Program-made: the position numbers and the translations under genes | The notes under the pieces: model-generated | Seen by the model: only the letters and a program-made list of their open reading frames with translations | Databases searched by the model: none | Told to the model about the DNA's origin: nothing | In this document: positions 1 to 42,397 of the stretch, piece after piece | Numbering within the stretch: the first letter of the stretch is position 1 | How the letters are laid out: every line of letters begins with the position of its first letter | Assembly (NCBI RefSeq): GCF_029978005.1 | Contig: NZ_JARKOZ010000146.1 | Location: 1 to 42,397, forward strand | Direction: 5' to 3' | From: Solidesulfovibrio sp. | GTDB lineage: Bacteria; Desulfobacterota; Desulfovibrionia; Desulfovibrionales; Desulfovibrionaceae | Length of the DNA stretch: 42,397 nt

Positions 1-167
1 GCGTCGGCGGCGGCCAGGGCCTCGGGCACGGTGAGCAGGCCCGAGGCGACCAGAACGATGGCCCCGAGCACCGCCGCGCCGGCCCGGTCCAGGGCCAGTC
101 CCGGCAGCCGCCCCAAGGCCATGGCCGCGTACACGAACACGAAAACGACAAGCACGATGGCGCGCAC
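1..167 (-). CDS. SLC13/ArsB-type anion permease, N-terminal fragment
   Basis: The 5' end of a membrane transporter that runs off the left edge; about 55 residues are visible. Reading from a GTG at 167, the protein opens with a hydrophobic segment (RAIVLVVFVFVYAAMALGR), then a short polar turn with PGLALDR, then a second hydrophobic helix with GAAVLGAIVLVASG. This order (helix, LGRLPGLALDRxG, helix) is characteristic of the SLC13/citrate transporter/ArsB-NhaD superfamily, secondary carriers of anions across the inner membrane. An in-frame TAG lies four codons upstream of the GTG, so the start cannot be much earlier. No strong ribosome-binding site is visible. The substrate cannot be told from this fragment. 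Confidence 0.6.
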   Translation of the reverse strand, partial: MRAIVLVVFVFVYAAMALGRLPGLALDRAGAAVLGAIVLVASGLLTVPEALAAAD

Positions 168-183
168 GCCCCGGACCTAGCAG

Positions 184-197
184 TTTTGCCGGCAAAA
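184..197. promoter_or_regulatory. Perfect palindrome TTTTGCCGGCAAAA, possible operator
   Basis: A 14-bp perfect palindrome without spacer lies 17 bp upstream of the permease GTG and just beyond the carbonic anhydrase terminator. Its position fits an operator for the leftward permease gene. It could also be a secondary part of the terminator region. No regulator is assigned. Confidence 0.35.
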
Positions 198-200
198 TCC

Positions 201-231
201 AAAACAAAAAAGCGGCCCCCGAAGGGGCCGC
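201..231 (-). terminator. Rho-independent terminator of the carbonic anhydrase gene
   Basis: On the minus strand an 8-bp GC stem (GCGGCCCC at 212-219 pairs with GGGGCCGC at 224-231) with a 4-nt loop is followed by TTTTTTGTTTT. It begins about 25 bp after the carbonic anhydrase stop codon. Confidence 0.85.
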
Positions 232-256
232 CTTCGTCGCCCTGCGGGCGGAAAAA

Positions 257-970
257 CTACTTGCCGAGCAGGGTGGCCACGCTCGGGTGTTCGCCGAACC
301 AGTGCACCTCGCCGGAGTCGATGTCGTAGAGCGCCCCCACGACCTTGACCTTTCCGGCGGCGGCCATCTGCTTGAGCAGCGGGCTCTTGGCGTAGATGTC
401 GCTTATGGCCTGCCAGATGTTGGCTTCAATGGACTTGTTGATCAGCTCCTCCAGATCCGAGGAGGCGAAGCGGGACTTGACGGACTTGACCGCCGGCACG
501 ATGGGGGAAACCAGCTTGCCGATGTTCTCGGTGACGGGCTCGTTTTTGACCACGGCCGTGACCGCGCCGCACTTGGTGTGGCCAAGGACCACGATGAGCG
601 GCACGCCCAGGTGCTCGGCCCCGTATTCCATGGTGCCGATCTCGTCCACGGCGGCCACGTTGCCGGCCACGCGCACGGCGAAGATGTCGCCCACGCCCTG
701 GTCGAAGACGATCTCCAGGGGCACGCGGGAATCGGCGCAGGACAGGATGGTGGCGAAGGGGTGCTGGCCGCCGGCGGTGGTCTCGTGACGGCGAGCGGCA
801 TCCTGGTGCGGCGCGACGCTGGCCGCCGCCACGTAGCGCATGTTGCCTTCCTTGAGTTTGCCCAGAGCCTCGTCAGCGCTCAGTCCCGGGCCGCCGGAAG
901 AAGCCATGGCCAAGGCGCAAAGCGCGAAAAGCAATGCAGTCATGGTGGTCGCCGTGAAAAACCGTTTCAT
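257..970 (-). CDS. Periplasmic beta-class carbonic anhydrase
   Basis: Interconverts CO2 and bicarbonate. The 237-residue protein starts with a signal peptide (MKRFF, hydrophobic core, cleavage near AMA-SS at residue 24), so it should act outside the inner membrane. The zinc-site signatures of the beta class are intact: C78-A-D80-S-R82 and H131-T-K-C134-G. The ATG at 970 is preceded by GGGAGGATTCAAG, a strong ribosome-binding site. The gene has its own terminator and appears monocistronic. Exported beta-carbonic anhydrases are known in other proteobacteria and are thought to help trap or supply CO2/bicarbonate. In a sulfate reducer, a role in CO2 handling at the cell surface is an inference. 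Confidence 0.93.
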   Translation of the reverse strand: MKRFFTATTMTALLFALCALAMASSGGPGLSADEALGKLKEGNMRYVAAASVAPHQDAARRHETTAGGQHPFATILSCADSRVPLEIVFDQGVGDIFAVRVAGNVAAVDEIGTMEYGAEHLGVPLIVVLGHTKCGAVTAVVKNEPVTENIGKLVSPIVPAVKSVKSRFASSDLEELINKSIEANIWQAISDIYAKSPLLKQMAAAGKVKVVGALYDIDSGEVHWFGEHPSVATLLGK

Positions 971-1134
971 CTTGAATCCTCCCTCAGGCTGGTTATGGCT
1001 TCAACATACCTACAACAAACCCAAGGGCATGGTCAAAGCAATCCTGCCGCCCGAGCGGTTGCTCCCGCCAATTCCCCCGGGTATGCTGCCGGGGCGGGCG
1101 CGTCGCCCGCGCATCCGCAAGAACGGAGCCTGTC

Positions 1135-2601
1135 ATGCTGGGAATCGTCGTTTTTGGCTGCGGCGCGGCGGTCATGGTGCTGGAGCTCGTGGGCGCGCGC
1201 ATCCTGGCCCCGTTTTTCGGCACCTCCATGGTGGTGTGGAGCGGGCTCATCGGCCTCGTCCTGGCCAGCCTCGCCGTGGGCTACTGGCAGGGCGGGCGCA
1301 TCGCCGACCGTCGCCCGAGCCCGGGCGTGCTTTCGGGGGTCATCGCCCTGGCCGCCGCCCTCGTTGCCGCCACGGCCGCAACCAAGATCCCGCTGCTGGA
1401 ATTCTTGGCCACCCGCGCTCCGGGGCCGCGCCTGGCCGTGCTCGCCGCCGTGCTGCTGCTGTTCGCCCCGGCCGCCGCCCTGCTCGGCATGGTCGCGCCC
1501 TTCGCCGTGCGGCTGTCCGTGCGCGACGCCGCCACGTCGGGGACCACCGCGGGCCGGCTTTACGCCCTGTCCACCCTGGGCAGCATCGTCGGCACCTTCG
1601 CGGCGGGCTTTTTCCTCATCGCGGCCTGCGGCACCACGGCCACCCTCCTGGCCGTGGCCGGCTTCCTGCTCCTGCTGTCGCTTTTGGCCTCCCGGACCGG
1701 CATCAAGGGCAAGGCCGCGGCCGCGGCCGTGCTCCTGCTTTCCGGCCTGGCCATCCAGGCCACGGACCAGTCCCTGGCGGCGGCCGGCGTCGCGGACGTG
1801 GACACGGCCTACGGCCGGGTGCTGGTCTACTCGGGCATGGAACCGGACACCGGCCGCACGCTTCGCATCATGACCACCGGCCCCCTGCGCTGCCAGTCGG
1901 CCATCTACCCGGACGCACCTTCCGAGCTGGCCCTTCCCTACACGCGTTTTTTCGCCATGGGCTATTCCCTGGTCCCCGAACCGCGCCGGGTGCTGGTTCT
2001 CGGCGGCGGGGGCTACGCCTTCGCCCGCCACGCCGCGAGGAACCTGCCCGGCGCCACGGTCACCGTGGTGGAGCTCGACCCGGGTGTGACGGCCCTGGCC
2101 CGGAAACATTTCGGGCTCGCCGACGACCCGCGCCTGACCATCGTCCACGAGGACGCCCGGACCTTCGTCAACCGGCCCGGGGAGCCCTACGACCTGATCT
2201 ACCTCGATGTCTTCGGCACGGACTACCTGCCGCCCTTCCACATGGTCACGCGGGAGGCGGCGACGCGCCTTGCGGCCCTGCTCGCCCCGGGCGGGGCGGT
2301 GGTGGTCAACGCCATCGGCGCGCCTCAGGGAACGGGCGGGCGTTTCCTGCGCTCCCTGGCCGCCACCTTCGCCACGGCCTTTCCCGACCTGGCCGTCTAT
2401 CCCCTGGCCGGGCCTGAGAAAGCCGGGGAGGAGCAAAACGTCATGCTCGTCGCCCGCCCCGAGGAAGGCCCCGGCCCCGTGCCCACGGACGCCGAGACCC
2501 GGGCCTTCCTGACGGGAAGGCTCGACGATCCGTTCGGCAACGACGCGTTGGTCCTCACCGACGACCACGCGCCCGTGGAATGGCTGGGACTGGGATTGTA
2601 G
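1135..2601 (+). CDS. Membrane-fused spermidine-synthase-like protein
   Basis: A 488-residue protein. Residues 1-215 form six or more hydrophobic helices, with GARILAPFFG and GLVLASLAVGYWQGG near the start, the hallmark of the fused MFS/spermidine synthase group. Residues 225-488 form a Rossmann methyltransferase-like domain: VLVLGGGGYAF (286-296), VVELDP (311-316), HEDART, IYLDVFG and LAPGGAVVVN. Genuine SpeE enzymes carry GGGDG and a catalytic Asp in a DxxDP-type motif. Here these read GGGGY and LDVFG, so classical aminopropyl transfer is doubtful. The ATG follows AACGGAGCC. The flanking genes point elsewhere and it appears to be a single gene. The family is clear; the substrate is unknown. 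A larger relative lies at 16807-19680. Confidence 0.75.
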   Translation: MLGIVVFGCGAAVMVLELVGARILAPFFGTSMVVWSGLIGLVLASLAVGYWQGGRIADRRPSPGVLSGVIALAAALVAATAATKIPLLEFLATRAPGPRLAVLAAVLLLFAPAAALLGMVAPFAVRLSVRDAATSGTTAGRLYALSTLGSIVGTFAAGFFLIAACGTTATLLAVAGFLLLLSLLASRTGIKGKAAAAAVLLLSGLAIQATDQSLAAAGVADVDTAYGRVLVYSGMEPDTGRTLRIMTTGPLRCQSAIYPDAPSELALPYTRFFAMGYSLVPEPRRVLVLGGGGYAFARHAARNLPGATVTVVELDPGVTALARKHFGLADDPRLTIVHEDARTFVNRPGEPYDLIYLDVFGTDYLPPFHMVTREAATRLAALLAPGGAVVVNAIGAPQGTGGRFLRSLAATFATAFPDLAVYPLAGPEKAGEEQNVMLVARPEEGPGPVPTDAETRAFLTGRLDDPFGNDALVLTDDHAPVEWLGLGL

Positions 2602-2730
2602 CGCGGCGCGACGCGACGGGGGCGCGCGGGGCGTCGAGGTCTTCTCAAAAAGCCCCGACAGAAGGCGAGAGCCGCGATGCCGTGGCGCGCGGCTTCGGGA
2701 AAAGCGCTGGAACGGACCGGCGGGGGAGCG

Positions 2731-3495
2731 TCAGGAGGCGTCGAGGTCCAAGCCGACCGGACAGTGGTCCGAGCCCATGACCGTGTCGTCGATCCAGGCC
2801 CGGCGCACCCTGCCCCGCAGCTCCTCGGACACGAAGAAATAGTCGATGCGCCAGCCCACGTTGCGTTCGCGCGCCTTGAAGCGGTAGTCCCACCAGGTGT
2901 AGTGCCCGCCTTCCCGGGTGAACATGCGGAAGGTGTCCACGTAGCCGGCGTCCGTGAACTTGTCGAGCCAGGCCCGCTCCTCGGGCAGGAAGCCGGAGGT
3001 CTTCTCGTTGGCCTTGGCGTTTTTGAGGTCCAGGGCGGTGTGGGCGGTGTTGAAGTCGCCGCAGGCCACGATGGGCTTTTCCCGCCGCAAGGCCTCGGCG
3101 TGGGCCAGGAAGGCGTCGTAGTAGCCAAGCTTGTAGGCCAGGCGCTCGGGTCCCTGGCCGCCATTGGGAAAATAGACGTTGAAGAAGTAGAAGTCCTTGA
3201 ATTCCATCTGAATGAGCCGCCCCTCCCCGCAGTAGACCGGGTCGGGCAGGTCCATGACCACGCTCAGGGGCTCGACCCGGGAGAAGCAGCCCACGCCGGA
3301 GTAGCCCTTCTTCACCACGGAACTGCACCAGAGCGTCCGGTACGTTTCCGTGTGGCCGAAATCGGCCTCATGGCCGGGCTGGATCTTGGACTCCTGTATG
3401 CCGACGACGTCCGCGCCGCAGCCGGCCAGCCAGTCCCAGAAGCCCTTCTGAACCACGGCCCGCAGGCCGTTGACGTTCCAGCTCATCAGGATCAT
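2731..3495 (-). CDS. xth: Exodeoxyribonuclease III (AP endonuclease)
   Basis: DNA repair nuclease of the EEP fold that cleaves at abasic sites and trims 3' blocked ends. The protein has 254 residues, normal for the family. Visible active-site motifs are SWNVNG (N7), IQESK (E35), NVYFPNG (Y108), CGDFN (D147, N149) and MGSDHCP (D243, H244). The ATG at 3495 follows GCGGAGGAAGCGTC, a strong ribosome-binding site. It overlaps the TGA of the upstream HD-GYP regulator in an ATGA junction, so the two should be translationally coupled. It converges on the spermidine-synthase-like gene, with about 130 bp between the stops and no clear terminator there. Confidence 0.95.
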   Translation of the reverse strand: MILMSWNVNGLRAVVQKGFWDWLAGCGADVVGIQESKIQPGHEADFGHTETYRTLWCSSVVKKGYSGVGCFSRVEPLSVVMDLPDPVYCGEGRLIQMEFKDFYFFNVYFPNGGQGPERLAYKLGYYDAFLAHAEALRREKPIVACGDFNTAHTALDLKNAKANEKTSGFLPEERAWLDKFTDAGYVDTFRMFTREGGHYTWWDYRFKARERNVGWRIDYFFVSEELRGRVRRAWIDDTVMGSDHCPVGLDLDAS

Positions 3496-5243
3496 GACGC
3501 TTCCTCCGCCTCTTCCCGGGACGAGTCGACCGTTTCGCCGCGCATCATGCGCAGGAAGGTCGCGGCGCAGTCCGGACAGAACTGCCGGCCCGCCTCTTCT
3601 TCGATGATGGAAAGGGCCGTGGACAGGGGCATGCCCCGCCGGTACGGCCGGTCCGTGGTCATGGCGTCGAAGGCGTCGGCAATGGCGATGATACGCGCTC
3701 CGAGGGGGATGTCCTCGCCCATGATGGCCGTGGGGTAGCCCCCGCCGTCCCAGCGTTCGTGGTGGAGCAGGATCAGCGGCAGGACCGGGGCCAGGGAGAT
3801 GATGGGTCGCAGTATCTCCGCGCCGATGATGGCGTGCTCCTGGATCTTGGCGTACTCGCCGGGGGTGAGCTTGCCGGGTTTGAGCAGCACGGCGTCGCGC
3901 ACGCCGATCTTCCCGATGTCGTGAAGGTTGGCCCCGATCTCGAGCTCGCGCAGGGCCTTGTCGTCCAGTTCCATGGCCCGGCCCAGGCGCATGGCCATGC
4001 GCGACACCCGGGCCGTGTGGCCCTTGGTGTATTCGTCGCGGGCCTCGAGCGCCGTGATGAGCGCGGACATGCTGGCCAGCACATGCTCGTGCTCCTTTTT
4101 GATGTGGCGGTAGCTCTCGGCCAAGAGCTGCTCCACCACGAGCTGCATCTTCTCCACGTCGAAGGGCTTGACGAAATAGCGGGACACGCCCAGGCGCTCG
4201 CCGCGCAAAATGTCGCTCTGCCGCCCCCGGGTGCTCATGATCACCACCATGGTGTGGCGCAGCTCGGGCTCGTCGCGCAATTTCTCGCACAGGGCGTAGC
4301 CATCCATCTCCGGCATCTCGATGTCCGTGACCACCACGTCTGGCTTGTGCTCCCGGGCCAGCTCCAGGGCCTCGCGGCCGTTCTGGGCCGTGATCACGAA
4401 CAGGCCGCTCTTGATGAAGCTGTGGCGCAAAAGCTCCCGGATGAGCTTGGTGTCGTCGGCGACCAGGATCTTGTTGTGGCGCTTGCGCTCGACCAGATCC
4501 AGGTGCTCGGAGACCTTGGCCGCCAGCATCTCGGGCGGGAAGGACTTGAGCAGGTAGTCGTCCGCGCCGCAGCCGAAGGCCGTGTCCATGTCCAGGGGAT
4601 CGTCGCTGCTGGAGAGGATGATCACGGGCAGGTAGCGGCCGGAGTTTTCCTCCTTGAGCCGCCGGCACAGGTCCAGGCCGGAAAGTCCGGGCAAAAGCAC
4701 GCTCGTCAGCACGAGCTCGAAGGCGTGCTTGCGGCAAAGGGCCAGGGCCTGCTCGGCGTTGTGCGCGGCCACCACCCGGAAGCCGGCCGGCGACAGGGCG
4801 GCGCGCACCACGTGGAGCAAGGTCTTGCCGGCGTCCACGAAGAGGATTTCACGTCGGCCCGACCGGGCGGCCGCCTTGTTCCGTTCCTTGATCTCCTGGA
4901 GCACCGCGGCCAGGTTGTGGCGGTTGACGGGGTGGATGTCGCCGCCGTCGGGCACGGCGGCCATGCCCTGGGCATCGCCCTCCTCGAAGGGCAAAAGGTA
5001 GAGGATCGGGACGGCGCGGCCCATGTCCCGGGCCGCCGCCCGGATGCCCTCGATGAGCTGTTCGCTTTCCAGGCTCATGTAGGAGTCCTGGACCAGCACG
5101 GCGTCCGGAACCCGATCGTACAGAGGGAGATCCACCCGGCCGTCCTCGGGAAAGGCGAAAAGATAGTCCACGCCCGCCGTCAGGTAGATCTTGGACAGGA
5201 AGGCCCTGTAGAAAGCGATGTCGATGACATTGACGACGAACAT
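3492..5243 (-). CDS. Multi-receiver HD-GYP regulator (cyclic-di-GMP phosphodiesterase)
   Basis: A 583-residue response-regulator protein. Residues 1-120 look like a degenerate receiver. Residues 130-250 are a second receiver that has lost its phosphoacceptor (LVLTSVLLPG, Ser where Asp is expected). Residues 256-375 are a canonical receiver (LVADD, VVVTD with D307, MST, YFVKPF). Residues 395-560 are an HD-GYP domain with ANLHDIGKIG and HHERWDGGGYP intact, which normally hydrolyses cyclic di-GMP. Only the third receiver should take phosphate; the others may serve dimerisation or binding. I chose the ATG at 5243 because GGGAGG sits 5 nt upstream; a GTG two codons earlier overlaps that site. It overlaps xth by 4 nt. 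Confidence 0.88.
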   Translation of the reverse strand: MFVVNVIDIAFYRAFLSKIYLTAGVDYLFAFPEDGRVDLPLYDRVPDAVLVQDSYMSLESEQLIEGIRAAARDMGRAVPILYLLPFEEGDAQGMAAVPDGGDIHPVNRHNLAAVLQEIKERNKAAARSGRREILFVDAGKTLLHVVRAALSPAGFRVVAAHNAEQALALCRKHAFELVLTSVLLPGLSGLDLCRRLKEENSGRYLPVIILSSSDDPLDMDTAFGCGADDYLLKSFPPEMLAAKVSEHLDLVERKRHNKILVADDTKLIRELLRHSFIKSGLFVITAQNGREALELAREHKPDVVVTDIEMPEMDGYALCEKLRDEPELRHTMVVIMSTRGRQSDILRGERLGVSRYFVKPFDVEKMQLVVEQLLAESYRHIKKEHEHVLASMSALITALEARDEYTKGHTARVSRMAMRLGRAMELDDKALRELEIGANLHDIGKIGVRDAVLLKPGKLTPGEYAKIQEHAIIGAEILRPIISLAPVLPLILLHHERWDGGGYPTAIMGEDIPLGARIIAIADAFDAMTTDRPYRRGMPLSTALSIIEEEAGRQFCPDCAATFLRMMRGETVDSSREEAEEAS

Positions 5244-5299
5244 CAACACCTCCCGGACGCAGGCAGCCGCGCCGCGTCCGGCTTACACTGCATCGGGCG

Positions 5300-5971
5300 T
5301 CAGGCGAAAGACAGCAACTCGGCGGAAAGGACCCCGGAAGAGAACGTCACCCTGGCGAAGCCGCCGCCCGAAAGCGCCCCGGGATTGACCACCGTGGTCG
5401 CGCCGAGCCGGTCCACGGCCCTGGCCTCGTGGATGTGTCCGGTGAGGCATACGGCCGGCTGCACCCGCTCGATGAAGGCGCGAACGGCCTGGCTTCCCAC
5501 GTGGACGCCGCCGCCGACCACGTCCGTGGCCGTGCCGTGGGGCGGCGTATGGCAGACCATGACCAGGTGGGGGCAATGGGCCACGGCGGCGTAGCCGGTC
5601 TCGAGCCAGGCGGCGATGCGCTCCTCGCCGGCCTCGCTCGGCGTGCCGAAGGGCGTGGGCGTGGAATAGCCGCAGCCGAAAAATCCCACCCCCTGGGGGG
5701 TCACCCGGCCCGTGGCGTGGATGTTGACGCCCTCTCGCGTGAGGTAGGCGTCCACTTCGCTTTTGTCCATGTTGCCGATCTGGGCCATGATGACGGCATT
5801 TTCCCGCCGCACGGCCTCGATGACCGCTCTTGCCGCCGCAGCGCCGCCTTTTACCGTCAGATCGCCCGTGACGACGACGCCTGCCGCCGCGTCGAGCCCC
5901 GGCACGCGCGCCACGGCCGCCGCATCGTCGTGGATGTCGCCGATGCCGATCCAGTATGCGCCTTCGCCCAT
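5300..5971 (-). CDS. Calcineurin-like metallophosphoesterase
   Basis: A 223-residue cytosolic protein of the metallophosphoesterase superfamily. Metal-binding motifs appear in order: GDIHDD (D12, H14), TGDLTVKGG (D37), GNMDKSE (N67), MVCHTPPHG and CLTGHIHEARA near the C-terminus. The third motif is usually GNHD or GNHE; here the His is Met, a notable departure that could lower or change activity. A strong ribosome-binding site (GGGAGGGCGC) precedes the ATG. The gene diverges from the cyclo-ligase gene. The substrate is unknown; relatives act on phosphodiesters or phosphoproteins. Confidence 0.85.
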   Translation of the reverse strand: MGEGAYWIGIGDIHDDAAAVARVPGLDAAAGVVVTGDLTVKGGAAAARAVIEAVRRENAVIMAQIGNMDKSEVDAYLTREGVNIHATGRVTPQGVGFFGCGYSTPTPFGTPSEAGEERIAAWLETGYAAVAHCPHLVMVCHTPPHGTATDVVGGGVHVGSQAVRAFIERVQPAVCLTGHIHEARAVDRLGATTVVNPGALSGGGFARVTFSSGVLSAELLSFA

Positions 5972-6006
5972 GCGCCCTCCCGCGCGTTCGACGCCCGGGA
6001 ATGCGC

Positions 6007-6035
6007 TTCCCCAGGCGGCTTCCGCCTGCTACCAT
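6007..6035 (+). promoter_or_regulatory. Possible promoter with inverted repeat upstream of the cyclo-ligase gene
   Basis: CAGGCGG-CTT-CCGCCTG (6012-6028) is a perfect 7-bp inverted repeat. It is followed at once by TACCAT (6030-6035), which can serve as a -10 element. The -35 match (TTCCCC at 6007) is poor. If TACCAT is used, transcription would start within about 10-20 nt of the coding start, giving a very short leader. Confidence 0.28.
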
Positions 6036-6053
6036 GCGGTCATTGTGAACAAA

Positions 6054-6656
6054 ATGCAACCATCCGCCGCCTTCGACGCGGACAAGGCCGCCCTGCGGCG
6101 CGCCATGCTCGCCCGCCGCTTGGCCCTTTCGCCCGAGGCCGTGGCCCGGGCCAGCGTCGCCGTGGCGGCGCGCCTGTGGGAGCTGCCGGCTGCGGTCGCG
6201 GCCAGGGAAGTGCTGGCCTACCTGCCCGTCAAAAACGAGATCGACGCCGCCCTGATCGCCCGGGAGGCCCTGGCCCGGGGCAAGCGGCTGCTTTTGCCGC
6301 GCTGCCGGCCCCATGCGCCGGGCCTGCTCGACATCGGCTGCGTGGCCTGCCTCGAGGACGTGGTCCCCGGCCGCTTCGGCCTGCTGGAGCCCCGGGAGGA
6401 AGCCTGCCTGGCTCCGGACGCCTTCGCCCCGGACCTCATCCTCGTGCCCGGCCTGGCTTTCGACCTGGCCGGCGCGCGGCTCGGCTTCGGCGGCGGCTAC
6501 TACGACAGGCTGCTGGCCCGCCCGGCGACCGCCGGCGCGTTCACGGCGGGCCTGGCCCACGACTTCCAGCTAGTGCCGCACCTGCCCACCCAGGCCTGGG
6601 ACAGGCCGGTGGACGCGGTGCTCACCGAACTTCGAACCCGACTGGTCCGTGCATGA
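6054..6656 (+). CDS. fau: 5-formyltetrahydrofolate cyclo-ligase
   Basis: ATP-dependent conversion of 5-formyl-THF to 5,10-methenyl-THF in folate one-carbon metabolism. The 200-residue protein has the family features: an N-terminal helix with KAALRRAMLARR, VLAYLPVKNEID, LLLPRC, FGLLEP, and the ATP-binding signature LGFGGGYYDRLL near residue 150. I used the ATG at 6054; a GTG three codons earlier (6045) is equally possible because neither has a clear ribosome-binding site. The stop overlaps the ATG of pgeF (ATGA), so the two form an operon. Confidence 0.92.
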   Translation: MQPSAAFDADKAALRRAMLARRLALSPEAVARASVAVAARLWELPAAVAAREVLAYLPVKNEIDAALIAREALARGKRLLLPRCRPHAPGLLDIGCVACLEDVVPGRFGLLEPREEACLAPDAFAPDLILVPGLAFDLAGARLGFGGGYYDRLLARPATAGAFTAGLAHDFQLVPHLPTQAWDRPVDAVLTELRTRLVRA

Positions 6657-7366
6657 ACTACATCCCCTTCGCCTTTCCCGGCCTGCCGGGCATCGGCTGC
6701 GCCTTCGGCTGCGGCCCCGACACCATGGCCTTCACCGGCGCGCCCGACCCGGCGGCTGTCATCGCCACGCGCCGCGCCCTGCGCGACGAGCTGGGCTTTA
6801 CCGCCTGGCAGTCGCTTAGGCAGGTGCACGGCGTGCACATGGTCTTCGAACCGGAATGGGACACCCTGGAGCGGCCGAGCCTGGAGGCCGGCGACGGCCT
6901 GGCCGAGAGCCGGCCCGGCCGGGCCCTGGCCGTCAAGACGGCCGATTGCCAGCCCATCCTCATCGCCCACGAGTCCGGGGAGTTCGTGGCCGCCCTGCAC
7001 GTCGGCTGGCGGGGCAACGTAGCGGATTTCTGCGGTCGGGGGGTGCGGTCGTTTTGCGTGCGCTACGGCCTGGCCCCAAGCGAACTTTATGCCGTGCGCG
7101 GCCCGAGCCTGGGGCCGGGGGAATCGGAATTCACCGCCTTCGAGACGGAATTCGGCGAGGCCTTCCGACCGTATTTCGACTACCGGAAGCGGCGGGTGGA
7201 CCTGTGGCGGCTGACGCGCGACCAGCTCGTCGCGGCCGGCCTCGACCGGGACCGCATCTTCGGCCTGGACCTTTGCACCAAAAGCCTGCCGCTTTTCTTC
7301 TCCTACCGCCGCGACAGGACCGCCGGCCGCCAGGCCAGCCTCATCTGGATCAAGGAGAGGGGCTAG
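6653..7366 (+). CDS. pgeF: Laccase-domain purine nucleoside phosphorylase (PgeF/YfiH family)
   Basis: A 237-residue member of the family formerly called polyphenol oxidase/laccase, now known as a zinc-dependent purine nucleoside phosphorylase and adenosine deaminase, with a proposed peptidoglycan-editing role in E. coli. Visible signatures are LRQVHGVH, VKTADCQPI, ALHVGWRGN and GPSLGPGESEF. The zinc-binding His and Cys residues of QVHG, TADC and HVGWRG are all present. It is coupled to the cyclo-ligase gene by an ATGA overlap. Its TAG stop shares the palindrome CTAG with the stop of the convergent HD-GYP gene, so the two coding regions touch without any spacer. Confidence 0.9.
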   Translation: MNYIPFAFPGLPGIGCAFGCGPDTMAFTGAPDPAAVIATRRALRDELGFTAWQSLRQVHGVHMVFEPEWDTLERPSLEAGDGLAESRPGRALAVKTADCQPILIAHESGEFVAALHVGWRGNVADFCGRGVRSFCVRYGLAPSELYAVRGPSLGPGESEFTAFETEFGEAFRPYFDYRKRRVDLWRLTRDQLVAAGLDRDRIFGLDLCTKSLPLFFSYRRDRTAGRQASLIWIKERG

Positions 7367-8703
7367 AACCGGAAGCCGCCGCTTTCGAACACGTGGCGGC
7401 AGGCCTCGACCACGTCCGCGTCGTAGCGGGTGCCGCTGCCAAGGCGCAGCTCGGCAAGGGCCGCCTCCAGGCCGCATGTCGCCCGGTAGGGCCGGTGCGA
7501 GGTCATGGCCTCGACCACGTCGGCCACGGCCAGGATGCGCGAACCGACGAGCGTTTCGCCGCAAAGGCCTTGGGGATAGCCCGAACCGTCCAGGCGCTCG
7601 TGGTGTTCGAGCACCATCCGGGCCACGGGCCAGGGAAAGGGAATGTTGCGCAGGATCGCGTAGCCGGCCTGGCTGTGCTCGCGCACGATGCCCATCTCGA
7701 TGGGGCTTAGGGCCTCGGGCTTGGCCAGGATTTCCGAAGGCACGTGGATCTTGCCGATGTCGTGGACGAGCCCGGCCACGCGCAGGCCCTCCACGGCCTC
7801 GGCCTCGAGGCCCAGGGCGTCGGCCACGGCCACGGCCAGGCGGGAGACGCGCTCCTGGTGGCCGGCGGTGAAGGGGTCGCGCGTTTCCGAGGTCACGGTC
7901 AGGGCGTTGACCGTCTCCTCCAGGGCGCGGCGCAACCCGGCCACGGATTCGCGAAGGGCCTGCTCCACGCCGAGCCGGCGGCTGACGTCGCGAAGGACCA
8001 GCACCGTGCCGAGCCGGCCGCCCCGATCGTCCAGAATGTCCGAGCAGCGCTCCTCGACAGGCAGGCAGCCGCCGTCGGGGCGGCACAGCATGACGTTTTC
8101 CCGCCGCACGCCGCCCTCTTCTTCGCAGTCGCGCCGCGTGAGGTACACGCGCGAGAGCTCGCGCCCGAGCATGCTCCCCGAGGCCTGGCCCAGAAGTCTT
8201 TCGGCCATGGGATTGGCGAAGCGCACCAGGCCGTCGGCTCCGGCCGTGACCACGCCCTCGTCCAGGTGGGCCAGGGTCATGGCCATCCAGCGCTCGCTTT
8301 CGGCCAGCCGACGCTCCATGCGGGATTTGTACAGGGCGATTTCGAGGGCCGCGCCGAGTTCCCGATCTTCGAAGGGCTTGATGACGTAGCCGTGGGGGCC
8401 GGTCTCGCCGGCGCGACGCAGCGTCTCCGGGTCGGTGTGGGCGGTCAGGAAGACCACCGGCACGGCGAAAGCCTCCCGGATGCCGACGGCGGCGGCGATG
8501 CCGTCCATGGGGCCGGCCAGCATGATGTCCAGGAGGACCAGGTCCGGGGCGAGCTTCCCGGCCAGGCGCAGGGCCTCCTCGCCGGCGTCGGTCACGCCGG
8601 CCACCTCGTAGCCCAGGCGCTCCAGCCGGCGCCGGACGTCCATGACGACGATGGCCTCGTCCTCGACGACGAGCACCCGGGGCCGGGGCGCGGACTCAGC
8701 CAT
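7363..8703 (-). CDS. Response regulator with receiver, PAS and HD-GYP domains
   Basis: A 446-residue signalling protein. The receiver spans residues 8-125 (VVEDEA, LVLLD with D59, LTAHTD, VIKPFED). A PAS domain lies at about 145-250 (DEGVVTAGADGLVRFANPMAERLLG). A C-terminal HD-GYP domain (about 270-446) has VHDIGKIHVP and EHHERLDGSGYP intact, so cyclic di-GMP hydrolysis is expected. I chose the ATG at 8703 because the receiver begins eight residues later and AGGGACGGGGCC precedes it. It overlaps the end of the TIGR01777 gene by 8 nt, indicating one transcript. The partner kinase is not in the immediate neighbourhood. Confidence 0.9.
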   Translation of the reverse strand: MAESAPRPRVLVVEDEAIVVMDVRRRLERLGYEVAGVTDAGEEALRLAGKLAPDLVLLDIMLAGPMDGIAAAVGIREAFAVPVVFLTAHTDPETLRRAGETGPHGYVIKPFEDRELGAALEIALYKSRMERRLAESERWMAMTLAHLDEGVVTAGADGLVRFANPMAERLLGQASGSMLGRELSRVYLTRRDCEEEGGVRRENVMLCRPDGGCLPVEERCSDILDDRGGRLGTVLVLRDVSRRLGVEQALRESVAGLRRALEETVNALTVTSETRDPFTAGHQERVSRLAVAVADALGLEAEAVEGLRVAGLVHDIGKIHVPSEILAKPEALSPIEMGIVREHSQAGYAILRNIPFPWPVARMVLEHHERLDGSGYPQGLCGETLVGSRILAVADVVEAMTSHRPYRATCGLEAALAELRLGSGTRYDADVVEACRHVFESGGFRF

Positions 8704-9625
8704 GGCCCCGTCCCTGCCCGTGCAGGATGTCGGCAAGGGCCGCGTCCAGGTCCGGGAAGCGGAAGGCGAAGCCGAGTTCGACAAGCCTTCGCGGCACGGC
8801 CCGCACGCCGCCAAGAAAAAGTTCCCGGGCCATCTCGCCCATGACCAGGCGCAGGACGGCCGCCGGCGCCCGGACGAAGGACGGCCTTCCCAGGGCCCGG
8901 CCGACGGCCCGGGCCAGGTCGTTCTGGGTGACCGCGCCCGGCGCGGCCAGGTTGAACGGGCCGAAGGCCCGTGGATGGTCCATGAGAAACCGGATGGCCG
9001 CCACTTCGTCTGCCAGGTGAATCCAGGGAAAATACTGCCGGCCCGAGCCCAGGGGGCCGCCGAGGAAGAAGCGGAAGGGCGCGAGCAGGCGCGGCAGGGC
9101 TCCGCCGTGCGCGCCGAGGACCACGGCCGTGCGCACGACCACCCGGCGCAGCCCCAGGGCCTCGGCCCCGGCCGTGGAGGCCTCCCAGTCCCGGGCCAGT
9201 TCGGCCAAAAACCCCGTGCCGCAGGGCGCGGATTCGTCCACGGGAACGTCGCCCCGGTCGCCGTAATAGCCCGTGGCCGAGGCCTGCACGAGCACGGCCG
9301 GGGGCGAGGCCGCCCGGGACAGGGCGTCCATCACGGCCGCGGCGGCGTCCAGGCGGCTTTGGCGCAGCCGCTTCTTGCGGGCCCGGGTCCACCAGCCTGA
9401 GGCGATGTTTTCTCCGACCAGGTTGACCAGGACGTCGGCCCCGTCGAGATGGCGGCTCCAGGCCGCGCCGCTCGTCCCGCCGGCCGTGGCGAAGGTCACG
9501 CCCGGCCAAGGTTTTTGCGCGCAGGCCGCGCGCGAGAGCACCACGACCTCGTGGCCGTCGTGCGTCAGGGAACGAACCAGGGCGCTCCCGATGAATCCCG
9601 TGCCGCCGGCGATGACCGCGCGCAT
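8696..9625 (-). CDS. TIGR01777-family NAD(P)-dependent epimerase (YfcH-like)
   Basis: A 309-residue extended short-chain dehydrogenase. The nucleotide-binding motif GGTGFIGSAL is at residues 7-16. Further family signatures are NLVGENIASGWW, QASATGYYGDRG (with the YxxxG-type catalytic region), RTAVVLG, GSGRQYFPWIHLADEV and FNLAAPGAVTQNDLA. The DUF1731 C-terminal segment typical of this family is present (RELFLGGVRAVPRRL). AAGGAGG lies upstream of the ATG. The gene leads a two-gene unit with the downstream HD-GYP regulator. The physiological substrate of this family is not established. Confidence 0.9.
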   Translation of the reverse strand: MRAVIAGGTGFIGSALVRSLTHDGHEVVVLSRAACAQKPWPGVTFATAGGTSGAAWSRHLDGADVLVNLVGENIASGWWTRARKKRLRQSRLDAAAAVMDALSRAASPPAVLVQASATGYYGDRGDVPVDESAPCGTGFLAELARDWEASTAGAEALGLRRVVVRTAVVLGAHGGALPRLLAPFRFFLGGPLGSGRQYFPWIHLADEVAAIRFLMDHPRAFGPFNLAAPGAVTQNDLARAVGRALGRPSFVRAPAAVLRLVMGEMARELFLGGVRAVPRRLVELGFAFRFPDLDAALADILHGQGRGHG

Positions 9626-9664
9626 GCCAGCCTCCTTGCCGCACTCCCTTGGATTCTTGGAACT

Positions 9665-9692
9665 CTTATACGGAAACCGGCGACCAAAGCAA
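9665..9692 (-). promoter_or_regulatory. Predicted sigma-70-type promoter for the TIGR01777/HD-GYP unit
   Basis: Read on the minus strand: TTGCTT, a 16-nt spacer, then TATAAG. The predicted start leaves a leader of about 30 nt before the ATG at 9625. It lies between the DUF4390 stop and the epimerase start, so the two-gene unit need not depend on read-through. Confidence 0.45.
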
Positions 9693-9706
9693 CGGGGAAG
9701 TCGCGC

Positions 9707-10282
9707 TCAGTAGGTGAAATCGAGCTGGTAGGAAACGGGCGTGGCCGGATCGAAGGGCCAGAAGAACAGCCCCTTTTTCAGCCACGGCGAGACGTCCAGG
9801 CGCGTGAGGGAAAGCTCCAGGGTGAGCGCGTAGGTCTGTCCCCGCTCCAGCCTGTCCCAGGGCCCGAGATCGATGAGGATCTCGCCCCAGGCCTTGCGGA
9901 AAAGCGCCGCCAGCTCCCTATCCGCCACCGCGCCCTGGCCGGGCAGCTCCACGGCGAACTCGCCGCCCTTGAGCCGGCGCAGCACGCTCTCGTAGCGGGC
10001 CGAGGACACCTCGCGGTTCCAGACGTAGTCGCGCTTGACCGAGAGTTTGGCCTTGCACACCAGGGCCAGGCGTTCGCCGGCCATGAGCACCTGGCGGATG
10101 GCGTCCGCGCCCGTGGGCTCGACGCCGAAACGCACCCAGATCTTGCCCTCGAAGTTGTTGAGCACGAGGTTGCTGAGCAAAAGCTCCTGGGCGCGCGAAG
10201 GCCCCGCGGCCACGAGCACGGCGGCCGCGGCCAGGGCCAGCGCCATGGTCAGGCGGCGCATGTGGCGGACGAAAAAAGGCAT
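9707..10282 (-). CDS. Exported DUF4390-domain protein
   Basis: A 191-residue protein from the ATG at 10282, which follows AAGGAGCGGC. A signal peptide is clear: MPFFVRHMRRL, a long Ala/Leu core, cleavage near SRA-QE at about residue 34. The mature part is a beta-rich domain. It contains ALVCKAKLSVKRDYVWNREV and RYESVLRRL, the spaced Leu/Tyr pattern TYALTLELSLTRLDV, and a C-terminal FFWPFDPATPVSYQLDF matching the conserved end of DUF4390. Function is unknown. In other proteobacteria DUF4390 genes often sit beside NtrY-like kinases, which is not the case here. Confidence 0.75.
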   Translation of the reverse strand: MPFFVRHMRRLTMALALAAAAVLVAAGPSRAQELLLSNLVLNNFEGKIWVRFGVEPTGADAIRQVLMAGERLALVCKAKLSVKRDYVWNREVSSARYESVLRRLKGGEFAVELPGQGAVADRELAALFRKAWGEILIDLGPWDRLERGQTYALTLELSLTRLDVSPWLKKGLFFWPFDPATPVSYQLDFTY

Positions 10283-10344
10283 GCCGCTCCTTGGGTGCGC
10301 AAAACCAATCATGCGGTATTTGGGCCTAATCCAAGCCGCCCGCT

Positions 10345-10380
10345 TTGACAACAGCAAGGCCCCTCGGCTAACAGCCGAGG
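10345..10380 (+). promoter_or_regulatory. Possible promoter with inverted repeat upstream of rlmH
   Basis: A perfect -35 hexamer TTGACA (10345-10350) is followed by an 8-bp inverted repeat CCTCGGCT-AAC-AGCCGAGG (10362-10380) that would cover the -10 position. The best -10 matches (around 10367-10373) are poor, so the hairpin may matter more as an operator or leader structure. The rlmH ATG is 30 bp downstream. Confidence 0.3.
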
Positions 10381-10409
10381 CGGCGGCTTCCCCGCCGGAC
10401 CACTCGCCC

Positions 10410-10874
10410 ATGAAACCCATCCGCCTCTACATCGTGGGGTCCGCCAAGGCCCCGTTTTTAAGGGACGCCGCCGCCCATTACCTGACGGCCCTGCGGCGCT
10501 ACCTGCCGGCCGAGGAGATCGTGGTGCGCGACGGCAAGGCTTCCGAGCCGACCCGGCGCAAGGACGAGGAAGGCAAGGCCCTGCTGGGCCGGCTCTCCCC
10601 CCGCGACTGCGTCGTCGTCCTCGACGAACGCGGCCGGGCGCTCGCCTCGCGGGAACTGGCCGCCAAGGTGTCCTCGCTCATCGAGGACCCGGGCCGCGTC
10701 CCCTGCTTCGTCGTGGGCGGCGCTTTCGGGCTTTCCCAGGCGGTGCTCGACCGGGCGGACATGACCCTGTCCCTCGGTCCCGGCACCCTGCCCCACGAAC
10801 TGGCCCGGGTAGTGCTCTACGAACAGCTCTACCGCGCGGCGGCCATTCTTGCCGGCGCGCCCTACCACCATTAA
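10410..10874 (+). CDS. rlmH: 23S rRNA pseudouridine1915 N3-methyltransferase
   Basis: SPOUT-fold enzyme that methylates pseudouridine 1915 in helix 69 of 23S rRNA on the assembled ribosome. The 154-residue length is typical. Family signatures are present: RLYIVGSAK at the start, YLTALRRYLP, CVVVLDERGRALASRELA, FVVGGAFGLS and the knot region LSLGPGTLPHELARVVLYEQLYRA. It diverges from the DUF4390 gene. A small unknown gene follows 22 bp after its stop, probably on the same transcript. Confidence 0.95.
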   Translation: MKPIRLYIVGSAKAPFLRDAAAHYLTALRRYLPAEEIVVRDGKASEPTRRKDEEGKALLGRLSPRDCVVVLDERGRALASRELAAKVSSLIEDPGRVPCFVVGGAFGLSQAVLDRADMTLSLGPGTLPHELARVVLYEQLYRAAAILAGAPYHH

Positions 10875-10896
10875 ATTCCTGCAAAAGGCGGTCCGT

Positions 10897-11127
10897 ATGC
10901 CCCTGCCCCTGCTCGACGCGGCCTATCTCAAGAAGCTGCACGCCTATTTCGAATCCGGCGACCTGGCCTTCGACTTCGACAACGCCTCCGAGGAAGTCAA
11001 GGGCGAGATCCTCGACTTCCTGGAGACCCTCATGGACTTGGCCGATGTGGCCGACGCCATGGCCACGCGGCTCATCTTCAAGGATTCCTACATGGAAGCC
11101 GCGGGCGTCGCGAAAAGCGACAGGTAG
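10897..11127 (+). CDS. Small acidic helical protein of unknown function
   Basis: Encodes 76 residues beginning MPLPLLDAAYLKKLHAYF. The sequence is acidic and predicted largely helical (EEVKGEILDFLETLMDLADVADAM), with no signal peptide or membrane segment. AAAGGCGG lies 6-12 nt before the ATG. It follows rlmH by 22 bp on the same strand. Its last 40 nt overlap the 3' end of the convergent rsmG gene. Codon usage with strong third-position G/C and the ribosome-binding site support a real gene; I do not recognise a family. Confidence 0.65.
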   Translation: MPLPLLDAAYLKKLHAYFESGDLAFDFDNASEEVKGEILDFLETLMDLADVADAMATRLIFKDSYMEAAGVAKSDR

Positions 11128-11792
11128 CGCGTCTTGCCGGCCACGGCGTAAGAGGCTTCGGCCCCAAGGCCAAAGCCGGCCGGCGTCTCCCCGGCCGGAC
11201 AGGGCGCGCCGGTCATGGCCAAAACGGCCATGGGCGGGCGCACGATTTCCCGGCACAGGGCCAGAAACTGGGGCCAGGGCGCGAAGGCGCGGCTCAGGCA
11301 CAGCACGAAGGCCCCGGGCTCCCGGGCCAGGATGTCCGGCACGGTGCGGCGCACGTCCCCCTCGGCCACCCGCAGGCCGGCCAGCCCCAGCCGGGCCACG
11401 GCCTCGGACAGGAACACGCAGCGCTTCTGGCGCGCCTCCAGCAGCCAGTACGGCCCCCGCTCCCAGAACGCCCGCAGCGGCAGGCCCGGCAGCCCGGCCC
11501 CGGCCCCGAAGTCCAGGCAGACCAGGGGCGCGCCCGCGGCCGGCAGCACGGCCGAGGCCGGTCCTCCCGCCAGGAAGTCGGCCAGATGCCAGGAGTCGGC
11601 CACGAGGGTCTCGAGCACGACCCGCCAATCCGACGGCCCGACCAGGTTGACCCGGGTGCGGAACCGCTCCACCAGCCCGAGATAACCGGCCAGGGCCTGG
11701 GCCTGGCGCGGGGAAAGCTCCCGGCCGAGGGCCAGGGCCGCCCCGGCCACCGCGTCCGCGTCCGGCATGGGCGCGCTCTGGGACATGGCCAT
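11088..11792 (-). CDS. rsmG: 16S rRNA m7G527 methyltransferase
   Basis: SAM-dependent methyltransferase that modifies G527 of 16S rRNA, the target linked to low-level streptomycin resistance when lost. The 234-residue protein shows RVNLVGPSDW, the SAM site LDFGAGAGLPGLPLR (family LDVGSGAGFPGIPLA type), LLEARQKRCVFL and CLSRAFAPWPQFL. The ATG at 11792 follows ACGGAGGAAA; an ATG two codons later is also compatible with that site. It diverges from fabD, leaving about 90 bp for both promoters, and converges on the small gene downstream. Confidence 0.9.
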   Translation of the reverse strand: MAMSQSAPMPDADAVAGAALALGRELSPRQAQALAGYLGLVERFRTRVNLVGPSDWRVVLETLVADSWHLADFLAGGPASAVLPAAGAPLVCLDFGAGAGLPGLPLRAFWERGPYWLLEARQKRCVFLSEAVARLGLAGLRVAEGDVRRTVPDILAREPGAFVLCLSRAFAPWPQFLALCREIVRPPMAVLAMTGAPCPAGETPAGFGLGAEASYAVAGKTRYLSLFATPAASM

Positions 11793-11884
11793 TTTCCTCC
11801 GTCAAATTGACCGTTGCACATTTCGGCCCGTTGCTCTACCAATCGCGGCCGAAAAGACCTGCAAAGCTCTAAGGAGAGGCGAAC

Positions 11885-12835
11885 GTGAGCGCAACCCGAA
11901 ACAGCCTGGCCATCCTCTTTCCCGGCCAGGGTTCCCAGGAACGCGGCATGGGCCGCACCCTGGCCGAGGCCTCGTCCGAGGCCGCCGAACTGTGGCAGCT
12001 GGCCGAAAAGGCCTCCGGGCTCCCCCTGCGGGAAATTTACTGGGAGGGCGACGACGCGGCCATGGCCGACACCCGCGCCCTGCAGCCAGCCATGACCGCC
12101 GTGGGCCTGGGCCTGTGGTTTTACCTGCGCCCCAGGCTCTCCGGCATCGTCGGCTTCGCCGGCCACAGCCTCGGCGAATACGCCGCCCTGACCGCTTCCG
12201 GCATGCTGGAGGCAGGGCAGGCCCTGGCCCTGACCAGCCTTCGCGGCCGGCTCATGGCCGAGGCCGGCGGCGGCGACGGTGCCATGGCCGCCGTGCTCAA
12301 GCTTTCCCTCGAGGCCGTGGAGGACGTCGTGCGCGAGGCCGGCGAGGCCGCCGGCCGGCTCCTGGTCGTGGCCAACTACAATTCCCCGGGCCAGTTCGTG
12401 CTCTCCGGCGACAAGGCGGCCATCGAGGCCGCCGCCGCCCTGGTCAAGGAGCGCAAGGGCCGGGCCGTGCCGCTGGCCGTCAGCGGCGCGTTCCACAGCC
12501 CGCTCATGGCCGAGCCGGCGGCGGAGCTGGAAAAGGCTCTGCGCAAGGCCGGGCTTCGCGCCCCGTCCGTGGCCCCGGTCTATTTCAACGTCACCGGCGC
12601 GGCCGAGGCCGACGCGGACAAGGGGCTGGAGCGCATCTGCCGCCAGATGACCTCGCAGGTGCGCTGGATCGACACCATGGCCAACCTGCACGCCGCCGGC
12701 GCGCGCACCTTCGCGGAGCTCGGCCCCAAGGGCGTGCTGGCCAAGCTGGCCACTGTCAACCTCAAGGACGTCTGCGACGGCTGCACGGCCGTGGGCGTCC
12801 CCGACCCGGCCGCCGCGGCCGCCCTGGAGGCCTAG
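11885..12835 (+). CDS. fabD: Malonyl-CoA:ACP transacylase
   Basis: Loads malonyl groups onto acyl carrier protein for fatty-acid synthesis. The 316-residue protein has the N-terminal LFPGQGSQ motif, the nucleophile in GHSLGE (S95), and the catalytic His in GAFHSPLM (H204). The start is GTG at 11885, preceded by AAGGAGAGGCGAAC. A possible promoter is TTGCAC (11814) with TACCAA 17 nt later, but the match is modest. Only 3 bp separate its stop from argS, so the two are co-transcribed. Other fab genes are not in the window. Confidence 0.95.
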   Translation: MSATRNSLAILFPGQGSQERGMGRTLAEASSEAAELWQLAEKASGLPLREIYWEGDDAAMADTRALQPAMTAVGLGLWFYLRPRLSGIVGFAGHSLGEYAALTASGMLEAGQALALTSLRGRLMAEAGGGDGAMAAVLKLSLEAVEDVVREAGEAAGRLLVVANYNSPGQFVLSGDKAAIEAAAALVKERKGRAVPLAVSGAFHSPLMAEPAAELEKALRKAGLRAPSVAPVYFNVTGAAEADADKGLERICRQMTSQVRWIDTMANLHAAGARTFAELGPKGVLAKLATVNLKDVCDGCTAVGVPDPAAAAALEA

Positions 12836-12838
12836 GGC

Positions 12839-14494
12839 ATGCGCGCCACGACGTACCTGCAGGGGCTTCTGGAAAAGGCCCTGGCCGCGCGCGACATCCC
12901 CTGGCCGGAAAAAACCACCATCGAACCGCCGCGCGACAAGGCCCACGGCGACCTGGCCACCAACGTGGCCATGGTCGCCTCCAAGCAGGCCAAGACGCCG
13001 CCCCGGCAGCTGGCCGAGGCCCTGCGCGGGGAATTGCTGGCCGGCGGCGACGTCGCCGGCGTGGAAGTGGCCGGTCCGGGGTTTCTCAACGTCACCTTCG
13101 CACCGGCCTTCTGGCAGCGCACGGTGCTCGAGGTCCTGGACGCCGGCGACGGCTACGGCCGGCTCGACATCGGCCGGGGCACGCGCATCCAGGTGGAATT
13201 CGTCTCGGCCAACCCCACCGGCCCCCTGCACATCGGCCACGGCCGGGGCGCGGCCGTGGGCGACTCCCTGGCCCGGGTGCTTCGGGCCGCCGGCTTCGAG
13301 GTCGAGACCGAATACTACATCAACGACGCCGGCCGGCAGATGCGCATCCTCGGCATGTCCATCCTCTACCGCTACCGGGAGCTGCTCGGCGAGCCGGTGA
13401 CCGAGCCCGAGGACTACTACCGGGGCGATTACGTCAAGGACCTGGCCCGGGAGCTCCTCGACCAGGGCGGCCGCGCCCTCCTCGACCTGCCCGAGGCCGA
13501 GGCCACGGACGTATGCCGCCTGCACGGCGAAAAGCGCATCCTGGACGGCATCAAGAAGGACTTGCGGGACTTCCGGGTCCACCACGACGTCTGGTTTCCG
13601 GAATCCACGCTCCTGGCCGCCGGCGCGGTGGACCGCACCTTCGCGGCGCTGCGGGAAAAGGGCCTGGCCTACGACAAGGACGGGGCCTTCTGGTTCGCCA
13701 CCACCAACTTCGGCGACGACAAGGACCGGGTGCTGGTGAAATCCGGGGGCGAGCTCACCTATTTCGCCTCGGACATCGCCTACCACGACGACAAGTTCCG
13801 GCGCGGCTTCGACGTGGCCGTGGACATCTGGGGCGCGGACCATCACGGCTACGTGCCGCGCATGAAAGCCTGCGTGGCCGCGCTCGGGCGCGACCCCGAG
13901 GCGAGCCTCAAGGTCATCCTGGTCCAGCTCGTCAACCTGCTCAAGGGGGGCGAGCAGATCGCCATGTCCACCCGGGCCGGCAAGTTCGAGACCCTGGCCG
14001 ACGTGGTGGCGGAAGTGGGGGCCGATGCGGCCCGCTTCATGTTTCTCTCGCGCAAGTCCGACAGCCACCTGGACTTCGACCTCGACGCGGTCAAGCAGAA
14101 GTCCATGGACAATCCGGTCTACTACGTCCAGTATGCCCACGCCCGGGTCAGGTCGCTTTTCGCCAAGGCGGCCGAGCGCGGCTTCTCCCCGGCCCCGGCC
14201 GGGCCGGAGCTGCTCGCCCGCCTGGACACGGCCGAGGACATGGAGCTTTTGAAGCTTCTGGAGCAGTACCCGGACACGGTGTCCGCCGCCGCCAGGACCT
14301 TCTCGCCGCACCTGGTGAGCTTCTACCTGCGCGACCTGGCCGGCAGGCTCCACCGCTACTACACCGTCAATCCGGTGCTGGCGGCCGGGGACGACGCCCT
14401 GGCGGCGGCGCGGCTGCATTTGCTGGCCGCCGTGGCCGCGGTGGTCAAAAACGGGCTGGCCCTGCTCGGCGTGTCGGCCCCGGAAAAAATGTAG
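12839..14494 (+). CDS. argS: Arginyl-tRNA synthetase
   Basis: Class I aminoacyl-tRNA synthetase of 551 residues. The N-terminal ArgRS additional domain (IEPPRDKAHGDLATNVAM) is followed by the active-site motif GPLHIGHGRG. The KMSKS position reads IAMSTRAGKF, the usual degenerate form in ArgRS. The C-terminal DALR-type anticodon-binding domain begins around YYVQYAHARVRSLF. It lies 3 bp after fabD and 57 bp before the SPOR gene, which appears to have its own promoter. Confidence 0.96.
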   Translation: MRATTYLQGLLEKALAARDIPWPEKTTIEPPRDKAHGDLATNVAMVASKQAKTPPRQLAEALRGELLAGGDVAGVEVAGPGFLNVTFAPAFWQRTVLEVLDAGDGYGRLDIGRGTRIQVEFVSANPTGPLHIGHGRGAAVGDSLARVLRAAGFEVETEYYINDAGRQMRILGMSILYRYRELLGEPVTEPEDYYRGDYVKDLARELLDQGGRALLDLPEAEATDVCRLHGEKRILDGIKKDLRDFRVHHDVWFPESTLLAAGAVDRTFAALREKGLAYDKDGAFWFATTNFGDDKDRVLVKSGGELTYFASDIAYHDDKFRRGFDVAVDIWGADHHGYVPRMKACVAALGRDPEASLKVILVQLVNLLKGGEQIAMSTRAGKFETLADVVAEVGADAARFMFLSRKSDSHLDFDLDAVKQKSMDNPVYYVQYAHARVRSLFAKAAERGFSPAPAGPELLARLDTAEDMELLKLLEQYPDTVSAAARTFSPHLVSFYLRDLAGRLHRYYTVNPVLAAGDDALAAARLHLLAAVAAVVKNGLALLGVSAPEKM

Positions 14495-14499
14495 GCGTC

Positions 14500-14528
14500 T
14501 TGACATTCGCCCGCCTTTGGCAATGATG
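14500..14528 (+). promoter_or_regulatory. Predicted sigma-70-type promoter for the SPOR gene
   Basis: A perfect TTGACA (14500-14505) overlaps the end of argS and is followed 16 nt later by AATGAT (14522-14527). The SPOR-domain gene starts at 14552, so the leader would be short. Confidence 0.45.
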
Positions 14529-14551
14529 CCTAGGCCGAGGAACCGAGCCCC

Positions 14552-15349
14552 ATGAAGCTTCTCAGTCGATTCAACGTATCCCAGGACAAGGGGGGACCCA
14601 AGAAGTTCTCCTTTGAGATCAGCATGTCCGGCGTCATTTCCGTCGGCATCGTGGTGGTGCTCGGCATGTGCTGGGTATTCATCCTCGGCATCCTGGTCGG
14701 GCGCGGCTACAAGCCCGAGGCCGCCGTGCCGCAGATCGCCCAGATGATGCCGACCACCGAGGTCAGACAGCCCGAGGGCACGACCCAGGCCTCGCCGCCG
14801 ACCGTGCTCAAGCCCGAGGAGCTGCAGTTCATGGAGGGCCTGCACGACAAGGACGGCGAAGTGGTGGCCGATTCCACCCAGAAGTCCTCGGCCGACGGCC
14901 GCAAGGCCCCGGAGGCCAAAACCGCCGCGCCCATGGGCTCCGCCCAGGCTCCCGTGGCCATCCCGGCCCGGCCCGGCCCGATTCCGGCCGCGCCGGTCGC
15001 GGGGGCCGTGCCGGCCGCGCCGCAAAAGCAGGCCCCGGCCCCGAAGGCCGCTCCAGCGCCCCAGGCCAAGGCCGCCGTGGAGCCCAAGGCCCCCTTCGAG
15101 AAGAAGGAGGCCGGCAAGTTCGCGGCCACCTACCAGGTGGCGTCCTTTCCGTCCAAGGAGCAGGCCGAGACCATGGTCAAGGAGCTTTCCCGCAAGGGGG
15201 TTTCGGCCTCGGTCCAGGAGGCCAGTTCCGGCAGCCGGGCGGTCTTCCGGGTCAAGGTCGTGATCAAGGGCACGGAGGCGGAAATCGCCGACGGGCTGCG
15301 GCGTACGGGCGAAAAAGGCCCTATACTTCTCGGCAAAAAACCCTTATAA
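14552..15349 (+). CDS. Inner-membrane protein with SPOR peptidoglycan-binding domain
   Basis: A 265-residue single-pass membrane protein. A cytoplasmic N-terminus of about 28 residues precedes one membrane helix ([22 protein letters not shown]). A long Pro/Ala-rich linker occupies roughly 70-190. The C-terminal SPOR domain (about 188-260) starts [23 protein letters not shown] domains bind denuded glycan strands at division septa, so septal placement is expected. The domain order resembles FtsN/DedD-type proteins, but it may not be a functional FtsN. It sits between argS and the arginine decarboxylase gene. Confidence 0.88.
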
Positions 15350-15396
15350 GAATCGTCCGCTTTCGCGGCAAAATCGTTGCACAAAGAGGACCGCCA

Positions 15397-15951
15397 ATGA
15401 TCCCAGGCTCTTTCGTCCCCACCAAGGCGTTTTTCACCAAAGGTGTCGGCCGCCACAAAAATAAGCTCCAGTCCTTCGAGCTGGCCCTGCGCGAGGCGGG
15501 CATCGAAAAGCTCAACCTGGTCTACGTGTCGAGCATCTATCCGCCGCACTGCCAGTTGATCACCATCCCCGAGGGCGTGAGCCTTTTAAGTCCCGGCCAG
15601 ATCACCTTCTGCGTCATGGCCCGCAACGCCACGGACGAGAAGAACCGCCTGGTCGGCTCCGCCGTGGGCATGGCCTTCCCGGCCGACAAATCCAACTACG
15701 GCTATATTTCCGAGCACACGGCCTTCGGGGCCGAGGAGCAGGAGATCGGCGACTTCGCCGAAGACCTGGCCTCCACCATGCTCGCCACCACGCTGGGCAT
15801 CGACTTCGATCCCGAGACGGCCTACGACGAACGCCGCCAGACCTACCTCATGAGCGGCAAGATCATCGATTCCGCCTCCATGCCCTGCGTCACCACGGGC
15901 GAGTCCGGCATGTGGACCACGACCATCTCCGCGGTGGTGTTCATTCCCTAG
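15397..15951 (+). CDS. pdaD: Pyruvoyl-dependent arginine decarboxylase
   Basis: Makes agmatine from arginine, the entry step to polyamines. The 184-residue proenzyme has the self-cleavage region [11 protein letters not shown], where backbone cleavage between S45 and S46 forms the pyruvoyl group. N40 and E105 (GYISEH) occupy the positions of known active-site residues. Further family signatures are [20 protein letters not shown] at the start and [13 protein letters not shown] at the end. The ribosome-binding site AAAGAGGA lies 6 nt before the ATG. Two spermidine-synthase-like genes lie elsewhere in the window, though neither looks like a classical SpeE. Confidence 0.94.
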
Positions 15952-16014
15952 GCCCATGCTCCAGGCGGACCGCTTCGCCGCCGGCCGGGCGGCCGCGACC
16001 ACTCCGGAGCACGG

Positions 16015-16650
16015 ATGATGGACGCTGTCGCCCGCGCCCGGGAAATCGTCAAGCGGCTCTCGCCGCTCTACCCCGACCTCGTGCCGGCGCTCGATTATCG
16101 AAGCGCCTATGAACTCCTGGTGGCCACGGTCCTGGCCGCCCAGTGCACCGACGCCCGGGTCAACACCGTCACCCCCGAGTTCTTCCGCCGCTGGCCTGAT
16201 CCGGCCGTCCTGTCCCGGGCCGAGGTCGGAGCCGTGGAGGAAGTGGTGCATTCCACGGGTTTTTTCCGGCAAAAGGCGAAAAACCTCGTGGCCGCGGCGA
16301 AGCTCATGGTCTCGCGCCACGGCGGGGCCGTGCCGGACACCATGGAGGCCCTGACCGCCCTGCCGGGCGTCGCCCGCAAGACGGCCAACATCGTCCTGTC
16401 CAACGCCCTGGGCAAAAACGAGGGCATCGCCGTGGACACCCACGTGCGCCGGCTGTCCTTCCGCCTGGGCTTGACGTCCTCGGACAACCCGATCATCATA
16501 GAAAAAGACATGATGCCGCTTTTCGAGCGCAAGGACTGGGGGGCCGTCAACCACCTGCTCGTGCTCCACGGCCGGGCCGTGTGCAAGGCCCGCTCTCCGC
16601 GTTGCGACGCCTGCGTGCTCGGCGACGTCTGCCCGAAGCTCGGGCTCTGA
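16015..16650 (+). CDS. nth: Endonuclease III (DNA glycosylase/AP lyase)
   Basis: Base-excision repair enzyme that removes oxidised pyrimidines. The 211-residue protein has the helix-hairpin-helix LPGVARKTANIVL with its catalytic Lys, the catalytic Asp in AVDTHVRRL, and the C-terminal [4Fe-4S] ligands C-x6-C-x2-C-x5-C (CKARSPRCDACVLGDVC). Two consecutive ATG codons (16015 and 16018) can start it; CGGAGCACGG precedes them. It lies 63 bp after the arginine decarboxylase gene on the same strand. Confidence 0.96.
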   Translation: MMDAVARAREIVKRLSPLYPDLVPALDYRSAYELLVATVLAAQCTDARVNTVTPEFFRRWPDPAVLSRAEVGAVEEVVHSTGFFRQKAKNLVAAAKLMVSRHGGAVPDTMEALTALPGVARKTANIVLSNALGKNEGIAVDTHVRRLSFRLGLTSSDNPIIIEKDMMPLFERKDWGAVNHLLVLHGRAVCKARSPRCDACVLGDVCPKLGL

Positions 16651-16806
16651 CCGTGTCCCAGGGCCCCGTGACGCGCCGGCCGGGCCAGTCGCGGGAAACG
16701 GCTCCGGCCTGACGAATCTTTTCCCCGGCAAGCAACCGCAACGCCGTCCCCGGCGTCCCGGACCGGCTGCGCCGGACGCGGACGCGGCCGGCCGCCCGAG
16801 AGGCCT

Positions 16807-19680
16807 ATGACCGCCCTGCCCGCCTCCCCTCCCGCGACGCGTCGCGACCGACTCGTCCTCGGCTTCGTCTTCCTGCTTTCAGGCGCGTCGGCCCTGGTTT
16901 TCGAAACGCTGTGGTTCCATCTGGCCGGACTGGTCTTCGGCGTCGGCGTCTACGCCAGCGCGCTCGTGCTTTCGAGCTTCATGGGCGGGCTGGCGCTCGG
17001 CAACGCCCTGATCTCCCGTTTCGGCCGCGACGTGACCGACCCGGTGCGCTTCTACGCCGCCATGGAGCTCCTCGTCGGGGCCTGGGGGCTTTTGCTCGTG
17101 CTGTGCTTCCCCCTGCTCACCGTGTGGCTGGGAGCCATGCTGCACCCGGCCCTGGGCAAGCCGTTGCTGCTCAACTCGCTGCGCTTCTCCTTCTCCTTCC
17201 TGCTTTTCCTGCTCCCGGCCACGGCCATGGGCGCGACCCTGCCGCTGCTCGTCAAGGCCCTGGCCAGACGGCCCGGGGAATTCGGCCTGGCGCTCGGCCG
17301 GCTTTACGGCGTCAACACCCTCGGGGCCTGCCTGGGCGCGCTGCTCGGCGAGACGGTGCTCATCGCCCCCCTGGGGCTTTCCGGCACGGGCTTTTTCGCC
17401 GCCGGGCTCAACGTCCTGGCCGCCGTGGGGGCCCTGGCCGTGTCTTCGCGCTTCCGCGACGAACCGGCCCGGCCCGACGCCAAGCCGCGGCCGGTCCAGC
17501 CGCCGCTCTCGGCGCGGGCCAGGCGGCTTTTGGCCGCGGGCTTCGTCTGCGGCGCGGCCTTTCTCGGGCTCGAGGTCGTGTGGACCCGGTTCCTCCAGCT
17601 TTTCGTGCGCTCCACGAGCCTGGCCTTCGCCGTGATGCTGGCCGTGATCCTGGCCGGCATCGGCCTGGGCGGCGCCCTGGCCGGATGGTGGCTGCGCCGC
17701 GAGGCCGACGGCCGCAGGGTCACCGCGCCCCTCGTGCTGCTGGTCGGGGCCGCCGCCCTGGTCTCCTACCGGCTTTTCGAAGCCGCGGCCGGGGTCGCCA
17801 TCGGCCCCTTCCAGACCGTGGACTGGCGCTACGTGACCGTGCTGTCCCTGGCCCTGATGTTCCCTGCCGCCCTGGTGTCCGGCCTGGTCTTCACCACCCT
17901 GGGCGAGGCCTTCCACCGCGAGGTGGGCGACCGGGCACGCTCGGCCGGGCTGGTCTCCATGGCCAACACCCTGGGGGCCATGACCGGCCCGCTGCTCGCG
18001 GGCTTTTGCCTCGTTCCGGCCCTGGGCATGGAGTGGAGCCTGTTTCTTCTGTGCGCCGCCTACGCCCTGCCGGCCGCCCTGTGCCTGGGCGGCGCCGCGC
18101 CCTGGCCTTCGCCGCGCCGCAGCCGGCCGCTGGTCGCCGCGGGCCTGGCCTTCGCCTTGAGCCTGGCGATTTTTCCCTTCGGCTCCATGAACGGCTACTT
18201 CCGGCGGGCCTGCGCCGACTTCCTCAAGGACGGCGAGACCCTCGTGGCCACCATCGAGGGCGTCTCCGGCACCCTGCAGTACCTGCGCCAGGACTACCTC
18301 GGCCGGCCCTACGCCTACCGCCTGGTCACCGACGGCTACTCCATGGCCTCCACGGACCGCAGCGCCAAGCGCTACATGAAGCTCTTCGCCTATTTTCCCG
18401 AGGCCGTGCTGCCAAACCCCAAGTCCGCCCTGCTCATCTGCTTCGGCACCGGCTCCACCGCCACGGCCCTGGTCGACGACAAGCGGCTGGCCTCCATCGA
18501 CGTGGTGGACATCTCCCGCGACGTGCTGCGCGGCGCGGCCATCGTCTACCCCAAGCCCGAGCGCAACCCCCTGGAAGACCCGCGCGTGCGCGCCCACGTG
18601 GAGGACGGCCGCTTCTTCCTGCTGGCCACCGCCAAGAAGTACGACATCATTACGGCCGAGCCGCCGCCGCCCATGATGGCCGGCGTGGCCAACCTCTACT
18701 CCAGGGAATACTTCCAGCTCATCCGCGACCGGCTGACCGACGGCGGCATGGTCACCTACTGGCTGCCGGTCTTCGAGATCTCCCCGGAAGACGCCAAGGC
18801 CATTCTCAAGGCCTTCTCCGAGGTCTTCGAGCACGCCTCGCTGTGGATGGGCGACAATTTCAACTGGATGATGGTCGGGGTCAAAAAGCCCAAGGGCCCA
18901 AAGCCGGCCAAGGATTTCCCCCAGCCCTGGGAGGCGGCGGCCACGGGCGAGGGCCTGCGCCGCATCGCCGTGGAGGACCCGGCCCAGCTCGGGGCGCTTT
19001 TCATGCTCGACGGCCCGTCCCTGGCCGCATACCTCGGCGACGCCAAGCCGCTCACCGACAACTACCCCAAGCGCCTGCGCGGCTATCCCGAAAGCCCCGA
19101 GGTCCAGAAGCAATACCTGGCCGAGCACGAGAAGCTCATGGACGCCATGGCCGCCAAGGAGCGCTTCGCCGACTCGGCCGAGGCGGCCCTGCTCCTGCCC
19201 CAGGCCATCCTGGCCGAGGCCGGGGCCTGGTTCGAGACCCAGCAGATCATGAACACGTACCTCAACAACATGCTCACGCCCCCGCCGTCGCTGCCGGCGG
19301 TCAACTACGTGCTCTCGGGCACGGATCTGCGCGTCCTGCCCCTTTGGCTCATGAAGTCCGACGCCAAGAAGCAGGCCATCGTGACCCATGTCCTGGCCGA
19401 CGGCATGGCCCCCACGCCGGAGACGGAATTCCAGCTCGGCATCCGGGCCCTGGCCGAGCGCGACTATCTGTTGGCCGACGCCAAGCTGCGGCGCGCCCAG
19501 GACATGGGCTACCCGAGCAACCTGGCCCCGGCGCGGGTGTTCGTGCTGTGCCTGGACGGCCGGCTGGCCGAGGCCGAGGCCCTGGCCGCCGTGGCCTTCA
19601 AGGGCGGCCAGGCCAGCGCCGCGGCCAAGTCCTACATGGACTGGCTGGCCCGCACCTTCGGCTTCAAAAGCCCGTTTTGA
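16807..19680 (+). CDS. Large MFS-like/spermidine-synthase-like fusion protein
   Basis: A 957-residue protein in three parts. Residues 1-440 hold about a dozen membrane helices (FLLSGASALVFETLWF and LPATAMGATLPLLVKAL are typical of MFS/spermidine synthase fusions). Residues 460-720 form a SpeE-like Rossmann domain (LICFGTGSTATALV, IDVVDISRDVL, VEDGRFFLLA, ITAEPPPPMMAG, SREYFQLIRDRLTDGGMVTYWLP). The last 230 residues are soluble and helical with possible TPR-like repeats (LGIRALAERDYLLADAKLRRAQDMG). The standard GGGDG aminopropyltransferase motif is replaced by FGTGST. GAGAGG precedes the ATG. The gene stands alone, with about 156 bp on each side. Function and substrate are unknown; aminopropyl transfer is only one possibility. 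Confidence 0.75.
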   Translation: MTALPASPPATRRDRLVLGFVFLLSGASALVFETLWFHLAGLVFGVGVYASALVLSSFMGGLALGNALISRFGRDVTDPVRFYAAMELLVGAWGLLLVLCFPLLTVWLGAMLHPALGKPLLLNSLRFSFSFLLFLLPATAMGATLPLLVKALARRPGEFGLALGRLYGVNTLGACLGALLGETVLIAPLGLSGTGFFAAGLNVLAAVGALAVSSRFRDEPARPDAKPRPVQPPLSARARRLLAAGFVCGAAFLGLEVVWTRFLQLFVRSTSLAFAVMLAVILAGIGLGGALAGWWLRREADGRRVTAPLVLLVGAAALVSYRLFEAAAGVAIGPFQTVDWRYVTVLSLALMFPAALVSGLVFTTLGEAFHREVGDRARSAGLVSMANTLGAMTGPLLAGFCLVPALGMEWSLFLLCAAYALPAALCLGGAAPWPSPRRSRPLVAAGLAFALSLAIFPFGSMNGYFRRACADFLKDGETLVATIEGVSGTLQYLRQDYLGRPYAYRLVTDGYSMASTDRSAKRYMKLFAYFPEAVLPNPKSALLICFGTGSTATALVDDKRLASIDVVDISRDVLRGAAIVYPKPERNPLEDPRVRAHVEDGRFFLLATAKKYDIITAEPPPPMMAGVANLYSREYFQLIRDRLTDGGMVTYWLPVFEISPEDAKAILKAFSEVFEHASLWMGDNFNWMMVGVKKPKGPKPAKDFPQPWEAAATGEGLRRIAVEDPAQLGALFMLDGPSLAAYLGDAKPLTDNYPKRLRGYPESPEVQKQYLAEHEKLMDAMAAKERFADSAEAALLLPQAILAEAGAWFETQQIMNTYLNNMLTPPPSLPAVNYVLSGTDLRVLPLWLMKSDAKKQAIVTHVLADGMAPTPETEFQLGIRALAERDYLLADAKLRRAQDMGYPSNLAPARVFVLCLDGRLAEAEALAAVAFKGGQASAAAKSYMDWLARTFGFKSPF

Positions 19681-19784
19681 CCCCCGCACCGGCAAGCGTC
19701 GCGGGACGGAGCCGACGCGAGCCGCCCTGGCCAATCCATCGAGATGCCCTATCCGTTCGCTTGAAGAGCATCCGATCAATCGAT

Positions 19785-19815
19785 TTGACCTGCCGCCCTC
19801 CCCGTGGCCTATTCT
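19785..19815 (+). promoter_or_regulatory. Predicted promoter of yedF
   Basis: TTGACC (19785-19790) is followed by CCTATTCT (19808-19815), giving a spacing of 17-19 nt depending on the hexamer chosen. The yedF ATG is at 19837 with AAAAGGGAGGAAACC before it. Confidence 0.45.
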
Positions 19816-19836
19816 GACCGGAAAAGGGAGGAAACC

Positions 19837-20436
19837 ATGGACACGACTCTGGATTGCCGGGGGCTGGCCTGCCCCGGGCCGGTGCTGCGCTGCAAGGAAT
19901 GCGTGGAAAAAGAGGCCCCCAAAACCCTGTCCGTCACCGTGGACAACCAGGCGGCCAGGGAAAACGTCACCCGCTTCCTGACCATGCGCGGCTACGCCGT
20001 GGAGGCCGTCGAGGCCGACGGAATCTCCACCCTGACGGCCACGGCGACCGGCACCGCTCCCCAGCCGGAGCCGGCGGCGACGCGCCAGGCCGTGGACAAC
20101 CCCAAGACCGCCGTGTTCCTCACCGCCGACACCGTGGGCCGGGGCGACCCGGAACTCGGGGCCAAGCTCATGGTCAACTTCGTCAACACCCTGCCCGAAC
20201 TGGGCGAAGGGCTGTGGCGCATCATCATGGTCAACGGCGGCGTCAAGCTGGCCGTGGCCGGAAGCCCGGTCCTGCCCAAGCTCAAGGAGCTCGCGGCCGC
20301 CGGCGTCTCCATCCTCGTCTGCGGCACCTGTCTGGACTTTTTCGGCGTTCTGGACAAGAAAGAGGTCGGCGAGACCACCAATATGCTCGATGTGGTCACG
20401 AGCCTCGACCTGGCCGACAAGGTCATCCAGATATGA
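19837..20436 (+). CDS. yedF: Selenium-metabolism sulfurtransferase-like protein YedF
   Basis: A 199-residue, two-domain protein. Residues 1-75 form a TusA-like domain with the CPxP motif (DCRGLACPGPVLRC; C12-P13-x-P15). Residues 90-199 form a DsrE-like domain (TAVFLTADTVGRGDPELGAKLM) with a CGTC motif (C162, C165). This fusion is the TIGR03527 family, found with selenium-using machinery; a role in selenium or sulfur delivery is proposed for it. AAAAGGGAGGAAACC precedes the ATG. It has a predicted promoter and a hairpin after its stop, so it may be monocistronic. The histidine kinase gene begins 120 bp downstream. Confidence 0.9.
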   Translation: MDTTLDCRGLACPGPVLRCKECVEKEAPKTLSVTVDNQAARENVTRFLTMRGYAVEAVEADGISTLTATATGTAPQPEPAATRQAVDNPKTAVFLTADTVGRGDPELGAKLMVNFVNTLPELGEGLWRIIMVNGGVKLAVAGSPVLPKLKELAAAGVSILVCGTCLDFFGVLDKKEVGETTNMLDVVTSLDLADKVIQI

Positions 20437-20438
20437 GC

Positions 20439-20464
20439 AAGCGGCCGACGCCCGGCGGCCGCTT
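20439..20464 (+). terminator. Probable terminator hairpin after yedF
   Basis: AAGCGGCCG (20439-20447) pairs with CGGCCGCTT (20456-20464): a 9-bp stem with an 8-nt loop, followed by CCCTTTG. It starts 3 nt after the yedF stop codon. The short T run makes intrinsic termination likely but weak. Confidence 0.5.
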
Positions 20465-20556
20465 CCCTTTGCCATGACGCCGGCGTCGCGCCGTCCGTTG
20501 GAGGCGTGCGGACGCGACCGGGCGGCGTCCCAGGGCCGAAGGCCCGGATTTGCCGC

Positions 20557-21693
20557 ATGCAGGATCAATACCCGACCACCGAGCATCTTCCGGCCCGACG
20601 CCTCCCCCGTGAGGAAATCCTGTCCATCGCCCAGGAAATCTCCCGCTCCCCGGCGGCCTGGTCCCTGGGCGTGCTGCCCCTGGCCGTGGCCATCGTCAAC
20701 GACACCCGGCAGATCGTCTACGCCAACGAACGCTTCGCCGCCCTGGCCAACGCCCCTTCCTCCGACGAGGTGCTCGGCAAGCGCCCGGGCGAGGCCCTGG
20801 GCTGCCTGCACGCCTTCGAGCGGGAAGGCGGTTGCGGCACCACGCGCTTTTGCCAGTACTGCGGCTCGGCCAACGCCATCGTCAAAAGCCTTGGCGGCGA
20901 AAAGACCACCCAGGAATGCGCCATCAACCGCAAGAACGTCACCGAGCTCGACGCCCTGAACCTGCAAGTCTGGGCCTGCCCCATGGACCACGGCGAGCGC
21001 AGGCTCGTGCTCAACTCCATCCTGGACATCGCCCACGAAAAGAACCTGCGTACCTTCGAGCGACTCTTTTTCCACGACATCATGAACGCCGTGTCCGGCA
21101 TCCGGGGCATCCACGAGATCATAGCCCCGGAGCTGCCCGAGCGGTTCACGCCCGACATGGACCTGCTGCGGCGGGCCATCGAGGACATCCAGAACATCAT
21201 CGAAACCCAAAAGGACTTCCTGTCCGTCGAAAGCCAGGAATACGCCCCGACGTTCTCCTCCTGCGACGCCCGGGAGGTGCTGTCCTACCTGGCCGCCTAC
21301 TGCCAGTCCTTCACCTATGACGCCTCCCGCACCATCGCCGTGGATCCGGCCGCCCCGTCCCTGCGCTTTGCAACCGACGCCCGCATCCTGCAGCGCGTGA
21401 TGGTCAACATGATCAAAAACGCCCTGGAAGCCTCGCGCCCGGGCGAGACCGTCACCCTCGGCTGCGGCCCGGGGAAAGACGGCGGCGTGGAATTGTGGGT
21501 GCAAAACGCGGCCGTGCTGCCCAGGGAAACGCGCCTGCGCCTTTTCGAGAAGGGCTACTCCACCAAGGGATCGGGCCGGGGCTTCGGCACCTACAGCATG
21601 CGGCTTTTCGCCCGCCAGTGCCTGGGCGGCGACGTGGATTTCGAAAGCGCCCCGGAAATAGGCACGCGCTTCGTCCTCAGCCTGCCGGCCTAG
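20557..21693 (+). CDS. PAS-domain sensor histidine kinase with Cys-rich PAS
   Basis: A 378-residue soluble kinase without membrane helices. The PAS domain spans about 35-130 (LAVAIVNDTRQIVYANERFAAL) and carries a cluster C83, H85, C93, C99, C102, then C121 and C141. The phosphoacceptor region reads FFHDIMNAVSGIRGI (H173), and the ATPase domain has the N-box MIKNALEAS and the G-box motifs KGYSTKGSGRGFGTYSM. I used the ATG at 20557; a GTG at 20506 lies only one nt from its GGAGG and is less likely. No response regulator is adjacent. The Cys cluster suggests a metal, heme or thiol-redox signal, which is inference. Confidence 0.88.
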   Translation: MQDQYPTTEHLPARRLPREEILSIAQEISRSPAAWSLGVLPLAVAIVNDTRQIVYANERFAALANAPSSDEVLGKRPGEALGCLHAFEREGGCGTTRFCQYCGSANAIVKSLGGEKTTQECAINRKNVTELDALNLQVWACPMDHGERRLVLNSILDIAHEKNLRTFERLFFHDIMNAVSGIRGIHEIIAPELPERFTPDMDLLRRAIEDIQNIIETQKDFLSVESQEYAPTFSSCDAREVLSYLAAYCQSFTYDASRTIAVDPAAPSLRFATDARILQRVMVNMIKNALEASRPGETVTLGCGPGKDGGVELWVQNAAVLPRETRLRLFEKGYSTKGSGRGFGTYSMRLFARQCLGGDVDFESAPEIGTRFVLSLPA

Positions 21694-21719
21694 AGCCCGG
21701 CCGGCTCCCCTCCCAAGTC

Positions 21720-22589
21720 ATGGACGGCACGGAACGCATCCGCCTCAACAAGGCCCTGGCCGGCGCAGGCGTGGCCTCGCGCCGCCAGGCCGACGCCATG
21801 ATCGCGGACGGGCGCGTCGCGGTCAACGGCGTCACGGTCACGGAACTCGGGTGCAAGATCGACCCACGAAGCGACGTCCTCACCGTGGACGGCAAGCCCG
21901 TGGCCAACGGCCGCGAAGCCGGCGACCTGACGCTCATGCTCCACAAGCGCCCGGGCTGCGTGACCACGGCCCGCGACCCCGAGGGCCGGCCCACCGTGTT
22001 CGACGCATTGCCGCCGCACTACCGGAAGCGGCGGCTTTTTTCCGTGGGCCGGCTGGACTATTTTTCCGAAGGATTGCTGCTTCTCACCACCGACGGCGAG
22101 TTGGCCTACCGCCTGGCCCACCCCCGCTGGCACGTGGCGAAGCGCTACCGGGTCACGGTGCGCGGCGCGGTGGGGCCGGGAGCCATAGAGACCATGGCGC
22201 ACGGCATGACCCTGGCCGAGGGTGAGACCCTGGCCCCGGTGGCGGCGCGCATCGCCTCGCGCCCGGGCGCGGAGCGCGTCGTGCTGGAGATGGAGCTTTC
22301 CCAGGGGGTGAACCGGCAGATACGGCGGATGTGCCGCGACCTGGGCCTGACCGTGCTGACGCTTTCGCGCACGGCCCAGGGGCCGCTGACGCTCGGCGAC
22401 CTGCCGCCGGGGCAGTGTCGCGAACTGACGGCCGGCGAACTGGCCGGCCTGCGCCGGGCCGTGGGCCTGGAGGCGCACGCCGCGCCCGAGGCCGGGCGGC
22501 AGGCCCTAGAAGCGGGTTCGGGGAAAACGGAGCCGCCTGGGAAAAACCGCCCTTGCGCCGCACCGGGCAAGCCCCGGTGCGGCAGGTGA
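21720..22589 (+). CDS. RluB/RsuA-family rRNA pseudouridine synthase
   Basis: A 289-residue RNA-modifying enzyme. The S4 RNA-binding domain covers residues 7-60 (IRLNKALAGAGVASRRQAD). The catalytic motif is SVGRLDYFSEGLLLL with D113. The MELSQGVNRQIRRM motif and KRYRVTVRG are also typical. It most resembles RluB (23S rRNA U2605), but RsuA or RluE activity cannot be excluded. The last 40 residues are a low-complexity tail whose coding sequence includes a long hairpin (22557-22583). The stop is 15 bp from the convergent lolA stop. Confidence 0.9.
   Translation: MDGTERIRLNKALAGAGVASRRQADAMIADGRVAVNGVTVTELGCKIDPRSDVLTVDGKPVANGREAGDLTLMLHKRPGCVTTARDPEGRPTVFDALPPHYRKRRLFSVGRLDYFSEGLLLLTTDGELAYRLAHPRWHVAKRYRVTVRGAVGPGAIETMAHGMTLAEGETLAPVAARIASRPGAERVVLEMELSQGVNRQIRRMCRDLGLTVLTLSRTAQGPLTLGDLPPGQCRELTAGELAGLRRAVGLEAHAAPEAGRQALEAGSGKTEPPGKNRPCAAPGKPRCGR
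22557..22583. terminator. Bidirectional terminator-like hairpin between the pseudouridine synthase gene and lolA
   Basis: GCCGCACCGGG (22557-22567) pairs perfectly with CCCGGTGCGGC (22573-22583), loop CAAGC. Read toward lolA's 3' side, the hairpin is followed about 10 nt later by GGTTTTTCCC, which favours termination of the leftward lolA transcript. It lies inside the 3' end of the pseudouridine synthase coding region. Confidence 0.5.
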
Positions 22590-22604
22590 ACCGTCCGGGC
22601 GACG

Positions 22605-23396
22605 CTACTGCTTCAGGTCGCGGCCCTTGACCGGGGTGTTGTCGTGGACCTTGGCCCCCTGAGGCGGGGTGAAGGCGAAGAGCGAATCGGCCAGCTTGGG
22701 GTTGGCCACGACGCCGCTTAGGGTCAGGTCGTTGGTGTTGGCGTAGAAGTCCTGGATGAAGACGCGGGCGATCATGTCCGTGGCGAGGTCCACCCAGACC
22801 TTGGCCAGGACCAGCCCCGGCTCGGGCTCGCGCGGGGCCAGCTGGAGCACGGCCTGGCCCGGCCCGGCTTCCTCGGGCTTGCCCGGGGCGACGATGAAGT
22901 CCTCGGTCAGGTTGGCCTTGCCCGTGAGAAACCGCAGCATGGTCTTGGAGTTCACGATCTCCTGCACCGGATAGCGGAAAGCCTCCTTGTCCTCCTCGAA
23001 ATAATCCCACACGGCGTCCTTGCCGACGATGAGCAGCTCCTTTTCGGGCTTCACCGTCTCCCAGCGCACGAGCATGGGCTTCCTGAAGAGAAACGAGCCG
23101 GAGCGCTTTTCCGTGTCGCCGCTGGCCGCGTTGCGGATGGACTGGCTGAATTCGGCGGAAAAGGCGGAAATCGCGGCGTACTTCTTCTGGATGCGCCCGG
23201 CCAGTTCCGTGGCGTCCACGGCCAGGGCCGGCCCGGCGAAAAGAAGAAGGCAAAGGACGGCGAGAAAGGGGGCGCAGAAAGCCTTCGGCGACCAAAGGGC
23301 TGCGCCCTTTGGAATCCCGACACCGGGAGAACCAACGCACGCCTGTTCCGCCTTCTGCATCGTCATCGGTCGCGTCGTCCGAAAAAATCTATCCAT
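22605..23396 (-). CDS. lolA: Outer-membrane lipoprotein carrier LolA
   Basis: Periplasmic chaperone that ferries lipoproteins from LolCDE to the outer membrane. The reading is 263 residues, longer than the roughly 200 usual, because of the N-terminus. The hydrophobic core FLAVLCLLLFAGPALA with cleavage before VDATELA is normal, but it is preceded by about 40 residues. These include GIPKGAALWSP, which is the translation of a palindromic repeat (23292-23312). No start codon exists between the repeat and the hydrophobic core, so the repeat must be translated. The ATGs at 23396, 23366 and 23360 are in frame and none has a clear ribosome-binding site. The mature domain (AGRIQKKYAAISAFSAEFSQ, KPMLVRWE, DYFEEDKEAFRYP) is typical. 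It ends the aroQ-efp-ftsK-lolA run. Confidence 0.9.
   Translation of the reverse strand: MDRFFRTTRPMTMQKAEQACVGSPGVGIPKGAALWSPKAFCAPFLAVLCLLLFAGPALAVDATELAGRIQKKYAAISAFSAEFSQSIRNAASGDTEKRSGSFLFRKPMLVRWETVKPEKELLIVGKDAVWDYFEEDKEAFRYPVQEIVNSKTMLRFLTGKANLTEDFIVAPGKPEEAGPGQAVLQLAPREPEPGLVLAKVWVDLATDMIARVFIQDFYANTNDLTLSGVVANPKLADSLFAFTPPQGAKVHDNTPVKGRDLKQ
23292..23312 (-). repeat. Palindromic repeat copy 1, within the lolA signal-peptide coding region
   Basis: CCAAAGGGC-TGC-GCCCTTTGG is a perfect 9-bp inverted repeat. Read on the minus strand it is followed by TCGCCGAAGGCTTTCTG, closely matching the CCGCCGGAGGCATTTTCCTG that follows copy 2 at 23444-23470. It is translated as part of GIPKGAALWSP. 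Confidence 0.65.
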
Positions 23397-23443
23397 AATT
23401 CCATCGTCCCACCGTTATTATTATTTCCCCCTTGCGGGGTGGT

Positions 23444-23470
23444 CCAGGAGGGGCCCCCGGCCCCTCCTGG
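23444..23470 (+). repeat. Palindromic repeat copy 2, between ftsK and lolA
   Basis: CCAGGAGGGGCC-CCC-GGCCCCTCCTGG is a perfect 12-bp inverted repeat followed by CCGCCGGAGGCATTTTCCTG. It lies in the 109-bp gap between the ftsK stop and the lolA start, in the opposite orientation to copy 1, so the pair is arranged like a REP/BIME unit. It could also act as a terminator for rightward transcription because of its T-rich tail. Confidence 0.65.
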
Positions 23471-23505
23471 CCGCCGGAGGCATTTTCCTGCTCTTCCTCT
23501 CGCTC

Positions 23506-26013
23506 TCACTCTTTATTGCGTATGACCGACCGCGGCTTGCTGCCTTCCTGCGGCCCCAGCAGCCCGTCGCGCTCCATCTGTTCGATGAACCGGGCGGCCC
23601 GGTTGAAGCCGATGCGGAAGCGCCGCTGGATGAGCGAGATGGAGGCCTTGCCCTGCTCCATGACGAATTCCACGGCCTGCGGGTAGACGGCGTCGGAGGC
23701 GGTGTCGTCGCCGCCCTCGCCGCCCGGTTCGCCGCCGCTTCCGTCCGCGCCCTTCTGCCAGTCGGCGAAGTCGAGCTTGTAGCTCGGCGCGGCCTGGCTC
23801 TTCCAGTGCTCGACCACGGCGGCGGTCTCCTCGTCGGAGACGAAGGCCCCGTGCATGCGCACGGTCTTGCCGCCGCTGGGCTTGAACAGCATGTCACCCC
23901 GGCCGAGGAGATATTCCGCGCCCACGGCGTCGAGGATGGTGCGCGAGTCGTGCTTGCTCGTCACCTGGAAGGCGATGCGGGTGGGGAAGTTGGCCTTGAT
24001 CAGCCCCGTGACCACGTCCACGCTCGGCCGCTGGGTGGCCAGGATCAGGTGGATGCCGGCGGCCCGGGCCAGCTGGGCCAGGCGCACGATGCTGACCTCC
24101 ACTTCCTTGGCGGCGGTCATCATGAGGTCGGCCAGTTCGTCGATGACGATGACGAGATAGGGCAGGGGTTCGAGTTCCAGCAGTTCGTCGGGCCGGTTGT
24201 CGCCGAGCTTTTCAAGCTTCTCGTTGTAGCCGGCGATGTTGCGCACGCCAAGGAGCGCCATGGCCTCGTAGCGGCGGTCCATCTCGGCCACGGCCCAGTC
24301 CAGGGCGGACTTGGCCATGGACGTCTCGGTCACCACCGGATGCACCAGATGCGGCAGGTCGTTGTAGACCGAAAGCTCGATGCGCTTGGGGTCGACGAGC
24401 AGGAGCTTCACCTCGTCGGGCCTGGCCTTGTAGAGGATCGAGAGCAGGATGCCGTTGATGCACACGCTCTTGCCCGAGCCGGTCGCGCCGGCCACGAGCA
24501 GGTGGGGCATGCGGGCCAGGTCGGCCACCTGGGGACGGCCCTGGATGTCCTTGCCGATGGCCAGCGTGATCCTGGACGACGAGGCCCGGAAGGCCTCGGT
24601 GTCGAGCACCTCGCGGAAATAGACGGTCTGCCGCCTGGCGTTGGGGATCTCCACGCCGACCGTGTCCTTGCCCGGGATGGGGCCCTCGATGCGCACGGCC
24701 AAGGCCTTCATGGCCAAGGCCAGGTCCACGGACAGCCCCACGATGCGGCTGATCTTGACCCCGGGCGCGGGCTTGACCTCGAACATGGTGACCACCGGCC
24801 CCGGCACCACGCGCATGACCTCGCCCTGGATGCCGAAGTCGTTGAGGCACGTGATGAGGCTCTCGGCCTGGCGACGACAGACCTCGGGCTCCACGGCCAC
24901 GGCCTCGGAGACCGGCGGCACGGCGAGCAGATCCAGGGACGGCATCATGTCGCCGGACTTGGCCACGGGCTTGGGCGCGGGCTTGGCCGGCTTCGGCGCG
25001 GTCGGCTTTGGCGCGGCGGCCACGGCCTGCAGCGGCGAGGGTTCCTCGGCCGGAACCTTCTCCGGCGCCTTCTCGGGCACCTTGTCCGGCGCGGCGGGAG
25101 CGGCCTCGCGCACCTGGTGCACGATGGCGTCGAGGAAGCGGTCCACGGCCTCGGCCGGCTCCTTGGCCGGAGCCGGGGCGGGCTTTTCCACGACCACGGG
25201 GGGCGCGGGCGGCGCGGCGGGTTCCGGCTCGGCCTTGGCCTTTTCGCGGGCCGGCCGGGCCTTTTGCTTCGGGGCTAAAGCCTCCTCGCCGTCGTCGAGT
25301 TCGAAATCCGGCTCGGGCCGGCGGCGTTCGGCCCTGGCCGGGCGCTCGCGCTCCCGGGCGGCCCGGTCGGCGGCCCGGCGCTCGCGCCAGTCGCTCCAGG
25401 CGTCGTAGGCACGCAGGCCACGTTCCCGCAGCACGGCCATGACCGGTTGCCAGAAATTGCTCCAGGTGAGGCCGAAGGTCACCTGCACGGCGGCCACCAG
25501 GGCGCAGGCCAGGAAGAAGTAGGCTCCGAAAGAGCTCAGGTAGTGGTTGAAGAATTCGTACAGCGAACGCCCCACGGCCCCGCCGCCCCGGACATTGCCC
25601 ACGGACAGGCCGAAAAGGCTCCAGGGCGAACCCAGGAAGGCCAGCAGGACCAGGGACAGGGAAAAGGCCCCGGTCGTGCGCCAAAACGGCAGGCGCAGAC
25701 TCGGGGCGAGAAGGCGCAAGCCGCGCCAGGCGATCCAGCAGGGCACCAGGTAGGCCCACACGCCCAAAGCCTCGGCGAGCAGGCCGCCGAGGTAGGCCCC
25801 GGCCAGACCGGCCCGGTTGGCCACGCCCCGGCGGGCGGACACGGACTGGTTGAAGCCCGGGTCGCCCGCGTAATACGTGTACACGGCCACGCACAGGAAA
25901 ACGGCCAGGAAGAAGGCGGCCAGGCCCACGATCTCCCGGGTGACCCGGAAGCCGCCCCGTCCGCCCTTTCCGGCGTCCTTGCCGCCATTGCGATCGGCGT
26001 TGCCCATCTTCAT
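23506..26013 (-). CDS. ftsK: DNA translocase FtsK
   Basis: Septum-anchored hexameric motor that moves chromosomes through the closing division site and activates XerCD recombination. The 835-residue protein has about four membrane helices in the first 190 residues and a Lys/Ala/Pro-rich linker of roughly 170 residues. The motor domain has Walker A GATGSGKSVCINGI (about residue 515), Walker B LLLVDPKRIELS and LILATQRPSVDVVTG. The C-terminal winged-helix gamma domain contains ASISLIQRRFRIGFNRAARF, which reads polar KOPS sites. Starts at 26013 and 26007 are both possible; the ribosome-binding site is weak. Efp is 48 bp upstream on the same strand. Confidence 0.96.
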   Translation of the reverse strand: MKMGNADRNGGKDAGKGGRGGFRVTREIVGLAAFFLAVFLCVAVYTYYAGDPGFNQSVSARRGVANRAGLAGAYLGGLLAEALGVWAYLVPCWIAWRGLRLLAPSLRLPFWRTTGAFSLSLVLLAFLGSPWSLFGLSVGNVRGGGAVGRSLYEFFNHYLSSFGAYFFLACALVAAVQVTFGLTWSNFWQPVMAVLRERGLRAYDAWSDWRERRAADRAARERERPARAERRRPEPDFELDDGEEALAPKQKARPAREKAKAEPEPAAPPAPPVVVEKPAPAPAKEPAEAVDRFLDAIVHQVREAAPAAPDKVPEKAPEKVPAEEPSPLQAVAAAPKPTAPKPAKPAPKPVAKSGDMMPSLDLLAVPPVSEAVAVEPEVCRRQAESLITCLNDFGIQGEVMRVVPGPVVTMFEVKPAPGVKISRIVGLSVDLALAMKALAVRIEGPIPGKDTVGVEIPNARRQTVYFREVLDTEAFRASSSRITLAIGKDIQGRPQVADLARMPHLLVAGATGSGKSVCINGILLSILYKARPDEVKLLLVDPKRIELSVYNDLPHLVHPVVTETSMAKSALDWAVAEMDRRYEAMALLGVRNIAGYNEKLEKLGDNRPDELLELEPLPYLVIVIDELADLMMTAAKEVEVSIVRLAQLARAAGIHLILATQRPSVDVVTGLIKANFPTRIAFQVTSKHDSRTILDAVGAEYLLGRGDMLFKPSGGKTVRMHGAFVSDEETAAVVEHWKSQAAPSYKLDFADWQKGADGSGGEPGGEGGDDTASDAVYPQAVEFVMEQGKASISLIQRRFRIGFNRAARFIEQMERDGLLGPQEGSKPRSVIRNKE

Positions 26014-26061
26014 GCTTCAGCGGGCGATGCTACGGTTGTTCAATGCGTCCTGCCTGGCCCG

Positions 26062-26619
26062 CTATTCCCGGCCGATGTAGCCGCCGGTGCGGGTGTCCAC
26101 CTTGATCCGGTCGCCGATATTGACGAAAAGCGGCACCAGAACCGTGACCCCGGTCTCGACCACGGCCGGCTTGGTGGCGCCGCTGACCGTGTCGCCCTTG
26201 ACCCCGGGCTCGGTTTCCTTGACTTCGAGGACCACCGAGGCCGGCAGGTCCACGTCCAGCGGCTGGCCCTTGTAGAGCAGCATCTTGAGCTCCATGCCGT
26301 CCTTGAGGTAGCCGCCCTTCTCGCCCATGGGCCCCACGCCCACGTGGAGCTGCTCGTAGCTCTCCATGTCCATGAACACGTACTCGTCGCCCTCGCGGTA
26401 GAGATACTGCATCTCCTTGCTCTCGAGGTCGGGCTTGACCATCTTCTCGCCGGACCGGAAAGTGTTTTCCACCACCCGGCCGTTGATCATGTTCTTGAGC
26501 TTGGTGCGGATAAACGCCCCGCCCTTGCCGGGCTTGACGTGGAGGAAGTCAACGATTTCATAGGGCACGCCGTCCATTTCGATCTTGAGTCCACGGCGGA
26601 AATCGGTGGTGGAAAGCAT
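26062..26619 (-). CDS. efp: Translation elongation factor P
   Basis: Rescues ribosomes stalled at polyproline stretches. The 185-residue protein has the KOW-like N-terminal domain with the modification loop [10 protein letters not shown]32 is the residue expected to be post-translationally modified. The C-terminal OB domains end with the family signature [30 protein letters not shown] precedes the ATG. It lies 10 bp after aroQ, and ftsK follows, so the three are probably co-transcribed. No EF-P-modifying enzyme gene is visible in this window. Confidence 0.97.
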
Positions 26620-26629
26620 TGTCGCTCCT

Positions 26630-27103
26630 TCACATGAAGTTTGGATTGTCGGTGATGTGCCGCCACAGGGCCATGACGGCCAGGGCGTATCCGGTGAGTC
26701 CGAACCCGGCGATGCAGCCGATGCAGTTTCTGCCGATGATGCTTTTTTGCCGCAGCGGCTCGTCGGTGCGGGCGAAGATGTTGGAGATGTGGACCTCGAC
26801 GCAGGGGATGCCGATCCAGGCCAGGCAGTCGGCCAGGGCCAGGCTGGTGTGGGTGTAGGCCCCGGCGTTGAGCACCACGCCGTCGAGGCCGTCCTTCCAG
26901 GCTTGCTCCAGCCGGTCGATGCAGTGTCCTTCGCTGTTGGCCTGGTGGAATTGCAGCTCCAGGCTGTCAGCCTCGGGGCCGAGCATTTCCGCCACCATCT
27001 CCGGGAGGTCCTCGATGGTGCGGCGTCCGTAGATCTCGGGCTGGCGCACGCCGATGAACCCGAGGTTGGGGCCGTTTAACACAAGCAGTCTGACCTTGCG
27101 CAT
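26630..27103 (-). CDS. aroQ: Type II 3-dehydroquinate dehydratase
   Basis: Third step of the shikimate pathway to aromatic amino acids. The 157-residue protein has the family motifs [21 protein letters not shown] (catalytic Tyr of the YG pair), [28 protein letters not shown] and [13 protein letters not shown]. The ATG at 27103 follows AGAGGATGACAGT. Family members often end with a short tail; here it continues as [15 protein letters not shown]. It begins the run aroQ-efp-ftsK-lolA and diverges from engB with 69 bp between them. Confidence 0.95.
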
Positions 27104-27172
27104 ACTGTCATCCTCTGTCCGGCCCTGCGCGGCCGGCTTGACGGAGCTTACGGAGCCGGTCACAACGCGGAC

Positions 27173-27802
27173 ATGGATACCACGGCGCAACCGAGAACGG
27201 AACTGGACCTGGAGCTTGTGACCACGGCCTACCTGTCCGACCAACTGCCGGCGATCGACGCGCCGCAGATCGCCCTGGCCGGCCGCTCCAACGTCGGCAA
27301 GTCGACGCTGGTCAACTGTCTGGCCGGCCGCAAGGCCCTGGCCAAGATCAGCGCCACTCCCGGCAAGACCAGAAGCCTCAACTTCTACCAGTCCCACGCC
27401 GCCGGCTATTGCCTGGTGGACCTGCCCGGCTACGGCTACGCCCGCTGCTCCATGGAGGAGCGGGCGAAATGGGGCAAGCTCATCGAGGCCTACCTGCGCA
27501 AGACCGACAGGCTGCGGGCCGTGGCCGCCCTGGTGGACTGCCGCCTGCCGCCCCAGCGCCTGGACGTGGAGCTGGTGGACTGGCTGCGCTCCCGGCGCAT
27601 TCCCCTGATATTGGTGCTGACCAAGTCCGACAAGTGCAGCCAGCGTGACCGGGAGTCCCGGAAAAAAGAGTGGCGGGACCTGGCGCACCCCGCCTTCCCG
27701 CCTGTTCTCTTCTCCGGCAAGACCGGGCTCGGCCGGGAGGCGCTGTGCCGGATCCTGGCCGAAGCCGCCTTCAATCCCGGGGAGACGCCTCCCGTTCCTT
27801 GA
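27173..27802 (+). CDS. engB: Ribosome-biogenesis GTPase EngB/YsxC
   Basis: Essential GTPase for large ribosomal subunit assembly. The 209-residue protein has G1 AGRSNVGKST, G2/switch I region ATPGKTRSLNFY, G3 VDLPGYGYA, G4 LTKSDKC and an SGKTGLG motif near the end. The ATG at 27173 has no ribosome-binding site at normal spacing. TTGACG (27138) with CACAAC 17 nt later would put the transcript start almost on the ATG, so a leaderless message is possible but unproven. The 3' end overlaps the convergent small gene by 32 nt. Confidence 0.94.
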   Translation: MDTTAQPRTELDLELVTTAYLSDQLPAIDAPQIALAGRSNVGKSTLVNCLAGRKALAKISATPGKTRSLNFYQSHAAGYCLVDLPGYGYARCSMEERAKWGKLIEAYLRKTDRLRAVAALVDCRLPPQRLDVELVDWLRSRRIPLILVLTKSDKCSQRDRESRKKEWRDLAHPAFPPVLFSGKTGLGREALCRILAEAAFNPGETPPVP

Positions 27803-27962
27803 AGAAACCGACCAGGAAGTCCGCGTCCTTGGGGCTCAGATTGAAGTTCATGGCCGCCTTGTTGATCAGCGCGGGCACGGGATCCCCCGTGAGCGTGCGC
27901 TGCTCGTCGATCCATTTGACGGCGCGCCGCAACAATTCGCCCTGGGGCATGATGGTGGTCAT
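27771..27962 (-). CDS. Small protein of unknown function (63 residues)
   Basis: Begins MTTIMPQGELLRRAVKWIDE and ends FLVGFFKEREASPRD. The strong site AAGGAGGCCCG directly before the ATG supports expression. The protein is soluble, predicted helical, and has no recognisable domain; the central NLSPKDADFLVGFF could be a small helical hairpin. It converges on engB, overlapping its last 32 nt, and diverges from uppP with about 110 bp between. It looks like a lineage-restricted gene, an inference from failing to recognise it. Confidence 0.65.
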   Translation of the reverse strand: MTTIMPQGELLRRAVKWIDEQRTLTGDPVPALINKAAMNFNLSPKDADFLVGFFKEREASPRD

Positions 27963-28073
27963 CGGGCCTCCTTGCTCGGCCATTGGGCATACACGAGGCT
28001 GCGCCGGCTTGCAACTTGCCCGCCCGTGGGATAGAGCCGCCGGGACAAACCGCCCCAGGAGACCGCGCCCGTC

Positions 28074-28880
28074 ATGACCGAAACCCTTGCCGCCACCGTC
28101 CTCGGCCTCGTCGAGGGAGCCACGGAATTCCTGCCCGTTTCCTCCACCGGACACCTCATCCTGGTCGGCCACCTCATCGGCTTCACCGGCGAGAAGGCCG
28201 ACTGCTTCGACGTCGTCATCCAACTCGGGGCCATCCTGGCCGTGGTCGTGCTTTACTGGAAGCGTTTCTGGTGGCTGGTTTCGCCCAAGCCGCTGCACGC
28301 CTTCTCGGGGATTCGCGGCCTGTGGCTGCTTTTTCTGACTTCGCTGCCGGCGGGCATCCTGGGATTTCTGGCCCACAAGACCATCAAGGCCCACCTGTTC
28401 GGGCCGGTCACGGTGGCCATGGCCCTGGCCGTAGGGGCGCTCATGATCTTCTGGGTGGAATCGCGCAAAGCCAGGGACAGGTTCTACACCCTCGACGAGG
28501 TGACCCCGGGGCTGGCGCTCGGCATCGGCTGCTTCCAGTGCCTGGCGCTGTGGCCGGGCTTTTCGCGCTCGGCCGCGACGATCATGGGTGGCATGCTGCT
28601 CGGGGCCAAGCGCGGGCTGGCCGCCGAATATTCGTTCATCGGCTCGGTGCCGCTCATGTGCGCGGCCACGCTCTACGACTTCTACAAGAACCGGGCCCTT
28701 TTCTCCTCCGACGACCTGACCATCCTGGGCATCGGCTTCGCGGTGTCCTTCCTGTCGGCCCTGGTGGCGGTCAAGACGTTCATCGTCCTGATCAAACACG
28801 TGTCCCTGCGGCCCTTCGCCTGGTACCGGCTGGCGCTGGCCGCGGCGGTGTTCCTCTTCTGGCCCAAGGACATGCTGTGA
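28074..28880 (+). CDS. uppP: Undecaprenyl-diphosphatase
   Basis: Inner-membrane enzyme that recycles undecaprenyl pyrophosphate to the monophosphate carrier used for peptidoglycan and surface polysaccharide; overexpression gives bacitracin resistance. The 268-residue protein has about eight membrane helices and the two signature motifs EGATEFLPVSSTGHL (residues 14-28) and LWPGFSRSAATIMGG. AGGAG lies about 12 nt before the ATG. It ends 76 bp before the tRNA gene. Envelope-linked SGNH hydrolase genes follow beyond the tRNA. Confidence 0.96.
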   Translation: MTETLAATVLGLVEGATEFLPVSSTGHLILVGHLIGFTGEKADCFDVVIQLGAILAVVVLYWKRFWWLVSPKPLHAFSGIRGLWLLFLTSLPAGILGFLAHKTIKAHLFGPVTVAMALAVGALMIFWVESRKARDRFYTLDEVTPGLALGIGCFQCLALWPGFSRSAATIMGGMLLGAKRGLAAEYSFIGSVPLMCAATLYDFYKNRALFSSDDLTILGIGFAVSFLSALVAVKTFIVLIKHVSLRPFAWYRLALAAAVFLFWPKDML

Positions 28881-28900
28881 TTTCTGCGCCAAAAAAACGC

Positions 28901-28929
28901 TTGCCAGCGCACCGGGAAACGGCTACATA
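28901..28929 (+). promoter_or_regulatory. Predicted promoter of the tRNA(CAU) gene
   Basis: TTGCCA (28901-28906), a 17-nt spacer, then TACATA (28924-28929), followed by a GC-rich discriminator. The mature tRNA begins at 28957, so the 5' leader would be about 20 nt. The -10 lies in the loop of an inverted repeat (28914-28939). Confidence 0.5.
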
Positions 28930-28939
28930 CCCGTTTCCC
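28914..28939. repeat. 9-bp inverted repeat enclosing the tRNA promoter -10 element
   Basis: GGGAAACGG (28914-28922) and CCGTTTCCC (28931-28939) are perfect complements with loop CTACATAC. It may be the uppP transcript's terminator stem (no T run follows) or an operator over the tRNA promoter. Confidence 0.55.
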
Positions 28940-28956
28940 CGCTGCCGGGGACTTCT

Positions 28957-29033
28957 GGCGAGGTAGCTCAGACGGTTAGAGCATGCGGCTCATATCCGCA
29001 GTGTCGGGGGTTCAATTCCCTCCCTCGCTACCA
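28957..29033 (+). tRNA. tRNA-Met (anticodon CAU), elongator type
   Basis: A 77-nt cloverleaf with encoded CCA. The acceptor stem GGCGAGG pairs with CCTCGCT, including a G1-U72 wobble. The D arm is GCTC...GAGC. The anticodon stem is TGCGG/CCGCA around loop CTCATAT, with CAT at 28991-28993, and the T arm is GGGGG-TTCAATT-CCCTC. It lacks the initiator's C1-A72 mismatch and GGG/CCC anticodon stem, so it is not tRNA-fMet. The CAU anticodon could also be a lysidine-modified tRNA-Ile2. The overall sequence looks closer to elongator Met, but sequence alone does not fully separate the two. Confidence 0.9.
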
Positions 29034-29043
29034 AGAACTTCAA

Positions 29044-29079
29044 GGAAACCGAGCCCCTGGCTCGGTTTCCTTTTTTCTT
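29044..29079 (+). terminator. Strong intrinsic terminator after the tRNA
   Basis: GGAAACCGAG (29044-29053) pairs with CTCGGTTTCC (29061-29070) over a 7-nt loop, followed by TTTTTTCTT. It starts 10 nt after the tRNA CCA end. Confidence 0.93.
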
Positions 29080-29154
29080 GCGCCAAGCGCCGGCCTGCCG
29101 CCGCCGCGGCTCGCCCCGCCGCCGCCGTCCTGGACAAACGGGCCCGCCGCGACT

Positions 29155-29958
29155 ATGATCGTAGGGATGCGACAGTTTTCGCCACGTTTCCGGCGCGCCC
29201 TCCCCTTCGCGACTTCCCTGCGCGCCCTGGCCGCCTGGGCGACGGTGGCCGTCCTTAGCCTCGCCGTGGCTGCGCCCGGCGTGGCGGGCAAGTCCAGGAA
29301 GGCCCACGACGCCCCGGCCGCCCAGCAGCCCGACACTTCCGAACTCCTGGCCCGCTCGGGCCGCGAGCCGCGGAAGATCCTCCTCGTCGGCGATTCCTTC
29401 GCCCAGGGCCTCGGCCTGACCATGCCCCAATCCCTGGGCCAGAAGTGCCGCACCGCCCTGTCCAACCAGGGCAAGGTCTCAAGCGGCCTCAACTCGCCCC
29501 AATTCTACGACTGGGAGAGGGCCCTGGCCCAGTTCCTCGACGCGGAAAAGCCCGACGTGCTGGTGGTCATGCTCGGCGGCAACGACGCCAAAAACGGCCG
29601 GGGCACGCCCCAGTGGGCCCAGGACTTCACGGCCAAGGCCTCGCGTTTTTTGAGCATCGCCGCCGGCCACGGCGTGGCGGTCTACTGGGTGGGCCTGCCG
29701 CCCATGCGGGAAAAAGCCTTCAACGAGCGCGCCCGCACGGCCAACGACGCCATGCGCGCCGCCTGCGCCGCGGCCGGATCGTGCCGCTTCATCGACTCCT
29801 GGGACATCTTCGCCGACGCTTCGGGTCGGTTCTGCGCCAAGAAGACCGTGGCCGGCAAGGCCATCTCTCTTCGGGGCAAGGACGGCGTCCATTTCACAAC
29901 CGCCGGCTGCCGGCTCCTGACGGACCGCATCGTCACGGCCATGGCCTCTCCCCGCTGA
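29155..29958 (+). CDS. Exported SGNH/GDSL hydrolase (DUF459-like), first of three
   Basis: A 267-residue protein with an N-terminal signal peptide: an Arg-rich n-region, then a hydrophobic stretch ending near VAG-KS at about residue 45. The SGNH blocks are intact: LLVGDSFAQGLG (nucleophile Ser), GKVSSGLNSPQFYDWERAL, VVMLGGNDAKNG and the D-x-x-H block DGVHFT. Such enzymes add or remove acyl groups, typically O-acetyl, on sugars. Starts at 29155 and 29167 are both in frame; neither has a strong ribosome-binding site. It is followed after 52 bp by a paralogue. Substrate is unknown; an envelope glycan is inferred from location and neighbours. Confidence 0.83.
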   Translation: MIVGMRQFSPRFRRALPFATSLRALAAWATVAVLSLAVAAPGVAGKSRKAHDAPAAQQPDTSELLARSGREPRKILLVGDSFAQGLGLTMPQSLGQKCRTALSNQGKVSSGLNSPQFYDWERALAQFLDAEKPDVLVVMLGGNDAKNGRGTPQWAQDFTAKASRFLSIAAGHGVAVYWVGLPPMREKAFNERARTANDAMRAACAAAGSCRFIDSWDIFADASGRFCAKKTVAGKAISLRGKDGVHFTTAGCRLLTDRIVTAMASPR

Positions 29959-30010
29959 TCCCGGCGACCCCCGACCCGCATCCTCAACCACGCCAACAAA
30001 GCCACGGCCC

Positions 30011-31183
30011 ATGAGCTGGAAAAAAGCCTGTTTCGTATACATGATCGCCCTGGCCGTGGCCGCCATGGCCAACATCGAGAAGGTCTCGGTGTGGGTCGAC
30101 GACCATTTCGCCGACAACCTGGCCCCGGGGCTGGCCCGGCAGGTCCGGCTGGCGCGCAACCTCTGGCGCGAATCGGGCCTGGGGCCGGCCTCCCGGGACA
30201 TCGACTGCGCCCTGGCCCCCTATTTCGACGAAACCTACAAGAATTCCCTGACCTGCCGGGACGAGCCCAGCTCCGAAGCCGAGGCCCTGGCGCTCAAAAA
30301 CCGCCTGGATCCCAACCAGCCGGTGCTCAAGCCCGACGTGCCGGTGGACGCCGACGAACTGCTGGCCGCCCTGGCCCCGCCCCGGCCTTCCCTGGCCGCC
30401 GAAGACGCTCAGGAAGGGACGCCCGCCGCTCCCGCCGCCGGCCCGGCCGCGCCCAAGGCCCATGACCCGGGCGGGCCGAACCTGGCCCAGGCCAAGCTCA
30501 CCGGGGCGCGCAAGCTCCTGATCGTCGGCGATTCCCTGGCCATCGGCCTGTCCCTGTCGCTGCGGCGCAGCGTGGCCGAACTGGAAAACGTCGAACTCAT
30601 CGAGGAAGGCAAGGTCTCGAGCGGCCTGGCCAATCCCAAGTACTACGACTGGGGCCGGGCGCTTCGCGTCTTCCTCGACAAGTACAAGCCCGACGTAGTG
30701 GTCATCATGATGGGGGCCAACGACGCCAAGTACATCAACATCAATGAAAAGCCCCGCCCGCCCGGAAGCCCCAACAAGACCTGGCCAGAGGTCTTCTCCA
30801 TGCGCGTCGAGAACTTCCTGGAGGCCCTGCAGGAGCGCGGCGTGCGCAACTACTGGATAGGGCTTCCCATCATGGGCGACGCGCCCTACGCCAAGCAGGC
30901 CGAGGTCATGAACGACATCGTCAAGACAGAGTGCGCCCGCTTCTCCGCCAGCCGCTACCTGGACACCTGGTCGCTCCTGGCCGACGACCAGGGCAACTAC
31001 TCGACGTTTCTGCCCAACGAAAAGGGCGTGAAAATCAAGGTCCGCGCCAACGACAAGGTCCATTTCACGGTCGCCGGCGGCGACATCCTGGCCCAATCGT
31101 TCCTGACCGCCCTGGCCAAGGACGTGGAGCTGCGCCGTAAAACTTCGGATGCCTCCCATGGTTCCGCGCCCCGCGCCCAGTAG
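30011..31183 (+). CDS. Membrane-anchored SGNH/GDSL hydrolase (DUF459-like), second of three
   Basis: A 390-residue protein. One N-terminal hydrophobic helix (ACFVYMIALAVAAM) without a clear cleavage site suggests a membrane anchor. A region to about 160 has two Cys (DCALAPYF, LTCRDEP) and a Pro/Ala-rich linker. The hydrolase domain has LLIVGDSLAIGLSLSLRR, EEGKVSSGLANPKYYDW, VIMMGANDAKYI and NDKVHFTVAG (Asp and His of the last block). GKVSSGL and YYDW closely match the first gene, indicating paralogy. The third gene begins 35 nt before its stop, so the two are co-translated. Confidence 0.83.
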   Translation: MSWKKACFVYMIALAVAAMANIEKVSVWVDDHFADNLAPGLARQVRLARNLWRESGLGPASRDIDCALAPYFDETYKNSLTCRDEPSSEAEALALKNRLDPNQPVLKPDVPVDADELLAALAPPRPSLAAEDAQEGTPAAPAAGPAAPKAHDPGGPNLAQAKLTGARKLLIVGDSLAIGLSLSLRRSVAELENVELIEEGKVSSGLANPKYYDWGRALRVFLDKYKPDVVVIMMGANDAKYININEKPRPPGSPNKTWPEVFSMRVENFLEALQERGVRNYWIGLPIMGDAPYAKQAEVMNDIVKTECARFSASRYLDTWSLLADDQGNYSTFLPNEKGVKIKVRANDKVHFTVAGGDILAQSFLTALAKDVELRRKTSDASHGSAPRAQ

Positions 31184-32324
31184 CGGGCGCGCCGGCAGTC
31201 CCGTCCGCCGCGGCCGACGCGGCCTTCTTCGCCTGGCGGCCCGCCTTGTCCCGGCCTGCGCCCTGTGCGTCCTGTGCCTGCTCGGCGCGGCCTGCAGCAG
31301 CGGCGACGAGCCGCCCAAGGCCGAGCGGTCGGACCTGTCGCCCACCGACATCTTCTCCCGGCGCGCCCCCAAGCCGACCCAGCCCGCCGAGCCCGCCGAG
31401 CCCGCCCAGACGGCCAGGACGCGGCGGTTCCTGGTCGTCGGCGACTCCCTGTCCATCAGCCTCGGCGAACAGCTCGAACGGGCCCTGGTCGGCGCGCCGG
31501 GCCTCGACTTCGCCCGCGACGGCACGAAATCCACCGGCCTCACCCGGCCCGAACTCCTCGACTGGCCGGCCCGCCTGCGCGAGCGCGTGGCCAGGGAAGC
31601 GCCGGACATCGTGGTGGTCATGCTCGGAGCCAACGACGTCATGCCCGTGGAAGGCCCGGACGGGACGCGCATCTATTTCAACAACCCGGCCTGGGCCGAG
31701 GCCTACGCGGCCAAGGCCCGGGAGATCGTGGCCATCTGCCGCGCCGCCAATCCCAAGGCCCATGTCTACTGGATGGGCGTTCCCTCCATGGGCGAGGCGT
31801 CGTTGGCCGCCGGGATCAGGCAGGTCAACGACGCCCTTTCCGGCATGTGCGCCGCCACGGACGGCTGCCGGTTCGTGGACGCCCAGGCCCCCTTTTCCGA
31901 CCCCGAGGGACGCTTCAGCCGCCACGCCCGCGACCGGGCCACAGGCGAAACCGTGCTTTTGCGCACCCCGGACGGCGTGCACCTGACCGACGCCGGGGCG
32001 AAGCTGCTGGCCGGAGTGGCCCTGGCCGTCGTGGCCGAGGCCGAGAAGCTCCCGCCGAGCGCCGGCGTGGACGAACTTCGCGCCTACGCCCGGGACGTGC
32101 GGCCCGTGGCCGAGGCCGCGCCGGAACCGGCCAGGGAGCCCGCGGCCGCCAAGGCGAGGCCCAGCGGCAAGATCTATGCCGTGAAAAAGGGCGACACCAT
32201 CCTCAGCATCGCCCGAAAGCTCGGCGTTCCCGCCGTCGACCTGGCCGCCGTCAATCCCGGAGCAGATTCCACGCGCCTGTCCCTGGGCCAGGAGCTGCGC
32301 ATTCCCCAGAAGCGCAAGCGTTAG
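31149..32324 (+). CDS. SGNH/GDSL hydrolase lipoprotein with C-terminal LysM, third of three
   Basis: A 391-residue protein. The signal sequence ends in a lipobox (LLGAACSS, Cys about residue 49), so it should be lipid-anchored. The hydrolase domain has [43 protein letters not shown] and [10 protein letters not shown]. After an Ala/Pro linker the C-terminus is a LysM domain ([30 protein letters not shown]), which binds N-acetylglucosamine glycans such as peptidoglycan. Starts at 31149 and 31158 are possible. It overlaps the preceding gene by 35 nt and meets the convergent hybrid kinase stop for stop. LysM points to a cell-wall substrate. Confidence 0.86.
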
Positions 32325-35300
32325 CGCCGTCCTTCCGCCAGTTCCAGATGCTGCCGCACGGCGGCGAGAAGCGCCTCGTGATCCACCGGCTTGGACAGGT
32401 AGCCGTCCATGCCGGCGGCCAGGAGAGCCTCGCGGTCACCGGCCATGGCGTGGGCGGTGAGCGCGATCACGGGGGAGGTAGGACGACCCTGTCTGGCCGC
32501 CGCCTCGCGGATGGCGGCAACGGCCGCCACTCCGTCGAGCACCGGCATGCCGATGTCCATCAGGATGAGGTCTGGCTGGTAGGCCAGGGCCAGGTCCACG
32601 GCTTCCCGGCCGTCCTTGGCCACGAGGACGTCGTGGCCGCAGCGTTCAAGAATGCGCCGCACGGCCAGGGCGCTCACGGCATCGTCCTCGGCCACGAGGA
32701 GGCGGCGACCGCTTATCGGGGTCGCCTCGGCTTTCCGGTCCTGTTTCCCGGCCGGTTCGTGCCCCTTTTCCCGGGGCCGGGCCAGGGGCAGGGCGCAGGT
32801 GCAGCGCGTGCCCTGGCCCACCTCGCTTTCCATGACAACGACCCCGGCCATGAGCCCCACCAGCCGGCGCACGATGGCCAGCCCAAGGCCCGCTCCCTGG
32901 AAGCGGCGCGAGAAGGAGCGCTCCACCTGGTGGAAGGCCTCGAACACGGCGTCGAGCTCCCCAAGGGGGATGCCCACGCCGGAATCGGCTACGGTGAAAA
33001 GCACGCTGCCCTCGCCGGCGGCGTTGGGCGGCGCGGCCCATACCTCGACGCCGATGCCGCCCTTGCGGGTGAACTTCACGGCGTTGCCGGCCAGGTTGTA
33101 GAGGATCTGCCGCACCCGGCCCTCGTCGCCGAAAAGGACATCGGGCACGCCGGGCGCGACGGACACGCTCCACGCGATGCCGGCCTCGCGGCAGGCCGGC
33201 TCGAAGGCGGTGGTGACCGCGGCCAGGAGGTCGTCCAGCCTGAACGGCTCGCTTTCGAGCCCGAGCTTGCCCGATTCCACGCGCGACAGGTCCAGGATGT
33301 CGCTTAAAAGCCGCGTCAGTCGGCGGCAGGCGACCAGGGAGGCATCCACGTACTGGCGCTGCTCGGCGGTGAGTTCGGTGTCGGCCAGCAGCTGGGCCAT
33401 GCCGTGGATGCCGTTTAAGGGCGTGCGCAGTTCGTGACTCATGTTGGCCAGGAACTCGCTCTTGACGCGGCTGGCCGTTTCCGCCGCCTCCTTGGCCGCC
33501 AGCAGGGTCGCCGCGTCGCGGCGTCTGGCCGCCAGACGCCAGACCGTATCCATGAGCAGCGCGCCGAAATGGACGTCCGCCTCGTCGTAAGCCTGTTCCT
33601 TGCCGGAAAGCACCAGCAGCGCGGCCACGGTTTCCCCGGCCACGGCCGGCACGCAAAGCGCCTGCCGGCCGCCGTCTCCGGCTTCCTGCACGACCTCGGG
33701 TCGACACAGGCGCACGGCCTGCGCCCAGCTTCCCATGGCTTCGGCTTCGCTCGGGCCGCTGTCCCACAGCGCCCGGCAGGCCAGCTCGCCGCTGGTGGCC
33801 GCCAGGTGCCAGCGCCCGTCCGCCTCGCCACGCGTGAATACGCCGCAGCGGCCGCTTCGCGTCATCCGCCGGGCTTCGGTCGCTGCATGGGCGAACAAGG
33901 CCTCGTCGGCGTCCGTTTCCATCAGGGTCAGGCCGAAAAGGCTCTTGAGGCGCGCCTCGCTGATCCGCAGCAGCTCCTCGTCCCGCCGACGCTCCGTGAC
34001 GTCGTGGAGAAACACGAGCGCCCCGTCCTCGCCGTCCCAGCATACGGGTACGGCCGCCACAGCGGCGATGAACCGCTCCCCGTCAAGGCGCAGCATGTCG
34101 TGTTCGGAGGTGGGAACCATGTCCTTGTCTTCGTTGAGGCGGCGTATGCGTTCCCTGACCCTGTCGCGGTACTGCGGCGCTACCCGCTCCAGCACGGGTG
34201 TGCCGACGAGCCCGCCGGGGACCGGCACGCCGAAGAGCTGCCGCGCCATGGGGTTGACATAGGCGAACCGACCCCGCGTCTGCACGAAGATGCCGGAGGG
34301 CGCGTTTTCCACCAGCAGCCGGAAACGCTTCTCGCTTTCCGACAAACGGCGCTGCGCCTCCAGTCGATCGGTGACATCCGTGACGATGGAATAGAGCAGG
34401 GTCCGGTCGCCCAGGCGGATCGGGCCGGAATAGACCCTCACGTCGCGGATGCCGCCGTCGGCGAGCCGGTGGCGGAAGTCGAAGACCCGCCTGCGGCCCT
34501 GCCTGGCCTCCGTCATGGCCGTGAGGACAGCCTCCGGGGTCATGGTGTTGATTTCCGACATGCGCCGCCGCCTGAACTCGTCCCGAGTCCAGCCGTAATA
34601 GGCGCAGGCCGAGGGATTGGCGTCCACCACGGACCCGGTGTCGGGGTCGATGAGCAGCATCACGGCGTGGTTGTTCTCGAAAAGGCTCTGGTAGCGGGAT
34701 TCGCTTTCGATCAACTGGGAGATCAGCCGGTTTCGCGCCAGACGGCGTACCAGCAAAAGCCCGAGGGCGACCGTCACCGGCGGAAAGAGGGCAAGCACCG
34801 GGATCCCGACTTCGCGCAGCGTCTCGAAGGCCACGGGCAGCGGCAGCAGGAAAGTGCAGGCCAGCACGCAGACATGAAGCACGAGGCCGAAGAGCAGGAG
34901 CTCCCACGCGGTGAGCTCGGCGAGATCCCTGCCGCGCCACCGGCTCCAGGCCAGGCCCAGGCCGCCCGAAACCACGGTGGTGGCCAAGCCCATGGCCATG
35001 CCCACGCCGCCCTGGAAGGCGCGCAGCGTCGCGGCCATGACCACGGCCAGGCAGGTCGGCAGCGGGCCGAAGAACAGGCCGGCGACGCCAAGCAGGATGG
35101 ACCTGGTGTCGAAGAAAAGGCCCGGCCGCATCTCCCAGGGATTCAGCATCACGCCCATGGCCATGCCGCCGAGGCACAGGCCGGCCAGCAGGCGCTTTCC
35201 CCAGGAGCCGCGCCCGATCTCCCCGCGCGTGAAGGAGTCGTAGAGGAAGGCCAGGGCGACCAGCAGGGCGGCATTGTTGACCAGCCCCAAAAACACGCTC

Positions 35301-35329
35301 TTGGAAATCGGCTCCATCACGACGCCCAT
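32321..35329 (-). CDS. LytS-type hybrid sensor histidine kinase with 5TM, two PAS, GAF and receiver domains
   Basis: A 1002-residue signalling protein. Residues 1-190 are a 5TM receptor of LytS/YhcK type ([45 protein letters not shown]). Then come PAS domains at about 215-330 and 345-460 and a GAF-like region at about 485-620. The kinase core has [30 protein letters not shown] and [12 protein letters not shown]. The C-terminal receiver has [25 protein letters not shown] and YLSKPVD. I used the ATG at 35329; ATGs at 35317 and 35407 are alternatives. The 5TM-LYT domain is associated with cell-envelope or pyruvate-type signals in characterised members. Its signal here is unknown. The neighbouring SGNH genes suggest an envelope link. 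Confidence 0.88.
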
Positions 35330-35481
35330 CCTCAGGTACGGCTCCCGGGAAACCAGGAGAGACGGCCAGTTGATGCCAGGGTACACCACCTTCTCAAACC
35401 CTACCATCGCCGCCCGGGAAAAAAAAGCCAATCCTCCTTTCCCTGACGAGGGGGCGCGCGTCGAAAACGCTCGGGCCGGCC

Positions 35482-36849
35482 TCAATCCTCGCCGTACTTC
35501 TTGAGCTTCTTGTGCAGGGTGGCCCTCGTGATGCCGAGCACCCGGGCCGCCTCGCTCTTGTTGCCGTCGCAGGAGTCGAGCGTGGCCAGGATGACCTCGC
35601 GTTCCACGTCGTCCAGGGGCCGGCCGGCCAGACCGCTTGCTCCGCCCTCGGGCGCGGCGGCGGAAGTCGGCGGGGCCTCCCGGGGGTCGCAGAGGGGCAG
35701 TTCGCGCTCGGTGACGTATTCGCCGACGGACAGGATCACGGCCCGCTCCACGGCGTTTTCGAGCTCGCGCACGTTGCCCGGCCAGGCGCAGCGCACCAGA
35801 TGGTCCATGGCCGCCGGAGTGAAGCCCTTGATGCGCTTGCGGTTCTTCTCGGCGAACCGACCAAGAAAGAACTGGGCCAGAAGCGGAATGTCCTCGACCC
35901 GCTCGCGAAGGGGCGGCACCGGCACGGACACCACATTGAGGCGGTAGTAGAGGTCCTCGCGGAAGCGGCCGGCCTCGACCTCCTTTTTGAGGTCGCGGTT
36001 GGTGGCGGCCAGGATGCGCACGTCCACGCCCAGGGGTTTGTCGCCGCCCACCCGCTGGATCTCGCGCTCCTGGATGACGCGCAGGAGTTTGGCCTGAATG
36101 GGCTGGGCGATCTCGCCGATCTCGTCGAGGAAGATGGAGCCCTTGTCCGCGGCCATGAACCGGCCTTCGCGGCGGCGCTCGGCCCCGGTGAAGGCCCCCT
36201 TCTCGTGGCCGAAAAGCTCGGATTCGAGCAGCGTTTCGCTCAAGGCCGCGCAGTTGACCGCCACCAGCGGCCCGGCCGAGCGGGGGCTGCCGGCGTGGAT
36301 GGCCCGGGCCACGAGCTCCTTGCCCGTGCCGGACTCGCCGGTGATGAGCGCCGTGGCCTCGGTGGGGGCGACCATGCCGACCAGGGTGAAGAGCTCGCGC
36401 ATGGCCCGGCTGGCCCCGATGATCTCCGGCCCGGCCGGCGCATCGGCCAGCTTGCGCCGCAGCGTCGCGTTCTCGGCGGCCAGGCGCATGTGATCCAGGG
36501 CCCGGTCCAGGGTCAGGCGCAGCACGTCGAGGTCCAGCGGCTTGGTCAGGTAGTCGTAGGCCCCCTTTTTAAGCGCGGCCACGGCCGTCTCCACCGAGGA
36601 ATAGGCCGTCATGATGACGACCGGCACGGCCGGGTTGTATTCCTTGATCCGCGAGAGCGCCTCCATGCCGCCCATGCCGGCCATGCGCACGTCGAGCAGC
36701 GCCGCGTCGTAGGCCTTGGCCCGCACCATCTCCACGGCCGTCTCCCCGTCCGCCGCGCCCTCCGGGGCGAAACCCCAGCCGGAAAGCACGGTACGCAGCA
36801 TGGACAGGTGCCCGGGATCGTCGTCAACTACGAGTATCTTCGCCTGCAT
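35482..36849 (-). CDS. NtrC-family sigma-54-dependent response regulator
   Basis: A 455-residue bacterial enhancer-binding protein. The receiver covers residues 1-120 ([14 protein letters not shown] with D53, MTAYSS, YLTKPLD). The AAA+ domain has Walker A GESGTGKE (171-178), the sigma-54-contacting GAFTGA loop (218-223), Walker [12 protein letters not shown] and [14 protein letters not shown] Fis-type helix-turn-helix ends the protein ([27 protein letters not shown], described by its start and end residues 429-455). The ATG at 36849 follows GGAGAAGAGG. It overlaps the kinase gene upstream by 26 nt. It resembles ZraR/HydG in layout. The likely target is the sigma-54 promoter at 38871-38887. 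Confidence 0.95.
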
Positions 36850-38632
36850 CCTCTTCTCCGTTCGTCGCGGCCCCGCCCGAGACGGGCAAAAAGACCGTGG
36901 CCAGGGTGCCGCCCCGGGGCCGGGCGGAAAGCACGATCTCGCCGCCATGGGCCGTCACGATCTTGTGGGCGATGGGCAGCCCGAGGCCCGTGCCGCTGGC
37001 CTTGGTGGTGTAATAGGGATCGAATATGCGGTCGCGGTCGGCGGCATCGATGCCGCCGCCGTCGTCGGCCACGGACACGAAGGCCCGGCCGTCCGGACTG
37101 ATGCCCGTGGCCAGGCGCATGACGCCGCCGGAATCCATGGCCTGGATGGCGTTTATGCACAGGTTGAGCAGGGCCTGGGACAGCCTGTCCGGGTCGGCCT
37201 GGATTTCGGGGCCCTCGCCGACGCCCTCAAGATCGACCGTCACGCCCCGGGCCACGGCGTCGGGCCGGGTCAGGCGGGCGGCGTGGGCGGCCAGGTCGGA
37301 CAGGCGCACGGGCCGGCGCACCAGATCCGAGGGACGAGCGAACTCGATCAGCTCCGAGATGACGCGGTTGAGGCGATCCACCTCGCGCACCATGACCTCG
37401 GCCGCCTGCCGGTCCTCGCTGCCCGGGGCGAACTTGGCCCCGAAATAGGCGGCGTAGCCGCGTATGGAACTAAGCGGATTGCGAATCTCATGGGCCACGC
37501 CGGCGGCCAGGTTGCCCACGGCGGCGAGCTTCTCGCGACGCCGCACTTCGGCCTCCAGGCGGCGCACCTCGCGCAGGTCGCGCAGCACCACCAGCGCCCC
37601 CACCACCGAGCCCTCCTCGGCGACCACCGACGAGACAGAGACGCCAAGAGGGGCCTCGTCCCCGCCGGCCAGGCGCAGGTCCATCTCGCGCTCGCCGGCT
37701 TCCGCGGCGGCCAGAAGGCCTTGCGGCAGCACCTCGGCCACGACCCGGCCCGTGAGCCCGCCCGGGGCGACCCCGGCCAGGGCCTCGGCCGCGCCGTTGG
37801 CCATGGCCACCCGGCCGTCAGGGGACACGAGCAGCAGCCCGGCCGGCATGGCCGCCACCACTTCCGAGGCCAGCGCCGTGGTGTGGCGCAGGGCCCTGCG
37901 TTGGGCCCGGTAGCTCTGGGCCCAGAACAGGGCCAGCACGCCGCCGAGGCCAAGCACGAGGAGCACCGCCGCCGTGGTCAGGGTGTTTTGCAGGTCCGCC
38001 CGCCGGGCGGCCTCGATGGGGGCCACGTCCAGGCCCACGAAGATGTCCAGGGGCACGCCGCGCAAATCGCGCCGCCCGCCCGGCGCGTCGCAGTCGTCGG
38101 TGCAGAAAAAGGATTTGTCGCGCATGGGCCCAAGCCCGTGCATGCCGTGGGGGCCGCGCCCGCCGAGGGAGGGCACGAAGCGACGGTAGACCAGGAAGGA
38201 TTGCCGACCGTCCTCCTCCTCCCGGGCCAGCCGCCATTTTTCGGTGGCGTCCGCAGCGAGCTTGGCCATGACTTCGGGGGCGAAAAGCTCCTGGCCGATG
38301 CGGCCGGCGTCGTTGTGGGCCACGATGCGGCCGTCGGCGTCGGTGACGGCGATGTAGAAGATGCCGGGCTGGTCGGCCATCTCCTCGAGGAGATGCTGGA
38401 GGCGGATCTCCGCGCCGAAACCGCCGCGCATGCCGGTGCGCGCCCCGGCTTCGAAGGACTTGATGAGCGCCGCGCCTTTTTCCAGCAAAAGCTGGGTCAT
38501 GTACTGCTTTTCCCGGCCCAGGTCGATGACGGCCATGGCCACCACCACCGCCGCCAGGATGCCGGCCGCGCCGATGACCAGAAGCGGCGAGGACGCGCCG
38601 CCAAAGGGATTCTTCCTGCGAAAGGGCCACAT
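36824..38632 (-). CDS. ZraS-like membrane sensor histidine kinase
   Basis: A 602-residue kinase paired with the NtrC-family regulator. Two membrane helices (about 16-36 and 218-238) enclose an extracytoplasmic PDC/sCACHE-like sensor domain. This contains FYIAVTDADGRIVAHND and, at residues 161-181, a segment rich in potential metal ligands: H162, M164, H165, M170, C177, C181. A PAS domain follows (about 255-355), then the phosphoacceptor GVAHEIRNPLSSI (H381), N-box LNLCINAIQAM and GTGLGLPIAHKIV. The gene overlaps the regulator by 26 nt and diverges from the DUF2318 operon. ZraS-type sensors in E. coli respond to periplasmic zinc or envelope stress; a metal or thiol signal here is inferred. Confidence 0.92.
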   Translation of the reverse strand: MWPFRRKNPFGGASSPLLVIGAAGILAAVVVAMAVIDLGREKQYMTQLLLEKGAALIKSFEAGARTGMRGGFGAEIRLQHLLEEMADQPGIFYIAVTDADGRIVAHNDAGRIGQELFAPEVMAKLAADATEKWRLAREEEDGRQSFLVYRRFVPSLGGRGPHGMHGLGPMRDKSFFCTDDCDAPGGRRDLRGVPLDIFVGLDVAPIEAARRADLQNTLTTAAVLLVLGLGGVLALFWAQSYRAQRRALRHTTALASEVVAAMPAGLLLVSPDGRVAMANGAAEALAGVAPGGLTGRVVAEVLPQGLLAAAEAGEREMDLRLAGGDEAPLGVSVSSVVAEEGSVVGALVVLRDLREVRRLEAEVRRREKLAAVGNLAAGVAHEIRNPLSSIRGYAAYFGAKFAPGSEDRQAAEVMVREVDRLNRVISELIEFARPSDLVRRPVRLSDLAAHAARLTRPDAVARGVTVDLEGVGEGPEIQADPDRLSQALLNLCINAIQAMDSGGVMRLATGISPDGRAFVSVADDGGGIDAADRDRIFDPYYTTKASGTGLGLPIAHKIVTAHGGEIVLSARPRGGTLATVFLPVSGGAATNGEEDAGEDTRS

Positions 38633-38657
38633 GTCGTTCTCGTTGGGCTGCGGCGAA

Positions 38658-38676
38658 CTGTATGCATTTCATACAG
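38658..38676. promoter_or_regulatory. Inverted repeat CTGTATG-N5-CATACAG, candidate enhancer site for the NtrC-type regulator
   Basis: A perfect 7-bp inverted repeat with 5-nt spacer lies 26 bp upstream of the kinase start and about 200 bp upstream of the sigma-54 promoter. Both distances fit a binding site used to activate the divergent operon and to control the kinase gene itself. AT-rich sequence (TTATTTTAATA, 38682-38692) next to it looks like a minus-strand promoter region. The rest of the 365-bp gap, apart from the sigma-54 site, shows no convincing gene. Confidence 0.5.
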
Positions 38677-38870
38677 ACCGTCTTATTTTAATACGGCAGC
38701 AGGCCCGTCCTGTCCAGAAAGCAGACGCTTTTTCGCGCAGCTCTGTGCATCCGACGGCCGGCCGGACCGGGGTTGCATGGCCCGTTCCATCTGTCGTTTC
38801 GCGCCTATCGGCCCGGGATCGCGGGAAGGACGGAGCGGCTTGCGACCAAACCCGCCCCGGGTCCTTGACC

Positions 38871-38887
38871 TTGGCATGTGGGTTGCT
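38871..38887 (+). promoter_or_regulatory. Sigma-54 promoter of the DUF2318-ABC operon
   Basis: TTGGCATGTGGGTTGCT matches the sigma-54 consensus TTGGCACG-N4-TTGCT at all positions but one. The invariant GG (38873-38874) and GC (38885-38886) have the required 10-nt spacing. Transcription should start near 38898, about 100 nt before the DUF2318 gene. The divergently encoded regulator carries the GAFTGA loop needed to activate it. Confidence 0.85.
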
Positions 38888-38997
38888 ATTTCCAGGCGGT
38901 CAAACCCGACTTGGCAGGTACGGATTACCCCGAGCGTCCGCCGCTTCGAACCGGAACGGCCAAAGCGCCCCACCGCAACCCCAAAGGAATATGCGCC

Positions 38998-39480
38998 ATG
39001 CCCCAGCTTCCCAGACCCGCCCGAACCGGCCTCGCCCTGCTCGCCCTGGCCCTCGCCCTGGCCGGCCTTTTCTCCCTGCCCGCCCCGGCCGAAGCCCTGC
39101 TCGGGCTTTTTTCCGACGTCAAGACGCTTTCACCCAAGGACGACGCCGTGACCATCCCCCTGGCCGAGGTCTCGGACGGCAAGGCCCATTTCTACACGGT
39201 ATCGGCCGGCGGCAAGGAAATACGCTTCTTCGCGGTCAAAAGCCCGGACGGCAAGGTGCGCACGGCCTTCGACGCCTGCGACGTCTGCTTCCCGGAAAAG
39301 AAGGGCTACCGCCAGGAAGGGGAATTCATGGTCTGCGTCAACTGCGGCCGCCGCTTCCACGCGAGCAAGATCGGCGAGATCCACGGCGGGTGCAATCCGG
39401 CCCCCCTGGCGGCCGAGACGGCGGGCGAGTCCCTTCGCATCACCATGGCCTCCCTGGCCGCCGGCGGGCGCTTCTTCTAG
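38998..39480 (+). CDS. Exported Cys-rich DUF2318 protein
   Basis: A 160-residue protein with a cleavable signal peptide (hydrophobic core about 11-28, cleavage near AEA-LL at 33). The DUF2318 domain follows (AHFYTVSAGGKEIRFFAVKS). Its metal-binding pattern is C94-x2-C97, C113-x2-C116, and H129-x2-C132, with H121 nearby, suggesting a bound metal or Fe-S/heme-like centre in the periplasm. In Campylobacter the P19/iron-uptake locus encodes a DUF2318 protein with FtsX-type permeases and an ATPase, the same partners as here. Neither P19 nor FTR1 is present in this window. AAAGGA precedes the ATG at 38998. The permease starts 14 nt after its stop. Confidence 0.88.
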   Translation: MPQLPRPARTGLALLALALALAGLFSLPAPAEALLGLFSDVKTLSPKDDAVTIPLAEVSDGKAHFYTVSAGGKEIRFFAVKSPDGKVRTAFDACDVCFPEKKGYRQEGEFMVCVNCGRRFHASKIGEIHGGCNPAPLAAETAGESLRITMASLAAGGRFF

Positions 39481-39494
39481 TCGAGGAGCGGGTC

Positions 39495-40658
39495 TTGAAC
39501 ATTCTCACCATCCCCCTTCGCAACCTGCGGCGCAAGCTCCTGCGCACCCTGCTCATGATCGCGGTCTTTTCCATCGGCGTGGCCTCGGTCACGGCCCTGC
39601 TCGAACTGTCCAAGGCCGTGGGCGAGAGCCTGGAGGAGAAGCTCGCCGCCTACGGAGCCAACATCCTGGTCACGCCGCGCACCGAAACGCTGTCCGTGAG
39701 CTACGGCGGCATGGCCCTTGGCGACGTGTCCGTGGACATCCGCTCGCTCACGGAAGACCAGACCATCGCCGCCATAAACGGCATCCACCACAAGGACCGC
39801 TTAAGCGCCGTGGCCCCGAAGTTCGCCCTGCTCACCAAGGTCGGCGAGACGCCGGTCGGCGTGGTGGGCGTGGATTTCGACCAGGAGATGCGCATCAAGA
39901 GCTACTGGCACGCCCAAAGCGGCGACTTGCGCCTCGGCGAGGGCGAGATTCTCGCCGGATCGGAGGCGGCGACCCGTCTCGGGCTCTCGCCGGGCGGCCA
40001 GGTCGTGGTGGAGGGCAAGCCCTTCACCGTCTCCGGCGTGCTCGGCCCCACGGGCTCTGGCGACGACGCCATGCTTTTTTCCGACCTGCACGCCTTGCAG
40101 CGGGCGGCCGGCCGGGAAAACCGGGTGCACTTCGTGGAGGTGGCCGCGCTTTGCTCGGGCTGTCCCATCGAGGAGATCACGGAACAACTGGCCGCCGCCC
40201 TGCCGGGCACGGACGTCAAGGCCATGGGTCAGGTGGTGAAAAGCCGCATGATGACCGTGGAGTTCGTCGAGCGCCTGGCCGTGGCCGTGTCCGGGGTCAT
40301 CCTGCTCACGGCTTGCGTCATGATCGGGCTGTCGGTCTTCTCCTCGGTCAACGAACGCAAGAACGAGATCGGGCTGCTGCGGGCGCTCGGCTATTCCAAG
40401 GCGTCCATCTTCACGCTCATGAGCCTCGAAGGCGTGACGCTGGGGCTGGCGGCGGCCGTGGTGGGCCAGGCGGCGGGATTCGCCGCGAGCTCCCGGCTCA
40501 TGGCCCTGCTCGACCTCGGCGCGGCCGCGCCGACCTTCGCCCCGGCCCAGTTCGCGGCCGTGTTCGCGGCCGTGGCCCTGCTCTCGGTCCTGGCCTCCCT
40601 GCCGCCGGCTCTGGCCGCCGCGCGCATCGAGCCGTCCCAGGCCCTGGTCATGCTCTAA
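39495..40658 (+). CDS. FtsX/MacB-type ABC permease with periplasmic CxxC motif
   Basis: A 387-residue inner-membrane protein starting at TTG 39495, which follows GAGGAGCGGGTC. One N-terminal helix (LLRTLLMIAVFSIGVASVTALLEL) is followed by a MacB-PCD-like periplasmic domain of about 230 residues and three C-terminal helices. The FtsX signature NERKNEIGLLRALGYSKASIF lies between the last helices. The periplasmic domain has ALCSGCPIEE (C220, C223), unusual for the superfamily. The layout matches LolC/MacB-type mechanotransmission permeases that work on periplasmic substrates rather than transporting across the membrane. It lies between the DUF2318 and ATPase genes. Confidence 0.9.
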   Translation: MNILTIPLRNLRRKLLRTLLMIAVFSIGVASVTALLELSKAVGESLEEKLAAYGANILVTPRTETLSVSYGGMALGDVSVDIRSLTEDQTIAAINGIHHKDRLSAVAPKFALLTKVGETPVGVVGVDFDQEMRIKSYWHAQSGDLRLGEGEILAGSEAATRLGLSPGGQVVVEGKPFTVSGVLGPTGSGDDAMLFSDLHALQRAAGRENRVHFVEVAALCSGCPIEEITEQLAAALPGTDVKAMGQVVKSRMMTVEFVERLAVAVSGVILLTACVMIGLSVFSSVNERKNEIGLLRALGYSKASIFTLMSLEGVTLGLAAAVVGQAAGFAASSRLMALLDLGAAAPTFAPAQFAAVFAAVALLSVLASLPPALAAARIEPSQALVML

Positions 40659-40686
40659 CCTATCTGAAGAAAAGGAAAATATCCTC

Positions 40687-41358
40687 ATGCTGATCGCCGA
40701 GGACGTCGTCAAGAGCTTTGCCGCCAAGGATCAGGCCGCTCCCGTGCTGCGGGGCGTCTCGCTTTCCGTCTCGCCCGGGGAGTTCGTCTGCATCGTGGGC
40801 CGCTCGGGCTCGGGCAAGTCCACCCTGCTCAACATCCTCTCGAGCCTGCTCACCCCGGACGCCGGGAGCGTGCGCTACAAGGGGCGCGACCTGGCCGCCA
40901 TGGGCGAGGGCGAACGCAACAAGCTGCGGGCCACGGACTTCTCCATGGTCTTCCAGATGCATCACCTGCTCCCCTATCTGACGGCCCGGGAGAACGTGCT
41001 CGCGCCCTTTCTGTCCGGGCTGCGCCCGGTGTCCGCCGCCCGCCGCCGCCAGGCCCTCGCTTGCCTCGACCGGGTGGGACTGGCCGACAAGGCCGACCGG
41101 CTGCCGGGCGCGCTCTCCGGCGGCGAGCGCCAGCGCGTGGCCATCGCCCGGGCCCTGGTCACCGAACCGGGCATCGTCTTCGCCGACGAGCCCACGGGCA
41201 GCCTCGACGGCGACACCGGCGGCCAGATCATGGACATCCTGTCGCGGCTCAACGCCGATGGCCTGACCGTGCTCATGGTCACCCACGAGCCCGCCTACGC
41301 GGCCATGGCCTCCCGGGTCATCGAGATCCGCGACGGGAGGATCGCCGCCGCCCATTGA
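40687..41358 (+). CDS. ABC transporter ATPase (LolD/MacB type)
   Basis: The 223-residue motor subunit for the preceding permease. Visible motifs are Walker A GRSGSGKST, Q-loop VFQMHHLLPYLTARENV, signature LSGGERQR, Walker B IVFADEPTGSLD and the H-loop VTHEP. The EPTGSLD form is typical of LolD/MacB/FtsE ATPases. It begins 28 bp after the permease stop; the upstream GAAGAAAAGGAAAATATCCTC gives a plausible ribosome-binding site. It is the last gene of the DUF2318 operon. Confidence 0.93.
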   Translation: MLIAEDVVKSFAAKDQAAPVLRGVSLSVSPGEFVCIVGRSGSGKSTLLNILSSLLTPDAGSVRYKGRDLAAMGEGERNKLRATDFSMVFQMHHLLPYLTARENVLAPFLSGLRPVSAARRRQALACLDRVGLADKADRLPGALSGGERQRVAIARALVTEPGIVFADEPTGSLDGDTGGQIMDILSRLNADGLTVLMVTHEPAYAAMASRVIEIRDGRIAAAH

Positions 41359-41423
41359 ACAGCAGGTCGCCCCTTTCGGGTCGATCCCGCGACGCGAGAC
41401 GCCGCATCTTCACGCAAGGCCGT

Positions 41424-41451
41424 TTGACAAACGCCCGTATGCCCCTTTAGG
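41424..41451 (+). promoter_or_regulatory. Weak candidate promoter for the chemoreceptor gene
   Basis: TTGACA (41424-41429) is a perfect -35, but the best -10 at 16-18 nt spacing (TTTAGG or TAGGAA) is poor. The chemoreceptor ATG at 41512 follows GGGGGAGGGAAAT. Confidence 0.3.
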
Positions 41452-41511
41452 AATCTTGCATTTTAGTATGGTAAACGCCTTGTGCAACACCGGCTCTCGG
41501 GGGAGGGAAAT

Positions 41512-42397
41512 ATGGGCAACCTGAAGTTGGGCGTGAAGCTGGTCGGCGGCTTTCTCCTTTGCGCCGCCATCACCCTGGTGGTCGGCCTTGTCGGCCTCAT
41601 GGGGATATCGGGCCTCACCAAGAGCCTGACCCAGGTCACCGAAGTCGACCTGCCGGCCGTGCGCGACCTGCAGGCGATCAAGATCGCGGGCGAATCCGTG
41701 CGCGTGGCGCAACGGACCCTCAACGTCCCCGGCCTTTCGGAAAAGGACCGCAAGCGCCAGTACGAAAACATCGCCAACCTGCGCGAGAGCTACCGAAAGT
41801 CCTGGGAGGAATACGAGAAGCTCCCCAAATCCCCGGAAGCCGAAAAGCTGTGGCGGGAATTCGTGCCGGCCTGGCAGGAGTGGGTCAAGGTCAACAACGA
41901 GACTTTCGACCTGGCCCGGGAGTGGGACAAATCCGACATCGACGACCCCGACGCCCTGGAGAACAAGCTCGCCCAGTTCCGGGGCGACCACTACAAGCTC
42001 CTGACCGACGCCGAGTCCCTGGTCCTTTTCGGCACGCCCTTAAGCGGCGGCGACGATTCCACCAAGTGCAACTTTGGCCGATGGCTCGACGCCGAGGGGC
42101 GCGACATCGCCAATCCCGTCTTCCGTAAGACCCTGACGGAAGTTCGCGCCATCCACGACAAGCTGCACCAGTCCGTGGGCAGGCTCAAGGAACTGGCCGC
42201 CAGAAACGCCCCGCGCGAGGAGCAGGCCGCCATCGTGCGCGCCGACCTCTTGCCGGCCGTGGCCGCGACCATGGGCCATTTCGCCACGCTCTCGCAGGAA
42301 GTGGCCCGGGTATCCGCCATCTGCGCCAAGATGCGCGTCGCTTCCATGGAAACGGTGCGTTCCAAGCAGGTCCGCTGCTTCGAGCTGCTCGACAGCC
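41512..42397 (+). CDS. Methyl-accepting chemotaxis protein with periplasmic CZB-like domain, N-terminal part
   Basis: The first 295 residues are present and the gene runs off the right edge. A membrane helix (about 10-32, FLLCAAITLVVGLVGLMGIS) is followed by a helical periplasmic region starting like a four-helix-bundle ligand domain (DLPAVRDLQAIKIAGESVRVAQRTL). Residues 155-225 match the CZB zinc-binding pattern: H160, C186 in CNFGRWLDAEG, H215 and H219. This 3His/1Cys arrangement and its spacing resemble the zinc site of DgcZ-type CZB domains. The signalling domain lies outside the window, so the MCP assignment rests on the N-terminal half. The strong ribosome-binding site GGGGGAGGGAAAT fixes the start. 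Confidence 0.82.
   Translation, partial: MGNLKLGVKLVGGFLLCAAITLVVGLVGLMGISGLTKSLTQVTEVDLPAVRDLQAIKIAGESVRVAQRTLNVPGLSEKDRKRQYENIANLRESYRKSWEEYEKLPKSPEAEKLWREFVPAWQEWVKVNNETFDLAREWDKSDIDDPDALENKLAQFRGDHYKLLTDAESLVLFGTPLSGGDDSTKCNFGRWLDAEGRDIANPVFRKTLTEVRAIHDKLHQSVGRLKELAARNAPREEQAAIVRADLLPAVAATMGHFATLSQEVARVSAICAKMRVASMETVRSKQVRCFELLDS

Follow-up and report, generated by a model that had tools for sequence, protein, structure and literature searches.

The locus and its conservation

Here, we analysed a stretch of 42,397 nucleotides (referred to as the window) from a Solidesulfovibrio genome, in which a kinase/regulator gene pair diverges from a trio of genes encoding an FtrD (DUF2318) protein, an FtsX-type permease and an ABC ATPase. 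The features of the locus are as follows:

35482-36849, minus strand: NtrC-type response regulator, ZraR-like, with an intact GAFTGA loop (Pfam Response_reg, Sigma54_activat, HTH_8)
36824-38632, minus strand: membrane histidine kinase, ZraS-like, with a periplasmic Cache-like sensor (low-confidence model), PAS, HisKA and HATPase_c (Pfam)
38688-38716, minus strand: TGGACA-N17-TATTAA, which may be a sigma-70-like promoter for the kinase operon (12 of 15 regions show a comparable pattern, counted with a regular expression devised after viewing the alignment)
38774-38789, no strand assigned: conserved element TGCATGGCCCGTTCCA, putative regulator-binding site or divergent -24/-12-like site (12 of 12 genus FtrD loci)
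38872-38887, plus strand: predicted sigma-54 -24/-12 promoter, TGGCATG-TGGG-TTGCT, start expected near 38898 (conserved, 12 of 12 genus loci)
38998-39480, plus strand: FtrD-like (DUF2318) protein, 160 aa, with an N-terminal helix (PF10080, E 6.8e-34)
39495-40658, plus strand: MacB/LolC-type permease, MacB_PCD and FtsX, single copy, TTG start (Pfam)
40687-41358, plus strand: ABC ATPase (ABC_tran), LolD/MacB-like (Pfam; LolD model)
41512-42396, plus strand: chemoreceptor with 4HB and CZB zinc-binding domains, continuing past the window edge (Pfam)

An earlier, sequence-only reading of this DNA had described the kinase-regulator pair with its intact GAFTGA loop and a divergent three-gene operon 365 bp away. 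Reading frames, loop and distance all agree with our coordinates, the ATG of FtrD lying at 38998 and the gap being counted from there to the kinase start. The same reading had proposed that conservation of the divergent arrangement together with the -24/-12 site would support a common circuit, and both are indeed kept within Solidesulfovibrio and by a single genome from a neighbouring genus (g4). All 12 genus loci that were fetched have the divergent layout, as does the g4 genome G046. The 12 loci come from 11 other genomes, one of which (G002) contributes two copies. Clusters of neighbouring genes were contaminated by antisense ORFs and were used for leads only.

The chemoreceptor gene adjoins the trio in every genus locus whose contig extends that far, and it still adjoins the kinase gene in the trio-less genomes G005 and G012. 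We regard it as a syntenic companion and as a putative, unproven member of the circuit. As a sigma-54 target it was discarded, because the upstream sigma-54-like site is absent in both trio-less genomes.

Two conserved elements between kinase and FtrD

Upstream of the trio, TTGGCATG-TGGG-TTGCT sits exactly at 38871-38887 with GG-N10-GC spacing, which bears out both the position and the exact GG/GC spacing reported before. The promoter differs from TGGCACGNNNNTTGCW by one mismatch and is the sole one-mismatch site in the window. When up to two mismatches are allowed, the window holds 6 matches, while shuffled versions average 7.44 and reach at least 6 in 76 of 100 cases; the motif by itself is thus weak evidence. 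It is raised above chance by its conservation in the genus loci. The same box is the best match upstream of FtrD in all 12 fetched loci, dinucleotide shuffles (a test that left out the window itself) were as good as the genus box at most once in 200 in any locus, and an unguided alignment showed both boxes to be invariant while spacer and flanks drift. The 100% reported by our column-conservation script is circular, because the loci had been picked by a pattern in which the letters of the boxes are already set, and was not relied on; conservation of the promoter rests on the unguided alignment and on the shuffle and random-window controls. Across the order, a sigma-54-like site was found upstream of 32 of 84 other FtrD loci compared to 78 of 1680 random windows, a conservative control since the windows were allowed to fall on the FtrD upstream region. 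That the -24/-12 match is a functionless chance sequence would fit the frequency of two-mismatch matches in shuffles, but is highly improbable in view of its invariance between drifting flanks and of this enrichment.

Sigma-54-like sites also precede the trio in Pseudodesulfovibrio, Humidesulfovibrio and Fundidesulfovibrio, where this kinase/regulator pair is not adjacent, and many trio-bearing genera score zero for such sites. DUF2318 does not occur in the main text of the D. vulgaris sigma-54 regulome paper (PMC4641369), and the accessible part of a 2025 sigma-54 survey mentions FtsX-like permeases only in general (PMC12316311).

The conserved element at 38774-38789 had been missed by the sequence-only reading. 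On the reverse strand of the FtrD upstream regions, 10 of 84 loci contained a match at threshold, 8 of them within the genus, which carries the 38774-type element. This element is also present in G005 and, as a variant recognised by eye, in G012. Since G005 has lost the trio yet keeps the element, the latter serves more than the trio. But, is it an enhancer or a divergent sigma-54 promoter, by which the kinase operon would be autoactivated? In the genus loci, its minus strand shows TGGAACG-N4-ATGCA, spaced as GG-N10-GC, its persistence in G005 would suit a promoter of the kinase, and E. coli ZraR acts on zraSR itself, according to the accessible part of a published account (PMC7657598). However, the element departs from the sigma-54 consensus at two conserved positions, and only 2 of 8 paralogue loci show a minus-strand match at the same threshold. 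Moreover, in the 10 FtrD loci where both were detected, 54-58 bp separate it from the kinase's -35-like hexamer (45 bp in G005), a spacing that suits a bound protein. A divergent promoter is therefore a possibility to be reckoned with, albeit not the one we would choose; we prefer to read the element as a site to which the regulator may bind.

A consensus scan returned no sigma-70-like promoter for the kinase. Searching 14 genus genomes for TGCRYNNNNCRTTCCA gave 71 matches compared to 41 for a reversed control pattern. Fourteen of the 71 are the site before the kinase. Four other places were fetched, and FtrD as well as the kinase and regulator of this circuit were missing from all of them. 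As the matches exceed the control only moderately, we do not claim a wider regulon.

A ZraSR-like pair and its proposed target

The pair is a ZraSR-like paralogue. The kinase narrowly misses the curated ZraS cut-off (469.3 bits, cut-off 479, E 1.2e-140), and the regulator, whose closest solved relative is ZraR (1ojl), scores 584.7 bits and thus below the ZraR cut-off of 760. The regulator is a sigma-54 activator of the GAFTGA type. As in the ZraPSR system of E. coli, a ZraS/ZraR-like kinase and a GAFTGA regulator here diverge from a predicted sigma-54 target; unlike there, both proteins stay under the curated cut-offs and the divergent target is FtrD-FtsX-ABC instead of ZraP. L161, a paralogue encoded in the genome studied here, has a C-terminus unlike that of the regulator. 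Regulators from Solidesulfovibrio and g4 form one clade (95/95) within a ZraR-like group. ZraS-like paralogue loci outside this clade carried a sigma-54-like site on the divergent side in 8 of 8 cases read. Met/His-rich secreted products were found at those loci. The label 'metal/thiol-type', previously given to the sensor, goes beyond the prediction, which is a Cache/PDC-like domain (low-confidence model) with a conserved Cys pair.

That the pair controls the operon, as the sequence-only reading had proposed, stands in so far as the divergent layout and the -24/-12 site are conserved; it is weakened by pairs without the trio and promoters without the pair elsewhere. The operon might well depend on sigma-54 and yet be opened by another activator of the same genome, the pair regulating itself, the chemoreceptor or other genes. 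There is no shortage of candidates, as the genome holds 54 activator-domain matches (51 strong), which is why the activator of the operon can be assigned by position only. The pair moreover occurs without the trio in four relatives (G005, G012 and the two g4 genomes G055 and G069), and promoter-like sites lack an adjacent pair in g2, g7 and g19. Nevertheless, the pair stands beside the trio in 12 of 12 genus loci, and the other members of its family read here face a divergent sigma-54-like site, which makes control by another activator rather unlikely. We infer control of the trio by the adjacent pair and lean, by a modest degree, towards a circuit in which the ZraSR paralogue governs, through sigma-54, an FtrD-FtsX-ABC module independent of FetMP.

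The FtrD-FtsX-ABC trio

FtrD matches PF10080 with 116.5 bits (cut-off 26.3). Its cysteines (94, 97, 113, 116 and 132) are invariant as Cys in 43 FtrD sequences, and so is the Cys-xx-Cys of both loops. The predicted structure resembles Rieske [2Fe-2S] ferredoxins, including the position of the ligand loops. Among the 50 PDB matches listed for the model, one had an E-value of at most 0.001, with TM-scores by query length of 0.34-0.45; we take these 50 to be Rieske-type, in part by their titles. Two differences separate FtrD from Rieske ferredoxins: both of its loops carry Cys-xx-Cys in place of Cys-x-His and Cys-xx-His, and it shows no significant sequence match to them. Sequence methods do not support kinship, and the claim is restricted to the fold. 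Comparison with 11 Rieske proteins by hhalign gave no support (P = 0.14), a profile search of the PDB with FtrD returned zero matches, and the Pfam Rieske model matched 1 of 43 FtrD members, at E 0.1 only. Zinc-finger models were weakly matched by more members (PHD, 32 of 43). A viral fold library gave no match with E of 0.001 or below. FtrD probably holds an Fe-S or other metal/redox centre, and the predicted Rieske-like fold with its four loop cysteines offers a concrete cofactor hypothesis.

Permease and ATPase resemble LolC, LolD and MacB. As in MacB/LolCDE machines, a permease with MacB_PCD and FtsX goes with a LolD-like ATPase; unlike in these, the two are separate genes with one permease, FtrD is a companion, and all scores stay under the LolCE, LolD and MacB cut-offs (ATPase against LolD: 218.4 bits, cut-off 307.75). 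Is the trio, then, an efflux or lipoprotein machine for envelope or metal stress, unrelated to iron or electron transfer? Apart from the resemblance itself, the accessible part of PMC7657598 links ZraSR to zinc and envelope stress, and FtrD without FtsX adjoins a heavy-metal P-type ATPase at L121, L123 and L124. However, the scores fall short throughout, FtrD is the constant companion (78 of 84 other FtrD loci of the order have the one-permease trio), and it belongs to an iron-uptake locus in Campylobacter. We consider such a machine rather unlikely, and a periplasmic iron/thiol-redox module is our best reading of the trio.

The trio shares its DUF2318 protein, FtsX-type permease and ABC ATPase, in the same order, with FetMP-FetABCDEF, the P19 locus of Campylobacter jejuni. 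It differs by a single permease instead of two, by an FtrD of 160 aa where the other protein is predicted to span the membrane with eight helices and also carries a YHS domain, by its sigma-54-type promoter and by a genome without FTR1 or P19. Their absence, noted before for the locus, holds genome-wide: the genome (96.3% complete) gave 0 matches each for FTR1 and P19, with positives in 4 and 1 of 14 control genomes, respectively. The earlier suggestion of a 'stripped-down' version was right, but this is the usual state in the order. Among 199 of its genomes, 87 have FtrD; FTR1 and P19 are confined to 8 of the 87, the same 8 for both. At least two FtsX-type permease matches are present in 7 of 8 loci of the Fet type in this order, the locus studied here has one. 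According to the accessible part of a 2018 study, DUF2318 genes are almost always clustered with FTR1/P19 genes (PMC6083913). Desulfovibrionales show the opposite, with 79 of 87 FtrD-bearing genomes lacking both, and the FtrD-ABC machine is therefore separated from iron permeation, the trio being its minimal three-gene form for study. In 6 of 7 Deferribacterota loci, the trio is preceded by a sigma-54-like site and followed by a sigma-54-type regulator other than the one found here. We tentatively propose that FtrD-FtsX-ABC acts as a periplasmic machine that is widespread and does not depend on FetMP. In it, a MacB-type permease powered by ATP would drive an all-cysteine Rieske-fold protein, so that electrons are moved, or iron or thiols are released, in the periplasm. 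On at least two occasions, in Desulfovibrionaceae and in Deferribacterota, the machine may have been connected to different sigma-54 two-component systems.

Under the circuit that we favour, the kinase would sense a periplasmic signal via its Cache-like domain and phosphorylate the GAFTGA regulator, which would bind the 38774-38789 element, serving its own operon too, and activate sigma-54 RNA polymerase at the conserved site 38872-38887. With this conserved sigma-54-type switch, a search for the inducing signal can start from a defined promoter. FtrD would be a membrane-tethered periplasmic protein with Rieske-like fold and Cys-xx-Cys ligand loops. The MacB/LolC-type ABC machine has one permease and is probably a homodimer; it may spend ATP to take FtrD or a partner through a cycle of redox reactions or iron release in the periplasm. 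We suggest such a cycle because of the iron phenotypes of Campylobacter fetA-fetD mutants: each of the four genes matters for growth under iron limitation, and the function of FetA is not known, according to the accessible part of a 2023 study (PMC10783030). As regards control of the trio by Fur, scans with two consensus patterns gave no enrichment of Fur-like sites upstream of FtrD; the Fet loci, where FtrD is an internal gene of the operon, were unusable as positive control. As the genome lacks FTR1 and P19, freed Fe2+ would enter by FeoB, which is present in 14 of 14 genus genomes and adjoins the regulator in three g4 genomes.

Locus layout and conservation of the promoter

The genome containing the window (4.82 Mb on 224 contigs, completeness 96.3%) harbours a trio of genes for FtrD (DUF2318), an FtsX-type permease and an ABC ATPase, from which a kinase-regulator pair diverges. 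All individual parts belong to known families.

Features of the window
257-970, minus strand: carbonic anhydrase
29155-29958, plus strand: DUF459/GDSL-type protein
32321-35485, minus strand: hybrid kinase with 5TMR-LYT domain
35482-36849, minus strand: response regulator
36824-38632, minus strand: histidine kinase
38998-39480, plus strand: FtrD, 365 bp from the kinase
39495-40658, plus strand: FtsX/MacB_PCD permease
40687-41358, plus strand: ABC ATPase
41512-42396, plus strand: chemoreceptor with CZB zinc-binding domain, after the ABC ATPase

The sequence-only reading had proposed that the pair controls the trio via a sigma-54 box, and we found the -24/-12 sequence exactly where it had been placed. 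The motif by itself is weak evidence, since the window holds six matches at up to two mismatches compared to a mean of 7.44 in shuffled sequences; the box before FtrD is the sole one-mismatch site. FtrD is present in 12 of 14 Solidesulfovibrio genomes (own genome counted), and 12 loci from 11 other genomes were compared, G002 contributing two copies. The divergent kinase was found in 12/12 loci (in L025 the contig stops inside it) and the regulator in 11/12 (interrupted by a contig end in L024, in two BLAST segments in L022). In every locus the box was the top match within 400 bp, equalled by at most one of 200 shuffles each, and an unguided alignment of 13 intergenic regions showed invariant TGGCA and TTGCT within a variable spacer and flanks. 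Joint conservation of box and divergent arrangement, proposed in that reading as a check, holds in all 12 genus loci compared. We infer that the pair activates the sigma-54 promoter of the trio, with the adjacent regulator as the putative activator. The regulator of G002 shares 92% identity with that of the window; contig C3 of this genome (listed contamination 8%) carries the whole locus twice (L016, L017), about 218 kb apart and with equal BLAST identities to the window.

The kinase-regulator pair and its relatives

The kinase reached 469.3 bits against the ZraS model (curated cut-off 479) and the regulator, whose closest solved relative is ZraR, 584.7 bits against the ZraR model (cut-off 760). 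The regulators of Solidesulfovibrio and genus g4 formed one clade (95/95) within the ZraR-like group of a 28-regulator maximum-likelihood tree; four genus loci had been omitted from it as copies or incomplete, and the program issued a long-branch warning. Eight ZraS-like paralogue loci were read outside this clade, including one from the own genome. In each, the divergent side carries a sigma-54-like site and encodes Met- or His-rich secreted products (in L169, no nearer than about 1.5 kb). Four of five scanned products matched the ZraP model, below its cut-off, and a Pfam scan of two others gave no family. In view of these divergent sites and ZraP-like products, the pair of the window appears to be a ZraSR paralogue that has the trio as divergent partner. 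We do not file the system as ZraPSR, since its divergent target differs and its scores lie below the cut-offs. The paralogue in the own genome (L161, contig C125) is a second ZraSR-like pair with divergent sigma-54-like site and Met/His-rich product; the activator loop of its regulator reads GAFSGA.

The kinase sensor is predicted to be Cache-like, based on a low-confidence model (mean pLDDT 66.8, 8 sequences) with the sensor domains of WalK, KinD and DctB as best structural matches. Two cysteines (C-x-x-D-C) are invariant in 8 aligned FtrD-linked sensors.

That relatives without the trio retain the pair is evidence against a simple circuit dedicated to it. In G005 and G012, which lack FtrD, kinase and regulator persist beside the chemoreceptor, at a reduced distance of about 0.3 kb; in G055 and G069 (both g4) the pair likewise remains although FtrD is absent. 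No sigma-54-like site remains between kinase and chemoreceptor in G005 and G012. The CZB chemoreceptor still adjoins the kinase even in loci that lost the trio. A TGCA...TTCCA element located at 38774-38789 in the window persists in G005 and, as a variant judged by eye, in G012; since it remains where the trio is gone, it serves the kinase operon at least partly. Its distance to a -35-like hexamer of the kinase is 54-58 bp, measured in the 10 FtrD loci that yielded both features, whereas the distance to the sigma-54 box is 35-96 bp; it may be a candidate regulator site used both ways or a divergent -24/-12 promoter. In g4 the corresponding position is occupied by another palindrome, TTCATGTTTGCAGGAAACATGAA in L103 as judged by eye; L162 and L163 show similar sequence.

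Distribution of the trio beyond the genus

Among 199 genomes of the order Desulfovibrionales, each at least 90% complete, 87 encode FtrD (86 exceeding the curated cut-off), while P19 and FTR1 occur in the identical 8, all with FtrD. Outside the own genome, we fetched all listed FtrD places but one, which scored under the cut-off; with the genus set this gave 92 loci. Eight are Fet-type, seven of these with at least two FtsX matches; their FtsX proteins share 22-28% identity with that of the window. FtrD-FtsX-ABC occurs in 78 of the 84 non-Fet loci (77 genomes, 22 genera), and two of the six others are interrupted by contig ends. The window system is not filed as Fet/P19 because it lacks FTR1 and P19 and has a single permease and a short FtrD; by analogy, it may work like a ZraSR-type switch over the ABC half of the Fet system.

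A sigma-54-like site (score at least 0.82 within 400 bp upstream of FtrD) was present in 32/84 non-Fet loci versus 78/1680 random windows from these loci, and in 0/8 Fet-type loci; the reverse strand of the same regions gave 10/84, eight of them in Solidesulfovibrio. By group, with loci of one genus not independent, the counts were Solidesulfovibrio 12/12, Humidesulfovibrio (g2) 5/5, Pseudodesulfovibrio (g7) 9/18, Fundidesulfovibrio (g19) 3/6, g4, g15 and g17 1/1 each, and 0 at this threshold in the remaining groups of the order. TGG...TGCA is common to 16/18 g7 rows at the aligned position (counted by eye). Genes with NrfD, nitrate reductase gamma and Fer4 domains, which we take to be DsrM-, DsrK- and/or DsrP-like, lie within about 7 kb of the trio in L056, L058, L060, L075 and L079 (g2), L073 and L081 (g8) and 15/18 g7 loci. 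L121, L123 and L124 encode FtrD without FtsX/ABC, then a heavy-metal P-type ATPase in the same direction.

Among the best 80 of 364 FtrD relatives from named genomes, seven loci are assigned to Deferribacterota by their record titles. In six of them (L179, L182, L202, L225, L228, L243) a co-directional regulator follows the trio near +3300, and a sigma-54-like site (score 0.85-0.95) lies upstream; L234 has the trio and lacks both. Pfam confirmed kinase and Sigma54_activat domains in L182 and L228. The tree placed these regulators outside the ZraR-like group. Their loops read GSFTGA (three), GSFTSA (two) and GAFTGA (one); GSFTSA deviates from the canonical sequence at two positions, which makes the activity of those two regulators uncertain. 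In six loci of Geobacter relatives (L231, L233, L237, L240, L246, L250), a kinase match lies 1.4-1.5 kb upstream of FtrD, around which no trio was detectable.

Predicted fold of FtrD and a possible link to iron

Sequence searches found no solved relative of FtrD. Its structural model (43 sequences; block-mean pLDDT 88-97 across residues 41-160) is predicted to be Rieske-like: the 50 listed Foldseek matches, all taken by title or known family to be Rieske oxygenases or ferredoxins, each had a probability of at least 0.98, but only one reached E ≤0.001 (9.1e-4). TM-scores were 0.34-0.45 when normalised to the query length and 0.39-0.61 when normalised to the target length, the latter for targets of ferredoxin size. 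Kinship stayed below significance by sequence methods (a Rieske sequence model; 11 Rieske proteins). Invariant cysteines are C94-x-x-C97 behind a strand, then after a hairpin C113-x-x-C116-G, and C132 in GGCNPxPL. By the usual anatomy of Rieske loops, the model puts them where the ligand loops would be, with C132 at the position of the Pro loop; FtrD has cysteine where Rieske proteins have their two ligand histidines. C94 and C113 are spaced by 19, compared to 18 between the ligand cysteines of 11 Rieske proteins. FtrD probably holds a redox or metal centre, and the ABC machine would drive FtrD; Pfam names the family 'membrane iron-sulfur containing protein'. A literature search for DUF2318 together with Rieske returned no paper, and neither the gene combination, the FetMP-independent spread nor the predicted Cys-Rieske fold was found in the literature searched.

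The iron link of the trio is based on Campylobacter mutants (PMC10783030); zinc, copper or thiol stress is a possible alternative. If iron is the substrate, ions freed in the periplasm could enter through FeoB, a route proposed because FTR1 is absent; a FeoB domain occurs in 14/14 Solidesulfovibrio genomes. A FeoB gene adjoins the regulator in three g4 genomes (L103, L162, L163), and another lies near the ZraP-type pair of G010 (L169).
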